Shown piece after piece: positions 1 to 61,790 of a DNA stretch of 61,790 bases. A program made the position numbers and the translations under genes. The DNA comes from Oscillospiraceae bacterium (GTDB taxonomy: Bacteria; Bacillota; Clostridia; Oscillospirales; Ruminococcaceae): positions 1 through 61,790 of the forward strand of contig JAFXJT010000048.1 in NCBI GenBank assembly GCA_017532085.1, given 5' to 3'. The notes beneath the pieces are model-generated. The model was not told where the DNA came from, did not search any database, and saw only the letters and a program-made list of their open reading frames with translations. Position 1 is the first letter of the stretch. Each line of letters starts with the position of its first letter.

Positions 1-2
1 AT

Positions 3-881
3 TACCCAACCAAAACCAAAGAAGAACAAATTGCACCCATGCAGCAGTTCATCGAATCCATCGGCGGTACATTCGATCCCGCTGCCATAAAAGAATGGAA
101 AAGTCCGCAGTTTTATTACTATGAAACCGATGAGGAGCATCTAAGAATCGAAAGAAGTGGTGGTGAAGTGAGTTATAACAACGGCAGCATCACCCAGTTA
201 TATAGCAAAGGTGAAGAAATACAGATATACCGTTTGGATCGGGGCGATACGATTGAAAATGCGACTGTGGATCTGAACGGCACTAGCTGGGCACTTTCCG
301 ATGCAAAGGCATATACAGATAAGTACATACAGGAAAAGGTGATGCCATATATCGGATATTCTGATGCAAAGGTCAAAACAATTGGCAGCTATAAGATGCA
401 AGATGGTACCACGCAGCTTGCACTGGAATATGACTATCTGGTCAATGGTTTGCCTGTGTACTCAGGGGCGGATGGACATAATCCATCGGAGTTCATTCTT
501 TCTCCGCAATTCAGCATTATTTTCACGGCACCGGAAACCGTTGTGCATATCCGTGCAATTAGGACTTTTCAATACAAAGAGCCGAAAAAACTGAAGGATT
601 CTTTTATCACATTGCCTTCTGCCTTGCGCTTGGTAGAACAGTATCTTGCATCCGAATATGTCTATTCTGTTTGTGATATTCAGATGCAGTACGCTGCGGT
701 TGGCAAAGAAAATGTAGCTCCCTATCAGTATCGCCCTTGCTGGTGTATTGTGTTGGCTGAAGAAGATGGGAAGCTTCAAGCGTATAATCAAACTACGGTT
801 TTTGTAGACATGCAAAACGGAAAAATCTGCACTTATGATATGATCAGCGGACGATTGGATGACTTCAAGCAATATGAATAG
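3..881 (+). CDS. Extracytoplasmic-type hypothetical protein, 5' partial
   Basis: The reading frame is open from base 3 without a stop, so the true start lies outside the window; the first internal ATG is at 39. About 290 residues are visible, rich in Tyr and acidic residues and without membrane segments in the visible part. I do not recognise the family. It ends 17 bases before the first of two ABC permease genes on the same strand, so it is probably the accessory extracytoplasmic or lipoprotein component of that exporter. That role is inferred from position only. A signal peptide or lipobox would be outside the window. Confidence 0.8.
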   Translation, partial: YPTKTKEEQIAPMQQFIESIGGTFDPAAIKEWKSPQFYYYETDEEHLRIERSGGEVSYNNGSITQLYSKGEEIQIYRLDRGDTIENATVDLNGTSWALSDAKAYTDKYIQEKVMPYIGYSDAKVKTIGSYKMQDGTTQLALEYDYLVNGLPVYSGADGHNPSEFILSPQFSIIFTAPETVVHIRAIRTFQYKEPKKLKDSFITLPSALRLVEQYLASEYVYSVCDIQMQYAAVGKENVAPYQYRPCWCIVLAEEDGKLQAYNQTTVFVDMQNGKICTYDMISGRLDDFKQYE

Positions 882-898
882 CAAAGAAGGTGAATGCG

Positions 899-1705
899 AT
901 GATCCGTATGATATCTACAGAATGTCGGAAGCTGTTTATGTCATCCACTTTCATTTTCGGCTGTCTGCTGATTTTTGCATTGAGTATGACCGCAGCGGTG
1001 TATAGTGATGACGACAGTGGAAAAGCATACACCGTTTTGGAAGCACTCACAGCGTTACCTGCATCCGTGCGGCAGAATGAGCTGTCGGCATTCGAGGTAA
1101 TGCTATCAGGCTTAAGTGGAGTCTATGGAGAATTATTCCTTCCCATTGCAGTTGGTATGGGGTTTGTCCCTTTGATTTGTACAGAGCGTCGAACCAACGC
1201 CGCACGCACGCAGCTGATCCGCACGACAAAGAATCAGTATGTGTTGGGAAAAATTATCAGCATCGTGCTGTGTGGCGGCTGCACGGTATTGTTCGGATTT
1301 CTGCTGTACTGCGGCTTTGTTTGGCTTACATTTCCGCATATTATGATAGAAGATGGCTTGATGCTGTATGGCACGCCGCTGCAGCATTTTTGTAAGGTAG
1401 CCTTGGGTAAATTTCTGATCGGCTGTGTGTCAGTCTTTCCAATCTTGCTCATGTGTACTATAAGCAAACAGCAATACATCATTCTATGTATGCCTGTCCT
1501 ATTTCAATTTTTGATGAAGTGCATTGGCTCTTATCTGATTTCGTATGAGGCGCTGCAGCATTATCGCTATTTTATGCCTGAGGGTGCTTCTTTGTTGCTG
1601 TTTCGATTCTCATGGATTGATTTACTGATCGTGTTCGTGATTCCGATCATATGCAGCGTTGTATTTTGGTTGCATCTGCGAAAGAAGGTGGATTGCGGTG
1701 AATGA
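899..1705 (+). CDS. ABC-2 type transporter permease subunit 1
   Basis: This is a 268-residue integral membrane protein with about six hydrophobic segments, the first starting near residue 17 just after a short basic N-terminus (TECRKLFMSS). The arrangement is typical of ABC-2 permeases such as those of bacteriocin-immunity or antimicrobial-peptide exporters. An in-frame GTG at 890 overlaps the Shine-Dalgarno AGAAGG (885-890), so ATG 899, eight bases downstream of it, is the better start. It overlaps the next permease gene by 8 bases, and the ATPase gene follows, giving a standard three-gene exporter. The substrate cannot be told from the sequence. Confidence 0.85.
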   Translation: MIRMISTECRKLFMSSTFIFGCLLIFALSMTAAVYSDDDSGKAYTVLEALTALPASVRQNELSAFEVMLSGLSGVYGELFLPIAVGMGFVPLICTERRTNAARTQLIRTTKNQYVLGKIISIVLCGGCTVLFGFLLYCGFVWLTFPHIMIEDGLMLYGTPLQHFCKVALGKFLIGCVSVFPILLMCTISKQQYIILCMPVLFQFLMKCIGSYLISYEALQHYRYFMPEGASLLLFRFSWIDLLIVFVIPIICSVVFWLHLRKKVDCGE

Positions 1706-2552
1706 ATTACGAAAGATCTGGCGTTGTGCCGCCAGCGAATATCTGCAATGGCTTACGGATTCTCGTATGATTCTGCTGACCACCTTACTTTTGTTTGATT
1801 ATCTGCTTGCAGTGGAACCGCTGATTACGCGTGCCAAAGAGATGCAAGAGCCGATCAGCTGGTTAGAGCCGTTTCTGGCGGTTGCAGGTTCGGGTACGGT
1901 CTTGCTGATTCTGCCGATCACATTCTTTATCCTCATCAGCGATTATCCACGCAATCATGGAAATGCCATTTTCTATATCTGCAGAATTGGCAGACAAAGA
2001 TGGATGCTCGCGCAGCTGCTGGCACTTTTCTTGATGATCCTCACCTATCTGTTGATCGTGGCATTCGGTGCAATCCTACCCGCATTGCCGTACTGCCGGT
2101 TCGATTTTCAATGGAGCAAGGTGGTAACGGATTATGCGATTCATTTTCCCGAACAGGCGGCTTCCTATGAATTGCTGCCGGAGAATCTGTATTATCAGTT
2201 GAAAGATACTGCAGTGGGCTTGTTCTATACCTATACGCTGTTGGTATGTTATTTGTTTTTACTGGGAACGCTGCAGATCTGTGGTACGGTGTTGGGACAT
2301 CGCAAAGTAGCCAATATCATGGCAGGATTCCTGATTGCAGGCGGTGCGGCAATTGCTACGATCCATTCCCGTTGGATGTGGCTGTTTCCGATGGCTCATT
2401 CCATAACATGGCTGCATTTTACCAAATATCTTCGTAAGCCTGTCATGCCTATGTGGGGTTCTTATCTGTATTTGGCAGGCGGCAGCATCATACTTTGCAT
2501 CATAGCCTTAACAAAAGTACGACTCTTTTCATTTGATATGCAGGAGGATTGA
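1698..2552 (+). CDS. ABC-2 type transporter permease subunit 2
   Basis: This 284-residue polytopic membrane protein opens with NELRKIWRCAASEYLQWL and then six or so hydrophobic segments, paralogous in layout to the preceding permease. A longer frame starts at 1659, but GTG 1698 has AAAGAAGG (1681-1688) nine bases upstream, the same arrangement as the previous gene, so I chose GTG. It overlaps the upstream permease by 8 bases and is followed 3 bases later by the ATPase gene, implying translational coupling. It probably forms a heterodimeric channel with the first permease. Confidence 0.85.
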   Translation: MNELRKIWRCAASEYLQWLTDSRMILLTTLLLFDYLLAVEPLITRAKEMQEPISWLEPFLAVAGSGTVLLILPITFFILISDYPRNHGNAIFYICRIGRQRWMLAQLLALFLMILTYLLIVAFGAILPALPYCRFDFQWSKVVTDYAIHFPEQAASYELLPENLYYQLKDTAVGLFYTYTLLVCYLFLLGTLQICGTVLGHRKVANIMAGFLIAGGAAIATIHSRWMWLFPMAHSITWLHFTKYLRKPVMPMWGSYLYLAGGSIILCIIALTKVRLFSFDMQED

Positions 2553-2555
2553 TCA

Positions 2556-3188
2556 ATGATCAAAATACAAGGATTATCTCTGACCATTAAAAAAACAGAG
2601 ATCTTGAAAAACATCACGATCTCCTTTGAAAAAGGCAAGATTCACGGCTTGATTGGAAGAAACGGCAGCGGAAAGACTATGCTGATGAAGTGCATCTGCG
2701 GATTTGTACGTCCCACAAGCGGTGTGGTGCATGTAGCGGGCAAACAGATCGGCAAGGATTGTGATTTTCCTGAAAACATCGGAATTATCATCGAAACACC
2801 TGGTTTTATCCCATATTATTCGGGTTACAAGAATCTGAAGCTGCTAGCGGATCTGAATCACAAAGCAAATGGTGAAAAAATCAAGGAGACGATGCGTCAA
2901 GTGGGACTGGATCCCGCACTGAAACGTCATGTGCGGAAGTATTCTTTAGGTATGCGCCAGCGTCTGGGACTTGCGCAGGCAATTATGGAAGATCCCGATT
3001 TGTTAATTCTGGATGAACCGATGAATGGTCTTGATAAAGAAGGCGTTGCGGATATGCGAAAATATCTACTGCATCTCAGAGAACAAGGCAAAACCATTTT
3101 GCTTGCATCTCACAGTGCAGAGGATATTGCTGTGCTTTGTGATACCGTTTGTGAAATTGACAAGGGAGTCTTGACAGCGTGTCAATGA
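2556..3188 (+). CDS. ABC transporter ATP-binding protein
   Basis: This 210-residue nucleotide-binding subunit has a Walker A motif (GRNGSGKT, about residues 34-41), the ABC signature YSLGMRQRLGLAQA (about 130-143) and Walker B with catalytic Glu (LLILDEP, about 150-156), followed by a D-loop (NGLD) and a switch His (ASH). The length fits the short ATPases of ABC-2 peptide exporters. AGGAGG lies 8-9 bases before the ATG. It is the last gene of the operon and a strong terminator follows at 3206. It powers the two permeases just upstream. Confidence 0.93.
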   Translation: MIKIQGLSLTIKKTEILKNITISFEKGKIHGLIGRNGSGKTMLMKCICGFVRPTSGVVHVAGKQIGKDCDFPENIGIIIETPGFIPYYSGYKNLKLLADLNHKANGEKIKETMRQVGLDPALKRHVRKYSLGMRQRLGLAQAIMEDPDLLILDEPMNGLDKEGVADMRKYLLHLREQGKTILLASHSAEDIAVLCDTVCEIDKGVLTACQ

Positions 3189-3205
3189 TTCTTCCACAAA
3201 GAAAA

Positions 3206-3239
3206 GGTCTCGGCAGTTGATAGCTGTCGAGACCTTTTT
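3206..3239 (+). terminator. Rho-independent terminator of the ABC exporter operon
   Basis: GGTCTCG (3206-3212) pairs with CGAGACC (3228-3234), with an inner GCAG/CTGT extension, and is followed by TTTTT. It lies 18 bases after the ATPase stop. Confidence 0.85.
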
Positions 3240-3300
3240 GTAGTCGGTCGGAGATTGGGGCATGCTCTTGGTTGTGCCATCAGTTACTCTTTCGTGCATG

Positions 3301-3400
3301 AAAAAAGCACACGTTTGCTTTGCAACTGTGCAGTTTACCTACGGTAAACGTGCACCTCTTTCGTAAGAAAAACGGTTCAGAGAGAGTTCTCTGAACCGTT
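3301..3400 (-). terminator. Tandem terminators for the leftward glycosidase operon
   Basis: Two hairpins lie downstream of the minus-strand gene that ends at 3512. The first read on that strand has 13-base arms AACGGTTCAGAGA (3371-3383) and TCTCTGAACCGTT (3388-3400) followed by TTTTCTT. The second pairs 3307-3311 with 3327-3331 (GCACA/TGTGC, inner TTGC/GCAA) and is followed by six T residues. A smaller hairpin, GTTTACC/GGTAAAC (3332-3348), lies between them. The 3240-3511 gap contains no gene that I can support. Confidence 0.7.
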
Positions 3401-3511
3401 TCATTTCTCATAGAGAGTGATCCTTATACAACTATGTAAATGAAATAGAAACCCTTTGTTACACAGAAGCAGTGCACCTCAAATGGCGTTATCTTTCCTC
3501 AGTCAGGATAT

Positions 3512-4609
3512 TCAATTGACAATGAATGCACAAGGGAGTTTCCAAGAGGATTGGCTGTAATAGAAGGTCACACTATTCTGCAGATAAGCGCCGTCGTAGT
3601 ACATACAAGTAGAGCTGCCGCCATCCAGATTGGCAGCATTCACAGCATCATAGTGAGTCATGATTTCGATCAGATCGGCGGCAGAAGCACCGGCATGACC
3701 ATTGGAGCCGCGTCCATCCGTTACCAGAATGAGCAGAGCGCCGTCGGCTCGCTGACCGATTGCAGTACGAGGATTCAGTCCGCTGCCCGAACCGGTAATT
3801 TCACGGGGCACACCATTGATGACGAGATGTACAAAATGATTGTTATCGACGGTTGCTTCTTCCTGGAAGCAAACTGCATCACGGATTTTCTTTTCCTTGA
3901 TCATGGTTTCACATTCAGCAGCACTGATGCCTTTGAGATCGATGATCTGAAGAATGTTGTTCTCCGTCAGTCCGATCAAAACCAGACCGGGATACTCAGC
4001 AGGACGATTCCGCATAATCTGACCGTTTGAGACAACAACACCATAGGGTCTTCCGCCGGTATTGTTGGTAGAATCATACAATCCGCCGTTGATTCCGCCG
4101 ATGGCATTGTTTTCGGTAATAATCTGTTCCAATGTTTTGCCGTTTGCAGGCCATTGATCATTTCCGCTGCTGATTGTAGCAAGACTGACTCTGGCAGGAT
4201 TTTTAACGATCATCATGGTTGCCTTGTATGTCATGCCCGGTATTTCGATGATCTCAATTTCCTCAGATTGCTGTTGGTTCTCATTGGGATTTTGTTGAGA
4301 ATTGTTTTGATTTGGAACAGCAATCATCCCTTCGTTTACCGTAGTATCCTGTAAAGTCTGCATGGAATTGAGTCGTACTACTTCTTCGATTTCTTCATCA
4401 GAAAGACAAAGGGAAGCCAGAAATTTCATTTGTCCTGTTTCCAGCACAGTCGTGATGAATGTATTCCTGGAAGCTTCGGAAGCAGAGCATATAATCTGCA
4501 GCATGAGATAAACAGTAAGCAGCAGAACCACGAGAAAAGTCCCAATAAAAGCGAAGATTTTTCCTGTATAGCCCAAGAATGTCGGCATACGCTTGATTTG
4601 TTTGCTCAT
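3512..4609 (-). CDS. Membrane-anchored phosphodiester glycosidase (NAGPA-domain) protein
   Basis: This protein of about 365 residues has one N-terminal membrane segment (about residues 15-38), a Gln/Asn-rich linker, and a C-terminal phosphodiester glycosidase (NAGPA, formerly DUF2233) domain. Family hallmarks are the GGINGGLYD region, the RTAIGQ strand, LILVTDGRG and the NLDGGSSTCM motif near the C-terminus. The family cleaves sugar phosphodiesters and often acts on exopolysaccharide or wall polymers outside the cell. A start at 4636 would overlap the upstream gene; ATG 4609 has AAGGCGG eight bases upstream and is preferred. It is the second gene of a two-gene operon driven from the promoter at 6196-6224. 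Confidence 0.85.
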   Translation of the reverse strand: MSKQIKRMPTFLGYTGKIFAFIGTFLVVLLLTVYLMLQIICSASEASRNTFITTVLETGQMKFLASLCLSDEEIEEVVRLNSMQTLQDTTVNEGMIAVPNQNNSQQNPNENQQQSEEIEIIEIPGMTYKATMMIVKNPARVSLATISSGNDQWPANGKTLEQIITENNAIGGINGGLYDSTNNTGGRPYGVVVSNGQIMRNRPAEYPGLVLIGLTENNILQIIDLKGISAAECETMIKEKKIRDAVCFQEEATVDNNHFVHLVINGVPREITGSGSGLNPRTAIGQRADGALLILVTDGRGSNGHAGASAADLIEIMTHYDAVNAANLDGGSSTCMYYDGAYLQNSVTFYYSQSSWKLPCAFIVN

Positions 4610-4622
4610 ATCACACACCGCC

Positions 4623-6152
4623 TTACACAATTTCACGCATCACGGCAATAGCCCAATGGGGATCATCGATGCCGTTATCGGGAGTATCATCCAGGAATAC
4701 AAAATAGATTGTACTGTTGAATACATCGGTGCGTTTTCCGGCACTGGTGCTGTAAGAGAGCAGAGACATATTCTTTTCAAAGTAGATATCACAAGAGAAG
4801 CAATGTTCACCGTAGCTGGTGATATTGGAAATTTTCTGATTGGTAAAGCTGTCTATGATATGCTTGCTGGTAAAGCCGATATCCACACCGGTAGCCCATT
4901 GTTCCGCATAGTGTGCATAGTCAGAGCCTTGTATCAGGTATTGATTGATGACATATAAGCCATGTTTTTCACCGTTGAGGTCATCAGTCATAAACTTGCT
5001 CCAGCAGAGAGCAGCAGCCATGGCATCGAATTGATCGGGAATGGTATCCAACGGTGTACCAAAGCGATTCAGTTCATTGGTTTTCAAAGGCACTCGTTCC
5101 AGAATACCGTTGTCATCCGAGATTTCCACAATAGCGCCGGCAGTCAGCAACGCAAATTCATAGGTTGTATAAGCAGGCATGGTAAGATTTGCCTGCTTGA
5201 GCAGCTGCTGGGCTTCAGGATGCTGTGTTTCTTTTTTGACAGCAAAGGTATCTGCATCGACACCTGCAATTGTGACCTTTTGACTTTGCAAAACGGTAAT
5301 GGAAAATTGGTGGATCGCATCTGCATATTGTTCGGAATAGGTACATTGATTTCCGACGGCATCCTGCAAAACAACATCGGGATTGGTCATCTCCATAACG
5401 GAAACGATGCCATTTTCCGCAGTTTTCCGAGTGCCGTTCACCATTACGGTAATACCATCCGGCACTGCAATGCGATAATCATAGAGTGCAGGCATGACAT
5501 TGTTTTTGTCGGTGATATAGGCGATTTCTTTTCCGTTTTTGCTGTAAGTAATGGTCGGCTTGGTGAGAAGTCCTCGGATTTGATAGGCAGGAATGTCAGA
5601 GGCAGGATCACGTTCTTCCTCTGAGGGCGCAATACCATTGATCAGCACCTGTACATTTTCGGGGCAAAATAGTGTGAATTGATACACGGTATTGCTCATT
5701 GCCGGAACGAATTGCTCCACAGACCAATCTGCCATGCTGAAGAAAAACAGATGCGTGCGATTGTTTTTGCCTTGAATGGTCAGATCGCCCACATGATCCT
5801 GATCGGAGAATACCGCATAGGTTTTTGTCAATTCGCTGCTTTCGCCTGCTTGATACGTATAGGATAAATTGCCAAGCTTTATTTTGTTGCAATAAGCATC
5901 GATATAGGCATTGGCATCAAGTTCTTCATATCGATTGGAACAATAGGCGGCAAGATTCAGTTTTTGAGTGAGCGCACCTTGGTTTGCATCTGTCCGGAGG
6001 GTTTCCAGATGGCTCTGGACAATGCGTTCGGGCTGTGCGTTATCATATTGCCGAATGATACAGAAGACATAAATCAAAAAGGCAATGGCCAGTACAATAC
6101 AAACAGCGAGAAACACAAAATATGCCCTCAGAAATCTGCTGTTTTTCTTCAT
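4623..6152 (-). CDS. Membrane-anchored extracytoplasmic protein of unknown function
   Basis: This 509-residue protein starts with KKNSRFLRAYF and one strong membrane segment (about residues 9-31). The rest is a long soluble portion, probably outside the cell, containing repeated beta-rich units such as VQVLINGI and ITVMVNGT, which suggest tandem small beta domains, and an NTF2-like opening (RIVQSHLETLRT). I do not recognise a named family. The frame extends upstream to 6302, but AAGGAA upstream of ATG 6152 and the promoter at 6196-6224 fix the start. It is cotranscribed with the NAGPA-domain glycosidase, so a joint cell-envelope role is likely but inferred. Confidence 0.8.
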   Translation of the reverse strand: MKKNSRFLRAYFVFLAVCIVLAIAFLIYVFCIIRQYDNAQPERIVQSHLETLRTDANQGALTQKLNLAAYCSNRYEELDANAYIDAYCNKIKLGNLSYTYQAGESSELTKTYAVFSDQDHVGDLTIQGKNNRTHLFFFSMADWSVEQFVPAMSNTVYQFTLFCPENVQVLINGIAPSEEERDPASDIPAYQIRGLLTKPTITYSKNGKEIAYITDKNNVMPALYDYRIAVPDGITVMVNGTRKTAENGIVSVMEMTNPDVVLQDAVGNQCTYSEQYADAIHQFSITVLQSQKVTIAGVDADTFAVKKETQHPEAQQLLKQANLTMPAYTTYEFALLTAGAIVEISDDNGILERVPLKTNELNRFGTPLDTIPDQFDAMAAALCWSKFMTDDLNGEKHGLYVINQYLIQGSDYAHYAEQWATGVDIGFTSKHIIDSFTNQKISNITSYGEHCFSCDIYFEKNMSLLSYSTSAGKRTDVFNSTIYFVFLDDTPDNGIDDPHWAIAVMREIV

Positions 6153-6195
6153 AGTGTAGTTCCTTATTTCCTTTCCGCTGATTTTCGCGACAATT

Positions 6196-6224
6196 ATTAT
6201 ATCATATATGCAATATAATGTCAA
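6196..6224 (-). promoter_or_regulatory. Consensus sigma-A promoter for the 4623-6152 gene
   Basis: On the minus strand TTGACA (6219-6224) is separated by exactly 17 bases from TATAAT (6196-6201). Both hexamers are perfect consensus. The start codon lies about 45 bases downstream. Confidence 0.85.
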
Positions 6225-6318
6225 CAAAATTTGACACAAAGCGGTGAAAATCGGAACAATCACAAAGGAATCGTGTGCATGGAAACGGTTTCTTATGCGC
6301 AATGCAATTTGTATCCTG

Positions 6319-7590
6319 TTATTCCGGAACAGTTATGGTGTCATCAAGAATCTGACATTTTGCGATATGGTATGCACCATATATCGTTGGGTGTTCGGAG
6401 GATATCGTTTCATCTGTGAACTTGATGACAACCGTATCTCCGACCGCAAAATTCTTGCATTCCAGGTAGCGCCGTATACGGATATCCTCGGTCATAATCG
6501 TAAAGAGCATTCCATTGGATTTGTCGGTGCACAGAATCGTATCGTCAAGCAGCAAAGAATCCGCATCGATTTTTGCAATTGTTCCGGCAAGCGAAAACTC
6601 ATAGGGTTCCGATTGCGTGGTCTCTGCGTGTTCTGCTGCATAGCGGAAGATCGCATCGGCAGCTTGTTCACCGATGTAGTAGACCGTGCTGTATCGGAGA
6701 AGATTGGTCTGTAAATAACCATCTTTTGTGATTGAGAATCCCTTTTTGTAAATGCCCAGAGCCTCTGAGGTTGCAGTGAAACTCAGATACGATCTGTTGC
6801 TGAAAGACCACAGATCGTTGCTTTCCAGAAGCACTGCATCACGACATTCAGAAAGAATCTGCCAGATCGCTGCATCCTCTTCCAAATAATAATGTTCGAT
6901 CTCTTCATAGTTTTGGTATTGCGTGAAGCGATGAAATCTCAGTGTTTGCGGCAGTTTGTACATATCCATCATTTCACCGAATGTGGAGGGCAGATTGCTG
7001 TTGTCCGCAAAATATACATAGAATTCGCCGTCCATTTCTACAGCAATCAGTTTTTCTGCGGAGATTCCCTGAATGGCTCGGACAGAGAAGGTTTCGTTGT
7101 ATTTCGTATTGGTATAGGAATCGATTGCTTCGCCACTGCAGGTTCCGATGATGTCACCGAGCAGTGCATTGCTGATTGCTCGTGCACTTGAATAGTATTG
7201 GTTCTGAAACATAACGGATGCAAATTTTTCATAGGGCAGCTTGTATTCCCATTTCCAAATCATTGCAGTGAGTTCGGTGGAATAGGTCATTGACTTGTAA
7301 TGGCGAGGAATGCCTCCGATGGAAGTGGAAACGGTGTTGACCGTTTCATTGGGAATGGAAGAATGTACGGAAGAATTGTCGGATGGCGCTTGTGGAAATG
7401 CGTTCTTGAGCCTTGGCAGGAGAATAACGCCCGCAATGGTAATCACGACCAGACAGGCAGCGATTGCGCTCCATTTTTTGAAGGTAAGATGCGATGCCGG
7501 TTGGGAAGTCTTAGTATATGCAAACGCTTCTGCAATATAGTTTGAATTGATATGCTGCAGCGTTTCGGAAATCTGTTCTCTTTTCATCAT
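6319..7590 (-). CDS. Probable membrane anti-sigma factor partner of the ECF sigma factor
   Basis: This protein has about 423 residues. Residues 1-36 are cytoplasmic and helical, residues 37-60 form a single membrane segment (KKWSAIAACLVVITIAGVIL), and about 360 residues lie outside. The last 90 or so (GTIAKIDADSLLLDD onward) resemble the small beta domain called DUF3221. Position is the main evidence for anti-sigma function: its start overlaps the sigma gene stop by 4 bases (ATGA), the usual coupling of ECF sigma and anti-sigma genes. No zinc-binding ZAS motif is visible in the short cytoplasmic part. The external domain would be the sensor, and its ligand is unknown. Confidence 0.75.
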   Translation of the reverse strand: MMKREQISETLQHINSNYIAEAFAYTKTSQPASHLTFKKWSAIAACLVVITIAGVILLPRLKNAFPQAPSDNSSVHSSIPNETVNTVSTSIGGIPRHYKSMTYSTELTAMIWKWEYKLPYEKFASVMFQNQYYSSARAISNALLGDIIGTCSGEAIDSYTNTKYNETFSVRAIQGISAEKLIAVEMDGEFYVYFADNSNLPSTFGEMMDMYKLPQTLRFHRFTQYQNYEEIEHYYLEEDAAIWQILSECRDAVLLESNDLWSFSNRSYLSFTATSEALGIYKKGFSITKDGYLQTNLLRYSTVYYIGEQAADAIFRYAAEHAETTQSEPYEFSLAGTIAKIDADSLLLDDTILCTDKSNGMLFTIMTEDIRIRRYLECKNFAVGDTVVIKFTDETISSEHPTIYGAYHIAKCQILDDTITVPE

Positions 7591-8141
7591 AGCCCTCCTG
7601 TTTGCATTAGAAATGCTCTAAGCTTTTTTCGGATACGATTTAGTCTGACAGAAATCGTATGCTTACTTGTGTGAAAGCGCATCGCAAGATCATCCAAGGA
7701 ATCCGCATACCAATAGCGGCGGATAAACAGGATACGTTTTTCTTGTTCCAAAGTTGCAAGAAATTGATCAATCCTTCTTGCAGTCTCAAGAGCATCAAAG
7801 GAGTGTTCAACGGATTCCGAGGCAGGGATACAATGCTCCAGCTCATCCAGCGCAAGATCATAACTGCTGTTGCGTTTTGCAGCAGTATTTGCGTGATATT
7901 TTTTTACCGCAAGATTTCGAACAATCCGACAAACATAGCTGTGCAGCGGATTTGGTGTCTGAGGCGGAATTGTATTCCACACAGCGAAAAATGCATCATT
8001 GACACATTCCTCCGCATCCTGTTGATTGTGCAGGATATTCTTGGCAATATTCATGCACATGGGTCCATAGTGCTCTGAGAGTGCCGCAACAGCTTGCTCG
8101 GAGCGTGCAAAGAATAATGCAATGATATTGCGATCATCCAA
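7587..8141 (-). CDS. ECF-type RNA polymerase sigma factor
   Basis: This 184-residue protein has region 2 (CMNIAKNILHNQQDAEECVNDAFFAVW, about residues 30-56, including the conserved DAEECVND helix) and region 4 (LDDLAMRFHTSKHTISVRLNRIRKKL, about 150-175, a helix-turn-helix). Size and layout fit ECF sigma factors. It starts with TTG; GGTGA lies six bases upstream and no in-frame ATG fits better. It is cotranscribed with the membrane anti-sigma protein. The targets are unknown; see the shared upstream motif reported with the GH43 gene. Confidence 0.9.
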   Translation of the reverse strand: MDDRNIIALFFARSEQAVAALSEHYGPMCMNIAKNILHNQQDAEECVNDAFFAVWNTIPPQTPNPLHSYVCRIVRNLAVKKYHANTAAKRNSSYDLALDELEHCIPASESVEHSFDALETARRIDQFLATLEQEKRILFIRRYWYADSLDDLAMRFHTSKHTISVRLNRIRKKLRAFLMQTGGL

Positions 8142-8351
8142 AAGAAATCACCGTCCTTTTTGTCTCTATAAGATAACTACGGTTTTGACATAAAATATCT
8201 CAAGCATTATGAAAATTATATCACAAAGATTTGCCAAAGGAAAGAGTCAGTGGGATATTTCACGGTTTGGAGAGCAGAATATGAAAAAGGTTTCTGTTTT
8301 GATCCCTATCAAAGCAGCAGCCTATTTGCTTAGATAGAAAGGAAGAGTAGC

Positions 8352-8786
8352 ATGATTGAGCAAGATACAATTCGCCTGCTGCGGGAATGTGATGCAGGTA
8401 TCAAAATGGGGATTTCCTCTATTGAAGATTCAGTTGCGCTTGTCAAAGATATCAAACTGGAGGAAATTTTGAAAAAGAGTCTGCAAGTGCATGAAAATCT
8501 CAAACATGATATGCAGGGCCTGTTGGCAGATTATCATGATGAGGGCAAAGAACCGGCAGCCATGGCTAAGGGTATGGAATGGTTCAAGACCAATGTGACG
8601 CTGGCAGTCAATCCCTCGGATGGCGCAGTGGCGGATTTTATTGTCGATGGCTGTAATATGGGCGTTAAATCATTGGCACGCTATCTGAATCAATATCCGG
8701 CAGCGGATGAAAAGTCGAAAGACATCTCAAAAGCATTGATTCGGGAAGAGGAGCAGCTTAGTGTCGCAATGCGTGCTTTCCTGTAA
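8352..8786 (+). CDS. Ferritin-like four-helix protein (DUF2383-type)
   Basis: This 144-residue soluble protein is predicted to be all helical, with Glu/His spacing such as EEILKKSLQVHENLKHDM that resembles the DUF2383/PA2169-type four-helix bundles of the ferritin-like superfamily. A good ribosome site (GGAAGAG) precedes the ATG. It is monocistronic, followed by a strong terminator, and divergent from the ECF sigma operon. A stress or metal-storage role is possible by family analogy only. Confidence 0.75.
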   Translation: MIEQDTIRLLRECDAGIKMGISSIEDSVALVKDIKLEEILKKSLQVHENLKHDMQGLLADYHDEGKEPAAMAKGMEWFKTNVTLAVNPSDGAVADFIVDGCNMGVKSLARYLNQYPAADEKSKDISKALIREEEQLSVAMRAFL

Positions 8787-8821
8787 CCGTAAGTGTGCAC
8801 AGTCTTTTCTGTAAGTTAAAA

Positions 8822-8852
8822 AGTCCCCCGAAGAACAATACTTCGGGGGACT
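8822..8852. terminator. Bidirectional terminator
   Basis: AGTCCCCCGAAG (8822-8833) pairs with CTTCGGGGGACT (8841-8852) around a seven-base loop. It lies between two convergent genes and can stop both. Confidence 0.8.
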
Positions 8853-8876
8853 ATGTTTGATATGGAGCAGCGTATA

Positions 8877-11018
8877 TTATTTTGCCTGATCGGCAGTGGT
8901 AAATCCATCGGTCTGACCGGTCAGATAGAGCTGCAGCAGCACGAGATCTGCAACGGTAACATCAGCAGCTTGGTTTACATCAGCCGCAAGCTCCTGCAGC
9001 GGATCCGTAAAGCCATATAACAAACCGCGTTTTGCAAGGGTCAGATCAATGCCGTCAATTCTGCCATCGTTGTTGAGATCACCGAGCGTTACGCTGGGCT
9101 GACCAGCACCTTCAATCTGAGTGCCTTCGATTGCGCCAATGATATCGTCAGCGTAGAAATCGAACGTGCCCTCAGCGCTTTCGAGATACAATCTGAGATC
9201 GGTAGCGCCTTCGGGGATTGTGTAGGATTCATTTGCAAGTTGGGTCCAGGTTCCGTTGACCGCAACTGCAGTTGCAATGGTAGAATACTGTGTTTCGCCT
9301 TGGGAATCGGTATATTCAAGCTTCAGATAAACGGTTTCGGCAGAAGAGCCATCCACTTGCATGACATTCGCACTGAAGCTGTAAGCTTCACCGGGCTTGA
9401 ATACCGAGGTGCTGAGGGTACGCAATGTGCCATTCCAAGAGCCGGTGCGTCCCGAGACCAGGAGCGACTGACTTCCGGCATATGCTTCAGCAGCGGAAGT
9501 TTTGACGGAAGCGGCACCGCGTCCGGACCAGTTTTCAGTACCGTTTTCAAATGTGCTGTGGAAATAGTATCCGTTTTCATCAGGTTCATTGGCCTGGGAT
9601 TCAAATTGCCACCAATCCACATTGAAGAGGAATCCGCCGCCGCCCTTGAATACAAGGTAGAGATCCTGTGTACCGGATGCACCGCTGATTGTGGTGGAAA
9701 CGGTTTTCCAGTTCTGCCATCCGCCGGTACCGGGAACATCGCAGGTACCGATCAATGTACCGCTTACACTACCCAAGCGCAGCTCGATGGTGCCGCCTTG
9801 TTCTGCGGAAGAGACACTGGCAAGAAAGCTGGTAGCACCTTCTGCAAAATCAACTTTGCTGAGCATCAGATAGTCGTTGGATTCAATATTGGCAATGTTG
9901 ATGCCGCCTGCCGAGCAAACTTCAGTTTCCAAACCGGATTCCCAGCAGATTGTTTCGGCTTCGACACGCTCAAAGGGATTGAGCATAGCGATTTGTTTCG
10001 GACCTTCCTTGGAGCGTTCAATTTTAGGGATAGATCCATCTTGCCCATAGGTGAATTCTTCTACGCAGACGGAACGAGTAAAGCCGCCGCCGCCCGGCAG
10101 ATTACCGGTGTGATAGAAGAAATAGGATTTGCCTCGGAAATCGCAGACACCGGGATGGTTTGTAAAGCTTCCGCCGCCGGAAGTCATAATCTCACCTCTG
10201 AAGGTCCAAGGACCGGTGGGGGAGGAACTGGTAGAATAATGAATTGTTTCCGGAATACCGGATGCGGCATACACAAGATAATAGAGATTGTTGCGTTTAT
10301 AGAACCAAGGACCTTCTTCATATAAAGTCTGATGGCGTTCATCGCCGCCGCTTCGTGTGCCGAATGCAGAAGTTGTCATATCCACTTTATTGACATTGCC
10401 GGAATAGGAGATCATATCCTCATTGAGCTTCACATAATAAAGCTGAGGATTACCGAAATACAGATATGCCTGACCATCCTCATCCACAAAGGCGGTAGGA
10501 TCGATATAATCCCAGTTAGGACCGATCAGAGGCTTGCCAAGAGCATCCTTAAAGGGACCCTCAGGAGAATCCGCAACAGCAACACCAATTGCACGGCCGC
10601 CGGTTGCGGCAGGCACCAGAGTTACATACATATAGAATTTGCCGTTGCGCTCGACACATTGAGCAGCCCAAGCGGTATTTTCTTCCGCCCAAGAGAAATC
10701 TGTGCCGGAAAGAACGACACCGTGATCCGTCCAGTTCTGCATATCCGTACTGGAATAGCATTTCCAGTCAGGCATAGTAAAATAAGTAGAACCGTCAGCA
10801 TCATGGCTGGTATAAACATAGCAGGTATTGTCATAAACCATAGGCGCAGGGTCAGCGGTATAAACGGTCTGCGCAATGGGATTGGTTGCAAATGCAGATT
10901 GCGGCAGCAGCATACAGGTCGTGATGACTGAGTACACGGCTGCAATTGCTGCGGACAGTCTGCGTTTGACTTGGCAGCGAGTTGGTTTTCTCTTGATATA
11001 TCCTCTTTCTGTTTTCAT
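8877..11018 (-). CDS. Cellulosomal GH43 glycosidase (arabinofuranosidase/xylosidase type) with CBM6, CBM4/22-like domain and dockerin
   Basis: This 713-residue secreted enzyme has a basic N-terminus and signal peptide ending near SAFA (residue 44). The GH43 five-bladed propeller follows (about 50-345) with the family acids in place: Asp56 (ADPAP), Asp173 (IDPTAF) and Glu235 (EEGPW). A CBM6 (about 346-473) follows, then a beta-sandwich like CBM4/9 or CBM22 (about 484-632) and a C-terminal dockerin (about 643-703) with calcium loops starting DLNNDGRID and DVNQAADVT; the second loop has Ala at a ligand position. Likely substrate is arabinoxylan or related hemicellulose. GGGGGAA precedes the ATG. 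Confidence 0.93.
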   Translation of the reverse strand: MKTERGYIKRKPTRCQVKRRLSAAIAAVYSVITTCMLLPQSAFATNPIAQTVYTADPAPMVYDNTCYVYTSHDADGSTYFTMPDWKCYSSTDMQNWTDHGVVLSGTDFSWAEENTAWAAQCVERNGKFYMYVTLVPAATGGRAIGVAVADSPEGPFKDALGKPLIGPNWDYIDPTAFVDEDGQAYLYFGNPQLYYVKLNEDMISYSGNVNKVDMTTSAFGTRSGGDERHQTLYEEGPWFYKRNNLYYLVYAASGIPETIHYSTSSSPTGPWTFRGEIMTSGGGSFTNHPGVCDFRGKSYFFYHTGNLPGGGGFTRSVCVEEFTYGQDGSIPKIERSKEGPKQIAMLNPFERVEAETICWESGLETEVCSAGGINIANIESNDYLMLSKVDFAEGATSFLASVSSAEQGGTIELRLGSVSGTLIGTCDVPGTGGWQNWKTVSTTISGASGTQDLYLVFKGGGGFLFNVDWWQFESQANEPDENGYYFHSTFENGTENWSGRGAASVKTSAAEAYAGSQSLLVSGRTGSWNGTLRTLSTSVFKPGEAYSFSANVMQVDGSSAETVYLKLEYTDSQGETQYSTIATAVAVNGTWTQLANESYTIPEGATDLRLYLESAEGTFDFYADDIIGAIEGTQIEGAGQPSVTLGDLNNDGRIDGIDLTLAKRGLLYGFTDPLQELAADVNQAADVTVADLVLLQLYLTGQTDGFTTADQAK

Positions 11019-11069
11019 AAATTTTCCCCCAATACTGGTTAATTTCAGTCAGCAGATTGCTGCATATTT

Positions 11070-11100
11070 ATTATAACATAGAACTTCACAAAATTCTATG
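11070..11100 (-). promoter_or_regulatory. Candidate promoter and inverted-repeat operator of the GH43 gene
   Basis: A TATAAT -10 element (11070-11075, minus strand) is flanked by the inverted repeat CATAGAA-N10-TTCTATG (11077-11083 and 11094-11100), which covers the spacer and -35 positions. The -35 match is poor (TAGAAT), as expected for a regulated promoter. Confidence 0.45.
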
Positions 11101-11226
11101 CACAATAATGCTGAAATCTAAGCGTTTTCATTATATTGTATGGGGCAAAATTCTGGTTTTGGCATAAAATGAAACGGATGGAATCGGAGTGGCAGAACAT
11201 TTTGAGGAAAAAAGAAATTCTCTGAA

Positions 11227-11244
11227 ATGTTGAAATTTCAACAT
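11227..11244. promoter_or_regulatory. Perfect 18-base palindrome upstream of the oxygen-detoxification operon
   Basis: ATGTTGAAATTTCAACAT is identical to its own reverse complement. It lies about 190 bases before the flavodiiron start, just upstream of a TATGATAAT-type -10 element (11265-11273). It has the form of a dimeric repressor or activator site; the regulator is not identified. The 11019-11434 gap otherwise holds the GH43 promoter region and a possible 35-codon upstream frame (11331-11438). Confidence 0.5.
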
Positions 11245-11330
11245 ACAAATCCAATCCTTTGATGTATGATAATAACAGAAGTCTGCAAGGAGGAACAGCG
11301 TGCGCTGAAGGATTACCGTATCGAAGAACG

Positions 11331-11438
11331 ATGATGCGCAGGCGTCAAGGAACCGAACAGATGGAAAAAACTTTGATTAAAACTGCAATCAGAAACGTAT
11401 ACTATTACTTGCAGCATGGATGGAGGAAAAAGCAATGA
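11331..11438 (+). CDS. Possible 35-residue upstream open reading frame
   Basis: An ATG-ATG start at 11331 opens a frame of 35 codons, rich in Arg and Lys, whose TGA overlaps the ATG of the flavodiiron gene (ATGA). The overlap suggests translational coupling. The ribosome site is weak (GAAGAA) and no homologue is recognised, so it may be chance. Confidence 0.25.
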   Translation: MMRRRQGTEQMEKTLIKTAIRNVYYYLQHGWRKKQ

Positions 11439-13231
11439 CGATCACAAAAGATATTCTGTATATTGGTGTTAACGATCATAAAATCGATTTGTTTGAGGGG
11501 CAGTATCAAGTGCCCAATGGCATGGCATATAATTCCTATGTGATTTTGGATGATAAGATTGCCGTTATGGATACAGTGGATGCGGCATTTACCCATGAGT
11601 GGCTGGATAATATTCAGAATGTGCTGGGAAATCGTACCCCTGATTATCTCATAGTACAGCATATGGAGCCGGATCATTCGGCAAACATTATGCATTTTGC
11701 CAAGGCATATCCCGATGCTAAAATTGTGGCATCGGCCAAGGCATTTGTGATGATGAAGAACTTTTTCGGTACTGATTTTGCGGAACGGCAGATTGTGGTA
11801 GGGGAAGGTGACACTCTTTCTTTGGGTAAGCATCAGCTGACCTTTGTCACAGCGCCAATGGTGCATTGGCCGGAGGTCATTGTAACCTACGACAGTACTG
11901 ACGGAGTATTATTCTCTGCCGATGGCTTTGGAAAATTCGGAGCGCTTGATGTGGAAGAGGATTGGGCGTGTGAGGCAAGACGCTATTACATCGGTATTGT
12001 CGGAAAATACGGTGCACAGGTACAAAGCCTGCTGAAGAAGGCAGCAACGCTGGATATCCGTATTATTTGTCCGCTGCATGGACCGGTGCTCACAGAAAAC
12101 CTGAGCTATTATTTGAATCTCTATCAGATTTGGTCTTCGTATGAGCCGGAAGAGGATGGTATTATGATTGCCTACACCTCCGTATATGGCAATACGAAAA
12201 AGGCAGTGCAGCAGCTTGCGGAGCGTTTGCGGGCAAATGGCTGTCCCAAGGTGGTTGTAAATGATCTGGCAAGATGCGATATGGCAGAGGCAGTTGAGGA
12301 TGCATTCCGATACAGTAAACTGGTTCTTGCAACGACCACTTATAATGCTGAGATTTTCCCGTTTATGCGTGATTTTATTCATCATCTGACAGAACGGAAT
12401 TTCAGAAATCGTACTGTAGCGTTTATTGAAAACGGCAGTTGGGCACCTCTTGCGGCGAAGGTGATGAAGGAGATGTTGGAAGGCTGTAAAAATCTGACAT
12501 ATACCGATACCACCGTTCGAATTCTTTCGGCGTTGAATGAAGAAAGCAGCAATCAGCTGAACGCACTGGCGGATGAGCTTTGTCGTGAATATCTTGCACA
12601 GCGGGATGCAACTGCCAATAAAAATGATCTTTCGGCATTGTTCCATATTGGGTATGGACTGTATGTAGTGACCTGTCATGACGGCAAGAAGGATAACGGA
12701 TTGATTGTCAACACAGTGACCCAGGTTACAAATACACCTAACCGAATTGCGGTTACGATTAATAAAGAGAATTATTCTCATCATGTGATCAAGCAAACCG
12801 GAAAGATGAATATCAATTGTCTGACTGTGGATGCACCTTTTGCGGTATTTGAGCGATTTGGCTTTCAAAGCGGCAGAAATACGGATAAATTTGCCGATTG
12901 TGAGCCGCTGCGTTCTGATAATGGACTGATATTCCTGCCGCGTCATATCAACTCGTTCCTCTCACTGAAAGTGGAGCAGTATGTGGATCTGGATACCCAT
13001 GGAATGTTTATTTGTTCTGTGACGGAAGCACGTGTGATCTCGGATCGTGAAACCATGAGCTATACCTATTATCAGAACGAAGTGAAACCCAAGCCTCAAA
13101 CCGAAGGCATCAAAGGCTATGTCTGCAAAATCTGCGGTTATATCCACGAGGGCGATTCTCTCCCTGAGGATTTTATTTGTCCGCTTTGCAAGCATGGTGC
13201 TTCGGATTTTGAAGAAATCAAAACATCCTAA
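11435..13231 (+). CDS. Flavodiiron protein fused to flavin reductase and rubredoxin domains
   Basis: This is a 598-residue multidomain oxygen (or NO) reductase. The N-terminal metallo-beta-lactamase diiron domain carries HMEPDHSAN (H-x-E-x-D-H ligands, about residues 77-85) and a later CPLHGP ligand. A flavodoxin domain with the FMN loop TSVYGNT (about 247) follows, then a flavin-reductase-like domain from about residue 400 and a C-terminal rubredoxin (CKIC and CPLC pairs, about 550-595). The extra domains would let one chain pass electrons from NAD(P)H through flavin and iron to the diiron site. GGAGG lies eight bases before ATG 11435, so the in-frame ATG at 11420 is not used. It heads an operon with superoxide reductase and rubredoxin. 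Confidence 0.93.
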   Translation: MTITKDILYIGVNDHKIDLFEGQYQVPNGMAYNSYVILDDKIAVMDTVDAAFTHEWLDNIQNVLGNRTPDYLIVQHMEPDHSANIMHFAKAYPDAKIVASAKAFVMMKNFFGTDFAERQIVVGEGDTLSLGKHQLTFVTAPMVHWPEVIVTYDSTDGVLFSADGFGKFGALDVEEDWACEARRYYIGIVGKYGAQVQSLLKKAATLDIRIICPLHGPVLTENLSYYLNLYQIWSSYEPEEDGIMIAYTSVYGNTKKAVQQLAERLRANGCPKVVVNDLARCDMAEAVEDAFRYSKLVLATTTYNAEIFPFMRDFIHHLTERNFRNRTVAFIENGSWAPLAAKVMKEMLEGCKNLTYTDTTVRILSALNEESSNQLNALADELCREYLAQRDATANKNDLSALFHIGYGLYVVTCHDGKKDNGLIVNTVTQVTNTPNRIAVTINKENYSHHVIKQTGKMNINCLTVDAPFAVFERFGFQSGRNTDKFADCEPLRSDNGLIFLPRHINSFLSLKVEQYVDLDTHGMFICSVTEARVISDRETMSYTYYQNEVKPKPQTEGIKGYVCKICGYIHEGDSLPEDFICPLCKHGASDFEEIKTS

Positions 13232-13252
13232 AGATATAAGGAGGAAATCAGT

Positions 13253-13633
13253 ATGAAAGAAACCAGATTTTATCTTTGTGAGCATTGCGGCAATCTTGTT
13301 GGCGTGATTCATGATGCAGGGGTACCGCTGGTATGCTGCGGTCAGAAAATGCGGCATTTGGAGCCGGGTACTGTTGAAGCCAGTGCGGAGAAGCATATTC
13401 CGGTGGTGCAGATCAATGGCAATTCTGTGATGGTTACCGTAGGCTCGGTTCTGCATCCCATGACAGAGGAACATAGCATCACCTGGGTTTATCTGCAGAC
13501 CGATCGCGGCGGTCAGCGAAAGAATCTGCTGCCCGGTCAGGAGCCTGTGGTAACCTTTGCACTGGAGGATGAGACTCCGGTTGCAGTGTATGCTTATTGT
13601 AATCTGCATGGCTTGTGGAAAGCAGATATATAA
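13253..13633 (+). CDS. dfx: Desulfoferrodoxin (superoxide reductase)
   Basis: This 126-residue protein has an N-terminal desulforedoxin iron centre (Cys9, Cys12, Cys28, Cys29 in LCEHC and VCCG) and a C-terminal superoxide reductase centre with four His and one Cys ligands (EKHIP, LHPMTEEHSITW, CNLHG). It reduces superoxide to peroxide without making oxygen, normally with electrons from rubredoxin, which is encoded next. AAGGAGG precedes the ATG, 21 bases after the flavodiiron stop. Confidence 0.95.
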   Translation: MKETRFYLCEHCGNLVGVIHDAGVPLVCCGQKMRHLEPGTVEASAEKHIPVVQINGNSVMVTVGSVLHPMTEEHSITWVYLQTDRGGQRKNLLPGQEPVVTFALEDETPVAVYAYCNLHGLWKADI

Positions 13634-13656
13634 ATTGTGATTAGGAGGAAATAACA

Positions 13657-13815
13657 ATGAAATTTGTATGTGACGCTTGCGGCTGGGAGTATGATGAGGC
13701 AGTTGGTGCACCGGATCTGGGAATTGCACCGGGTACCAAGTTTGAGGATCTGCCCGATGATTTCGAGTGCCCGCTTTGCGGCGTAGGCAAGGATATGTTC
13801 AGTTCTGCGGAGTAA
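13657..13815 (+). CDS. Rubredoxin
   Basis: This small gene encodes 52 residues with the two iron-binding pairs CDAC (5-8) and CPLC (38-41), plus the usual GWEYDEAVG and DDFECP segments. It is a one-iron electron carrier in the cytoplasm and is the likely donor to the superoxide reductase and flavodiiron protein encoded just before it. TTAGGAGG lies eight bases before the ATG. The CDS is short enough to be missed by automated length cut-offs. Confidence 0.95.
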
Positions 13816-13841
13816 GTGCAGAACAGATCAAGAAGAGAAAA

Positions 13842-13888
13842 GTCCCATTGCTGTGAAACCGATTGGTCATATGCAGCAATGGGATTTT
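13842..13888 (+). terminator. Terminator of the fprA-dfx-rubredoxin operon
   Basis: TCCCATTGCTG (13843-13853) pairs with CAGCAATGGGA (13874-13884) and is followed by TTTT. The loop is long, about 20 bases. Confidence 0.7.
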
Positions 13889-13952
13889 CCTATGATTCGA
13901 TGATGCATGCGTTTTTTTTTTGAGAGTTTTTGTTAAAATTCTCACAATCGCA

Positions 13953-13981
13953 TTGACAATCGGGCAAAGTTGTGATAGTAT
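13953..13981 (+). promoter_or_regulatory. Promoter of the gat operon
   Basis: TTGACA (13953-13958) is followed 17 bases later by TAGTAT (13976-13981). The transcript would have a leader of about 85 bases with a small hairpin (GCATTCCTC/GAGGATGC) before gatC. Confidence 0.7.
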
Positions 13982-14070
13982 TATAAGTGTTTTTTTGAGC
14001 ATTCCTCAGAGATGAGGATGCATGATATGATCAGAATCCAAACCTGCTGAATGGATAAAAGGAGAATGCT

Positions 14071-14352
14071 ATGAATCATGAAACATTGAGAAGACTGACA
14101 TTGCTCAATCAGCTTTCATTAACCGATGCGCAAAAGGAAGATATCATTGCTTTTTTTGCACGTCAGGAACAAGGGCTTGCCGCATTGAATGTCGTTGATA
14201 CCGAATCTGTTGAGCGAATGGTTCATGTGATGCCGATTCTGACTGTAGTACGTGAGGATGTGGCAGCACAGCCGTTTACACGAGAAGCATTGCAAAGCGG
14301 CGCACCGGATGCCGGTGAAGGCTATTGGCGAGTACCTCGTGTAGTGGAATGA
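14071..14352 (+). CDS. gatC: Aspartyl/glutamyl-tRNA amidotransferase subunit C
   Basis: This 93-residue protein matches the GatC family, including the C-terminal YWRVPRVVE ending and the helical N-terminus. In GatCAB it wraps around the GatA-GatB interface and stabilises the complex that converts Glu-tRNA(Gln) and/or Asp-tRNA(Asn) to the amide form. AAAGGAG lies before the ATG. It is the first gene of gatC-gatA-gatB, with 24 bases to the gatA-like start. Confidence 0.9.
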   Translation: MNHETLRRLTLLNQLSLTDAQKEDIIAFFARQEQGLAALNVVDTESVERMVHVMPILTVVREDVAAQPFTREALQSGAPDAGEGYWRVPRVVE

Positions 14353-14376
14353 TTTTAGTTGAGGAGTGTAGTGTAT

Positions 14377-15579
14377 ATGAAATTGTATACATCAAAAGCA
14401 GAAACTGCAGCTGCCTCTGTCGTGGTTGTAGATGATATGATTCTGACCAAGGAGATGCCGACAGCTGCCGGCTCAAAGATGCTGGAAGGCTATCGGAGTC
14501 TGTTTGATGCAGAGATGATCACCCGCTTGCATGCCGCTGGCTATGAGATTGGCGGCAAGGCTGCTGTTGGTGAGTTTGCCATTGATCTGGTAGGCGAAAC
14601 AGCATATGATGGTGCTTGTGTGGCTGATGGAATCCTGCGCAATGCCGCTGCTGAGATTATCAAAGCAGGAGAGGCAAAAGCAGTCGTAGGGCTTGATGTC
14701 AATGGATCGGTACGACGCGCAGCAGCGCAAAACGGATTGATCAGTGTCAAGCCGACCTATGGTACTGTTTCACGATACGGAACAGTGCCGGTGGCTTGCT
14801 CCGGCGAAACGGTCAGTGTTATGGCAAAAACGGCAGCAGATTGCCGTGAAATTCTGGAAGCAATTGCGGGGCATGATGATAAAGATGGTACCAGTCTTTC
14901 CGAGGAATGCTGTGCACAGATCAAATCGGGGGGCAGTATTGCCAAGCCTGCAAAGGTAGCTGTGATTACCGGCTGCAATCTGACACCGGATGCAGAGGCT
15001 GCGGCAAAGCTTTCTGCGTTTGGGGCGATGCTGGAACAAAATGGAATTTCGGTTACCGCAGTAGATGCCGGTGTGCTGACAACTGCATCTGCCGCTTGGA
15101 ACATCTTGATGAGTGCCGAGCTTTGCAATAATGTGTCTCGTTACGACGGGATCAAATATGGCTATCGTACAGAGAATTTTGAGAACATTGATGAACTGTA
15201 TACCAATAGCCGTACTGAGGCATTCGGTGTACTTTTGAAAACAGCAATTCTGTATGGTTCTGATGCGCTTTCCAGTGAGAATTATATGAAGGTATATGAT
15301 AAAGCACTGCGAATCCGTCGTGTCATTGCCGATGCGTTTGCGGCATTGTTTGCGCAATACGATGCAGTGCTGATGCCTGCCTGCTCCAAGATGGTATATA
15401 CCGAGGCAGATGTGCAAGCGGATCGTTATATTTCCTTTGCTGAAAACTGTTATACCGCACCGGCATCCATCACGGGATTGCCTGTTGTCGTTGCCGGTGG
15501 TGTACAAATGATTGGCAAGGCATTTGCGGAACCGATGCTGTTTGCAATGGCGGAGCTGTATGAAAAGGAGGGCAAATAA
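14377..15579 (+). CDS. gatA: GatA-like amidase subunit with depleted catalytic signature
   Basis: This 400-residue protein is clearly GatA-related: SKMLEGY, GLDVNGSVRRAA, LISVKPTYGTVSRYGTVP and EAIAGHDDKD align with family positions. It is about 80 residues short of usual GatA (roughly 480): most of the N-terminal helical region is missing. The catalytic Lys of the KDN motif is replaced by Asp19 (VVDDMILTK). The Gly/Ser-rich GGSSGGS loop that carries the cis-Ser is replaced by ADGILRN before AAAEIIKAG. Only the nucleophile-equivalent Ser111 (NGSVR) remains. Glutaminase activity is therefore doubtful. An in-frame TTG at 14359 is too close to gatC; GAGGAG ten bases before ATG 14377 sets the start. 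gatB follows after 2 bases. Confidence 0.85.
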   Translation: MKLYTSKAETAAASVVVVDDMILTKEMPTAAGSKMLEGYRSLFDAEMITRLHAAGYEIGGKAAVGEFAIDLVGETAYDGACVADGILRNAAAEIIKAGEAKAVVGLDVNGSVRRAAAQNGLISVKPTYGTVSRYGTVPVACSGETVSVMAKTAADCREILEAIAGHDDKDGTSLSEECCAQIKSGGSIAKPAKVAVITGCNLTPDAEAAAKLSAFGAMLEQNGISVTAVDAGVLTTASAAWNILMSAELCNNVSRYDGIKYGYRTENFENIDELYTNSRTEAFGVLLKTAILYGSDALSSENYMKVYDKALRIRRVIADAFAALFAQYDAVLMPACSKMVYTEADVQADRYISFAENCYTAPASITGLPVVVAGGVQMIGKAFAEPMLFAMAELYEKEGK

Positions 15580-15581
15580 TC

Positions 15582-17024
15582 ATGCGTTATGAGACGGTAA
15601 TTGGTCTGGAAGTGCACGTAGAGCTTGCAACAGAATCCAAGATTTTCTGTTCCTGCTCGGCAAAATTCGGCGCCGGTCCGAATGAGCATGTTTGTCCTGC
15701 CTGCTGCGGTATGCCGGGTATGCTGCCTGTTGTCAATAAACGTGTGGTAGATTTGGGTATGACAGCCGGTATGATGCTGAACTGTCATATCAACCGCACC
15801 ACAACTTTTGATAAGAAAAGCTATTATTATCCTGATTTGCCCTGTGCTTATCAGACCACCCAGTGGTTTGCACCTGTTGCTGTGAATGGTTGCGTGGAGA
15901 TTGAGACCTCTAAAGGCAAAAAGAAGGTGCGCATCAAGCAGATTCATATGGAGGAGGATGCCGGCAAGCTGGTGCATGATATCATGCCTGATACTACCCA
16001 TGTGGATTTCAACCGAACCAGCGTACCGTTGATTGAGATTGTCAGCCAGCCGGATCTTTCCGGCGCAGAGGAGGTTATTGCCTATCTGGAGCGTCTGCAT
16101 GCTCTGCTGCGTTTTGCCAAGGTATCCGATTGCCGTTGGGAGCAGGGTTCCATGCGTTGTGATGTGAATCTCTCGGTTCGTCCGGAGGGCAGTTCAGAGC
16201 TTGGTGTGCGTACCGAGATGAAGAATATGAATTCTTTGACAGCCATTGCAAGAGCGATCGAGTATGAAACAGCAAGACATATTGACGCTCTGGAAAATGG
16301 AACAGAGGTCTTGGTGCAGGAGACTCGCCGTTGGGATGATGTCAAGGGTAAGAGCTATGCAATGCGGAATAAGGAAACTGCCGGTGATTATCGATATTTC
16401 CCTGATCCCAATGTAATGCCTGTGGTCATTGATGATGCATGGTATGCTGCCATCGAGGCATCGTTGCCTGAGCTGCCGGAGGAGAAGCGTGCACGGTATA
16501 TCAGCGAGTTGGGTCTGAGCGAATATGATGCTGCGCAATTGACCCAGAGCAGAGCACTCTGTGATTGCTTTGAGGATGCGGTATCTGTCTGCGGCAAAGC
16601 AAAGGATGCTGCTAACTGGATCAATTCTGAGGTTATGAACATTCTCAATGCACGCAAAATGAACTTTGATATGCTGCATATTGATGGCAAATCTCTTGGT
16701 GCATTGATTCTTCTGGTTGCTGACGGCAAGGTGGGAAGAGCCAATGGCAAGAAAGTACTTGCAGCAATGTTTGATGATACTACCATTGATCCTGCTGTGT
16801 ATGCTGAGGAAAATGGCTTGATTGTCTCTCATGATACGGGTATGATTGATGCAGTGATCAAAGAGGCAATTTCATCGGATCCCAAAGCGGTTGCTGATTA
16901 CAAGAGCGGCAAAGAAAAAGCGATCATGGCATTATTTGGAAAGTGCATGAAGCAGCTCAAGGGCAATTGTGACCCACAGGTTCTGCATACCATGCTGATT
17001 GATGCCATCAAGGCAACAGAATAA
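15582..17024 (+). CDS. gatB: Aspartyl/glutamyl-tRNA amidotransferase subunit B
   Basis: This 480-residue protein is a full-length GatB. It has the opening TVIGLEVHVEL, the Zn-type cysteine cluster (FCSCS and VCPACC), the YYYPDLPCAYQ segment, the HMEEDAGK nucleotide/transamidation motif, and a C-terminal YqeY-like tRNA-binding tail. GatB phosphorylates the misacylated tRNA and accepts ammonia. All catalytic-region motifs look intact, in contrast to the preceding GatA-like gene, which suggests the complex is still under selection. A strong terminator follows. Confidence 0.95.
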   Translation: MRYETVIGLEVHVELATESKIFCSCSAKFGAGPNEHVCPACCGMPGMLPVVNKRVVDLGMTAGMMLNCHINRTTTFDKKSYYYPDLPCAYQTTQWFAPVAVNGCVEIETSKGKKKVRIKQIHMEEDAGKLVHDIMPDTTHVDFNRTSVPLIEIVSQPDLSGAEEVIAYLERLHALLRFAKVSDCRWEQGSMRCDVNLSVRPEGSSELGVRTEMKNMNSLTAIARAIEYETARHIDALENGTEVLVQETRRWDDVKGKSYAMRNKETAGDYRYFPDPNVMPVVIDDAWYAAIEASLPELPEEKRARYISELGLSEYDAAQLTQSRALCDCFEDAVSVCGKAKDAANWINSEVMNILNARKMNFDMLHIDGKSLGALILLVADGKVGRANGKKVLAAMFDDTTIDPAVYAEENGLIVSHDTGMIDAVIKEAISSDPKAVADYKSGKEKAIMALFGKCMKQLKGNCDPQVLHTMLIDAIKATE

Positions 17025-17029
17025 GATGA

Positions 17030-17067
17030 AAAAGCTGCTTCTGAGCGAATGTCTCAGAAGCAGCTTT
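17030..17067. terminator. Bidirectional terminator between gatB and the aldo/keto reductase
   Basis: AAAGCTGCTTCTGAG (17031-17045) pairs with CTCAGAAGCAGCTTT (17053-17067), with T-rich flanks in both directions. Confidence 0.85.
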
Positions 17068-17092
17068 TGTGATTGTCAGGTTGTGTGGAAGC

Positions 17093-18271
17093 TCAGAAAT
17101 GAACAAAAGCGGAAACCAGTTTTCGAACCATTTGATAGATCGGACCTTCCAGCTCTTTGCGAGCATTTGCCAGCTCCTTACGGATTGCAATATGCTGTGG
17201 ACAATGCTTTTCGCATTTGCCGCATTGGATACAGTTTGAAGCGGCAGTACTGTTTTTTCGTAATGCGGTACAGATGATATAATCCACTTGTCCCCAAAAT
17301 TTCCCTTCGGCGGCACGGCGATTATAGGCAGCAAAAGTCCCCGGAATATCCACCTGTTTGGGACAAGGCATACAATATCCACAGCCGGTGCATCCGACCT
17401 TCATATTGGCATTGATCGCTTTCACGACTTTTTTGAGCATATTCAGCTCGGATTGACCAAGTTCTCCGATTTTCGCAGTGGATGCGGTGTGGATATTATC
17501 TTTGAGCATAGTCATACTGTTCATACCGGATAGTACCACTGTCACTTCCGGCTGATTCCACAACCAGCGAAACGACCATTGGGCAGGGGAATACGAAATG
17601 GGATAGGATGCAAAAATGCGTTTTGCTTGTTCGGGCAGATGGCTGACCAGTTTTCCGCCGCGCAAAGGCTCCATAATCATGACAGCCATACCTTTGGCGT
17701 GGGCATATTGCAGTCCACGTTTTCCGGCTTGTGAGTGCTCATCCAGATAGTTATACTGAATCAGACAAAAGTCCCAAGAAAAGGCATCGACCAGCTGACA
17801 GAACATATCCGAGTTACCGTGATAGGAAAAGCCAATCTGTCGGATGGCACCACTTTTCTTTTTATTCAGGATCCATTTTACAATACCCAAAGCCTTCAAG
17901 CGATCCCAAGTAGCGGTATCGGTGAGCATATGCATCAGATAGTAGTCCACATAATCTGTGCGCAGACGCTTTAATTCTTCGGCAAAGAGCTTGTCCAGAT
18001 CCGCATAGCTTTTGATCAGGTAATGGGGAAGCTTCGTGGCAATCTTTACACGTTTTCGAAGATTATGCTTTTGCAGGATGGTGCCAAGAGCAGCCTCACT
18101 GCCAGGATAAATATAAGCGGTATCGAAATAATTGATGCCGCAGCGAATGGCAGTAAGGATTTCCCTTTCTGTTTCCTGCATATCAATTCTGCCCATGTTT
18201 TTAGGGAACCGCATGCAGCCAAAGCCAAGAATGGAGAGTGCATTGCCGTATTTATCTTTGCGGTATTGCAT
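17093..18271 (-). CDS. Aldo/keto reductase with C-terminal ferredoxin-like 4Fe-4S domain
   Basis: This 392-residue protein has an aldo/keto reductase TIM barrel (about residues 1-270) with catalytic Asp and Tyr in FDTAYIYPGSE, Lys in KIATK and His in YYLMHML. The C-terminal extension has two iron-sulfur cysteine runs, GCTGCGYCMPCP and CIQCGKCEKHCP. The fusion is common in anaerobic clostridia and probably couples ferredoxin-type electrons to carbonyl reduction; the substrate is unknown. The frame is open to 18391, but ATG 18271 has GGAGG upstream and matches the family start (MQYRKDKYGN). Confidence 0.9.
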   Translation of the reverse strand: MQYRKDKYGNALSILGFGCMRFPKNMGRIDMQETEREILTAIRCGINYFDTAYIYPGSEAALGTILQKHNLRKRVKIATKLPHYLIKSYADLDKLFAEELKRLRTDYVDYYLMHMLTDTATWDRLKALGIVKWILNKKKSGAIRQIGFSYHGNSDMFCQLVDAFSWDFCLIQYNYLDEHSQAGKRGLQYAHAKGMAVMIMEPLRGGKLVSHLPEQAKRIFASYPISYSPAQWSFRWLWNQPEVTVVLSGMNSMTMLKDNIHTASTAKIGELGQSELNMLKKVVKAINANMKVGCTGCGYCMPCPKQVDIPGTFAAYNRRAAEGKFWGQVDYIICTALRKNSTAASNCIQCGKCEKHCPQHIAIRKELANARKELEGPIYQMVRKLVSAFVHF

Positions 18272-18389
18272 TGTAAAAACCTCCTGCCGATCAATTTTTA
18301 TTATTATAGCACATTTCGCATATCGGTGCAAGAATTTTTTGTCGAAGGCGATTTGTAGCAGAAGTGATAGGAAAAAGCTTTGCAAAAAC

Positions 18390-18417
18390 AAAGAGCATCT
18401 TGAAACAGATGCTCTTT
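18390..18417 (-). terminator. Terminator of the acyl-CoA synthetase operon
   Basis: On the minus strand AAAGAGCATCT pairs with AGATGCTCTTT (18390-18400 and 18407-18417) and is followed by a TTTGTTTTT run. Confidence 0.8.
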
Positions 18418-18424
18418 GTTATAT

Positions 18425-20947
18425 TTATGCAGTTTCGATACTATCCGCTTGCTGGAGATTCAGCAATTCCACAGCTTGCTCTCTCATTTTGTATTTCAAA
18501 ATTTTTCCGGCTACATTCATCGGGAATTCTTTAACGAACACCACATAGCGAGGAGTTTTGCACTTATCCATATGTGTGCGTACAAATTCCTTCAGATCCT
18601 CCTCAGAGCAGGTTGCGTGTTCATGGGGAATGACACAGGCCATAATTTCCTCGCCATACTGGGCATCGGGAACACCAATGACCTGAACATCTTTTACCTC
18701 AGGATGCGTATAGAGGAAGTCCTCAATTTCCTTAGGATAAATGTTTTCGCCGCCACGGATAATCATATCCTTAATACGGCCGGTAATCTTGAAATTGCCA
18801 TCGGGCAGGCGGCGAGCCAGATCGCCGGAATGGAGCCAGCCGTCTTGATCAATGGCAGCAGCGGTAGCTTCGGGCATTTTGTAATAGCCCTTCATAATGT
18901 TATAGCCGCGTGCACAGAATTCGCCGTCCACATTATCGGGCAGCTCTTCACCGGTATCGGGATCCACGATTTTGCATTCTACACCGAAGATAGGACCTCC
19001 GACTGTATTGACACGAGTCTCAATGGAATCGGTGGTTTTGCTCATCGTAGTTGCAGGAGAAGCCTCGGTTTGTCCGTAGGTGATGCAAATTTCGGACATA
19101 TGCATCTTTTCGATGACTTCCTCCATGGTTTTAATGGGACAAGGAGATCCTGCCATAATGCCGGTACGCATATAGGAGAAATCGGTTTTATCGAAGTCCT
19201 CATGACCGAGCATAGCAATGAACATGGTAGGAACACCATGGAAGCAGGTGATTTTCTCTTTATTGATACAAGCGAGACCCTTGCGAGGAGAGAACGCAGT
19301 GATCGGGCTCATGGTAACGCCATGGGTCACAGAGGCAGTCATCGCCAATACCATACCAAAGCAATGGAACATAGGAACCTGGATCATCATACGGTCAGCA
19401 GTAGAAAGATCCATGCAGTCACCGATGGCCTTACCATTGTTCACGACGTTATAATGTGTGAGCATAACGCCCTTAGGGAAGCCGGTGGTGCCGGAGGTAT
19501 ACTGCATATTGGCAACATCATCCTTTTGGATGGTGCGGCGGCGTTTTTCCACTTCTGTAAGCGGCACACTGCGTGAGAGTGCAACGGCTTCATCCCAAGT
19601 ATAGCATCCGGGCTGACGGCTTTCGACCGTGATGATATTTTTGAGGAAGGGGAACTTTTCGGATTTCAATTCACCGGGCTTGCAGGCAGCAAGCTCAGGA
19701 CAGAGAGTATGAATGATCTGGTTATAATCGGTACCCTTGAAGCCATCCACCATAACCAGAGTATGAGTATCGGATTGTTTGAGCAAGTATTCGGTCTCGT
19801 GGATTTTGTTTCCGGTATTGACTGTTACGAGAACCGCACCGATTTTGGTAGTTGCCCAGAAGGTGATATACCAAGCAGGAACATTGGTTGCCCAGATCGC
19901 AACGTGATCTCCCTTGCCGACGCCCATTGCAATGAGGGATCGTGCAAAGGTATCCACATCGTCGCGAAATTCGGGATAGGTGCGGGTATAATCCAGCTCG
20001 GTATAGCGGAACGCATACTGAGTAGGGAATTCTTCACAGATTCGATCCAGCACATCGGGGAAGGTATAGGAAATCAAACGCTCTTTCGGCCAGACATACT
20101 GACCGGTACCTCTGTTGTTGGTTTGCAGACTATGCTTATGCTTATGACGGTATTTTGCCATATAATCGGCAAAGCATGGGAAAACGAGAGCTGCATCGGA
20201 AAGGCTGGGCATCCAGCGCTTGACCCATTCCAGAGAGACATAGCCGGTATAATGGATGGTTCCCAGTGCTTCCATCATAGCATCCAGGGGCATATCTCCG
20301 TCGCCGGTCATTTTATAGACCAGCTGACCGTTTTCCATCGCACTGTCTTTCGCATGGACGAACTTAATGAATTCTCCCAGATTGGCAACAGTGGTTTCAG
20401 GAGATTCTTTGCTGTAACGATAAGGGTGATGGATATCCCAAAGAGCAGCAACACGGCGATGACCGACCTTTTCCAACAGAGCTCTTAAGCGGTTTGTATC
20501 GGAATAAACGCCATTGGTTTCCACCAAAAGAGTGACATTGTATTGTTCAGCCTCCGGGATCAGTTGGGTAAGAGCAGAGGCAACAAAATCGTCATCAATG
20601 GCAGCAGAGGGTGCAGGATTACGATCACCCAGAATACGAATGAAAGGCGTATTCAGAGCCTGAGCAAGTTTCATACACTCCAGCAGCTCCTCATGATTCT
20701 TTTCCGCAGCAGAAGGGTCACCAAGGCAGCAGTTTGAGCTGACGCAGGGGATTTCCAGATGGAGTTTTGCAAGCTTTGCACGTGTTTTTTCTAATTGAGC
20801 ACCGGTAAAGGGTTTGCTTCGATAGGGATCCACAGGCATACCGAGTGAGCGCAATTCAATACCGTCAAACCCCAGATCCTTTGCCATGGAATAGACATCA
20901 GACCAATCAAAATCGGGACAACCCAGTGTAGAAAAACAGATTTTCAT
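18425..20947 (-). CDS. Fusion of sugar isomerase/epimerase-like TIM barrel and AMP-forming acyl-CoA synthetase
   Basis: This 840-residue bifunctional protein has a xylose-isomerase-like TIM barrel in residues 1 to about 275, with the metal-site acids and histidines visible (LLVETNG, LWDIHHPY, FVHAKD, VSLEW). After a Lys/His-rich linker, residues of about 293-835 form an ANL-family acyl-CoA synthetase with the AMP/phosphate loop YTSGTTGFPKG (about 487), ITYGQTEAS, the hinge GRIKDMIIRGGENIYPKEIE and the C-terminal catalytic Lys in GKILKYK. Both halves look intact. It is third in an operon behind an XRE-cupin regulator and a second acyl-CoA synthetase, 31 bases apart. The substrates are unknown; a hydroxy-acid or sugar-acid route is only a guess. 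Confidence 0.9.
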   Translation of the reverse strand: MKICFSTLGCPDFDWSDVYSMAKDLGFDGIELRSLGMPVDPYRSKPFTGAQLEKTRAKLAKLHLEIPCVSSNCCLGDPSAAEKNHEELLECMKLAQALNTPFIRILGDRNPAPSAAIDDDFVASALTQLIPEAEQYNVTLLVETNGVYSDTNRLRALLEKVGHRRVAALWDIHHPYRYSKESPETTVANLGEFIKFVHAKDSAMENGQLVYKMTGDGDMPLDAMMEALGTIHYTGYVSLEWVKRWMPSLSDAALVFPCFADYMAKYRHKHKHSLQTNNRGTGQYVWPKERLISYTFPDVLDRICEEFPTQYAFRYTELDYTRTYPEFRDDVDTFARSLIAMGVGKGDHVAIWATNVPAWYITFWATTKIGAVLVTVNTGNKIHETEYLLKQSDTHTLVMVDGFKGTDYNQIIHTLCPELAACKPGELKSEKFPFLKNIITVESRQPGCYTWDEAVALSRSVPLTEVEKRRRTIQKDDVANMQYTSGTTGFPKGVMLTHYNVVNNGKAIGDCMDLSTADRMMIQVPMFHCFGMVLAMTASVTHGVTMSPITAFSPRKGLACINKEKITCFHGVPTMFIAMLGHEDFDKTDFSYMRTGIMAGSPCPIKTMEEVIEKMHMSEICITYGQTEASPATTMSKTTDSIETRVNTVGGPIFGVECKIVDPDTGEELPDNVDGEFCARGYNIMKGYYKMPEATAAAIDQDGWLHSGDLARRLPDGNFKITGRIKDMIIRGGENIYPKEIEDFLYTHPEVKDVQVIGVPDAQYGEEIMACVIPHEHATCSEEDLKEFVRTHMDKCKTPRYVVFVKEFPMNVAGKILKYKMREQAVELLNLQQADSIETA

Positions 20948-20978
20948 TCAAATCATCCTTTCGATATTAGGCACAGAA

Positions 20979-22652
20979 TCAAGTTTTTGAGGCTTCATCG
21001 GTATTACGAATTTCGGCACGTTTGATTTTACCGCCCAGTGTTTTAGGCAATTCGGTCACATACTCAATGATTCTGGGATATTTATAAGGCGCCGTAGCTT
21101 TTTTCACATGGTTTTGGAGTTCTTTTGTCAATTCGGGAGAAGGCGTATAGCCTTCAGCGAGCACCACCGTAGCTTTTACCACCTGACCACGAATCGGATC
21201 GGGCGCACCGGTGATTGCAGATTCCACAACAGCCGGATGGGTCAGCAGTGCACTTTCTACTTCAAAGGGTCCGATTCGATAACCGGAGCACTTGATCACG
21301 TCATCGTTTCTGCCGACGAACCAATAATAGCCGTTGGAATCGCGCCAAGCCACATCACCGGTATCGTAGTTCTGCCCACCAAGAACCGCTTTTGTCAGCT
21401 CAGGATTTTTGTAGTAACTGGTAAACAGACCAACCGGACGTTCCTTGTCAATATCGCAGATCATAATGGTGCCTTCTTCGCCATCATCTGCAGCATTTCC
21501 TTCCGCATCGATGAGGTGAATATTGTAAAGAGGAGAAGGCTTACCGGTGGAGCCGGGTTTGGGATCGATCCAAGGGAAATTGGCGATCAGAACAGTGCCT
21601 TCGGTCTGACCGAAGCCTTCACGCATTTTCTTTCCGGTTAGTTCATAAATGCGATTGAACACCTCGGGATTGAGCGGTTCACCGGCATTGCAGAAGTTTT
21701 CGATTGAGGAAAGATCATATTTTGACATATCCTCCTGCAGCATAAAGCGATACATGGTAGGAGGCGCACAGAAAGTTGTAATCCGATATTTACTGATGAC
21801 CTCAAGAATCTTTTTGGCATCAAATTTATCGGTGAAATCATAGCAGAAGATTGTAGCGCCACAGATCCACTGTCCATAGATCTTACCCCAACCAAACTTA
21901 GCCCAGCCGGAATCGGAAATGGACATATGCAGTTTATTTTCCTGAACCTGATGCCAATATTTGGCGGTAACAATATGACCCAGCGGATGTGCATGGTTAT
22001 GGCAGACCATTTTGGGCATACCGGTAGATCCGGATGTGAAATAGATGATTGCTGTTTCGTTCCAGTGAGTAGCATCTTCGCCTGTCGGACGTGCAAAAGT
22101 ATCGGGATAAGTTTCGAGAATCGTAGAGAAATTATCCCATCCATCATAGGGCTCTGCGACAGCGATCACACGGTTGAGTGTTTCAATTTCGGGTGCAGCG
22201 GCTGCTACTTGAGAACGGACATAGTCATCATCGCAGCAGAAGATCGCAGAAATACCGGCAGTATTGCCGCGATAGACGATATCCTTTTTGGTAAACAGAA
22301 GATTGCCGGGGATCAGAATGATTCCCATTTTATGGAGCGCCGTTGCAATGACCCAATACTCCCAGCGACGACGCAGAATCAGCAGAACCACATCGCCTTT
22401 TTTCAGACCGATGCTCTTAAAATAATTGCAGGCACGGTTTGAGAGACGTGAAATATCGGTAAAAGTAAAGGATTTTTCTTCCATTTCGGGGCTGAGCCAT
22501 AGCAGCGCCTTTTTATCGGGTTCTTGTTTTGCCCATTCATCCACGATATCGAAACCGAAGTTAAAATCCTCAGGCACATTGATGCGATAGTTATTTTTAA
22601 AGTCCTCATAGGAATCAAATTCAATACGAGGCAGATATCTGTCCAGCAGCAT
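20979..22652 (-). CDS. AMP-forming acyl-CoA synthetase (acetyl/medium-chain type)
   Basis: This 557-residue ANL superfamily enzyme has the phosphate loop YFTSGSTGMPK, GFGQTEGT, YDTGDVAWRD, the hinge GRNDDVIKCSGYRIGPFEVES and the C-terminal Lys motif GKIKRAE. It is closest in layout to medium-chain or acetyl-CoA-synthetase-like ligases (ACSM type). It would activate a carboxylic acid to its CoA thioester with ATP. It lies 25 bases after the XRE-cupin regulator and before the fused ligase, so the regulator probably senses a metabolite of this pathway. Confidence 0.92.
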   Translation of the reverse strand: MLLDRYLPRIEFDSYEDFKNNYRINVPEDFNFGFDIVDEWAKQEPDKKALLWLSPEMEEKSFTFTDISRLSNRACNYFKSIGLKKGDVVLLILRRRWEYWVIATALHKMGIILIPGNLLFTKKDIVYRGNTAGISAIFCCDDDYVRSQVAAAAPEIETLNRVIAVAEPYDGWDNFSTILETYPDTFARPTGEDATHWNETAIIYFTSGSTGMPKMVCHNHAHPLGHIVTAKYWHQVQENKLHMSISDSGWAKFGWGKIYGQWICGATIFCYDFTDKFDAKKILEVISKYRITTFCAPPTMYRFMLQEDMSKYDLSSIENFCNAGEPLNPEVFNRIYELTGKKMREGFGQTEGTVLIANFPWIDPKPGSTGKPSPLYNIHLIDAEGNAADDGEEGTIMICDIDKERPVGLFTSYYKNPELTKAVLGGQNYDTGDVAWRDSNGYYWFVGRNDDVIKCSGYRIGPFEVESALLTHPAVVESAITGAPDPIRGQVVKATVVLAEGYTPSPELTKELQNHVKKATAPYKYPRIIEYVTELPKTLGGKIKRAEIRNTDEASKT

Positions 22653-22677
22653 GATAAGATTCTCCTTTATTTATCGA

Positions 22678-23223
22678 TCATTCCGCAATCATCGTAAGGA
22701 AGGTAGCTTCCTCCTCACCGATGCAGCGCTGACCATGGGGGTGCGTAGGATTGAAATACATGGAATCGCCGGCATTGAGAATGATCTCTTGATCATCGAA
22801 CAACACAGCCATCGTTCCTTTGAGTACGAAATTGAACTCCTGACCCGGATGAGTTACCAGTGCAGGGGGCTCGTCGGAGGGAGACAGCGTCACCAGCAGC
22901 GGCTGCATGATTTTATCGGCATAGCGAAAAGCGAGATCCTTAAAGCGGTAACCCTCATAGCGGCTGACGCTTCTGCCTTCACCGATCCGAACGACATGAT
23001 AGGTATCCAATCGACTTGGTTCACCGGTTACCAGCTCGTTGAAATCGACATTAAACTTGTTAGCGATCTCGTAGATCACACTGATGGGGAAGTCGCCTTC
23101 CTTCTCGTAATGACTGTATACTTCAACAGACAGACCAAGCTCAGCAGCGAGCTGTTCCTGGCTATAATCGCAGACTTCACGCAGTTCACGGATGCGTGCA
23201 GCAATTTCGCTGATATTTTGCAT
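22678..23223 (-). CDS. XRE-family transcriptional regulator with C-terminal cupin
   Basis: This 181-residue protein has an N-terminal helix-turn-helix (about residues 6-62, SQEQLAAELGLSVEVYSHYEK) and a C-terminal cupin sensor (about 110-178; HPGQEFNFVLKG, NAGDSMYFNPTHPHGQRC). This architecture senses small metabolites and usually represses its own operon. AAGGAGG precedes the ATG. It is the first gene of the acyl-CoA synthetase operon. Its 240-base leader contains an apparent attenuator (see 23278-23436). Confidence 0.9.
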   Translation of the reverse strand: MQNISEIAARIRELREVCDYSQEQLAAELGLSVEVYSHYEKEGDFPISVIYEIANKFNVDFNELVTGEPSRLDTYHVVRIGEGRSVSRYEGYRFKDLAFRYADKIMQPLLVTLSPSDEPPALVTHPGQEFNFVLKGTMAVLFDDQEIILNAGDSMYFNPTHPHGQRCIGEEEATFLTMIAE

Positions 23224-23267
23224 GGGAAAACCTCCTTAACATATCGTGCAGTAAAAGATAAGCGGAA

Positions 23268-23307
23268 ACAAAACAAAAACGGTGGAAAGCGCATGCCTTC
23301 CACCGTT
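23268..23307 (-). terminator. Intrinsic terminator inside the leader of the XRE-cupin operon (attenuator)
   Basis: On the minus strand AACGGTGGAA (23298-23307) pairs with TTCCACCGTT (23278-23287) and is followed by TTTTTGTTTTG. It lies 55 bases before the first gene of the operon and downstream of the operon promoter, so it must act as an attenuator. The segment at 23368-23377 (CTTCCTCGTT on the minus strand) can pair with its 5' arm as an antiterminator. Confidence 0.75.
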
Positions 23308-23379
23308 GATTCACATAACAAAGCGATCAAGAAAACCGGATTCGGTATTTCAACTGCTTTTGTGCGCAACGAGGAAGAC

Positions 23380-23436
23380 CTACGATAGCGAGACCGTAAG
23401 TCGAAGGACGCACAGAAGCAGGAAAGAACGGTTCAT
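23380..23436 (-). CDS. Putative 18-residue leader peptide
   Basis: ATG to TAG encodes MNRSFLLLCVLRLTVSLS, located between the promoter and the attenuator. Its second half uses codons that are generally rare (CGA, CTA, TCG, ACG). Its stop is three bases before the candidate antiterminator arm, so ribosome position could select the fold. The ribosome site is weak (GGTGAT). No known leader peptide is recognised. Confidence 0.5.
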   Translation of the reverse strand: MNRSFLLLCVLRLTVSLS

Positions 23437-23475
23437 AAGAATCACCAATACAAAACAATTTATGATACTTTATAT

Positions 23476-23505
23476 ATTGTACCATAGCTCACGGGGATTT
23501 GTCAA
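23476..23505 (-). promoter_or_regulatory. Promoter of the XRE-cupin/acyl-CoA synthetase operon
   Basis: On the minus strand TTGACA (23500-23505) is followed by an 18-base spacer and TACAAT (23476-23481). Transcription would begin near 23468, giving a leader of about 245 bases. Confidence 0.7.
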
Positions 23506-23539
23506 GCAAAGGATAGGATTTTGTTGTTTTTCACAATTT

Positions 23540-24475
23540 TCAGTATGTAACGTCGATAACTTTACTCTGCTGTAACGACAGCAAATAGATCAGGCGGATT
23601 TCATCTCTGCATTCGGGTTTGACCAGATAGTACATATAGGTTTCCATGACGTTGAGCAGATCAGAGGAGCGACCTTCAATTTTAAAGTTGCAGAAGCCCA
23701 TCTCGGTATATCTGCCATAGAGATCCTCCGGTGTGACATGGGTAGAGAATCCGCAAGTAGCATACAGCTGCTGATTGATATGCGGGCAGAGGAAGGATTC
23801 GGAATTATGGAAGGGAGCAGCACCACCATAACGCTGCAGATGCTCGCAATATTTGATCTGTGTACGGCCAAGATATTGATAATGGGCACGTCTGCGCTGA
23901 CAGCCGGGAGGACAAACCGCGTTCACGAGAATCTCTACACGATCCTTATTGGGGAGCTGCTCCAGAACATCCCATTGATTGTTCCAATTATAATCGAGCA
24001 CCACCAGATCATAATCCTGTTCCAATTCTGCACAAAGTGCATCCACCTCAGTAATCTGTTTGCAGGTAGATGAGATGATACGATAATTTGGATAGTGTTT
24101 GCGGATATGCTTTTCGAGGATAGGGGATACCACAATGACTCCATTGAGTCGATCTTCACGATTGGCAAGTCTCAGGCAAAGGTTGCAATGCCGATCCTGC
24201 AAATGGCTTTGATTGATCAGAGGATTTGTAAAAGTATATCGCAGAGAGATCCCTTTTTCGTTGATACTATCGATGATCTGCTTCATGATGGGTTCATTGG
24301 TGACACCGCCCAAACAGCGGCCGCCATTCCAGAGCGAGGAAGGGAATTCGCCATAAAAGGATGCAATTTCCACATCGGGATAAAAAGCATCCGGGTATGC
24401 TTCTTTTAATTTGAGCAAAAGCATATTGAGATGATAATTTCGGGTAAAGCCCGGAAGATGGAATCGAATGGCCAT
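23540..24475 (-). CDS. U32-peptidase-like TIM-barrel protein, cysteine-rich
   Basis: This 311-residue soluble protein resembles the U32/collagenase-like family: it has a barrel-like N-terminal part (FHLPGFTRNYHLNM), a conserved late CPPGCQRRRAHY cysteine stretch and the hallmark GFCNFKIEGRS near residue 272. Cysteines at CNLC, CPPGC, YC and FCNF could bind an iron-sulfur cluster, as in UbiU/V-type U32 proteins. The exact function is not known, and a protease role is not supported by any visible protease site. AAGGAGG precedes the ATG. It may be cotranscribed with the DUF5662 gene upstream. Confidence 0.7.
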   Translation of the reverse strand: MAIRFHLPGFTRNYHLNMLLLKLKEAYPDAFYPDVEIASFYGEFPSSLWNGGRCLGGVTNEPIMKQIIDSINEKGISLRYTFTNPLINQSHLQDRHCNLCLRLANREDRLNGVIVVSPILEKHIRKHYPNYRIISSTCKQITEVDALCAELEQDYDLVVLDYNWNNQWDVLEQLPNKDRVEILVNAVCPPGCQRRRAHYQYLGRTQIKYCEHLQRYGGAAPFHNSESFLCPHINQQLYATCGFSTHVTPEDLYGRYTEMGFCNFKIEGRSSDLLNVMETYMYYLVKPECRDEIRLIYLLSLQQSKVIDVTY

Positions 24476-24503
24476 GGTAGATACCTCCTTGGAATCGTAA
24501 TGA

Positions 24504-25037
24504 TCAGCGACGCTGTTTGCGGAGCCGTTTTCTCAGATAGGAGAAGGTTGCGGCTTCTCCTTTTTGTGCAAGCATCTTTAAAAGGAAATGGAGCTGTGCC
24601 GAGGTTTTGGGGTGGATCACCCGTCGATCTCTGCCGCGTTCGAAGTAGTCTAAGGGATCAGAGTTTTTGTATTCGGCACCACGGTAGACTTTGCTGGCGG
24701 CAACACGGTCGCAGAACATTTCAGCGACAAATCGCATCGGCATAGGAACTGGCTCTACTCTTTTGGAAGTGGGATTATAGTCAGTCCAATATTCAAAATG
24801 ATGACGATTTCTGCCTTTATGGTGCATCCAAGCAAGGGAATAGCCTTTATGTTCCCGTTCGGCTTCATTGGGACTGCGAGTTCCTTGATAATAACGGATC
24901 CCGCATAAAAACTCGGTAGGAGAATATTTGGAAAGATCATGCGTCAAACCCTGCCATGGAATACCGGCACGGCAGCAATGCAGAAACACTACAAACCGAT
25001 GTCGTGTAATCGTATAAAAATGTTGAAAGATCTGCAA
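24504..25037 (-). CDS. DUF5662 family protein
   Basis: This 177-residue basic protein has the DUF5662 pattern HDLSKYSPTEF near residue 33 and HHKGRNRHHFEYW near residue 72, a His/Asp-rich arrangement like metal-binding HD-type folds. No ATG is available at the right place: TTG 25037 with AAGGAGG eight bases upstream is the convincing start. The function is unknown. The promoter candidate is TTGCGG-17-TATAAT (25079-25107, minus strand). Confidence 0.8.
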   Translation of the reverse strand: MQIFQHFYTITRHRFVVFLHCCRAGIPWQGLTHDLSKYSPTEFLCGIRYYQGTRSPNEAEREHKGYSLAWMHHKGRNRHHFEYWTDYNPTSKRVEPVPMPMRFVAEMFCDRVAASKVYRGAEYKNSDPLDYFERGRDRRVIHPKTSAQLHFLLKMLAQKGEAATFSYLRKRLRKQRR

Positions 25038-25162
25038 AGAATGTTCCTCCTTTTGCGCCGTATCATGAACACAAATCTATTATAACACAGATTGACAAAA
25101 ACCGCAAGATTTTCAGAAGCAGAACAATACTTTTTTGAATTTTTTTTGAAACGGGACAATCG

Positions 25163-25169
25163 TTCGACA
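25163..25169 (+). promoter_or_regulatory. Spo0A box upstream of spoIIAA
   Basis: TTCGACA on the plus strand is TGTCGAA on the minus strand, a perfect Spo0A-binding box. It lies 107 bases before spoIIAA, with a GAATT motif at 25178-25182 that could be the -10 of a sigma-H promoter; the matching -35 is not clear. Confidence 0.55.
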
Positions 25170-25276
25170 AACTTTTCGAATTGAATACGCTACAATAGGA
25201 AATGCGGTCTGCCGGACAAGACAGGTCTGCGTTGAAACGAACAATAGAGAAAAGAACTGAAAGGAACAATGGCATT

Positions 25277-25624
25277 ATGGTGGAACTCAAACAGGAGCCG
25301 CAGAAGCTGACTGCTTTTTTATGCGGCGAATTGGATCATCATCATGTGAAGGAGATTCGGGAGACCGTGGATTTTGCTGTGAGAGAGCAGCTTCCGCCGT
25401 TGGTTATACTGGATTTTTCCAAAGTCACATTTATGGATAGCTCAGGAATCGGGTTGATTATGGGACGATCGCATTTGATGGAGGAGTATGGCGGTGTTCT
25501 GGAAATTCATAATCCATCAGCACATATCCGAAAGGTATTGCGGATTTCGGGAACAGATCGGCTGGCAGTGATCCGCAATCAGGCAAACGGAAGGGGGATG
25601 GCAAGGTATGAACAAGCTCAATGA
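25277..25624 (+). CDS. spoIIAA: Anti-sigma F factor antagonist SpoIIAA
   Basis: This 115-residue STAS-domain protein has the phosphorylatable serine in VTFMDSSGIGLIMGR (about residue 58). In the forespore pathway, unphosphorylated SpoIIAA binds SpoIIAB and frees sigma F. The frame extends upstream to 25202, but ATG 25277 follows AAAGGAA and matches the family start (VELKQ). It overlaps spoIIAB by 17 bases, as expected for the spoIIA operon. Confidence 0.93.
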   Translation: MVELKQEPQKLTAFLCGELDHHHVKEIRETVDFAVREQLPPLVILDFSKVTFMDSSGIGLIMGRSHLMEEYGGVLEIHNPSAHIRKVLRISGTDRLAVIRNQANGRGMARYEQAQ

Positions 25625-26060
25625 GCTGAAATGTACTTTTCCGGCAAGATCGGAAAACGAAGGCTTTGCCCGAACCATGGTCTGTGCTTTTGCAGCGCAG
25701 CTGAATCCGACCATTGAGGAACTGGCTGATCTGCGAACCGCAGTATCCGAAGCGGTAACGAATAGTATCGTGCATGGATATCGCGGCAGAACCGATGGTG
25801 TCATAGCGGTGACAGTACGGTTGCTTCCGGATGATGTTATATACATACGTATTGCAGATCGAGGCTGTGGAATTGCAGATGTTCCCAAAGCAATGGAGCC
25901 ATTATATTCCAGTGCACCTGCAGAAGAACGGGCAGGACTGGGGTTTACTGTGATGGAAAGTTTTACGGATAAGCTGTCTGTCAGCAGTAAAGTAGATAAG
26001 GGAACCACTGTTATCATGCGAAAGAAAATACGGCATGAATCGGACAGCACAGAAGATTGA
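25608..26060 (+). CDS. spoIIAB: Anti-sigma F factor / serine kinase SpoIIAB
   Basis: This 150-residue GHKL-type kinase has the N box EAVTNSIVHGY (about 49-59), the G1 box DRGCGIAD (about 85-92) and the G2 region RAGLGFTVMESF (about 110-121). It binds and inhibits sigma F and phosphorylates SpoIIAA. It overlaps both neighbours, which indicates tight translational coupling. Confidence 0.95.
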   Translation: MNKLNELKCTFPARSENEGFARTMVCAFAAQLNPTIEELADLRTAVSEAVTNSIVHGYRGRTDGVIAVTVRLLPDDVIYIRIADRGCGIADVPKAMEPLYSSAPAEERAGLGFTVMESFTDKLSVSSKVDKGTTVIMRKKIRHESDSTED

Positions 26061-26697
26061 CGCAGAGGAGCATCTGGGCTTGGTGCATTTGTGTGCCAAT
26101 CGGTTTCGCGGCAGAGGCATGGAGTATGAGGAGCTGTATTCGGCAGGGTGTATGGGCCTTGTGAAAGCGGCTCGTGCCTTTGATGCAGACAGAGGGGTAT
26201 GCTTTTCCACATATGCAGTCCCTGTTATCATGGGAGAAATCCGTCGGTTGTTTCGGGACAACGGAACGGTTAAGGTAAGCCGCCGGCTCAAGGAGCTGTC
26301 ATTGCGGGCCGGACAGGTCTGTGAGCGACTGCGACAAGAGACCGGTAAAGAACCGACGGTATCCATGCTTGCAGAGGCAATGGGGATCAGTGAGCCGGAT
26401 GCAGCGGAAGCATTATGTGTAATGCAGCCCGTGGTATCTCTGACGGCCTGTACGGAGGATGGCGAATTGCAAATGGATCTTCCGATTCCTGCTCATGATA
26501 TAGGAATACAGGATCACATGGCGCTGCAGCAGGTACTCGCATTGCTGCAAGAACAGGATCGTGCTTTGATCGCCTTGCGCTATGAACAAATGCTGACACA
26601 AACAGAAACTGCCAAACGTCTGGGAATGTCACAGGTACAGGTATCGAGAAGAGAGAAAAAGCTACTGCTCTTTCTGCGAGAGCAGTTGATGCAATAG
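26035..26697 (+). CDS. sigF: Forespore-specific sigma factor F
   Basis: This 220-residue sigma-70-family protein has region 2 (YEELYSAGCMGLVKAARAFDADRGVCFSTYAVPVI), a short region 3 (GKEPTVSMLAEAMG) and region 4 (LTQTETAKRLGMSQVQVSRREKKLL). Its position after spoIIAA-spoIIAB identifies it as sigma F, the first compartment-specific sporulation sigma factor. It ends in TAG, showing that TAG works as a normal stop in this genome. No terminator was seen immediately downstream; 26698-26959 holds only the next gene's promoter. Confidence 0.95.
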   Translation: MNRTAQKIDAEEHLGLVHLCANRFRGRGMEYEELYSAGCMGLVKAARAFDADRGVCFSTYAVPVIMGEIRRLFRDNGTVKVSRRLKELSLRAGQVCERLRQETGKEPTVSMLAEAMGISEPDAAEALCVMQPVVSLTACTEDGELQMDLPIPAHDIGIQDHMALQQVLALLQEQDRALIALRYEQMLTQTETAKRLGMSQVQVSRREKKLLLFLREQLMQ

Positions 26698-26884
26698 CAG
26701 GACAGTACCCTGGATCCTTTGTTGAGGAGCCTTCATCGAGCGCTGTTTGGTATCATCCATAGGATTCGTCATATCGCACAAGACATCATGTCGGAGTTTG
26801 TGAGATGTGACGAAACCACCATGTTTGAAATGCACAAATCCATAGATATGTTTTTGTGAAAAGCTACAAAGTCTTTATTTTCAC

Positions 26885-26913
26885 TTGCATTGCGAAACGG
26901 TTTATTGTAAGAT
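26885..26913 (+). promoter_or_regulatory. Promoter of the AraC-family gene
   Basis: TTGCAT (26885-26890) and TAAGAT (26908-26913) are separated by 17 bases. The start codon is 46 bases further on. Confidence 0.5.
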
Positions 26914-26959
26914 AGAAACAAGACACTTGCTCACAGAATCATATATAGGAGGTGTGTGG

Positions 26960-27742
26960 ATGTTTCATATTGACCGGATGGCATGTGGGTGCAGACATGA
27001 TCAGGATTTTGTACTGGATTGTCCTATGGGATATGCAGGATATCTTGCCTTGTTTGTCAAAACAAAAGCGATATTTGTCATAGATGGACAAACGATCGAA
27101 ACTGAGCCGGATACATTCATTATCTTTGATCATGGTTCACCGCAGTATTATAAAGCGAACGGCGGCGAGTATATCAATGACTGGATCCAGTTTACCTGTA
27201 CGGAGCAGCTGACTTCAGGCATTCCCATACAGTTTGATAAGCCTCTGTACATTGGAGAAACCATTAATGTCTCGCAATACTTCCAATTGATTGCGGATTG
27301 CTATTATCGTACCAAGAATTCACAGGCAGCGAGCTATTTGATTCGAGCCATGCTTTCGGATGTATTTTCAGATGCTGTACTCAGTGAACAGTCTGTGGTG
27401 TCCCATCATCGTGAGCTGTTGGATCTGCGTCGGCGGATCTATTCGCGGCCAATGGAGGATTGGTCTGTCGAGGCCATGGCACAGATGATCAATGTCAGTG
27501 AGCCGTATCTGCATTTGTTGTATAAGAAGGCATTTGGTGTGACCTGTACAGCTGATGTTATTCGAAGTCGAATTGAACAGGCGCAGCGTTATTTATCTTA
27601 TACTGCCATGACGATTGAGGAGATTGCATTCAAATCCGGATATAAAACGGTAGTGCATTTTTCCAGACAGTTTAAGAAGCATACCGGCATCAGTCCATCG
27701 GAATGGAGAAAACGCAAGCATATGGGATCTGTGCAACAGTAA
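26960..27742 (+). CDS. AraC-family transcriptional regulator
   Basis: This 260-residue protein has an N-terminal cupin-like ligand domain (about residues 1-130) and a C-terminal pair of AraC helix-turn-helix motifs (about 165-255): MAQMINVSEPYLHLLYKKAFG and IEEIAFKSGYKTVVHFSRQFKKHTGISPSEWR. The frame opens at 26885, but ATG 26960 has AGGAGG eight bases upstream. It is monocistronic with its own terminator. The layout is typical of regulators of sugar use; the target is unknown, and the convergent SulP gene is not an obvious one. Confidence 0.92.
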   Translation: MFHIDRMACGCRHDQDFVLDCPMGYAGYLALFVKTKAIFVIDGQTIETEPDTFIIFDHGSPQYYKANGGEYINDWIQFTCTEQLTSGIPIQFDKPLYIGETINVSQYFQLIADCYYRTKNSQAASYLIRAMLSDVFSDAVLSEQSVVSHHRELLDLRRRIYSRPMEDWSVEAMAQMINVSEPYLHLLYKKAFGVTCTADVIRSRIEQAQRYLSYTAMTIEEIAFKSGYKTVVHFSRQFKKHTGISPSEWRKRKHMGSVQQ

Positions 27743-27766
27743 AATGGTTCAGTCGTGTATCGATAC

Positions 27767-27793
27767 AAAACCCTCGGAATGTCCGAGGGTTTT
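27767..27793 (+). terminator. Terminator of the AraC-family gene
   Basis: CCCTCGGA (27771-27778) pairs with TCCGAGGG (27782-27789), flanked by AAAA and TTTT. Confidence 0.85.
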
Positions 27794-27836
27794 CGCTTTC
27801 TATAGAGGCCGTGTCGATTGCTGATGAGAAAGAAGA

Positions 27837-27859
27837 GGCGGACAACAATACTGTCCGCC
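27837..27859 (-). terminator. Terminator of the SulP transporter gene
   Basis: GGCGGACA (27837-27844) pairs with TGTCCGCC (27852-27859), followed on the minus strand by a T-rich TCTTCTTTCTC run. Confidence 0.6.
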
Positions 27860-27867
27860 CTTTCATC

Positions 27868-29589
27868 TTATGATTGCTTGTTTTTGTTGCATTCCTGTAT
27901 GATTTCGGCAGCACGCGCCAATGCCGAATCGATATCGGAACAGAAATTATTTTCTCCGATGAGAATGGGGAGTCCGGCATGCGTCAATGCTTTCATGGGC
28001 TGTTCATTCACATGAGAGAATATGACGTGAATATTTCGTTGTTTACATTGCGCAGCCAGATGGAGCATGATTTCCACACCGGCAGCATCGATGGCTAATA
28101 CATTGCGCATACGAATGCAAAGCACCTTCATGGATTGCTTTCTGAGAATGGAATCATATTTATCCACAGCGGCAAAGAACATGGGACCGTTGATTTCAAA
28201 GACCTCAGTCTGCGGAGGAATATTACGATAACGAATGTGAGCAGGATCCTGTTCACCGTCCTCGATTCTGTGCCAGGTATGGGATTCGGTTACCTCAGCC
28301 ATACGCTTCATAAACAGGAGTGCAGCCAGCACCATGCCAACACCGATAGCTACTACAAGATCGAAGAAAACAGTGAGCAGCGTGGTAACCATCAGTACAA
28401 GGATATCGCTTTTGGGTGCTGTTTTGATGGTACGGACAATACCGCGCCAGCCGCTCATATTATATGCTACCATAAATAAAATAGCAGCAATTGCAGGCAT
28501 AGGAATCAAAGCGGCAAAAGGCATCAGCAGCAATAGAATCAGCAGCACAACCACTGCATGTACCATACCGGCAATGGGCGAGCGGCCGCCGTTATTAATG
28601 TTGGCTGCAGTTCTGGCGATCGCACCGGTTGCAGGGATACCGCCGAATAATGCCGAGCCGACATTTGCAATGCCTTGAGCGATCAGTTCGGTATTGGAAC
28701 GATGTTTTTCACCAATCATACCATCAGCCACAACGCAGGACAGCAGAGATTCCACTGCAGCGAGAATCGCAATGGTACAAGCATTGGGAATCTGTGCACG
28801 GATCATAGTCACATTGAGCGCAGGCATATGGAATGTGGGAGCAGCGGAGGAGATCTCATAAAGATCACCGATGGTATTTACAGGAAGATGTAACAGCTTG
28901 ACCAATGCGGCGCAGACAATAACTGCAATCAAAGATGGAGGAATTTTTTGCAATTTTTTCGGCCAAAAGATCAAAATCGCAAGTGCGATGATACCAATCA
29001 GCAGTGCATGCAGATTGATGGTATCGAAATGGCGAAAAACAGCCTCTACCTTTTCCAGAGTTTCAATGGGAGATTCCGAAAGCGTTAACCCGAAGAAATC
29101 TTTGAGCTGACCGATCAGAATCGTAACAGCGATACCAAAAGTAAAGCCTTCGGTAATGGTGCCGGGAATATAGCGAATCAGTGCACCAAAACGAAAAATA
29201 CCCATAAGAATCAACAGAATACCTGCCATGATCGTGGAAACAACAAGTCCTTCCATGCCATCGGCAGCAACGATTCCTGCAACGATTGTGGCAAATGCAG
29301 CAGTAGGACCTGCAATCTGGACCTGACTGCCTCCAAAGAGAGCAACCAGAAAGCCGGCGACAATAGCCGTGTATAATCCTTGTTCCGGATTGACACCTGA
29401 GGCCAGTGCCAGGGCAATGGAAAGCGGCAGTGCAATGATTGCAACGATGACACCGGCAATCAGATCCTTGCCAAATTGCGCTGTGCTGTAATTCTTTCTG
29501 ATCGAAAACAGCATGGGCATGATTGATTCTTTGGGTTTAACGGATGTCTTTTGACTCATGAAATAGTACAGATCCTTTCTGTCTGACAT
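27868..29589 (-). CDS. SulP-family inorganic anion transporter with STAS domain
   Basis: This 573-residue protein has a membrane region of 10-14 segments (about residues 35-430) with SulP hallmarks (GLYTAIVAGFLVALFGGS, QIAGPTAAFA, LFGGIPATGAIARTAANINNGG) followed by a C-terminal STAS domain (about 455-560, IDAAGVEIMLHLA). The family imports sulfate, bicarbonate or dicarboxylates; the substrate cannot be chosen from sequence alone. ATG 29589 has AGGAAC upstream; an in-frame ATG at 29559 is an alternative. Confidence 0.93.
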   Translation of the reverse strand: MSDRKDLYYFMSQKTSVKPKESIMPMLFSIRKNYSTAQFGKDLIAGVIVAIIALPLSIALALASGVNPEQGLYTAIVAGFLVALFGGSQVQIAGPTAAFATIVAGIVAADGMEGLVVSTIMAGILLILMGIFRFGALIRYIPGTITEGFTFGIAVTILIGQLKDFFGLTLSESPIETLEKVEAVFRHFDTINLHALLIGIIALAILIFWPKKLQKIPPSLIAVIVCAALVKLLHLPVNTIGDLYEISSAAPTFHMPALNVTMIRAQIPNACTIAILAAVESLLSCVVADGMIGEKHRSNTELIAQGIANVGSALFGGIPATGAIARTAANINNGGRSPIAGMVHAVVVLLILLLLMPFAALIPMPAIAAILFMVAYNMSGWRGIVRTIKTAPKSDILVLMVTTLLTVFFDLVVAIGVGMVLAALLFMKRMAEVTESHTWHRIEDGEQDPAHIRYRNIPPQTEVFEINGPMFFAAVDKYDSILRKQSMKVLCIRMRNVLAIDAAGVEIMLHLAAQCKQRNIHVIFSHVNEQPMKALTHAGLPILIGENNFCSDIDSALARAAEIIQECNKNKQS

Positions 29590-29746
29590 TTTTGTTCCTG
29601 CCTATTGTATCACCATTTTTTAGCAGCTGCAAGGTTTTTTTTATGTAAATAAGGAATTTTGTCGGAATGTCTGCATTTATGCTGCGTATTCAAAAGATTT
29701 TCGGTTTCGTTGCCGACGATATGAGATCTATGAATGGAGTGAAGGA

Positions 29747-29775
29747 TTGCATTTTTGACTGTAATCTGGTATAAT
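29747..29775 (+). promoter_or_regulatory. Promoter of sfsA
   Basis: TTGCAT (29747-29752) and a perfect TATAAT (29770-29775) are separated by 17 bases, 46 bases before the GTG start. Confidence 0.65.
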
Positions 29776-29821
29776 ACATGATAGCTTTAGATGGTAAAAA
29801 CGAATGTAGCGGAGGCGTATC

Positions 29822-30547
29822 GTGATACAATATCAGCAAGTTGTTGAGGGAGTATTTTTACATCGCCCCAATCGATTTCTGGCACAGGTATTGATTGATG
29901 GAAAAGAGGAAATGGTTCATGTAAAGAATACAGGACGTTGTAAAGAATTGCTGCGTCGTAACTGTAAGGTATGGTTATCAAAATCGGATCAAATGCAGCG
30001 CAAAACGAAATATGATCTCATCGCTGTGGAAATACAAAAGGCAGATTCTAAGCCGAAACTGGTGAATGTGGATTCGCAGATTCCCAATGCAGCGGCAGTA
30101 GAATGGCTTCAAAACAGTCGTTTGTTTTCTGAGAAAGCGGTTATCAAACGAGAGGTATGCTATGGGAGTTCACGGTTTGATTGTTATGTTGAGGATGGTG
30201 AACGCAAAGCATTGATCGAGGTGAAAGGTGTGACACTGGAACGAGATGGCATTGCATTATTTCCGGATGCACCGACTGAGCGGGGTGTGAAGCATGTCCG
30301 AGAGCTGATTCAATGTCTGAATGATGGATATGAAGCATATATTCTGTTTGTGATCCAGATGAAAGGTGTGATTGCATTTCGTCCCAATGATGAAACGCAC
30401 AGGGCATTCGGGCAGGCATTGCGAGAGGCTCAGCAGGCAGGCGTACAGGTCCTCGCCATAGACTGTGTTGTGACAAACGACAGCCTATATCTGGATGCGC
30501 CGGTTCCGATCCAATGGATCGCCTGTGAGGACAAAAATAGTTATTGA
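29822..30547 (+). CDS. sfsA: SfsA family protein (sugar fermentation stimulation)
   Basis: This 241-residue protein matches SfsA: an N-terminal OB-like part (RFLAQVLIDGKEEMVHVKNTGRCKELL) and a PD-(D/E)XK nuclease-like core (FDCYVEDGERKALIEVKGVTLE and FPDAPTERGVKHVREL). E. coli SfsA binds DNA and affects sugar use, but its biochemical role is still unsettled. It starts with GTG and has a GGAGG site. Confidence 0.92.
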   Translation: MIQYQQVVEGVFLHRPNRFLAQVLIDGKEEMVHVKNTGRCKELLRRNCKVWLSKSDQMQRKTKYDLIAVEIQKADSKPKLVNVDSQIPNAAAVEWLQNSRLFSEKAVIKREVCYGSSRFDCYVEDGERKALIEVKGVTLERDGIALFPDAPTERGVKHVRELIQCLNDGYEAYILFVIQMKGVIAFRPNDETHRAFGQALREAQQAGVQVLAIDCVVTNDSLYLDAPVPIQWIACEDKNSY

Positions 30548-30572
30548 CTATTTTGTGGATGTGTGATATGAT
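30544..30572 (+). promoter_or_regulatory. Promoter of the AsnB-like gene, overlapping the sfsA stop
   Basis: TTGACT (30544-30549) and TATGAT (30567-30572) are separated by 17 bases. Confidence 0.6.
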
Positions 30573-30623
30573 GATATCCGTAATACTTGATGAAGAAATT
30601 CTTGAAGAATGAGGTGTGTGGAC

Positions 30624-32162
30624 ATGGTAGAAATCAAGGAGTATCGAGGACATATTCGCAATTGGGAGCAGTTGTGCACAGAACTTTCCATTGATACAGC
30701 GCTTTCACGGGAACAGAGAGAAACAACGATCTTGCAAAAAGCATATGCCGCTTGGGGTACTGATATGGCAGCGCATTTGCATGGCATGTTTGCCTTTGCA
30801 CTTTGGGATGATGCAGAGCAGAAGCTGGTTTGCATCAGAGATCATTTTGGCACGAAGCCGTTTTATTATTATGTGACAGCGGATGGCAAGCTGTTGTATG
30901 GTACCATGATCCGACGGATTATGGAACAGGAAGGCTTTGTAAAAGAGCTCAATGAAAAAATGCTGCAGATTTATTTGAGTCTGACCTATGTGGCAGGGGA
31001 AGATACCTTTTTCCGAGGCGTTAAAAAGCTAATGCCCGGATGCTGCCTTGTATGGCAGAACGGTGAAATGACCATAACCAGATATTGGAAGCCGGAGTTT
31101 CATGCAGATGCATCCAAAACATTGGAACAATGGGCAGAGGAAATCCATGCAACGCTGCAAAGCATTTTCCCGGAGGTGAAAACCGAGCAAGAGACAGCGG
31201 AATCGTTTCTTTCCGGCGGTGTAGATTCTTCCTATGTGTTGGCGATGAGTGATGTTCAGGTGACGAACTCCTGCGGCTATGAGGATGAGCGTTTTGATGA
31301 GTCCTATCTTGCAAAACAGACGGCAGATCTGTTGGGACGCAAAAACAATCGCTGTGTTGTGACACCCGAACAATATTTTGAGATTGTACCCTATGTGATG
31401 TATCATATGGAGCAGCCATTGGGCGATGCTTCAGCAATTGCCTTTGCACTGGCCTGTCGTGTCGTTGCCGAGCACACTAAGCTGTGCTATTCGGGAGAAG
31501 GTGCCGATGAATTCTTTGGCGGATATAATATGTATCGCAATGCGGAGCGCTATGGGGATCAATTGAAAACCTTCTATGTAGGCAATACCAACATCATGAA
31601 AGAGGATGAAAAGGAGCGTATTCTTCGAACTTATCATCCGGATCTGCTGCCGATTCATCTGGTACAGCATATTTATGAGGAAACTGAGGGCCTTGATCCG
31701 CTGACAAAGATGTCTGATGTGGATATTCAGATCTGGCTGGAGGGCGATATCTATCTGAATGTGGATAAGATGAGCGAGGCGGCTGGTCTTGAGATCCGCA
31801 TGCCGTTGACAGATCGCCGCATTTTTGATATTGCATCCCGTATGCCTTCGGAATATAAGGTGAATGCAGAACAGAACAAAGTAGCACTTCGTACTGCAGC
31901 GGCAAAGGTTTTGCCGGATGAGATTGCATTCCGTAAGAAGCTTGGATTTATTGTGCCGATACGCATCTGGCTGGCGGATCCTCGGTATCATCAGGATGTT
32001 AAGCGTCTGTTTGCAAGTGAGATTGCTGCTGAGTTTTTCCATCCTGAGGAAATTCAAGCGATTTTCGAGGAATATCTCGGTGGTAATTCTGATTTGTGGC
32101 GTAAAGTCTGGACAATTTATACCTTCCTTGTATGGTATGAGGAATATTTTGTGAAGCGTTAA
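30624..32162 (+). CDS. Asparagine synthetase B-like protein lacking the N-terminal glutaminase nucleophile
   Basis: This protein has 512 residues. The C-terminal synthetase domain is complete: PP-loop SGGVDSS (about residue 200), GEGADEFFGGY and the helical remainder. The N-terminal glutamine amidotransferase domain is truncated: the chain begins VEIKEYRGHIRNWEQL, aligning near the VNGEIYNH strand of E. coli AsnB, so about 70 residues including the MCGI-type Cys nucleophile are missing. The second half (HGMFAFALWDD, RDHFGTKPFYYY) is kept. An in-frame TGA at 30603 and the sfsA gene just upstream exclude a longer form. Ammonia-dependent Asn synthesis or another amide-forming reaction is inferred. 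GAGGTG precedes ATG 30624. Confidence 0.88.
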   Translation: MVEIKEYRGHIRNWEQLCTELSIDTALSREQRETTILQKAYAAWGTDMAAHLHGMFAFALWDDAEQKLVCIRDHFGTKPFYYYVTADGKLLYGTMIRRIMEQEGFVKELNEKMLQIYLSLTYVAGEDTFFRGVKKLMPGCCLVWQNGEMTITRYWKPEFHADASKTLEQWAEEIHATLQSIFPEVKTEQETAESFLSGGVDSSYVLAMSDVQVTNSCGYEDERFDESYLAKQTADLLGRKNNRCVVTPEQYFEIVPYVMYHMEQPLGDASAIAFALACRVVAEHTKLCYSGEGADEFFGGYNMYRNAERYGDQLKTFYVGNTNIMKEDEKERILRTYHPDLLPIHLVQHIYEETEGLDPLTKMSDVDIQIWLEGDIYLNVDKMSEAAGLEIRMPLTDRRIFDIASRMPSEYKVNAEQNKVALRTAAAKVLPDEIAFRKKLGFIVPIRIWLADPRYHQDVKRLFASEIAAEFFHPEEIQAIFEEYLGGNSDLWRKVWTIYTFLVWYEEYFVKR

Positions 32163-32252
32163 TCGAAACAAATGAAAACGAGAAACTGCATGGATGATAT
32201 CGGAACAAAGCGGTAAGGAAATGAACCTGCAGCCACAAAGAATTAAAAAATA

Positions 32253-32291
32253 TCCCTCCTATGGTAGCATCAAAGAAAACCATAGGAGGGA
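32253..32291. terminator. Bidirectional terminator
   Basis: TCCCTCCTATGG (32253-32264) pairs with CCATAGGAGGGA (32280-32291) between convergent genes, with ATTATTTT after it and an A-run before it. Confidence 0.75.
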
Positions 32292-32340
32292 TTATTTTAT
32301 GAAAAGGGAAATGCAAATAGATGCATGATACCGGCATAGA

Positions 32341-32784
32341 TTACTCTTTTGCTTTGCGGCTGTCAGCAATGAGATGTACCACTGCCATTGCAGCCAGAGA
32401 GCCGAAAGCGATTCCGAAACCGACCTGTGCAGTTGCCAGAGCGTATGTTCGCATTTGTTCTCCGTCACTCAGCAAAATGCCCTGCATGGTATAAAACAGA
32501 CTGCCTCCCGGCACCAATGGAATCAGCAGAGGCGTTAGCAGCAGGGTAGCAGGCGTGCGAAGCAGACGTGCCATACCTTCTGAAAACCAAACAGCAAAGA
32601 GTGTTGCCAGCAAAGCGCCGGTAAAAGCCTGATCCAGTCTGCTGTCAATATATTGTTGAATGAGACTGGTGCAGAAAGAACCAAGTATGACATACAGCAT
32701 TCGGTTTTTGGGAAGATGGAATAATATCGCAAATCCGAATGTGCCAATTGCGGCTAAACAAGCTTGTCGAAATATGATTGTCAT
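32341..32784 (-). CDS. Threonine/serine exporter, small subunit (ThrE_2/DUF3815)
   Basis: This 147-residue protein has four to five membrane segments and the PLIPLVPGGSLFYTMQG motif of the C-terminal half of ThrE. It forms a split transporter with the preceding gene. The frame opens at 32811, but ATG 32784 overlaps the stop of the upstream gene (ATGA), the usual coupling. It exports threonine or serine in characterised relatives. Confidence 0.88.
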   Translation of the reverse strand: MTIIFRQACLAAIGTFGFAILFHLPKNRMLYVILGSFCTSLIQQYIDSRLDQAFTGALLATLFAVWFSEGMARLLRTPATLLLTPLLIPLVPGGSLFYTMQGILLSDGEQMRTYALATAQVGFGIAFGSLAAMAVVHLIADSRKAKE

Positions 32785-33551
32785 ACTGTCACCATCCATG
32801 AAGATGCCCAAGCGAGTCCCAGTGCGAGCGCACCGGCTGTAAGGATCGCTTGGATGAGTTGAAGTGAGCCTGCAATAATATCGCCATTCAGCAGATCACG
32901 CAGCGAGCTTGCAATCATCAGACCGGGAACCATCAGCATAATGGCACCAATCATGACATGATCGGTATGCAGTGCAGGATACACCAGATGGCACAGACCG
33001 GTAATGACTCCCACACCAATGGCAGAGAGTACTGTTCGCATCATCATACTGGAACGTCCCGGCATACGACGATCGAGTGCCGTTACCAGAACACCGCATA
33101 ATGCTGCAGCCACGGCATCGGCAAGCGTGCCGTTGAAAAACAGCGTATACGCAACTACAGCAAGGATGCCGGCAAGATGCGTGACCAAAGGTTTCTGTCT
33201 GGAGGGTGTACGCAGTGCAGTTAATCGATTGCGGGCAGTTTCAGGCGAAATTGTTTTTTCGCAAAGATCTCTTGAAAGGGTGTTGAGCTCCTCAAGCCGA
33301 GCCAGATCATAGCTGACACGTTGGATATTGCGGATTTGTGTGGTGCGAGTACCGTTGATCCATTCCACAGTAGCCATCAGCAAAGAACCGATACAGAATA
33401 CTTCTGTGACCTGTGCACCGTAGCTGCGGCAGATTCGTTTTGCGGTATCTTCGGCACGATTGACATCAGCACCGCACACCAGCAGTTGTCTGCCCAGATC
33501 CAAAGCCAATGCAGCAATGCGTTCACCTTGATCCTGTTGCTCTTCATACAT
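32781..33551 (-). CDS. Threonine/serine exporter, large subunit (ThrE_1/DUF1212)
   Basis: This 256-residue protein has a cytoplasmic N-terminal part containing GADVNRAEDTAKRICRSYGA and about five membrane segments in the C-terminal half (from about residue 120), as in DUF1212/ThrE N-terminal units. It pairs with the overlapping small subunit. Confidence 0.88.
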   Translation of the reverse strand: MYEEQQDQGERIAALALDLGRQLLVCGADVNRAEDTAKRICRSYGAQVTEVFCIGSLLMATVEWINGTRTTQIRNIQRVSYDLARLEELNTLSRDLCEKTISPETARNRLTALRTPSRQKPLVTHLAGILAVVAYTLFFNGTLADAVAAALCGVLVTALDRRMPGRSSMMMRTVLSAIGVGVITGLCHLVYPALHTDHVMIGAIMLMVPGLMIASSLRDLLNGDIIAGSLQLIQAILTAGALALGLAWASSWMVTV

Positions 33552-33634
33552 AGCGTTGAACCCATCCTTTCAGCATAATGGAACAATAGAGGATAGAACG
33601 TCGTATCGGTTCCATCCTGTTTGCAGGATACGGC

Positions 33635-34417
33635 TTACATTCCTTGGATGGTATCCCAGGAAGGAGTTTCTCCGATCAGAGTTTTCAGATAATACTGCAA
33701 AATGAGTGTTGCATCTACGGTATTGAGGATACCGTTGCTGTCGATATCGGCAAGCAGCGCTTGTTTATTCACTAAGACAGCAGGTTTTCCGACGATTTGT
33801 GCGGCATAATGTGTCAGGACCATCATAGCATCCTGCACGGTAATTTTCTGATCCGCATTGATATCGCCAAGCATTCCCTGCATTGCCTTGCAATATAAGG
33901 TGCGGGAGATTGTGCAGAGATCGTTTTGGGTATTAATCTGTTCATCAGACAGTTGAAATCCGGCATTGTCATCGGAATCGGCAAGCTGATAGGCAAATGA
34001 GAGCAGATAGCTTGTAGAGGAAAACTGTGTTTCATAATCGGGATTGGCAATGGTAAATGGAAAAGTATAGGTTTGAATGCCAATTCCGTTTGCAAGCATC
34101 GGAGCGGAAAGTGTCAGTTCATAGCTGCCGGGTTCCAGTTGAAAATAGTAGATGGTTTCAACGGAATTTTGGGTTTCCAGCGAATAGAGACAAAGTGCTT
34201 CCCGTTCTTCAGAGTGTTGGACAATTTCGAGAGAAAAGTCTACAAGATCCGCTGTATTCAGATAAAGGCAGCCTGCATCGTCACGTTCCAAAGGATAGTT
34301 TGGCATAATGACAACACGGTTTGTAGAGGAATCAGCGGCGAAAATAGGAGTGTGGCACAGTGCCGGCAGTGTCATAACTGTGGCAAGGAGGATAGAAAAA
34401 AAGCGTTTCCACTTCAT
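33635..34417 (-). CDS. Secreted protein with C-terminal dockerin
   Basis: This 260-residue protein has a signal peptide (residues 1-28, ending IFAAD), an unassigned beta-rich domain (about 30-175) and a C-terminal dockerin (about 182-250) with calcium loops DINADQKIT and DIDSNGILN. The first domain matches no enzyme family that I recognise and may be a binding or structural module. It is the last gene of the five-gene minus-strand locus, 36 bases after the AlgX-like gene, so its dockerin may attach a product of that locus to a scaffoldin. Confidence 0.88.
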   Translation of the reverse strand: MKWKRFFSILLATVMTLPALCHTPIFAADSSTNRVVIMPNYPLERDDAGCLYLNTADLVDFSLEIVQHSEEREALCLYSLETQNSVETIYYFQLEPGSYELTLSAPMLANGIGIQTYTFPFTIANPDYETQFSSTSYLLSFAYQLADSDDNAGFQLSDEQINTQNDLCTISRTLYCKAMQGMLGDINADQKITVQDAMMVLTHYAAQIVGKPAVLVNKQALLADIDSNGILNTVDATLILQYYLKTLIGETPSWDTIQGM

Positions 34418-34453
34418 GAGGACACCTCGTAATGTTACAGTGAATTCAGTTGA

Positions 34454-35908
34454 TTAAGACAGAGCGATGATTTGTGATCCGAGATCATAAGCCTGCTCAG
34501 TTTGTTGCGCAATGACAGTGATTTTCGCTTCCTTGGGCAAATCAGCAGCGGGCAGATACATAGAAAAGCCATTGGTCTTGCATGATTCCATGCCCAGCAG
34601 TTCGGCTTCAAAGCAGGGGAATGCCTGATAATATTTTTGGGTGCCGTTTTGCATATCAGTGACACTGCAATAAATGGCATTACAATCCGAAAATGCAGGA
34701 TCATAGTAACCATAGAGATGCACATCATTGCCATCTGTTCGGGATTCCAGACGCAGCGGCTTAGGATCCGAGACAGCCTGTGTCTCAATGGGTTCTACTT
34801 GCGGAGCCGGCATATGGGGGGTATATTCCAAGAGATGGTTCAGATTTCGCTCGACCAGTTCATAGATGACCAGATCAGTCTGATTCTGCTCCAACAGATA
34901 CAGCGGAACATGTGAATCTCGGGTATAGGTACAGGCAGCAAAGCGCTGTGACAGCAATGGAATTAACGCTCTGCCAAAGGAATCTCGGAACATCAGCAAA
35001 GAACCTTCTCCCTGCTGACAAGCGGTATTGATCATCAGATCATCGGGATCGCGATAACGTCCGAGATAGGAGTAGGTCTGAGGGATATCATATACGATAT
35101 TCCAGTCTTTTTGCATAACAGAGGGCGAGAGCATTTGCCAGAGATCGCCCTCAAAGTTCTGAACAGCAGAGCAGGGCTTTTGTGAAAAGGCATAGTCATC
35201 CAGTCCTGCAGCTTGCATCAGTGCCGTATAACCGATCATAGCACCATAGCCATTCCAATGTGTATCCAGCTTATGATAGAGCAGGGCAGGATCCGCAGCA
35301 GCTTGTTTTGTCAGAGCCGAGCGCAGATCACAGACAGTCACATTGGTGCCGTTCAAAACCGAATACAGTAGATCCAGATTGTTTTGTGACTCTCTGGAAA
35401 GATAACGGGACGGAAGATACTGTGGATAGATGCTTGCTTTATTGGGTGCAACTGCAAAGAGCATTTTCGTATCATGAGCAGCCGCATATTCTGACATTAA
35501 GGAAAGCGTTGTGATAAGATGCCGAAGATCGGTTTCAGAAAATGATGCATTGCCAATGGTATCATCCAGTGTCTCGGTATAGTATAGCCAGTTCTCTTTG
35601 CCGCAAATCACATCTTGTTCTGCCGATGTGCCCAGAAGATGCTTGGTGATCGCGCCATAAGCAGTAACAAAAGCACTGCGCAGACCAAAATGATCGCCAT
35701 ACCAATTGCCGAGCTGATTGGCATATTGATAATTGATAGATCCATCCTCATTTCGTATGGAAGGCAGAGCAGTCAGCACTCGGTTTTCACTTGAGGCTGC
35801 CGTTTTTGATGTCCAAAACGGCATAGTAATTGTAGGCAGAGCCAGCAGACCGCAAACAGTAAGAATATAACAAAGTGCGCCAATCGATGGTTGCTTTCGT
35901 TTCATCAT
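34454..35908 (-). CDS. AlgJ/AlgX-like (DHHW family) O-acetylation protein
   Basis: This 484-residue protein has one N-terminal membrane anchor (about residues 10-32) and an extracytoplasmic SGNH-hydrolase-like domain of the AlgX/AlgJ or DHHW type. The catalytic Asp-His is in KLDTHWNGYGA (about 216) and the nucleophile Ser in MFRDSFGR (about 308). In alginate and cellulose acetylation systems such proteins move acetyl groups to a polysaccharide, working with an MBOAT acyltransferase, and an MBOAT gene lies immediately upstream (14 bases). The polymer is unknown. Confidence 0.9.
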   Translation of the reverse strand: MMKRKQPSIGALCYILTVCGLLALPTITMPFWTSKTAASSENRVLTALPSIRNEDGSINYQYANQLGNWYGDHFGLRSAFVTAYGAITKHLLGTSAEQDVICGKENWLYYTETLDDTIGNASFSETDLRHLITTLSLMSEYAAAHDTKMLFAVAPNKASIYPQYLPSRYLSRESQNNLDLLYSVLNGTNVTVCDLRSALTKQAAADPALLYHKLDTHWNGYGAMIGYTALMQAAGLDDYAFSQKPCSAVQNFEGDLWQMLSPSVMQKDWNIVYDIPQTYSYLGRYRDPDDLMINTACQQGEGSLLMFRDSFGRALIPLLSQRFAACTYTRDSHVPLYLLEQNQTDLVIYELVERNLNHLLEYTPHMPAPQVEPIETQAVSDPKPLRLESRTDGNDVHLYGYYDPAFSDCNAIYCSVTDMQNGTQKYYQAFPCFEAELLGMESCKTNGFSMYLPAADLPKEAKITVIAQQTEQAYDLGSQIIALS

Positions 35909-35922
35909 TTACACACTCCCGC

Positions 35923-37329
35923 TTAGAATCGGAAATAAATAAAGGGGTGATAGCTGGTGGATGCCACATTGAGCATACAGATCATTAACAGAATGATCGT
36001 TCCCACATAGCCGCAAACAGCAGCTGCTGTAGGGTGTTGCTGCAACAGAGTGGTATAACACTTTCGCAGCAGTGGTGTGCAAGAAAGGATAGCCAATATG
36101 AGGATCATCCATACCAGAGGCGTGAGATAATGGAAACAGCCGGATAATGCTGCGTGATCGATGTTCCAATCTGTAAACATCGTTAGATAGAAGTGTCGGG
36201 CCTGTGTGAGTGTTTCCGCTCGGAACAGAACAAAGGCACAGATCACGACCAGAAGGGTATAACAATGAGAAAGACAATTCTTAATCACCGAATGCTGTTT
36301 TTGTTTAGCAAGCAGCTGTTCCAAGGTCATAAAGAATCCGTTTACTAAGCCCCAGAGAATGAAATTCCAACTTGCGCCATGCCATAAGCCTGTACAGAAA
36401 AACACGATCCATTTGTTGCAGATGGTCCGCCATTTTCCCTTCCTATTTCCGCCCAGAGGAATATAGAGATATTCTCGAAACCAAGTAGTCAGAGAAATAT
36501 GCCAGCGTCTCCAGAAATCGGTAATGGAATCGGCACAATAGGGATAGCGAAAGTTTTCCAGAAACGAAAATCCAAAGATGCGTCCCATGCCGATTGCCAT
36601 ATCGCTGTAACCGGAGAAATCAAAGTAGATTTGCAGGGTATAGCAAACAGCGCCCAGCCAAGCCAGCGGCAGAGTGAGCGTATCACCAGCATTGAATGCT
36701 GCATCGGCAATGAAGCCCAAAGTATCAGCGAAAAGCAGTTTTTTGGAAAGACCTAAAATCATTCTGCGAAAGCCGCTTGCAGTCTGCAGCAATGTCATAG
36801 AACGATGCTGCAATGCTTCCGCGATGGTCTGATAGCGTACAATCGGGCCGGCGATCAGCTGTGGAAAAAAAGAGATATATAGCAGCAGATGCAGATAATT
36901 CTTCTGCGGCTGTGCCTGATCCCGTGCGGTATCCATCAGATAGGAAATTGCTTGAAAGATAAAGAAGGAAATCCCGATCGGCAGTACAATCTGTGGAATC
37001 GGAAGGGATAATCCAAACAGATCATTGAGGCTTCTGACAAAGAAACCGGCATATTTATATATGCCCAACAGCACAAGATTTCCAGTAATACCGATGGGTA
37101 GAAGCAAGCGTTGCCATTGTTTGCTTTTCGCACCCAGCAAGGCACAGCTCCAGCTTAAGAATACGACAAACAGCATCAGGAGCATAGCAAAAGGTTCTCC
37201 ATAGGCATAGAATAATAAGCTTGCAACCATAAGGAGCATGTTTTTTGCACGAAGTCCGGGGCAAAGGCAATAGAGCAGCAATACAACGGGGAAGAATACA
37301 AATAAAAACGCAGGACTGCTGAATGTCAT
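35923..37329 (-). CDS. MBOAT-family membrane O-acyltransferase (AlgI-like)
   Basis: This protein of about 468 residues has around ten membrane segments. It carries the MBOAT signature DFWRRWHISLTTWFREYLYIPLGG (cited in part here: RRWHISL, LYIPLGGNR) and the invariant active His in CTGLWHGASWNFILWG. It moves acyl groups across the membrane to an extracytoplasmic acceptor. ATG 37329 follows GGCGG by seven bases and is preferred to TTG 37335. It sits between a lipoprotein gene and the AlgX-like gene in one operon. Confidence 0.93.
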   Translation of the reverse strand: MTFSSPAFLFVFFPVVLLLYCLCPGLRAKNMLLMVASLLFYAYGEPFAMLLMLFVVFLSWSCALLGAKSKQWQRLLLPIGITGNLVLLGIYKYAGFFVRSLNDLFGLSLPIPQIVLPIGISFFIFQAISYLMDTARDQAQPQKNYLHLLLYISFFPQLIAGPIVRYQTIAEALQHRSMTLLQTASGFRRMILGLSKKLLFADTLGFIADAAFNAGDTLTLPLAWLGAVCYTLQIYFDFSGYSDMAIGMGRIFGFSFLENFRYPYCADSITDFWRRWHISLTTWFREYLYIPLGGNRKGKWRTICNKWIVFFCTGLWHGASWNFILWGLVNGFFMTLEQLLAKQKQHSVIKNCLSHCYTLLVVICAFVLFRAETLTQARHFYLTMFTDWNIDHAALSGCFHYLTPLVWMILILAILSCTPLLRKCYTTLLQQHPTAAAVCGYVGTIILLMICMLNVASTSYHPFIYFRF

Positions 37330-37356
37330 AAACAAACCGCCGTTTCAGTTTTAAGA

Positions 37357-38037
37357 TTACATGATATAGTACACCGCAATCAGCTGTACCGTATCACCTT
37401 CAAACAAGAATTCCACAATACCATCTGAAGTTTGATAAGAATACGTTTCAGAAGGACCGTAAATGGATTCGATTTCTGCTTTGGTCATTCCGATGGTTGC
37501 GCCCAGACGGGTTTTATAATCGGTACCGATGAGATTAATCTCGATAATCTCATCCGTCGTGCCGTTAAAATAGCTGTAAATCCGATAGCCGGGATAGGTA
37601 TAGACACGATCCAGACCGCTGCCCATGCAGCTTGCAGCCTCTTGCAGAGTGTAATTGGTATGTTCTGCGACATAGGCGGTACAATCCATTCCGAGATAGA
37701 GGGTGTCAAACAGACAAGTGTTGTCGGTTTGCTGCTGAGTAGTCTCTGTAGTGGCAGAGGTAGAAGTGGAGACTTCTGTAATCATTGTAGCAGAGGTATT
37801 CTGTGAAGAGGTCGCCGTAGTGGTAGTTGTGCCGGTTGTGGTGACCTGCGATGCAGTCGTGGTACTGGAGGGATTTGTCTGATCCGTTAAAGAATTGTTT
37901 GGCTTTGAATCTGCTGAAGAGGAAGAATTGGTCTGCGGCAGAATGACACTATCCTGGGAATCACAGCCGCAGGAAAGCAGCAAAGTCATAGCAAAGCAGG
38001 CAGCTGCAGCAATACGGCGTAAAGAAAGATGAGTCAA
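37357..38037 (-). CDS. Lipoprotein with Thr/Ser-rich linker and unassigned C-terminal domain
   Basis: This protein has about 226 residues. A lipobox-like LLLSC precedes Cys in the first 25 residues, followed by a Thr/Ser-rich linker of about 60 residues and a C-terminal domain (about 110-225) containing DTLYLGMDCTAYVAEH, which resembles small surface domains of clostridia with no known function. The Shine-Dalgarno AAAGGAG (38046-38052) lies within the longest frame, so TTG 38037, eight bases downstream, is the likely start. It is second in the five-gene operon and may hold the acyltransferase complex at the membrane surface. Confidence 0.75.
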   Translation of the reverse strand: MTHLSLRRIAAAACFAMTLLLSCGCDSQDSVILPQTNSSSSADSKPNNSLTDQTNPSSTTTASQVTTTGTTTTTATSSQNTSATMITEVSTSTSATTETTQQQTDNTCLFDTLYLGMDCTAYVAEHTNYTLQEAASCMGSGLDRVYTYPGYRIYSYFNGTTDEIIEINLIGTDYKTRLGATIGMTKAEIESIYGPSETYSYQTSDGIVEFLFEGDTVQLIAVYYIM

Positions 38038-38071
38038 AAGAAACGCTCCTTTCAATGAAAAACGAATGCGA

Positions 38072-39916
38072 TTAAGGCGCAGTGATCATCGCATGGATGA
38101 AATCACCGCGGCAGTCATACTGTAAACTGACATAGCCGTTGACAGTGTAGTTTCCGAGTGTAAGGATGTCCTGCCAAGATATGTCGCTTCGATTATTATA
38201 AGTGGGATCAAAATTATGCCATGCATTTTGATACCATACCTGGCACCAGTAATGATCGCCGGTATTATGCGTAGCATAAACCAGTCGGGTCTGATATCCG
38301 GCTATCTGAAGAAAATAGTCCATGGTTGCAGCGAGATAATAGCAGACACCGCGTCTGTTGGTAAGGGTATAGGCAACCAGAGTATCCCATCCTGCAGCGT
38401 TGAGCTGCTCCAGAGTCCGTGTTTCCTCGATGTGTCGATAGCGGTAATTTGCGGTAACATAAGAATAAATGAGCTCTGGCGTTGTACCGGATACAGTAAG
38501 AAGCTCTTTGATTTGATGCTTGATTGCATTGGCGGCGATTCCATTCTCATCGAGATAATATCCATTCACTGTGGTGGATACCGCCATCGCACCATTGGAA
38601 TGGAAGTAATAGTAGTTGCTATCAAGGATTTGCCAACCGGTGATAGGGCTGCCGGTATTCGAGCAATAATAGCGGTTGCTATTCCAAGAAAACCATCCGC
38701 CGCCTCTGCGTTTGCCGTCAGCATCAAAAGCCAGCAGAACGCCGTCAACAGTGTGAACGCCGGTCTGCATTTTCCCATCTGCGGCGAAATAATAAGTATT
38801 GCCATCAATCACCTGAAGATCTGTTTGCAGGATGCCTTCGGGTGAAAAGTAATATGTTGCATTTTCAATAGTTTGCCAGCCGGTTACAATAGAACCGTCC
38901 TTCGCGCAATAATAGAGAGAATCGTTCCAGTGAAGCCAGCCATTTCCCAATGTACCATCGGCAGAAAAGCCATATTGTATTCCGTCAATGGTAATGAGAC
39001 CTGTCTGCATGATACCTTGCTCGGAAAAATAGTATACTGCATCGGCAATGGTCTGAAAACCGGTTTGCAGGATGCCTTCATTGGAAAAATAATAAAGGTG
39101 ATCTCCAATGCTTGTGAAACCGTTGGCGACAATGCCTTCATCGGAATACCAGGCAATACAGCCATCTGAAAAGGTATGCCACCCAAATTGCTGGTGACCG
39201 TCTTCGTCAAAGACGTATCGTGCACCATTAATGATGACTTCTCCGGTTTTCTTTCCGTTTTGTGCATCAATATAATAGCGGTGACCATCTAAGAGCACCC
39301 ATCCCAAAGCAGGCTCGCCGGTATGAATATCGTAGTAATAGTTGCGGCCGAAGATGGTTTGCCAGCCTGTGAGCTGAATGCCGTTTGCATCAAAGAGATA
39401 CCAATTGCGATCAATATTTACGGCACCTGTCTGCAAAACGCCGTATTCATCCGCATAGCAGCGGTTTCCATCGGCATCAAGAATCCATCCGTGCTGGAGC
39501 ACACCATAGCAGTCAAAATAGCAAAGACCGCGATTGGTTTCAAAGCTGCCGATTGTCTTTCCATTTTCCTGTGTAATGTAATAGGAAGCATCTCGCCATG
39601 TGAGCCATCCGAACACCGGTTTTCCACTGGCGGGATGATAGTAGTAGCGTTTGCCGTTGACTGTCTGCCAGCCGATCTGTTGTGCGCCGTTGGGTGCAAA
39701 CAGATACCATACGCCATCAATTTGCAGTGGCCCCGTTGCCATTGTGCCATCTGAAAGTGTATAGTAATATCGAGATCCGATTTTTTCCCATACGCCATCT
39801 TCTGCAGCAGCCGATGTAGTAAACGGTATGGCAAGCAGCATCCATATGACAGAAAACAGAGCGCAGACAGTGCGCAGAAATATGGCTTTCTGATGATATT
39901 TTAAATGGAATTTCAT
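38072..39916 (-). CDS. Secreted wall-binding repeat protein with C-terminal transglutaminase-like domain
   Basis: This 614-residue protein has a signal peptide (about 1-32, ending TSAAA), then about 20 tandem glucan/choline-binding-type repeats of roughly 20 residues (GWQTVNGKRYYYHPASGK pattern, about 35-480), and a C-terminal transglutaminase-like cysteine domain with Cys in NRRGVCYYLA (about 523), His in GDHYWCQVW (about 555) and Asp in NFDPTYN (about 567). The repeats should bind wall teichoic acid or glucan; the catalytic domain could crosslink or hydrolyse. The frame extends to 40051, but AAAGGAAA precedes ATG 39916. It is the first gene of the surface operon. Confidence 0.9.
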   Translation of the reverse strand: MKFHLKYHQKAIFLRTVCALFSVIWMLLAIPFTTSAAAEDGVWEKIGSRYYYTLSDGTMATGPLQIDGVWYLFAPNGAQQIGWQTVNGKRYYYHPASGKPVFGWLTWRDASYYITQENGKTIGSFETNRGLCYFDCYGVLQHGWILDADGNRCYADEYGVLQTGAVNIDRNWYLFDANGIQLTGWQTIFGRNYYYDIHTGEPALGWVLLDGHRYYIDAQNGKKTGEVIINGARYVFDEDGHQQFGWHTFSDGCIAWYSDEGIVANGFTSIGDHLYYFSNEGILQTGFQTIADAVYYFSEQGIMQTGLITIDGIQYGFSADGTLGNGWLHWNDSLYYCAKDGSIVTGWQTIENATYYFSPEGILQTDLQVIDGNTYYFAADGKMQTGVHTVDGVLLAFDADGKRRGGGWFSWNSNRYYCSNTGSPITGWQILDSNYYYFHSNGAMAVSTTVNGYYLDENGIAANAIKHQIKELLTVSGTTPELIYSYVTANYRYRHIEETRTLEQLNAAGWDTLVAYTLTNRRGVCYYLAATMDYFLQIAGYQTRLVYATHNTGDHYWCQVWYQNAWHNFDPTYNNRSDISWQDILTLGNYTVNGYVSLQYDCRGDFIHAMITAP

Positions 39917-39965
39917 AGGTTTCCTTTCCGATTCCTGAGAAATTAGCGAAAATGCATACACATCC

Positions 39966-39994
39966 AGTATACCATTGCAATGCACATTTGTCAA
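39966..39994 (-). promoter_or_regulatory. Promoter of the surface O-acylation operon
   Basis: On the minus strand TTGACA (39989-39994) is separated by 17 bases from TATACT (39966-39971), 50 bases before the start codon of the first gene. Confidence 0.75.
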
Positions 39995-40076
39995 GCAGTT
40001 TCGTATGTATTCTGTATTGGATCTTATCATTCCGAAGAAATCGAAAGCCATGAAGCATGACGGCAGTAAAACGAAT

Positions 40077-40120
40077 AGCCGGTCTCATATCTGTGGGATA
40101 GAACAGATATGAGACCGGCT
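40077..40120 (-). terminator. Terminator of the small-gene operon
   Basis: Eighteen-base arms AGCCGGTCTCATATCTGT (40077-40094) and their complement (40103-40120) form a near-perfect hairpin, followed on the minus strand by ATTCGTTTTAC. Confidence 0.75.
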
Positions 40121-40123
40121 GTA

Positions 40124-40294
40124 TCATTGTTTTTGAGCGATCTTGTATTCATCACCATCACGATAATATGGGCAATGCGTATGGTGTCCTTGTATGATTC
40201 TTGCATATTCATCCTCATCCAGATTCATGTCGCAGACATAGCAATCCCAGTCCTCATCATAGGAAAAATATGCGCAGGTATCGCATTCATTCAT
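40124..40294 (-). CDS. Small cysteine-rich protein (DUF6472-like)
   Basis: This 56-residue acidic protein has five Cys (ECDTCAYFSYDEDWDCYVC, and a late HCPYY) that probably bind zinc or iron. It matches the small DUF6472-type proteins of clostridia; the function is unknown. The frame extends to 40330, but ATG 40294 has AGGAAGGGA upstream and overlaps the previous stop (ATGA). Confidence 0.8.
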   Translation of the reverse strand: MNECDTCAYFSYDEDWDCYVCDMNLDEDEYARIIQGHHTHCPYYRDGDEYKIAQKQ

Positions 40295-40611
40295 AGGGAT
40301 GTCCCTTCCTGCAATTCGAAATCCAGACAACTGCGCAGTGCAGTATACGGACGAACCATTTGCTCTGCAACATTCAAATGCGCCGGATGCTTTGCATAAG
40401 CTTTTAGTGCCTCGGTGCTTTCAAAAGAAGAATCCAGCATGAGATCAGCAGTAGAAGTATCAAGACCTTCCGTATAAACATGGATCGAAAGCAATCCCGG
40501 AATCTGACCGGCAAGACCTTCCAGCCCATCTTTAATGCCCTGTTTGATCTGTTGTTTTTCATTTGGGGTGAACTGTTCCTTCAGTGTCCAGAGAATAATA
40601 TGCTTGATCAT
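40291..40611 (-). CDS. Dabb family protein (stress-responsive alpha/beta barrel)
   Basis: This 106-residue protein has the typical Dabb start (IKHIILWTLKEQF) and the core FESTEALKAYAKHPAHLNV. Members are dimeric ferredoxin-fold barrels, some of which bind or transform small aromatic compounds; the role in bacteria is mostly unknown. It lies between a YgjP-like peptidase gene and a small cysteine protein gene. Confidence 0.9.
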   Translation of the reverse strand: MIKHIILWTLKEQFTPNEKQQIKQGIKDGLEGLAGQIPGLLSIHVYTEGLDTSTADLMLDSSFESTEALKAYAKHPAHLNVAEQMVRPYTALRSCLDFELQEGTSL

Positions 40612-40626
40612 AAACGCAGCTCCTTT

Positions 40627-41214
40627 TTATTGTTGTTTTGCTGCAATGAATCGGCGCAGCAGCAGATTTCCATGTTCTTTCAGCCAGAGCATCCAACGGT
40701 CGTATTCAGGATAGATTTGATTGATTCGCCGGTAAAAAGATTTGGAATGATTCATTTCCAAGATATGACAAAGCTCGTGTACCACAACGGCATCCAGTAC
40801 CTGCGGAGGCATTTTTATCAGCAGACAATTAAAATTCAAATTACCGGCAGCAGAGCAGCTGCCCCATTTGGTGATTTGCTTGCGGATGGTGATGCGGCCG
40901 TAAGATATCCCCAGCAGCGATGCGTAATATGCTACTCGATCGGGAATGATTTTTTTTGCTTCTGCAACCATCCATTGGATTTCGTTGTTAGTAAAGGGCG
41001 GCAAATCCTGCAAGGCTTTGTTTTCTGCTTCCATTTTTTGCAAATGTCGTTGGAGCAGAGAGGCTTTGGACAGAATGAATTGTCGGATTTGCGTTTCTTT
41101 CATACGCAAAGGTGCACGAGCAATCAAAGAGCCGTCTCTGGTCAACTGAATGCAAAGTGTTTTTCTGGTACTCCGGATGACGGTAATTTCCTGTGGAATC
41201 CCTTCAATAACCAT
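40627..41214 (-). CDS. YgjP-like zinc metallopeptidase (M48-related, DUF45)
   Basis: This 195-residue protein has the zinc motif VVVHELCHILEMNHSKSFY (HELCH with a downstream His) and the conserved TKWGSCSAAGNLNFN segment of the YgjP/DUF45 family. GAGGAAC lies before ATG 41214, although the frame opens at 41313. The promoter (TTGCAA-17-TATAAT, 41260-41288, minus strand) supports this start. It heads a three-gene operon. Confidence 0.9.
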   Translation of the reverse strand: MVIEGIPQEITVIRSTRKTLCIQLTRDGSLIARAPLRMKETQIRQFILSKASLLQRHLQKMEAENKALQDLPPFTNNEIQWMVAEAKKIIPDRVAYYASLLGISYGRITIRKQITKWGSCSAAGNLNFNCLLIKMPPQVLDAVVVHELCHILEMNHSKSFYRRINQIYPEYDRWMLWLKEHGNLLLRRFIAAKQQ

Positions 41215-41259
41215 AATGTTCCTCATATTAGGCATAATATGTACGTTATTTCCGTCATG

Positions 41260-41288
41260 ATTATACCATAAAATCCTGTAGATTGCAA
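41260..41288 (-). promoter_or_regulatory. Promoter of the YgjP-Dabb-DUF6472 operon
   Basis: On the minus strand TTGCAA (41283-41288) and TATAAT (41260-41265) are 17 bases apart. The next promoter, for the rightward esterase, begins 50 bases away. Confidence 0.7.
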
Positions 41289-41337
41289 CGGTGATTTTGA
41301 AGTTTGAAATCATATGCTGGAAAATTTGAAATTTCTC

Positions 41338-41366
41338 TTGCGATTCGGAAAGCCGTATGATATAAT
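41338..41366 (+). promoter_or_regulatory. Promoter of the CBM-dockerin-esterase gene
   Basis: TTGCGA (41338-41343) and TATAAT (41361-41366) are 17 bases apart, about 114 bases before the start codon. Confidence 0.65.
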
Positions 41367-41479
41367 AACGGTGTACAGCAGCTTGTTGTTATGTTGGTAA
41401 TGACAGGACAGAATAAGAATTTATGCGGTACATTGCAGCTTTTTAGGGGGAAAATAAAATAAGTGAAAGGATCATTGTT

Positions 41480-43153
41480 ATGAAACTGAAACAAGGTATT
41501 GCATTTCTCCTGACAGCCGGGTTGCTTTCCGGCAGCACAATGGGCTCGTTCTGCAGCATAGCTGCTGACGAAGCGGATGTTTATTTCCGCAGCACATTTG
41601 AATCTGACCTCGATCTATGGAGCGCACGAGGCAATGCGCTGGTATCGCTTTCCACTGCCTCAGCCTACGTAGGCAGCGGAGCTGCAGCGATAACAGGCAG
41701 AACCGATTCGTGGAATGGCATTGCCAGAACATTGGATGCTGCAACTTTCCATGCAGGCAGCAGTTATTCCTTCGGCGCAATGGTTTTTCATGAGAATCAG
41801 AGTGGAACTGAGCATTTCAAATTGACTTTGGAGTATCGTGATGCTGCCGGTACTGCCCAATATGCAGCAATTGCCGAAAGCGATGTGACCGCCAATGCAT
41901 GGACAGCGCTTTCCAACGCATCCTATCTGATTCCCGATGGCGCCACAAATATGGTGCTGTATATTGAAACCGAAAGCACTCGAACTGATTTTTATGTGGA
42001 TGAGATTTATGCTGCCAAAGAAGGGGTTACTGTCGGGGATGATTCCGGCGATCAGTTTACTCTGGGCGATGTAGATCACAGTGGTGAAGTCAATATGGAA
42101 GATGCAGAAGCGCTGATTCGTTTTTTAACGGTAGAGGATACTATGGTGTATCGGGATACTGCTGATATGAATTCGGATACTGTTTTGGATGGTGTAGATC
42201 TGTCCTTATTAAAACAACAGATTTTGAATCCGCCTGTTGTAACCACTACAACCACCACAACAACGACGACTACGACAACCACGACCACAATTGCTGATAA
42301 TCAAAAAACCAATCCAACAGAATATATGGCATCTGTTCGAGCAGCAATGACTTTGAATGTGCCTTCATCCGCTACCAACAAGAACAATGGCATGAGCTAT
42401 GGCACATTACAGTCGATTACCTATTTTTCAACGGTTTCCGGAAAGAATAAAAAGGCAAATGTATTGCTGCCCGAAGGATATTCCGAATCTCAGCAATATC
42501 CGGTTATGTATGTCAATCACGGTATTTTCGGTGATGAGAACTCGATGCTGGATGAGGGGATGAAGGTACGCACTTTGGCAGGAAATCTGGCAGCCAGCGG
42601 CGAAGCAGTCCCGATGATTATTGTATTCACAGCAATGTTCACCAGCAAAACTTCTGATGCTTGTACCGCTATTGATGTCGAGAACACAAAGGCATATGAT
42701 GCGTTTTTATATGATATTGCAGATTGTCTCATGCCGTATATTGAATCGCATTAGTCCGTGAAAACCGGCAGAGATTACACTGCGATCACCGGCTTCTCCA
42801 TGGGTGGACGTGAGTCGCTGTATATTGGCGTTTCCAGACCAGATTTGTTTGGATATATCGGTGCAGCATGTCCTGCGCCCGGAGTGACACCCGGTGTTGA
42901 TATGTTTATGAATCATCCCGGATCCATGACTGAGAGTGAATTCCGCATTAGCGGTCCGGATTATCCTTATGTTCTGATGATTGCCGGTGGTACCAATGAC
43001 GCTGTGGTAGGTACATTCCCTGAGCAATATCACAATATTCTGACCACAAATCAGACCGATCATATTTGGCTTTCGATTCCCGGCGGCGGACATGACGGCA
43101 GTTGTGTTGTACCATTGATGTATAACTTTATCAAGTCGGTATTCAAAGCGTAA
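41480..43153 (+). pseudogene. CBM-dockerin-esterase interrupted by an in-frame TAG
   Basis: One continuous reading frame is broken only at 42752-42754 (TAG), where related esterases have an aromatic residue. Before the stop there are a signal peptide (about 1-30), a CBM4/22-like sandwich (about 32-180), an internal dockerin (about 190-252; DVDHSGEVN and DMNSDTVLD), a run of 16 Thr, and the N-terminal half of a CE1/D-type esterase (YVNHGIFGD, VNHG oxyanion region). After it, starting SVKTGRDYTAITGFSMGGRE, come the nucleophile Ser (GFSMGG, about residue 440), the Asp (GGTNDAVVG) and the His (GGGHDGS). If TAG is read as stop, the secreted product has no catalytic serine. A hairpin terminator follows. 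It could be a recent nonsense mutation, a sequencing error or readthrough. Confidence 0.85.
42243..42290 (+). repeat. Thr-codon low-complexity tract
   Basis: Repeated AC[ATC] triplets encode 16 consecutive Thr, the linker between the dockerin and the esterase domain. Confidence 0.85.
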
Positions 43154-43170
43154 AATACGAAGAGTGAATC

Positions 43171-43216
43171 AAAGAATCAGCGGTGAGGCTTGTATGAGTC
43201 TCATTGCTGATTCTTT
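43171..43216 (+). terminator. Terminator of the esterase gene
   Basis: AAAGAATCAGC (43171-43181) pairs with GCTGATTCTTT (43206-43216), with an inner TGAG/CTCA pairing. Confidence 0.6.
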
Positions 43217-43231
43217 GCGTGTTATGGATCA

Positions 43232-43274
43232 AAAAAACCGTAATGATATCTCCAACGATATCATTACGGTTTTT
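43232..43274. terminator. Bidirectional terminator between esterase and CotH genes
   Basis: AAAACCGTAATGATATC (43234-43250) pairs with GATATCATTACGGTTTT (43257-43273), with A and T runs on both sides. Confidence 0.85.
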
Positions 43275-43302
43275 ACGTATCAAGTGATGAATGAAAATGT
43301 GA

Positions 43303-45909
43303 TTATTGGTTCAGCAGCATCCGCTTCAAAACGGTATAGTCATTTGCATCGATGATCTGATCTTTGTGAACGTCAGCCACTTTTGCTTGTAAAGTAGAGA
43401 GAGGAGTGATGGTCATTAGATGCTTTTGCAGGCAAACGATATCAGCCATATTAAAGCTACCGTCCAGATTGACATCGCCTTCGATCACATCGGTCAGTTC
43501 ATAGACAGCAGTCACAGTCATATTTCCCTTCAGTGTGATTTGAGCAGTAGCAGTGGAGATTGTTTTCCCCTCAGAAGTTTCCCAATGGGAGAAGCGGGCA
43601 CCGGCTTTCGCGTTTGCTGTGATTGTAACAGGATAATCGGTATAATAACTGCCGCTCCAAGAGCCGTTAACCATTTCAGGAGAGATGGTATTGACCGTAA
43701 TGGTACCGAAGTTATCATCATTACTGATGGTAAGTTTTGCCAGATTGCCCTTCAGTGAAAGAGCAGAACGCATATGGTTGGTGATGCCGGAAAACCGACT
43801 ATCATAGAAGCTCTTGACAGAAGCTGCTTCACGCGTAAAGGTGGATTCTTCTCCGTTGCGGCGGTCGGGCCAGAAGCGATGGAGTGTATCCACAACAAAG
43901 TCGTGATAAGAAGCGGTCAGATCATCAATGAGTGCGGAAGTACGCTTGGAATCAAAATGATAGTTTGCCATATCCATGAAGGTAAGAGCGAATGCTTCAC
44001 GGAAGGTTTCATTTTTCAACGCAGCTTTGTAAAGCTTTCCTAAAAAGCTGTCTGAGTTCTGCAATTGAGAAAATGTATTGGCGTTGGAAGGTGTCGTATT
44101 GTAAAGGTTCACACTATATTCCGTATCAAAGAGGATAAAGCGCCATTTTCCGTCGGCATAGGGATTACTTTCATCTATTTTCATAGATTTCCACATTGCC
44201 ATATTGTTGCCGCCCCAGTCCGTATTGTTATAATAAATCTCGGCGCTGATATAGTCAATAAAGCTCTGCATATCGATTTTATCGCAGAGAGCGGTATAAT
44301 TGGCATCAGAGGAAAAATCGGTGGCTTCAATCCATTCTTCCAGTGCTTCAAACTCGGTTAAGCCTTCTTCGTCGCCTTCATCCAGCTCTTCGTTTTTGAT
44401 GATGCAGACATTCTTTTTGCTGACATCATAGTGAGATTTGATCATATCCTCACTGAGCTTTTCGGTAATTTCATAATGTCCCCAGAATTCACCGTTAATG
44501 AACACGATGCAAGGCTCCATTGCCTGTGTGAGGAAATTGCGGTCACTGACAAGCATTTGATTCAGTTTATCTCTGAAACGGGTAGCTTGCCCGTCGTTGC
44601 CGCCATTTCGGATCATAAAGCTGTCGAAATCTGTAATTGTATCACCGTCATATTGGTTGGTGAGATTGCCTGAGAACAAATCGAATGCAAGAGAAGTTGT
44701 GCCATATTCACTGCGAGAATAGACGTTAAAGCTCTTTTGCTTAGAGGAACGTGTTGCACCGCCGTGGATACGAAGGCCAACATTCTGGCTGACAGCAAGA
44801 CTGCCATTTTCAATGATTTGCATTGTTGCTTCTCGTTCCCATTCAGCACCGCTTTGCGTATAGTTGGCGGGAATTTCCCACTCACGAGCCATTGGATTGT
44901 ATTCGGGACCGTTTTTCCAGTCGGTATAGGTTTGACCCATAACATAGATGCCGATCTCATTATCGAAGAGATTATCGCTGTCTGTTACAAGGGAGATGAC
45001 TTTCATATTTTGGTAGTAATCAGCTCTTGCTTGATAGCCGATGAAATAGGTACCGGTTACCACATCACTGCGATTGCCCTCTGCATCAAAGGCGGCGGCT
45101 TTAATGATCATAGCCTTATGAACCGGCTCAGCAGGAGGGGAGACCTGTGACATCCACGAAGATGGAGCAATATCTGTAATTGCGCTGATTCCATTGGGTT
45201 CTGAGGAGATGTCTTTGATCGCAATGGGAGCAGAATATTTCGGACTTTCTGCAGTGGGATCGCTTCCGTCCATAGAATAGCGTATGGTCAGACCATCGGC
45301 AGCGCGGATAGAAAGATGGAATGCATCCTGATAGAAGCCGCTGCTTTTTGATAACACCGGTTCTTCGATATCCAATTCAATAATGGAGTCCGTATTATTA
45401 TCGGCACCGGGAGTCATATCCATAAACGCAAAAAGATCGCTGCCATCGGGAGTACGTCCGTAGGAGATATTGGTTTCGATGATGCCAAAGGTAATTGTAT
45501 CGATGGTTTTGCCATCTGGAGAAGTCAGTGTCAGCGTTTCACCGTCAGTGGAGAGTCCAAAGGCAGCAGAAAGCTGTCCATTCAATGAAATTTCGGTAGA
45601 ATTACAAAAGACAAGGAGTTTTTGTTTAGCAGGAATGACAGTTTGATTTGGAAAGGTATAGCGATAGAGATTATCCGCATCATCGGATAATCCATATCCG
45701 CTGAGATCCACAGATGCATTGGTTGGATTATAAAGTTCAATCCAATCATAGTGCTGACCATCTGCGGCAGCGAATGTTGTGTTTTTGGCACAAACCTCAT
45801 TGATCACAACATGATTGAGATCTGCTGCGCCAATGGGCAACGGTGCTGCAATGCAGCTGAGCATACAAATACTGCAGGCGGCGGATAACATTCTTTTTGG
45901 TAAAAGCAT
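43303..45909 (-). CDS. Dockerin-bearing CotH kinase family protein
   Basis: This 868-residue secreted protein has a signal peptide (about 1-28), a lamin-tail beta domain (about 32-150, HVVINEVCAKN and DWIELYNPT), a chitobiase/hexosaminidase C-terminal-like module (about 190-260, IRYSMDGSDPT), the CotH domain (about 300-670; HGGATRSSKQKSF near 385, IRNGGNDG, and WRFILFDTEYS near 595), an InlB-like repeat module (about 735-800) and a C-terminal dockerin (about 805-866, DVNLDGSFN and DVHKDQIID). CotH of spores is a protein kinase; CotH modules are frequent in ruminococcal cellulosomes. GAGGAGG precedes the ATG. The promoter is at 46061-46089. Confidence 0.92.
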   Translation of the reverse strand: MLLPKRMLSAACSICMLSCIAAPLPIGAADLNHVVINEVCAKNTTFAAADGQHYDWIELYNPTNASVDLSGYGLSDDADNLYRYTFPNQTVIPAKQKLLVFCNSTEISLNGQLSAAFGLSTDGETLTLTSPDGKTIDTITFGIIETNISYGRTPDGSDLFAFMDMTPGADNNTDSIIELDIEEPVLSKSSGFYQDAFHLSIRAADGLTIRYSMDGSDPTAESPKYSAPIAIKDISSEPNGISAITDIAPSSWMSQVSPPAEPVHKAMIIKAAAFDAEGNRSDVVTGTYFIGYQARADYYQNMKVISLVTDSDNLFDNEIGIYVMGQTYTDWKNGPEYNPMAREWEIPANYTQSGAEWEREATMQIIENGSLAVSQNVGLRIHGGATRSSKQKSFNVYSRSEYGTTSLAFDLFSGNLTNQYDGDTITDFDSFMIRNGGNDGQATRFRDKLNQMLVSDRNFLTQAMEPCIVFINGEFWGHYEITEKLSEDMIKSHYDVSKKNVCIIKNEELDEGDEEGLTEFEALEEWIEATDFSSDANYTALCDKIDMQSFIDYISAEIYYNNTDWGGNNMAMWKSMKIDESNPYADGKWRFILFDTEYSVNLYNTTPSNANTFSQLQNSDSFLGKLYKAALKNETFREAFALTFMDMANYHFDSKRTSALIDDLTASYHDFVVDTLHRFWPDRRNGEESTFTREAASVKSFYDSRFSGITNHMRSALSLKGNLAKLTISNDDNFGTITVNTISPEMVNGSWSGSYYTDYPVTITANAKAGARFSHWETSEGKTISTATAQITLKGNMTVTAVYELTDVIEGDVNLDGSFNMADIVCLQKHLMTITPLSTLQAKVADVHKDQIIDANDYTVLKRMLLNQ

Positions 45910-46060
45910 AGGAACCTCCTCATTTCATGGTTTGAGTATGTAGAATACTACAATAAAGTCCCCCTGCATCTTACAAAGATGCTTCCCAATTGTAAAATTT
46001 CCCAAAAGCAATGGTACATAAAGGGAACACATTGCTTCGTGAATTTATATATATAAAGCT

Positions 46061-46089
46061 ATTGTAGCATATTTCCGCTGCGATGTCAA
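46061..46089 (-). promoter_or_regulatory. Promoter of the CotH gene
   Basis: On the minus strand TTGACA (46084-46089) and TACAAT (46061-46066) are 17 bases apart. The leader is about 145 bases and contains the small hairpin GCATCTTACAAAGATGC (45967-45983). Confidence 0.75.
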
Positions 46090-46188
46090 GGAGAAAAAAC
46101 TGCTGTGAGCTTGCCTCAATCTGTTCAGAGGAAAGATGCAAAAGCAGCGGCAGAATATGCGTATTGAGATGGAATGCAAAGCATTGCA

Positions 46189-47097
46189 TTACATATCAAC
46201 AGAAAGATCTCCGCACAGAAAAGCAAGCTCTTCTTGATTGCACCGTTGTGCTTCAGCACGCAGGAAATTGATGTGGAACACATGACCGTCGGAAGGATCG
46301 TCATGACCATATTCCCGATAGAGATGTGGGATATGAAGCTGACAGAGTTTTTCCTTCATGATATCGGAGTGGTGAAGCAACGCATCATTAACACTGACCA
46401 TCAAGAAAGCAGGCGGAAAGAATTCGTTCATATAATCGAGGATATGGAATGCACTTTGTTTTTGAAGCTCTGTCATATCCTTGGGAAGATAGAACTCATA
46501 TACCAGATCCTTTTGATTCGGCTTGAACTCATATATGCCGCAGTTCAACACAACTTTTGCTGGAATGGGTGTTGACAGCGTTTTCGTTTCAGAAAAGAGT
46601 GCTTTATATTCGGGATTGGCAGCAAGAATGGCATATTGACTGACAAATTGTGCTCCAGCCGAATCACCGATCATAAACAGGCGGCTGGAATCGAGATGAT
46701 ATTGCTGTGCGTGGTTGACGATGAAGTCCATTAAGCGGCAGAGATCCAAAAAACCACACGGATACGGGAATTCAGGTGCAAGACGATAATTGAAATTCAC
46801 TACAGCGAATCCTTGTTCCGCAAGAAACTTTGTATATCGGCTATACAGCAATTTATCACCGTAGAACCAACCTCCGCCATGCACATTGACAATCACAGGC
46901 AAGGGAGATTCGCTAGGCTGCATTGGATAATACAGATCCATCAGATGCCAGATGGTTTCCTTCTCGGACTGAGAAGTGGTATAGGGAATATCAGCACAAA
47001 CCTTGATATGATGGGGCATTGGAATCGAAGCATCTCGTTTCGCATCATTTTCTGCCCATTGCCGTCGCAATTGATTGGCCTCATAGATCAGATCCAT
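46189..47097 (-). CDS. Alpha/beta-hydrolase (acetyl esterase/lipase type)
   Basis: This 302-residue cytoplasmic enzyme of the hormone-sensitive-lipase/CE10-like group has the oxyanion motif VNVHGGGWFYGD (about 77-88), the nucleophile elbow GDSAGAQ (about 150-156), an Asp in VSVNDALL and a His in DGHVFHI. It has no signal peptide and no dockerin, so it probably deacetylates imported oligosaccharides or other small esters. AAGGAGAG precedes ATG 47097; the frame opens earlier at 47199. Confidence 0.9.
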   Translation of the reverse strand: MDLIYEANQLRRQWAENDAKRDASIPMPHHIKVCADIPYTTSQSEKETIWHLMDLYYPMQPSESPLPVIVNVHGGGWFYGDKLLYSRYTKFLAEQGFAVVNFNYRLAPEFPYPCGFLDLCRLMDFIVNHAQQYHLDSSRLFMIGDSAGAQFVSQYAILAANPEYKALFSETKTLSTPIPAKVVLNCGIYEFKPNQKDLVYEFYLPKDMTELQKQSAFHILDYMNEFFPPAFLMVSVNDALLHHSDIMKEKLCQLHIPHLYREYGHDDPSDGHVFHINFLRAEAQRCNQEELAFLCGDLSVDM

Positions 47098-47253
47098 TGT
47101 TCTCTCCTTTCGGAAGCAAAAGATGTGGTTTTCCAATGCAGATGGAATCGATACTAGGCTTATTATAGCATCCGATGATAGAAAAGTCAATGATAGCACT
47201 CAGCACAATGGAAAGCTAACAACCGCAGATCCATCATAATCTCCGAATCGATA

Positions 47254-47293
47254 AAACACCTCCTATGGTTTCACAATACCATAGGAGGTGTTT
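47254..47293 (-). terminator. Terminator downstream of the beta-galactosidase gene
   Basis: AAACACCTCCTATGG (47254-47268) pairs with CCATAGGAGGTGTTT (47279-47293). The 47098-47355 gap holds nothing else that I can support. Confidence 0.65.
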
Positions 47294-47355
47294 GGTTGTG
47301 TTTAGAAACTCATATGAAATGCGGAGGGTTTGCATTTTACAGGGAGAGTTGTGTC

Positions 47356-50300
47356 TTATGGCTGACCGAGTTCTGCATAGTCAATGAGACCTGCGAGGAA
47401 GCTAAGGATTTTGGTGGTATCCGCTGCATCAATGCGGCTGTCAAAGGCACAATCGGCATTGAGCATACCTTGCGGAGAAACGGTAATAGTGGTATCCTCA
47501 GCAACCAGACGACTGCCCAATACAACATCATCGATCTTTACGATACCATCGCAGTTGATATCACCGAACAGTGTCTCATCGGGAGCAGGTTCGGGAGCAA
47601 GGAAATTAACCCAAAGCTCTACAACATCATCCGTAGCGGAATACTTAGGACTATTTGTGTTCTGAGAGCTTAATTCAGATGCAGTCAAAGCCTTGTTATA
47701 AACACGGATAGATGAGAACTCAGCTTGAGAAGTTCTTCCGGTATCAGGGCATGCACCAATCGTCAGGTTGTAATTGGTGTGTGCAACACCCTCGGTCGTA
47801 CCGGTTGCTTTTTCAGCAAGCATTGTGCCATCTGCGTAAATACGAAGCATATTGTTAGCGGCATCATAAATACCGGCAATCTGATGCTCTCTGCCGACCC
47901 AGCTATTCGCCATGGAATCGGGCATTGTGTAGGTGAGGCTTCTCCATGCGCCGCCGGCATAGATATGGAAATCCAGCAAGCCGGGTCTGGTACGCAAAGC
48001 CAGAGCATTATCGCCCTTACCGGCGAACATATTAAATTCAGGATTGCCTGTGGGAGTTACATTCACTTCGATGGTGAAGGAATTTTTGCCTTCCAGAGCA
48101 GCACCCAGACTGTTGTTGGAGGGGATCGAAACAGAACCGGACATAACCGTCTGATCTCCATCTGTTTTCAGTGTTGCAGATGAAGTAACGGGAATGACAA
48201 TCTGATTCTTACTCTGATCCTGAAGGAAGGAATTGATGTTGCGATAAGGCTTGGAAGCCTCGGCAAGAGCCTCTTTGGATGCTTTTCCGGAAACAGGAAT
48301 CAGTGTGTATTCCCATTCATATACGTTTTTGCTGGACAAGCAATATTGCGGCAGAGTGCCCTGACCACAGGTTGCACTGCCGGTGCCCATGGAGCCATAG
48401 TCAATGCTGAGGATGGTTTCTTTTCTGGGAGAAAGCTCATAGACATGGTTGACAGCGCCAAGATCGTTGGGAGTAAAATGAAGCGCACTTGCTTCCAAAG
48501 GATTGGTAGCGGCAACCAGCAAACCATTGGCATGATCACTGCCGGTCACGGCGATCCATTTGACATCTGTGAGGTTACCGCAGTCATCGACCTTCATATA
48601 GGGGAAGAACATCTCGGATACCGTGCTGGACCATACGGCCTGTCTGCCGTGCGTTTTTCTGTCATTGAAGGTTTCCACGGGGCCGTTGCCGTACCAGTTG
48701 ACATCTTCAAAGCCGGCAGGCAATGTCATCATAGAGCCAACACGGAGGAAAGCACCCATGCCCGATGCAGTTGCATCTACGGACATCTTGATGGTCACTT
48801 CACCGGATCCGTTAATGGTATAAACAATGGTCTCTTTGGTATTGCCGGCATTGGGCAGTGTGAGATTTGCTGTGATCACAGTTTGACCATTTTGATTCTT
48901 GCTGATATCGACACTGTTGACCTGAATACGAGAGGTAGCATTCTGCCAGTTGGTATCAAAGAGCTTGCTTCTGCCGGCGTTATAGTCGTTTTCGACATAG
49001 CCTCTCCAGAAGTTGGGAGTAGGACCATTGGCAATCAGCAGTTCGCCCTTATAATAATAGGACTTCATTGTGCCGGTAGATTTATCAAGGATAAAGGAGA
49101 AATCAGTACCCTTGATCTCATAGCCTGCGTTGGTTTCGGATACGCTAACAGTCTCTTTGCTGATGACAGGAGCACATTTGCTTGCAGCTGCCGGCACTTC
49201 AAACTGACCATGTGCGATTTCCGTATCGGCTTCCACCATATCGGTAGCAGTTTTTGTGAAAACGGAAATGTTGAGATAAAACTCATCGCCGGCCTTGATT
49301 TTAGAGGGCATCACGAAAGGAACTGTGATGGTGCCTTTTGTCAACGGAGCAACATTTGTATCTTCAACGATGCCATTATTGACGACCAGACCATTTTTGA
49401 GCAATTCCCAGCGAACCGTATAATCACTGAGGTTTTTGAAATTGTTCTCGTTATAAACGGAGATGGTTCTGTTGTTGATCTGTTCGGTATCCACACTGAA
49501 CCAGAAGTTCTGATACTGATACTTGACTTCTTTAATCTCAGGCTGCGGCGTTCTGTCGGGACTTACCAGACCGTTCTGACAGAAGCTGTTATCGTTGGGA
49601 TTATCGCCCCAGTCACCGCCGTATGCGAAGAATGTGCCGGGACTTTCTTCAGCGTACAGATTTTTATGAGCATAGCTCTGTGCATAGTAATCCCAGAAGC
49701 TGCTGCCGCTGATCATATTGCTGCTGCTGTAATCGATCCACAGCAGAACAGAGGAATCGCCGGAGGAAATAGCAGGATTTGCGCTGCGCTGACCGTTGAT
49801 TTCGGTTTGCGACAGTGCCTTGGAGTAGATGCGGGCAATGGAAATCTGACCGGAAACTTTTCTGCCGGTTTCAGCGTCATAGCCGATGCCCACGGGATAT
49901 GTGCCGGCAGCAATGCTGTCAGCTACATTGCCGGATTTCAAAAGTGTGCCATCAACATAAATGGAGATCGCGCCCTTATTATATACGCCAACGACCTGGT
50001 GCCATTCATTGACCCAGTTGGAGGGGAAATCACAGGATACGGATTTCCATGAACCGCCATCATATACGAAGAACTCCAAACCGCTGCCGGAGCTTCTGGT
50101 TTTGAGAGCTACCTGCTTATCGCCCTTGGAAAGCAAAACGCTGTTAGAGGCTGTGGAGGAAGGCTTGATGACGACTTCAAAGGTAAATGCCTTTCCGGAG
50201 CCGGAAAGTGCTGCGTTAAATTTGGGGTTATCATCCATCGTAGTATAGCCGCTGAAGGCTTTACCACCGTTGAGGCTTCCTGTACCTGCATTGCTGATCC

Positions 50301-52368
50301 AGCTTGCCTCTGTGCCATAGCTTTTACCGGTATTGCCAATGGAGTCTTTGATTTGATAAGAGGGATTCAGCGTGTTCAGTCTGACAGCTCTGGATTGATC
50401 TGCCCAGTCCCAGATATAGCCGCCCAGCATATTGTCGGCGCTGCGGATCGGATCCCAGTATTCTTTCAAAGCGCCAACGGAATTACCCATGGCATGATCA
50501 TATTCGCACATGACATAAGGTATTTTGTTTGCACCGGCTCTGCCCCATAAGCTGCCGGAACCGGGGTACATATTACTTGCCATATCTACGCCCATGGTAT
50601 CGCCTTGACCTTCACTGTGAACAGGTCTGGTGTGGTCATTGTTCTTAAAAAACCAGATCATATCACGAAACATACCGTTGGAGGTGTTAGGATCACTGGT
50701 GTAGACCATTTCATTGCCGATAGACCAGGAGAAAATAGAGGGATGATTCTTGAGTCGTTCGAAGGTAGTACGGGTACGATCCATGCCCAGCTCATAGAAC
50801 AGACCTTTAGCATCGTGATTATTCATCAGGGCATGGCATTCCATATTGGTCTCAGCCATCACATACATGCCGTATTTATTGCAGAGCCAATACAGATAAG
50901 AGTCATTGCTGTAATGAGAAGTTCTGATGGAATTGATATTGTGGTTCTGCATCTGACGAATATCTTCTTCCATACATTCCTGCGTTACAGCCTTGCCGTT
51001 GAAGGGATCGGTATCATGACGGTTCACACCTTTGAGCAGCAGGCGCTTGCCGTTGATGGTGATCGGCTTCCAGCTTTTGGTTGTAACTTTGTAGTTGGAA
51101 TCAACCTGTGTGGAGGTGAACTCGATTTCACGGAAGCCAAGCTGTGTGGATACGGTTTCCACAGCAACGCCGTTTCCGTCAATGAGAGTCAGGGTTAATG
51201 CATAGAGGTTAGGAATTTCAGCAGACCACAGTTTGGGGGCAGTGACTGCTTTGCTGAGCCGGAAAGTACCTGTTTTGCCGGAAGCTACCTCAGTCACGGG
51301 AATGGAAGTACTGCCGATAATATTCTTACCGGCTTCATCCAACACTGCAACATCAATGCTCCATCCGTTGTGAGCAGCAGTAGAAAGATTCTTAACATCC
51401 ACCGACAGATTCAGTGTTGCATTGGTATAGGAAGAATCCAGATCGGTTTGTACGGTATAGTCGCTGATATGTACAAGAGACTGACTGGTAAGGAATACAT
51501 CTCTGAAAATACCGCCGTCATAGATCATATCCTGACCTTCAAACCAGGTACCATCACAGAACTTATGAACTTTCACGCCCAGTGTATTCTCGCCGGTGGT
51601 CAGATAGTCGGTGATATCAAAGCGATGAGGGCTGAATGTGTCCTCACTATAACCGACTTCTTTGCCGTTGATATAGACATAATAAGCAGATTCCACGCCT
51701 TCAAAATGCAGATAAATGCGTCTGTTGTCGGCAGTCATTGCGGAATCGACCGTAAAGGTTTTGCGATAGAGACCTACGGGGTTATAGTTGACAGGTGCAT
51801 CCGGAACAGTCACATAATCGTATCCGCTTTGCCATGGCATAATAACATTCGCATAGATGGGGAAATCGAAGCCTTGGCAGGTCCAGCTTTTGGGCAGCTG
51901 AACGGTTTTCCAGCCATCAGCTCGATTGATGGTATAGCCGGGATTCATCGATCCGGCATTCAGAAGAGGCTGTGCTTTACCTTCATTCTGGAATACAGCA
52001 AGCTCCCAGTTTTCGGATTCACCGGTCAGCATCTGCAGATAGACGGAATCTTCTCGTGCATTGTAATCCCATACAGATGCGGCAGCATCGTCTACGGAAG
52101 CAAAGGGGATCAAAGTCAGAGCCGCTTCCTCACGGTTAATGCCGAACACGTCCTCACCGGTGACAGCTCGGCCGCTGAGATCCGTGTAATCTTTACCGGT
52201 CCATTCCTTATGGGTAAATTTTCGTGCGTTGACATTTGCAGATACAGCCGGTGTTAAGCCTTTGGATGAAGTACCTGCAGCAAGCACAGGGAGTTCCTGC
52301 AGGGGCGAGGATGCAAATAGCAGTGTCACCGCAAGCAGGAAAGATGCAGTTCGTTTGGCAGTGTTCAT
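47356..52368 (-). CDS. Giant cellulosomal GH2 beta-galactosidase with two LamG-like domains and dockerin
   Basis: This secreted protein has 1,670 residues. A signal peptide (about 1-31) is followed by the GH2 sugar-binding sandwich and Ig-like domain, then the TIM barrel with acid/base Glu in SIGNEMVYT (about 551) and nucleophile Glu in MCEYDHAMGNS (about 621). A concanavalin/LamG-type domain of about 260 residues is inserted between GGYIWDWADQS (about 652) and YGGDWGDNPNDN (about 918), two pieces normally adjacent in LacZ. Domain 4 and the beta-galactosidase small-chain domain (about 1090-1370) follow, then a second LamG-like domain (about 1410-1565) and a dockerin (about 1598-1665, DINCDGIVK and DCAFDSRID). 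Likely substrates are galactosides of plant cell walls. GGAGGG precedes the ATG. Confidence 0.93.
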   Translation of the reverse strand: MNTAKRTASFLLAVTLLFASSPLQELPVLAAGTSSKGLTPAVSANVNARKFTHKEWTGKDYTDLSGRAVTGEDVFGINREEAALTLIPFASVDDAAASVWDYNAREDSVYLQMLTGESENWELAVFQNEGKAQPLLNAGSMNPGYTINRADGWKTVQLPKSWTCQGFDFPIYANVIMPWQSGYDYVTVPDAPVNYNPVGLYRKTFTVDSAMTADNRRIYLHFEGVESAYYVYINGKEVGYSEDTFSPHRFDITDYLTTGENTLGVKVHKFCDGTWFEGQDMIYDGGIFRDVFLTSQSLVHISDYTVQTDLDSSYTNATLNLSVDVKNLSTAAHNGWSIDVAVLDEAGKNIIGSTSIPVTEVASGKTGTFRLSKAVTAPKLWSAEIPNLYALTLTLIDGNGVAVETVSTQLGFREIEFTSTQVDSNYKVTTKSWKPITINGKRLLLKGVNRHDTDPFNGKAVTQECMEEDIRQMQNHNINSIRTSHYSNDSYLYWLCNKYGMYVMAETNMECHALMNNHDAKGLFYELGMDRTRTTFERLKNHPSIFSWSIGNEMVYTSDPNTSNGMFRDMIWFFKNNDHTRPVHSEGQGDTMGVDMASNMYPGSGSLWGRAGANKIPYVMCEYDHAMGNSVGALKEYWDPIRSADNMLGGYIWDWADQSRAVRLNTLNPSYQIKDSIGNTGKSYGTEASWISNAGTGSLNGGKAFSGYTTMDDNPKFNAALSGSGKAFTFEVVIKPSSTASNSVLLSKGDKQVALKTRSSGSGLEFFVYDGGSWKSVSCDFPSNWVNEWHQVVGVYNKGAISIYVDGTLLKSGNVADSIAAGTYPVGIGYDAETGRKVSGQISIARIYSKALSQTEINGQRSANPAISSGDSSVLLWIDYSSSNMISGSSFWDYYAQSYAHKNLYAEESPGTFFAYGGDWGDNPNDNSFCQNGLVSPDRTPQPEIKEVKYQYQNFWFSVDTEQINNRTISVYNENNFKNLSDYTVRWELLKNGLVVNNGIVEDTNVAPLTKGTITVPFVMPSKIKAGDEFYLNISVFTKTATDMVEADTEIAHGQFEVPAAASKCAPVISKETVSVSETNAGYEIKGTDFSFILDKSTGTMKSYYYKGELLIANGPTPNFWRGYVENDYNAGRSKLFDTNWQNATSRIQVNSVDISKNQNGQTVITANLTLPNAGNTKETIVYTINGSGEVTIKMSVDATASGMGAFLRVGSMMTLPAGFEDVNWYGNGPVETFNDRKTHGRQAVWSSTVSEMFFPYMKVDDCGNLTDVKWIAVTGSDHANGLLVAATNPLEASALHFTPNDLGAVNHVYELSPRKETILSIDYGSMGTGSATCGQGTLPQYCLSSKNVYEWEYTLIPVSGKASKEALAEASKPYRNINSFLQDQSKNQIVIPVTSSATLKTDGDQTVMSGSVSIPSNNSLGAALEGKNSFTIEVNVTPTGNPEFNMFAGKGDNALALRTRPGLLDFHIYAGGAWRSLTYTMPDSMANSWVGREHQIAGIYDAANNMLRIYADGTMLAEKATGTTEGVAHTNYNLTIGACPDTGRTSQAEFSSIRVYNKALTASELSSQNTNSPKYSATDDVVELWVNFLAPEPAPDETLFGDINCDGIVKIDDVVLGSRLVAEDTTITVSPQGMLNADCAFDSRIDAADTTKILSFLAGLIDYAELGQP

Positions 52369-52442
52369 GAGTCCCTCCTATTTCTCTTTCAATATCTTTG
52401 TATACGATACGGATGCCTCGGTTTTGCGCTTGTATATATATT

Positions 52443-52472
52443 AGTATAGCACACAGCAAGCAGGAGAGACAA
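52443..52472 (-). promoter_or_regulatory. Candidate promoter of the beta-galactosidase gene
   Basis: On the minus strand TTGTCT (52467-52472) and TATACT (52443-52448) are separated by 18 bases. Confidence 0.5.
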
Positions 52473-52578
52473 CAAATGAAATGAATATTCAGTGGATAAA
52501 ATGAAGATTCTGATAATTTGTCAAATAAAATACAGAACAAATTTGAGTATCATTCCCGATAGATCGGAAGATTGGCAC

Positions 52579-52607
52579 TTGCAAAAGCGAAATGGTCATG
52601 CTATAAT
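52579..52607 (+). promoter_or_regulatory. Promoter of the expansin-dockerin gene
   Basis: TTGCAA (52579-52584) and TATAAT (52602-52607) are separated by 17 bases, 39 bases before the start codon. Confidence 0.65.
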
Positions 52608-52646
52608 CAAATTATCCAGCTGAAATCACAGAACGGAGGAACCGAT

Positions 52647-53534
52647 ATGCGCAGAAGATGGCCGATATGTTTGGGCGCTGCGATGTTATTGTTTGGTATT
52701 CCGACGGCATCAGCCGAAGAAAAACTGATTGGTGATGTGAATGCGGACGGACAATGCAGCACAGCAGATGTAAGATTGTTGTCAGAATATTTGCTGACAT
52801 CCGAAAACGGCACGTTGCCGGATTATGCGACAGCAGATCTGAATGAGGATGCTGTTTTAGATGCACGGGATCTGACATTATTGAAGCGTATGCTTCTGAA
52901 CCAATCGCCTGCATGGATTCTTGAGCCGAAGGGTACGATACATAGCGGCTATGCAACCTATTATAGCGGCGGTTATGAGGGAGGCTGTGCTATGCTGGAT
53001 CCTGTTTCAAAAGATTACTGGATTACCGCCATGAATCTTGCAGATTATAATACTGCACAGCTTGCCGGAGCGTATCTGGAAGTGACAGGAGAGCTTGGCT
53101 CTATTCATGTGCTGGTTACAGATCTTTTACCGGAGGGTGCGAAGGGGGATCTGGATCTTTATGTCGATGCATTTCCGTTGATAGCGCCTGCAGAAAAGGG
53201 GAAAGTGCCTGTTACATGGCGTATTATACCGTTGGACAGTGCAGAGAACGCTCCTATGTGTTATAAATACAAGGATGGTTCTACACAGTATTGGTGTGCA
53301 GTACAGGTGCGGAATCATCGTTATCCCATTGCGAAGCTGGAGTATCTAAATCAAAGCGGTGAGTTCATAGAGCTTCCTCGCCGCAATTACAATTATTTTG
53401 AAGCGGAAGCAGGATTGGGCAAAGGCCCATTTACCTTCCGTATTACGGATATCTATGGACAAGTTGTGATGGATGATGAAATCCCATTTACGCCGAATGA
53501 GATACAAGAGGGACAAGCGCAATTCCCGAAATAG
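52647..53534 (+). CDS. Dockerin-expansin protein
   Basis: This 295-residue secreted protein has a signal peptide (about 1-24), an N-terminal dockerin (about 26-90, DVNADGQCS and DLNEDAVLD), and then a bacterial expansin: a double-psi barrel (about 98-190; SGYATYYSGGYEGGCAMLDP, VLVTDLLPEGAKGDLDLYVDAF, VTWRIIPL) and a C-terminal CBM63-like sandwich (about 200-295). Expansins loosen cellulose without hydrolysis. The Asp in DLLPEGAKGDLDL matches the conserved expansin site. GGAGG lies before ATG 52647 although the frame opens at 52572. Confidence 0.92.
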   Translation: MRRRWPICLGAAMLLFGIPTASAEEKLIGDVNADGQCSTADVRLLSEYLLTSENGTLPDYATADLNEDAVLDARDLTLLKRMLLNQSPAWILEPKGTIHSGYATYYSGGYEGGCAMLDPVSKDYWITAMNLADYNTAQLAGAYLEVTGELGSIHVLVTDLLPEGAKGDLDLYVDAFPLIAPAEKGKVPVTWRIIPLDSAENAPMCYKYKDGSTQYWCAVQVRNHRYPIAKLEYLNQSGEFIELPRRNYNYFEAEAGLGKGPFTFRITDIYGQVVMDDEIPFTPNEIQEGQAQFPK

Positions 53535-53670
53535 CAAGGTGAAAGCTGCAATCCACTATGCTGTATCATATCAAAATGGAGCATGGATGGATGCTTGATG
53601 CTCGTAAGAGATCCCGCAGGTGCATTTGCAGCGTTTTATATTGTTCGCTGCGGTGAGAAAGGAAGCATGT

Positions 53671-54399
53671 ATGAAATTACTGATCATTCGCCATGGTGAT
53701 CCGGATTATACTATCGATTCATTGACGGAAAAGGGTCATAGAGAAGCAGCAATGCTTGCCCAAAGGATTGCCCCCATGGATGTGGCGGCATATTATGTTT
53801 CACCTCTTGGCAGAGCGCAGAAAACTGCTGAATATACGCTGAAGCAATGTGGACGTTCCGCTGAGGTGCATAGCTGGCTGAGAGAATTTGACGTAAAAAT
53901 TCTCAGTGAAGAAACAGGAGAACGGCGTATTGCATGGGATATGCTGCCGGCGCACTGGACAAGAGTTCCCGAGTATTATGACAAAGATAAGTGGTATACA
54001 GTACCTGTAATGGCAGAAGCTGCGATGGAACAGGGTCTGACAGCGGTACACGATGGTCTGGATGCACTTTTGAAACGTCATGGATATGAGCGGGAAGAGA
54101 AGTATTATCGAGCAGTCCGTCCGAATGAGGATACGATTGTGCTGTTCTGTCATTTCGGTGTGGAATGTGTTATCCTCGGACATTTGCTTGGCGTTTCTCC
54201 AATGGTATTGTGGCATGGTATGATAGCAGCTCCGACCTCGGTCACAACAGTGATCACCGAGGAACGCCGAGAGGGGATTGCAAGCTTTCGTATCAATGCA
54301 TTCGGAGATGTTTCTCATCTCTATATCCATGGTGAGCCACCTGCTTTTGCAGGACGGTTCTGCGAGATGTTCTCCAATGATACGCAGCGGCATGATTGA
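53671..54399 (+). CDS. Histidine phosphatase family protein
   Basis: This 242-residue protein of the phosphoglycerate mutase-like superfamily has LLIIRHGDPDY with the phosphohistidine (about residue 8), SPLGRAQKTA, a late LFCHFGVE His, and a C-terminal extension of unknown function. AAAGGAAG is followed by ATG 53671, a better start than the frame's first ATG. A phosphatase role is likely, the substrate unknown. Confidence 0.88.
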   Translation: MKLLIIRHGDPDYTIDSLTEKGHREAAMLAQRIAPMDVAAYYVSPLGRAQKTAEYTLKQCGRSAEVHSWLREFDVKILSEETGERRIAWDMLPAHWTRVPEYYDKDKWYTVPVMAEAAMEQGLTAVHDGLDALLKRHGYEREEKYYRAVRPNEDTIVLFCHFGVECVILGHLLGVSPMVLWHGMIAAPTSVTTVITEERREGIASFRINAFGDVSHLYIHGEPPAFAGRFCEMFSNDTQRHD

Positions 54400-54413
54400 A
54401 AGCAGGAAATCTG

Positions 54414-55283
54414 ATGCATGATATTTGGAATCCATGGCATGGGTGTAAAAAAATCAGTGAAGGCTGCGAGCATTGTTATATGTATTTTTTGGATCGCTTA
54501 AGAGAAAAAAAGGGCAGCGAGATTTATCGTGCTCAGAATTTTGATTATCCACTGAAAAAGGATCGAAAGGGCAGTTGTAAAATCAAGAGCGGGGAAAAAA
54601 TACGAGTTTGCATGACTTCTGATTTCTTTTTGCAGGAAGCGGATCCGTGGCGAGACGAAGCGTGGGAGATCATGAGACAGCGCAGTGATGTGATATTCTA
54701 TCTGCTTACGAAACGTCCGGAGCGGGTTGCCGATCATTTGCCGAAGGATTGGGGCGATGGCTGGGAAAATATTTTCTTTAACGTCACAGCCGAGAATCAG
54801 CGCCGTGCCGATGAAAGAATACCGATTTTGCTGACGCTTCCTTTTCGTCATAAGGGTGTAATGTGTGCGCCGTTTATCGGTGCGGTCAGTCTTGCAAAGT
54901 ATTTGCCCGCAGGACAGATCGAGCAGGTGGTTTGCGGCGGTGAGAATTATGATGGTGCAAGACCATGTAATTTCGAATGGGTAAAGCAGCTGCGTTCTGA
55001 ATGTATGGAGTATCAAGTCTCCTTTACTTTTATAGAAACTGGAACCAAATTTATCAAGGATCGAAAATTGTATACGCTGCCTGACAAACGTCTGCAAGCG
55101 GAAATGGCATATAAATCGGGTGTAAATGTTGCAGGAAAACCAATGGTGTTTCATCTGACCGATGCATGGGGCACAAAGATCCCGAAGGAATGGCTTTATC
55201 AGCCGTATTTTCGGGAAAGCTGCCTGATCTGTGGCAGCAAACCGATTTGTAATGGCTGTACGCAGTGTGGGAAATGTAAATGA
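54414..55283 (+). CDS. DUF5131 family protein (phage Gp37/Gp68-like)
   Basis: This 289-residue protein has the opening WNPWHGCKKISEGCEHCYM, a Cys-x-x-Cys arrangement that suggests a radical-SAM-like or metal-binding fold, and FYLLTKRPERV and TGTKF segments of the DUF5131 family. A second cysteine cluster (CLICGSKPICNGCTQCGKC) closes the protein. Its function is unknown; members are found in phages and bacteria. AGGAAAT precedes ATG 54414. The previous gene ends 14 bases earlier. Confidence 0.82.
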   Translation: MHDIWNPWHGCKKISEGCEHCYMYFLDRLREKKGSEIYRAQNFDYPLKKDRKGSCKIKSGEKIRVCMTSDFFLQEADPWRDEAWEIMRQRSDVIFYLLTKRPERVADHLPKDWGDGWENIFFNVTAENQRRADERIPILLTLPFRHKGVMCAPFIGAVSLAKYLPAGQIEQVVCGGENYDGARPCNFEWVKQLRSECMEYQVSFTFIETGTKFIKDRKLYTLPDKRLQAEMAYKSGVNVAGKPMVFHLTDAWGTKIPKEWLYQPYFRESCLICGSKPICNGCTQCGKCK

Positions 55284-55464
55284 TCCAATTCGTTTTTGGG
55301 CGTTTTCGATGTTAAGAGAAGATATGGATGCGGCAATCTTTCTCTATTATGTCAAGAATCTGCCACAAAAGATATGCAGATGATATTCTTATGGACATCT
55401 ATGCGATATAATAAGGATACAAACTGGCTTTATCGTATCGTAAATGCAATGAGGAGGATATCAT

Positions 55465-56895
55465 ATGAAACTGAAAAGGACATTGGCTGTGGTTTCGGCA
55501 CTGGTTTTGCTATCCGGATGCAGTCAAAACGAATCATCGACCAATGATAGCAAGGCAGAAACGTCAAAAGCTGAAACGACTACCACGACTACTTCTGCTC
55601 CGGATTCTACGCCCGATGAAAACAAAGTACCTGCAATTGCAGGATATACCTTGCTCTGGAATGATGAATTCGATGGCACGGAACTGGATGAATCCATTTG
55701 GAATTATGAGCCCCATGAGCCGGGTTGGACAAACCAGGAGCTGCAGGAGTATACCACATCAACCGATAATGTATTTTTGCGTGACGGCAATTTGGTCATC
55801 AAGGCAATCAAGACCCAGAAGGATGGCGCTGATTATTATACCTCCGGCAAAGTGACTGCACAGAATAAAAAGGATTTCATGTATGGCAAGGTAGTTGCCA
55901 GAGCAAAAGTGCCGGAAGGACAGGGATTATGGCCTGCAATCTGGATGATGCCGAAGGACGAGGGCTACTATGGACAGTGGCCGAAATGTGGCGAGATTGA
56001 CATTATGGAAGTGCTGGGCAGCCGTGTGAATACCGCATATGGTACTGTGCATTACGGTGAGCCGCATGCCGAACAGCAAGGTACTTTTGTGCTGGAGCAA
56101 GGCAGCTTTGCAGATGATTTCCATGAGTATTCTGTGGAGTGGGAACCCGGTGAGATGCGTTTCTATATTGATGGCGAGCATTATCATACCGTAAACGATT
56201 GGTTTACTGCAGTGGATGGTGAAGATGAAAAACCGTATCCTGCACCGTTTAACCAGCCGTTCTTTGTACAGATGAATCTGGCAGTTGGCGGTACATGGCC
56301 CGGTAATCCCGATGAAACTACCGATTTCAGCAAAGCAGAGTTCGAAATTGATTATGTACGTGTATATCAGAAGCCTTCTTATGATACCAATGTGACCAAG
56401 CCCGAAACCACATATCGTGAACCTTTGGCAGACGGCAACCTGATTTACAATGGCGATTTCGCTGAAAAAGAGGATCTGACCGATGATGTCAATTGGAAGT
56501 TCCTGCTTTTTGAAGGCGGTGAGGGTGCAGCTGAAATTCGTGATAATATGATGGTGATCAGCTCTGAGAATGAGGGTACCGTAGATTATTCGGTTCAGTT
56601 GGTACAACCTGAGCTGCCAATGATTCGCGGCAAGAAATATCGTGTAACCTTTGATGCATGGGCAGATGAGGAACGTGATATTGTTGTATGCGTTTCTGCG
56701 CCGACAGCAGGATGGATTCGTTATTTGCAGGATACCACACTGACGGTATCCACGGAGAAGAAAACCTTTACCTATGAGTTTGATATGAACAGCAAGAACG
56801 ATCCCAATGGCCGACTGGAGTTCAATCTGGGTCACAGAGGCTCTACCGCAACGGTTTATATTGCCAATGTGCGGGTAGAAGAGATTCCGTCTTGA
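55465..56895 (+). CDS. GH16 beta-glucanase lipoprotein with C-terminal CBM4/9-like domain
   Basis: This 476-residue protein has a lipobox (LVLLSGCSQ, Cys19) and a Ser/Thr-rich linker to about residue 55, then a GH16 jelly roll (about 58-300) with the active site GEIDIMEVLG (about 175-184), and a C-terminal sandwich like CBM4/9 (about 325-475). The family cuts laminarin, lichenin or related beta-glucans. Unlike the other glycosidases in the window it has no dockerin and would be anchored to the membrane. GGAGG precedes the ATG; TATAAT at 55407-55412 is a possible -10. Confidence 0.93.
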   Translation: MKLKRTLAVVSALVLLSGCSQNESSTNDSKAETSKAETTTTTTSAPDSTPDENKVPAIAGYTLLWNDEFDGTELDESIWNYEPHEPGWTNQELQEYTTSTDNVFLRDGNLVIKAIKTQKDGADYYTSGKVTAQNKKDFMYGKVVARAKVPEGQGLWPAIWMMPKDEGYYGQWPKCGEIDIMEVLGSRVNTAYGTVHYGEPHAEQQGTFVLEQGSFADDFHEYSVEWEPGEMRFYIDGEHYHTVNDWFTAVDGEDEKPYPAPFNQPFFVQMNLAVGGTWPGNPDETTDFSKAEFEIDYVRVYQKPSYDTNVTKPETTYREPLADGNLIYNGDFAEKEDLTDDVNWKFLLFEGGEGAAEIRDNMMVISSENEGTVDYSVQLVQPELPMIRGKKYRVTFDAWADEERDIVVCVSAPTAGWIRYLQDTTLTVSTEKKTFTYEFDMNSKNDPNGRLEFNLGHRGSTATVYIANVRVEEIPS

Positions 56896-56900
56896 TAAGA

Positions 56901-56935
56901 AAAAGCTCCTTGGATGAGAATTCCAAGGAGCTTTT
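56901..56935. terminator. Bidirectional terminator after the GH16 gene
   Basis: AAAAGCTCCTTGGA (56901-56914) pairs with TCCAAGGAGCTTTT (56922-56935), with AAGA before and CT after. Confidence 0.8.
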
Positions 56936-56968
56936 CTATGTATGGACTAGAATTTGGCGCAAGAGAGA

Positions 56969-58825
56969 TCAGTCTTCACCCTCTGTATAGTCAAACTGCT
57001 CAGCTACTTCAGAGGTTTTACAGAATTGGGTTTCGTAGAGCTGGGAATAAATACCGCCCAAAGCAAGCAGCTCTTTATGGGAACCACGTTCTGCAATGAT
57101 ACCATCGCTGATGACAAGAATTTCATCGGCGGCGAGAATGGTAGAAAGCCTGTGTGCAATCAGAATACTGGTTCGTGATGCGATGAGAGGCTCAATGGCA
57201 TCTTGGATTTTTTGTTCTGATATGGAGTCAAGGGCAGACGTTGCCTCGTCAAAAATCATCAGTGCGGGATCCTTGAGAAGCACTCTTGCAATGGAAATAC
57301 GCTGCTTCTCACCACCCGACAGCTTCAGACCTCGGTTGCCGACAACCGTATCCAGACCGGTTTCCTGGCTTTCGATGAATTCAAGGATGTTTGCTTTTTT
57401 ACAGGCATTGATTAGCTCTTCTTCTGTTGCATCAGGCTTGGCATAGAGGAGATTTTCACGGATTGTGCCATGAAACAGATAAGTTTCCTGGCTGACAATA
57501 CCAATATTCTCTCTCAGATACGCAAGATCGATTTTCCGTACATCCATTCCATCAAAAGTAACAGTACCGGATGTGACATCGTATAGACGAGGAATGAGAT
57601 TGATCAGTGTGCTTTTTCCCGATCCTGAGGGTCCTACGATCGCAATACATTTACCGCTGTCCAGAGTGAAATTGATATCGTTAAGGATCTGACGCTCTTT
57701 ATCGTAGTAAAAGCCTACATTTTCAAACGTAACCTTACCAATTGCCCTTTCCTTGGGACAAACAGCATCGGAAGCATTTTCAATTTCAACGGGCATATCA
57801 TAATATTCAAAAATGCGAGTGAATAAGGCCATGGAACGAATCCAGTCCACTTGAATATTCAACAGTTGATTCACAGGACCATACATTCTGCCCAGCAAAG
57901 CCACCAGCACCGTGATATCACCAACGGTCAGTGAAGCGTCATATCGCATCATCAGAATACCGCCTGCCAGATAGAGAAGCATGGGGCCGATGCTGGAAAA
58001 TGTACTGAGTGCAACGCGGAACCAACGTCCGGCCATGCTTTCACGGATATTGAGCTGAATCATGCGCTTGTTCACGGATTCATATTTTTGATATTCGGTC
58101 TGTTCCATGCCAAAAAGCTTTACCAGCAGCTGACCGCTTACCGACATTGTTTCGTTGAGAATCCCATTGATTTCATCGCTGCAAGCTTGGGATTCATTGG
58201 TAATAGACCATCGGGTTTTGCCGGCGCTTCTGGTAGGAATGACAAAGAGAGGGATCACAGCAATTCCCACCAAAGCAAGAATCCAGCTTTGACGGAACAT
58301 AACGATCAATGCAACAAGCAGTGTGATAGAGTTGGACAGAATACTGGTTAGGGTTCCGGTAATGATCTGTTGTACACCGGAAATATCACTTGTCATTCGG
58401 GTGATGATATCGCCTTGATTGTTAGTAGTAAAAAAGCGTTGTGACATTTTCTGAAGATGCCGGTACATGGTGTTGCGCATATCATAGGTGATATGCTGAG
58501 CAATCCATGTATTCATATAGCTCTCAAGAACACCGATGAGATTCGCACCGAGTGTTACAGCAAGTGAGAGCAGGATGAACAAAATCAGCTTGGACATATT
58601 CCTGCCGATCAGACCCTCATCAATGATTTTACCTGTGATAACAGATGGCATCAGATTGAGGATAGAGGATATCATGATAGCAGCAAGTACGACAAGCATC
58701 TGCTTCCAATACGGCTTTAGATAGGAAAAGATTCGTGACAAGAGATGTTTTGTAACCTTGGGACGATTCTTTTTTTCCTCGTCGGTAAGGAAGCTCTGAC
58801 GTCTTGGACCTCCGATTGGTGGCAT
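56969..58825 (-). CDS. ABC transporter, fused permease/ATP-binding (MsbA/LmrA type)
   Basis: This protein of about 618 residues has a six-segment transmembrane domain (about 40-320) followed by an ATPase with Walker A (GPSGSGKST, about 400), signature LSGGEKQRISIARVLL (about 505), Walker B and DEATSALD (about 525), and a HRLST switch. It is a homodimeric or heterodimeric exporter half, and no partner gene is adjacent. GGAG lies eight bases before ATG 58825, so it is preferred to GTG 58834 and ATG 58831. The promoter is at 58918-58946. Confidence 0.93.
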   Translation of the reverse strand: MPPIGGPRRQSFLTDEEKKNRPKVTKHLLSRIFSYLKPYWKQMLVVLAAIMISSILNLMPSVITGKIIDEGLIGRNMSKLILFILLSLAVTLGANLIGVLESYMNTWIAQHITYDMRNTMYRHLQKMSQRFFTTNNQGDIITRMTSDISGVQQIITGTLTSILSNSITLLVALIVMFRQSWILALVGIAVIPLFVIPTRSAGKTRWSITNESQACSDEINGILNETMSVSGQLLVKLFGMEQTEYQKYESVNKRMIQLNIRESMAGRWFRVALSTFSSIGPMLLYLAGGILMMRYDASLTVGDITVLVALLGRMYGPVNQLLNIQVDWIRSMALFTRIFEYYDMPVEIENASDAVCPKERAIGKVTFENVGFYYDKERQILNDINFTLDSGKCIAIVGPSGSGKSTLINLIPRLYDVTSGTVTFDGMDVRKIDLAYLRENIGIVSQETYLFHGTIRENLLYAKPDATEEELINACKKANILEFIESQETGLDTVVGNRGLKLSGGEKQRISIARVLLKDPALMIFDEATSALDSISEQKIQDAIEPLIASRTSILIAHRLSTILAADEILVISDGIIAERGSHKELLALGGIYSQLYETQFCKTSEVAEQFDYTEGED

Positions 58826-58917
58826 TTGCATCACTCCATTCTCATGAAATGCGGGGAAGCGGTTAAAGGTGAATCCGGCATATGTATCCGGAAAAACGAA
58901 GTTGTCATTCTATAGAT

Positions 58918-58946
58918 ACGATACCACAAAATGAAACAAACGTCAA
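58918..58946 (-). promoter_or_regulatory. Promoter of the ABC exporter gene
   Basis: On the minus strand TTGACG (58941-58946) and TATCGT (58918-58923) are 17 bases apart, 90 bases before the start. Confidence 0.6.
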
Positions 58947-58969
58947 GTATGCTTGAGAAAGCGAAAGAG

Positions 58970-59003
58970 AAATGCCGCAGTATTCAACAGAACTGCGGCA
59001 TTT
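58970..59003 (-). terminator. Terminator of the clostripain gene
   Basis: AAATGCCGCAG (58970-58980) pairs with CTGCGGCATTT (58993-59003). Confidence 0.7.
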
Positions 59004-59021
59004 GTGCGAGAGTACGCAATA

Positions 59022-61340
59022 TCACGGACAAATGGCTTCTGTCCAATACTCTTGATTGTAGATATCGGTAAAGCAATAGGTGATTTTCAGTGCACCGTCA
59101 CCCACACTGACGTTGCTGATTTGCATTGTATTGGTCACAGTCATCTGTTCACCGAGGAAATAGCTGTCGATATAGTCACCACTGTAGGTATAATAATCGC
59201 AAATGAAATCAAGAGTATCACCGACCTCTAAGGTGATCAGGCTCTTAGCGATGGTATCGGTTTCCTGATTGACGTAATCGGTTGTGGCACCTGCGATATA
59301 GCCGTTCGGATGATCTTGATCGAATATTAAAATCAGATTCACACGCTCATCGTTGAGCAGAGCAGGTACATAACCGGAGATCGTATAGGTATCGTCATCG
59401 AATTCCGTGGTATCGGTGTGATAATAGGCCACAGGCTGACCATTGATGGCAAGCCAAGTATCATCCGTATCAGCGATGAGGTTGCCGTCATCGTCGAAAT
59501 CGAATACGTTATCAAGGCCCATATCCACATAGCCTTTACCGTCATCATAGAACAGATTCTTATCCAGATTGTGAACAAGATCCCATTGAGTCTCAGGCAG
59601 CTTCATGAGATACTGACCCTTGCTGTTCTTTTCCCAAACGAGATTCGTAGGATCGAAATAGTTCATAGAGACATATTGTGCAGTGGCATCGGCAGACATC
59701 GCCGTTTCCTGCATATAAGCGGTGTTGGAATCATTCAGACCTTCAATGGTGCGATCAGAACCGCCGCTCATAAAGCTGCCCAGCAATTGACCGATCATAT
59801 CGGCACTACCCGAAGCACCATGATTGCCCATCATATCCAGCAGAGAGGTGAGGGGAGAGGATGTGCCGCCGGCAGCTACCTGTCCGGTGGTTTCGAGGCT
59901 TGCAAATTGTTGGATGCATTTGCTGTATTCGGAATCCATGCCAATCTGATTGTAGGTGTTACAGGCAGTATCTACATTGGAGGTGCGGCGATAGGGGAAA
60001 TAGATGGAAACGCCATAGGCATTACTGATGTTGGAGGAGGTGCGGTTATATTTTACTGCATTGCGGATAGCATTGCTCAAAGCTTTGCCTTCCGTATTGT
60101 TCATGTTGAGTGCCAGATGTGCAAGATCAACCTGATCAATTTTTGAGCTGGATGCAAATTCGCGAGTGGTATATCTGGCATCGGAGACAGCTTTATAGTC
60201 CTCATTGGTGAGCATGTTGCTGACCGATTTGGCAAATGCATTCAGCTTGCCGGGAACAGTATTGGAGAACTCAGCCAGATCCACAATCGAGAGCGTTGTT
60301 TTCTGACCGCTGCATTTTTTAGCGCAGGTATTCACGAAGTCATCAATGATCTTTTTTCCGATTTCCACAGTGGGCATTGAGGGGTTTTTGCCAAGGGCTG
60401 TCAGCCAATCGGTGTAATACCAGCCGATACCGGGCTCAGTTTCTTCCGAAGCAATCATATAATCAGCATGATCGTTGAGCATCAGTGCCGTTTCTGCCGT
60501 AGCCATCAGACAAGCATCGAAGCCAATGAAATCAAAAGTAACGCCGGCTTTGGTTAAAGCAGCATCAATCTCTGCAAGATCCATGGAGCCGCTTCCGGAT
60601 TTCTTTTCGTCATAGCCAAAACCGCTGACAGAGCCGCCGCCATGATCCCAGAAAATGAGTTGATTGCGGTTAGCAGGGAAGTTCGTGTTGCAATAGCGAA
60701 TAAAGGAAGTGAGTGTATTGGGATCGGTCATTGCCTTGGTACCCATATCCGATTCCAGACGATTCAATTTACCGTTTTTAATCTGATAAATCTGATGCAC
60801 TTGATTGCTGATACCATTGATTTTCCATTGCTTGCATCCGCCTGTATAGAGGATCAGATTGACATGATCGTGAAAGGAGGCAGCAGCCATTTCTTGGATA
60901 TCGGAGGATGCCATACCGCTTTTGGATTCCAGATCCGTGCCGCAGATATAGACCATAATGGTGACAGTATCCTTTTTGCTGCCGAGTATCTGGGTGTATT
61001 TGGCACGAGAACCCGCTGCAACGCTGGTATCTGCTGACGTTCCTTGATTGGCAATATAGTTGCCCGATGAGCCATTGTTGGAGAGATTGCCTGGAGTGTT
61101 ATCGGGTGTATTGTTTCCGCCTTTGAACATACTAAAGAGAACAAATCCGATTAAGAGAATAGCAGGCAGACTCAGACCACCGCCAACTGCAGCACGTTTG
61201 CCCACACTTCCCGATCGTTTGCCGGCATAGCCGCCGCCGGATCCGACAGGCCCACTGCCCAGACCGCTTCCGCGTCTGTGGACACCAAATCCGCCGGAAG
61301 TCACATTCTTTTCTCTGCTGCGAGGTCTTTTACGTTCCAT
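59022..61340 (-). CDS. Membrane-anchored clostripain-family cysteine peptidase (C11)
   Basis: This 772-residue protein has a cytoplasmic Arg/Gly/Ser-rich N-terminus (about 1-55), one membrane segment (about 57-75), a disordered linker, then a C11 peptidase domain with catalytic His in FWDHGGGSVSGFGYDE (about 233) and Cys in GFDACLMATAE (about 275). A C-terminal region of about 250 residues (GYVPALLNDERVNLI onward) is unassigned. Clostripain-type enzymes cleave after Arg, but specificity is not visible here. GGAGGAACGA precedes ATG 61340. The promoter is at 61381-61409. Confidence 0.9.
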   Translation of the reverse strand: MERKRPRSREKNVTSGGFGVHRRGSGLGSGPVGSGGGYAGKRSGSVGKRAAVGGGLSLPAILLIGFVLFSMFKGGNNTPDNTPGNLSNNGSSGNYIANQGTSADTSVAAGSRAKYTQILGSKKDTVTIMVYICGTDLESKSGMASSDIQEMAAASFHDHVNLILYTGGCKQWKINGISNQVHQIYQIKNGKLNRLESDMGTKAMTDPNTLTSFIRYCNTNFPANRNQLIFWDHGGGSVSGFGYDEKKSGSGSMDLAEIDAALTKAGVTFDFIGFDACLMATAETALMLNDHADYMIASEETEPGIGWYYTDWLTALGKNPSMPTVEIGKKIIDDFVNTCAKKCSGQKTTLSIVDLAEFSNTVPGKLNAFAKSVSNMLTNEDYKAVSDARYTTREFASSSKIDQVDLAHLALNMNNTEGKALSNAIRNAVKYNRTSSNISNAYGVSIYFPYRRTSNVDTACNTYNQIGMDSEYSKCIQQFASLETTGQVAAGGTSSPLTSLLDMMGNHGASGSADMIGQLLGSFMSGGSDRTIEGLNDSNTAYMQETAMSADATAQYVSMNYFDPTNLVWEKNSKGQYLMKLPETQWDLVHNLDKNLFYDDGKGYVDMGLDNVFDFDDDGNLIADTDDTWLAINGQPVAYYHTDTTEFDDDTYTISGYVPALLNDERVNLILIFDQDHPNGYIAGATTDYVNQETDTIAKSLITLEVGDTLDFICDYYTYSGDYIDSYFLGEQMTVTNTMQISNVSVGDGALKITYCFTDIYNQEYWTEAICP

Positions 61341-61380
61341 TTCGTTCCTCCTGATCAAATAAAATTTGCATACATATTAT

Positions 61381-61409
61381 ATTGTATCGAATTTTGCAGA
61401 TTTTGTCAA
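61381..61409 (-). promoter_or_regulatory. Promoter of the clostripain gene
   Basis: On the minus strand TTGACA (61404-61409) and TACAAT (61381-61386) are 17 bases apart, 41 bases before the start. Confidence 0.8.
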
Positions 61410-61456
61410 GCTTCTTGCATTACATTTTACGAAGCAATCGCATCATCGACATTACA

Positions 61457-61487
61457 AAAAGCCGTCTGTCAGATACAGACGGCTTTT
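61457..61487 (-). terminator. Terminator of the partial dockerin gene
   Basis: AAAAGCCGTCTGT (61457-61469) pairs with ACAGACGGCTTTT (61475-61487), followed by a T-run on the minus strand. Confidence 0.85.
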
Positions 61488-61531
61488 GTGTTCATTGAGG
61501 GGAATATGGATTTCTGTTTGCAAGCGAATGC

Positions 61532-61790
61532 TTATTCAGAAACCGGGAATTTTTTGATTGCACCGCAAAGGAATTCGGCGTGGAGGAGGACATCCTCCTT
61601 ATCCAGATCGCCGCTGCCGTTGAGATCTGCAGGCGGCAGGAAATCAATAGTATCGGTCAGAACGGCCTGTTTCAGCAGAGACAAATCGCGGCCATCGACG
61701 AAATTATCATTGTTGAGATCGCCATAAACGAACTTTCTCTCCGGGAATACCAGTTTCCACCAAGCGATGTTAAAGAGATAGCCGTCGCCG
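61532..61790 (-). CDS. C-terminal fragment of a CBM6-dockerin enzyme, 5' end outside the window
   Basis: Reading the minus strand from the window edge gives an open frame of 85 codons ending in TAA at 61532-61534. It begins GDGYLFNIAWWKLVFPE, which matches the end of a CBM6 domain (compare GGGFLFNVDWWQFE in the GH43 protein of this window), and continues into a dockerin with two good calcium loops, DLNNDNFVDGRD and DLNGSGDLDKED. The catalytic domain lies beyond 61790. The frame has no start inside the window, so simple start-to-stop searches miss it. Confidence 0.9.
   Translation of the reverse strand, partial: GDGYLFNIAWWKLVFPERKFVYGDLNNDNFVDGRDLSLLKQAVLTDTIDFLPPADLNGSGDLDKEDVLLHAEFLCGAIKKFPVSE

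What the first reader, a model, noticed from the sequence alone, without database searches (positions are those of the whole stretch)
14071..17024. GatA without its catalytic lysine and cis-serine inside an otherwise intact gatCAB operon
The GatA-like protein keeps family framework segments (SKMLEGY, KPTYGTVSRYG, EAIAGHD) and one serine (Ser111, NGSVR). The Lys of the KDN motif is replaced by Asp19, the GGSSGGS loop is replaced by ADGILRN, and about 80 N-terminal and internal residues are absent. GatC and GatB look normal and the spacing is tight, which speaks against simple decay. In known GatCAB, GatA releases ammonia from glutamine. This version may be a structural subunit, with ammonia coming directly from the medium or from another amidase.
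Basis: partly seen in the sequence, partly recalled or inferred. Interest (0 to 1): 0.75.

Follow-up and report, generated by a model that had tools for sequence, protein, structure and literature searches.

The report
GatCAB with a dead glutaminase subunit
Many gut bacteria carry a version of the enzyme that finishes asparagine (and here perhaps glutamine) on tRNA whose ammonia-releasing subunit has lost its catalytic machinery yet stays strongly conserved, which suggests that the enzyme takes its nitrogen from somewhere other than glutamine.

Summary
Confirmed. In gatC-gatA-gatB (14071-17024) the GatA-like protein lacks the catalytic Lys (Asp19), the GGSSGG loop with the cis-Ser and the glutamine-binding residues; Ser111 alone remains. 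It is not decay: it belongs to one clade of ~400-aa proteins (GatA*) in gut Clostridia. Of 86 sequences aligned, 0 have the Lys and 33 the nucleophile Ser; dN/dS is 0.05-0.17 in 25 close pairs; the AlphaFold model is a confident GatA fold. In 62 of 69 assessable relatives aspS lies directly upstream; 7 of 10 such loci searched have a T-box. Of 50 named genomes tested, 45 lack AsnRS and 39 lack canonical GatA above cut-off, so GatCA*B is often the only visible route to Asn-tRNA(Asn). The window's genome and three genus mates, all incomplete (79-88%), show neither GlnRS nor canonical GatA. Best reading: a working amidotransferase whose GatA* is a glutaminase-dead structural subunit, fed by free ammonia or another amidase. 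An asparaginase gene adjoins the operon in 16 of 80 loci, not in the window. No activity was tested. Eight searches of the held open-licence papers listed no description.

The parts
13953..13981 (+). sigma-70-type promoter-like site (TTGACA-17-TAGTAT, TG before the second hexamer) upstream of gatC; no T-box found in the leader
   Evidence: 10 of 12 consensus positions; 11 sites found in the region against 6.2 expected in shuffles, so a consensus match only; 13600-14120, E up to 1
14071..14352 (+). gatC, 93 aa
   Evidence: TIGR00135 57.2 bits, cut-off 47.1
14377..15579 (+). gatA*: GatA without glutaminase site, 400 aa (alternative start TTG 14359)
   Evidence: AlphaFold model pLDDT 93.4, GatA fold, rmsd 1.8 over 398 residues
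14431..14433 (+). codon of Asp19, at the position of the catalytic Lys
14707..14709 (+). codon of Ser111, position of the nucleophile (Ser here, another residue in 53 of 86 sequences)
15582..17024 (+). gatB, 480 aa, active-site residues conserved

Best explanation
The operon encodes a working tRNA-dependent amidotransferase, GatCA*B. GatA* keeps the amidase fold, its place between GatC and GatB and presumably the mouth of the ammonia tunnel, but can no longer hydrolyse glutamine. GatB activates the misacylated tRNA and amidates it with ammonia that GatA* does not make: most likely free ammonia, in some lineages perhaps ammonia from a neighbouring asparaginase. In most of the clade the product is Asn-tRNA(Asn), made with a partner AspRS. 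In the window's own species, where no GlnRS or canonical GatA was found, the same complex probably also makes Gln-tRNA(Gln). Shown: loss of catalytic and glutamine-site residues, conservation, predicted fold, operon and gene-content pattern. Inferred: activity, tunnel use and ammonia source.
For: Lys lost in 86 of 86, cis-Ser loop deleted or rewritten, canonical R365 and D432 each in under 10% of 86, nucleophile Ser in 33 of 86. dN/dS 0.05-0.17 in the 25 closest pairs. 88 degenerate sequences form one clade against 25 canonical ones, support 0.98. AlphaFold pLDDT 93.4, GatA fold. GatB keeps 77 positions conserved in both groups, among them E10, H12, K79, E124, E125, D126 (80 against 11 sequences). 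aspS directly upstream in 62 of 69 assessable loci. T-box before aspS in 7 of 10 aspS-gat loci searched. 45 of 50 genomes lack AsnRS over cut-off, as do 36 of the 39 without canonical GatA (caveats in the full report). Genus survey of 30: 4 GatA*, 25 other GatA (21 near full length, 4 fragments), 1 no match, 0 with both; none of the 25 genus members G000-G024 has GlnRS over cut-off. tRNA-Gln has A73 in 3 of 3 GatA*-only genus mates read and G73, a GlnRS determinant, in 10 of 10 GlnRS genomes read. NH4Cl serves as donor in vitro, and one GatF truncation of yeast GatFAB increased its use (PMC4027206, passages).
Against: No activity measured. The four GatA*-only genus members are 79-88% complete, and a close GatA* relative (G041, locus L066) also has canonical GatA. 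In the own assembly only one AspRS was seen, of the type not found in the operons; the other class II hit read is LysRS. Five of 50 GatA* genomes have AsnRS, and G029 has GatA* with both GlnRS and AsnRS, so GatCA*B is not needed for charging there. Asp19, Asn109, Arg114, Trp241, Cys250 and Asn251 are switched and conserved at 94-100%, more than a plain scaffold seems to need.
Confidence: 0.73

Rival explanations
1. Ammonia is delivered by a dedicated partner amidase, a type-I-like asparaginase encoded with the operon, analogous to GatD in archaeal GatDE. It would split Asn into Asp for AspRS and NH3 for GatB.
For: Asparaginase on the same strand directly downstream of gatB in 11 of 67 assessable loci and directly upstream of aspS in 5 of 56, 16 of 80 loci in all; also next to gatB in G035. 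Of the relatives in which both canonical gatA and asparaginase were hit, 0 of 19 have them on one contig, though many contigs are short. The six operonic asparaginases scanned score on both asparaginase and GatD models, below all cut-offs.
Against: 64 of 80 loci show no adjacent asparaginase (some are cut by contig ends). G034 and G029 have GatA* and no asparaginase hit at all; asparaginase is common in canonical relatives. In the window's genome and in G006, G011 and G013 it lies on another contig.
Confidence: 0.2
2. GatCA*B has changed its role, for example binding or discriminating Asp-tRNA(Asn) or regulating a canonical complex, and no longer amidates.
For: 11 of 50 GatA* genomes also carry canonical GatA and 5 of 50 AsnRS; G029 has GatA* with GlnRS and AsnRS; G025 has a GatA* fused to a GatC-like N-terminus (by eye) and its only gatB hit lies elsewhere.
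Against: 36 of 39 genomes without canonical GatA over cut-off also lack AsnRS over cut-off, so something must make Asn-tRNA(Asn); GatB active-site residues are unchanged.
Confidence: 0.1
3. GatA* still hydrolyses an amide with a rebuilt active site (Asp19, Asn109, Arg114, Trp241, Cys250, Asn251).
For: Those positions are switched relative to canonical GatA and conserved at 94-100% of 86 sequences.
Against: No Lys/cis-Ser/Ser set survives; the nucleophile position is A, T, Y, M or E in 53 of 86; the glutamine-binding Arg and Asp positions are lost.
Confidence: 0.1
4. A decaying gene, or an assembly or frameshift artefact.
For: Shortened, and far under the family cut-off.
Against: Open frame in a tight operon, 80 further loci of the same form, low dN/dS among relatives, confident predicted fold.
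Confidence: 0.02

Closest known systems
Bacterial GatCAB amidotransferase (TIGR00132/133/135; structures 3h0l, 2df4, 3kfu, 4wj3)
   Different: No Lys, no cis-Ser loop, no glutamine-binding Arg/Asp, dispensable nucleophile Ser; 400 residues against 464-485 in the solved chains
tRNA-dependent Asn pathway with AspRS and GatCAB under T-box control (Clostridium acetobutylicum, Saad 2012 and 2013; seen only as citations and a sentence in PMC4206432)
   Same: AspRS encoded with gatCAB and a T-box before it in many relatives
   Different: GatA is without its catalytic residues; the window's own locus has neither aspS nor a T-box
Archaeal GatDE
   Same: GatB-like enzyme fed by an asparaginase-family protein; an asparaginase neighbours part of the clade
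   Different: GatA* and GatC are kept; the asparaginase is neither universal nor linked in the window, and the six scanned score below the GatD cut-off
Mammalian carbamoyl-phosphate synthetase I (recalled, no call)
   Same: A glutamine amidotransferase whose glutaminase part is kept but dead and which uses free ammonia
   Different: Unrelated enzyme and fold
AspRS-GatC fusion (NCBIfam NF009460)
   Same: 14 of the 80 loci have an AspRS-GatC fusion
   Different: The one scanned (L134) scores 457 bits against that model's cut-off of 1379; here followed by GatA*

Membership tests
GatA equivalog TIGR00132 | score above curated cut-off (481.1 bits) | tested here: not met
   245.3 bits
GatA glutaminase | catalytic Lys of KDN | tested here: not met
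   Asp19; 0 of 86 sequences have Lys, 25 of 25 canonical ones do
GatA glutaminase | cis-Ser in the GGSSGG loop | tested here: not met
   loop deleted or replaced; Ser at the column in 5 of 86
GatA glutaminase | nucleophile Ser | tested here: met
   Ser111 present in the window protein, but Ser in only 33 of 86 sequences
GatA glutaminase | glutamine-binding Arg and Asp | tested here: not met
   canonical R365 and D432 (L010 numbering) each in under 10% of 86; roles from PMC4027206 passages, correspondence by residue spacing and recalled numbering
Amidase signature PF01425 / GatA fold | Pfam score over cut-off; fold | tested here: met
   181.7 bits against 27; predicted model matches GatA chains best
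GatCAB complex | gatC and gatB partners, GatB active site conserved | tested here: met
GatCAB complex | amidation of misacylated tRNA | not testable with these tools
   needs purified enzyme
AspRS-linked Asn operon | aspS and T-box with gatCAB | tested here: not met
   absent at the window; in relatives aspS 62 of 69 assessable, T-box 7 of 10 searched
GatDE-like asparaginase coupling | asparaginase encoded with the operon | tested here: not met
   on another contig in the own genome; adjacent in 16 of 80 relatives

The most novel reading that the evidence does not exclude
GatCA*B is a new class of tRNA-dependent amidotransferase that uses ammonia from outside its own GatA. In part of the clade it forms an Asn-sensing unit (T-box, AspRS, GatCA*B, asparaginase) that turns free asparagine into Asp plus NH3 and rebuilds it on tRNA(Asn). 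In the window's lineage it has become the only enzyme for both Asn-tRNA and Gln-tRNA. The former active site, with newly conserved Asp19, Asn109, Arg114, Trp241 and Cys250-Asn251, has become an ammonium-accepting antechamber of the tunnel.
Probability: 0.2. Interest if true: 0.88.

Novelty: new variant of a known kind. Interest (0 to 1): 0.78.

Why it matters
GatCAB is a textbook case of glutaminase-coupled amidation on tRNA, needed in bacteria that lack GlnRS or AsnRS. A widespread form whose glutaminase is dead would mean that lineages of gut bacteria make Asn-tRNA, and perhaps Gln-tRNA, with nitrogen not drawn from glutamine through GatA, tying protein synthesis to ambient ammonia or to asparagine breakdown. 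It would be a natural separation-of-function variant for studying the ammonia tunnel, and a warning that annotation as GatA does not imply glutaminase. One carrier is an isolate (Fusibacillus kribbianus YH-rum2234), so it can be tested.

Tried and rejected
Considered and rejected: decay or an artefact (open frame, 80 like loci, low dN/dS); a second gatA in the own assembly (none found; the assembly is 83% complete); an alignment that rescues Lys or cis-Ser (none with 86 homologues and 25 canonical sequences); asparaginase as a universal partner (no hit in G034 and G029, common in canonical genomes); a T-box at the window (none at E up to 1); replacement of canonical gatCAB in place (in the stretches compared, canonical and GatA* loci share no neighbour beyond the gat genes at blastp E 1e-20 and over 35% identity).

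Led nowhere or left open: PHROGs gives one unnamed family. In the own assembly one AspRS was read (L246, motif NKGG) and the other class II hit is LysRS; no AspRS of the operon type was found there. The own genome's tRNA-Gln and tRNA-Asn were not among the tRNAs read. In one search the longest-ORF rule picked wrong frames for L249, L251, L252 and L261; these are left out of the AspRS statements. Asparagine synthetases and other glutamine amidotransferases were not searched. Literature searches were made, seen as listings with abstract starts (one search listed 25 of 414, mostly on GATA transcription factors); of three papers (PMC4027206, PMC4206432, PMC9976931) I saw passages.

The confidence of the best explanation went from 0.74 to 0.73 because of the AspRS gap in the own assembly.

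Recalled, not from a call: S. aureus GatA numbering, the His of DHGG as a mark of non-discriminating AspRS, the carbamoyl-phosphate synthetase I comparison, high ammonia in the herbivore gut, and GatDE as an asparaginase-type system apart from a citation title.
Full report
What is there. The window holds gatC (14071-14352), a GatA-like gene (ATG 14377, 400 aa; an upstream TTG at 14359 is possible) and gatB (15582-17024), tightly spaced on the + strand. A sigma-70-like site TTGACA-17-TAGTAT lies at 13953-13981 (a consensus match only). No T-box was found in the leader. GatC and GatB pass curated NCBIfam cut-offs; the GatA-like protein reaches 245 of the 481 bits asked by TIGR00132, though Pfam Amidase is clear (181.7 bits against 27). 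The own assembly (1.98 Mb, 82 contigs, 83% complete) has no other PF01425 protein.

The catalytic site is gone. The Lys of KDN is Asp in 81, Glu in 4 and Asn in 1 of 86, and Lys in 25 of 25 canonical ones. The GGSSGG segment is deleted or rewritten; Ser stands at the cis-Ser column in 5 of 86, in a gapped stretch. The nucleophile column is S 33, A 30, T 13, Y 5, M 4, E 1. Canonical Arg365 and Asp432 (L010 numbering), which by spacing match the glutamine-binding Arg and Asp described for yeast GatFAB (PMC4027206, passages), are each found in under 10% of the 86. At the same time 14 sites have switched to another residue that is conserved at 90% or more in this group, among them Asp19, Asn109, Arg114, Trp241, Cys250 and Asn251, which points to a new constraint.

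The setting in relatives. Of 69 loci with enough upstream sequence, 62 have aspS directly before gatC; in 14 loci AspRS and GatC are fused. All 62 AspRS hits over 60% identity with an intact N-terminus carry DHGG, as do second AspRS copies of G006, G013 and G014, while the other AspRS read in G000, G006, G003 and G014 has NKGG or DKGG. From memory, that His marks non-discriminating AspRS. A T-box precedes aspS in 7 of 10 aspS-gat loci searched (L051 yes and L048 no; L067, L073, L084, L107, L110 and L113 yes, L134 and L136 no). In the three alignments shown the specifier reads by eye as AAC, Asn. L136 has, just before its AspRS-GatC fusion, a further protein that passes the NCBIfam model aspartate--tRNA(Asn) ligase (432 bits, cut-off 353). 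An asparaginase gene lies on the same strand directly after gatB in 11 of 67 assessable loci and directly before aspS in 5 of 56, 16 of 80 in all. The window and its three genus mates with GatA* have neither aspS nor asparaginase next to the genes.

Who needs it. In 50 of the 80 named genomes (one call takes at most 50), canonical GatA over cut-off is in 11, GlnRS over cut-off in 38, AsnRS over cut-off in 5. Of the 39 without canonical GatA, 36 also lack AsnRS and 32 have GlnRS. Caveats: G056 has a canonical-like fragment at a contig end; G075 has a 460-aa frame hit in two pieces that may be canonical; G065 has a short AsnRS fragment at a contig end; G088 and G090 have a protein at 203-208 bits on the AsnRS model, under the cut-off, which in G088 (L136) is the aspartate--tRNA(Asn) ligase just named and in G090 was not checked. 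Most of these genomes thus show GatCA*B as the only visible maker of Asn-tRNA(Asn). Gln is served by GlnRS or canonical GatCAB in 43 of 50. Seven show neither over cut-off: G056; G043 and G049, which carry the same GatA* contigs as G013 and G011; G053 and G080, without any hit on the GlnRS model and so plainly incomplete; G070 and G087, whose tRNA-Gln has G73. Five of the 50 have AsnRS as well.

The window's genus. Of 30 genomes held, 4 have GatA* (G000, G006, G011, G013; 79-88% complete), 21 have a near full-length other GatA, 4 only fragments, one no match, and none has both. None of the 25 members G000-G024 has GlnRS or AsnRS over cut-off, though G007 has a 211-bit partial AsnRS-like hit at a contig end. 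If misses were independent, missing one gene in all four by incompleteness has a chance near 0.0007 (product of the missing fractions). tRNA-Gln adds to this: in 3 of 3 GatA*-only mates read (G006, G011, G013; G011 partly by eye) and 6 of 6 canonical members read, the discriminator is A73; in 10 of 10 GlnRS genomes read it is G73 (G051 by eye), a GlnRS determinant (PMC9976931, table passage). G73 also occurs in G025, G063, G070, G087 and one G041 gene without GlnRS over cut-off, so only A73 is informative. All 12 genomes with tRNA-Asn read have U1-A72, the pair GatCAB recognises (PMC4206432, passages). Against the sole-route claim: the close GatA* relative G041 (L066) has a canonical gatA-gatB as well, and the own assembly shows no AspRS of the operon type.

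Mechanism. Shown: loss of the glutaminase site, conservation, predicted fold, partners, gene content. Inferred: GatA* holds GatC and GatB together and keeps the tunnel mouth, and GatB uses ammonia from elsewhere. Free ammonia is the simplest source: NH4Cl serves as donor in vitro, and a GatF truncation that lowered glutaminase raised NH4Cl use in yeast GatFAB (PMC4027206, abstract and passages). The asparaginase neighbour offers a second source that would also feed Asp to AspRS, but it is patchy, and G034 and G029 show none at all. G029 has GatA* with both GlnRS and AsnRS, so charging alone does not explain it there.

Known or not. By its tested features this is a variant of GatCAB, not a member of the GatA glutaminase equivalog. 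Eight searches of the held papers listed none describing it; the two T-box papers on C. acetobutylicum were not held and were seen only as citations.

Noticed in passing
L126, L129-L131, L133-L137, L140-L144: AspRS-GatC fusion proteins (frames of about 630-740 aa) directly before gatA* in 14 of 80 loci.
   Followed up: partly
L136:4213-5589: A further, archaeal-type AspRS (NCBIfam aspartate--tRNA(Asn) ligase over cut-off) directly before the AspRS-GatC fusion, so two AspRS genes in one neighbourhood.
   Followed up: partly
L054:7335-8573 (G025): GatC-like N-terminus (by eye) fused to a degenerate GatA, with no gatB next to it; the genome has a canonical gatAB elsewhere.
   Followed up: no
L052:6857-7738 (G029): Shortest GatA* read (293 aa), lacking the nucleophile region, after aspS and gatC, in a genome with both GlnRS and AsnRS.
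   Followed up: partly
L267:8354-9586, L268:8344-9885, L269:8122-9234, L270:10898-11677: In four canonical members of the window's genus a related gene of unknown function sits between gatA and gatB.
   Followed up: no
tRNA-Gln genes in loci L146-L215: Discriminator A73 was seen only in genomes without GlnRS, G73 in all 10 GlnRS genomes read: a possible marker of the Gln-tRNA route.
   Followed up: partly
window 18425-20947 (-): 840-aa ORF that by eye joins a sugar-isomerase-like N-terminus to an acyl-CoA-synthetase-like C-terminus.
   Followed up: no
window 8877-11018 (-): Secreted glycoside-hydrolase-like protein with a dockerin-like C-terminus (by eye), upstream of the gat region.
   Followed up: no
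L136:14409-14640: A T-box (97 bits) about 3.8 kb downstream of gatB.
   Followed up: no
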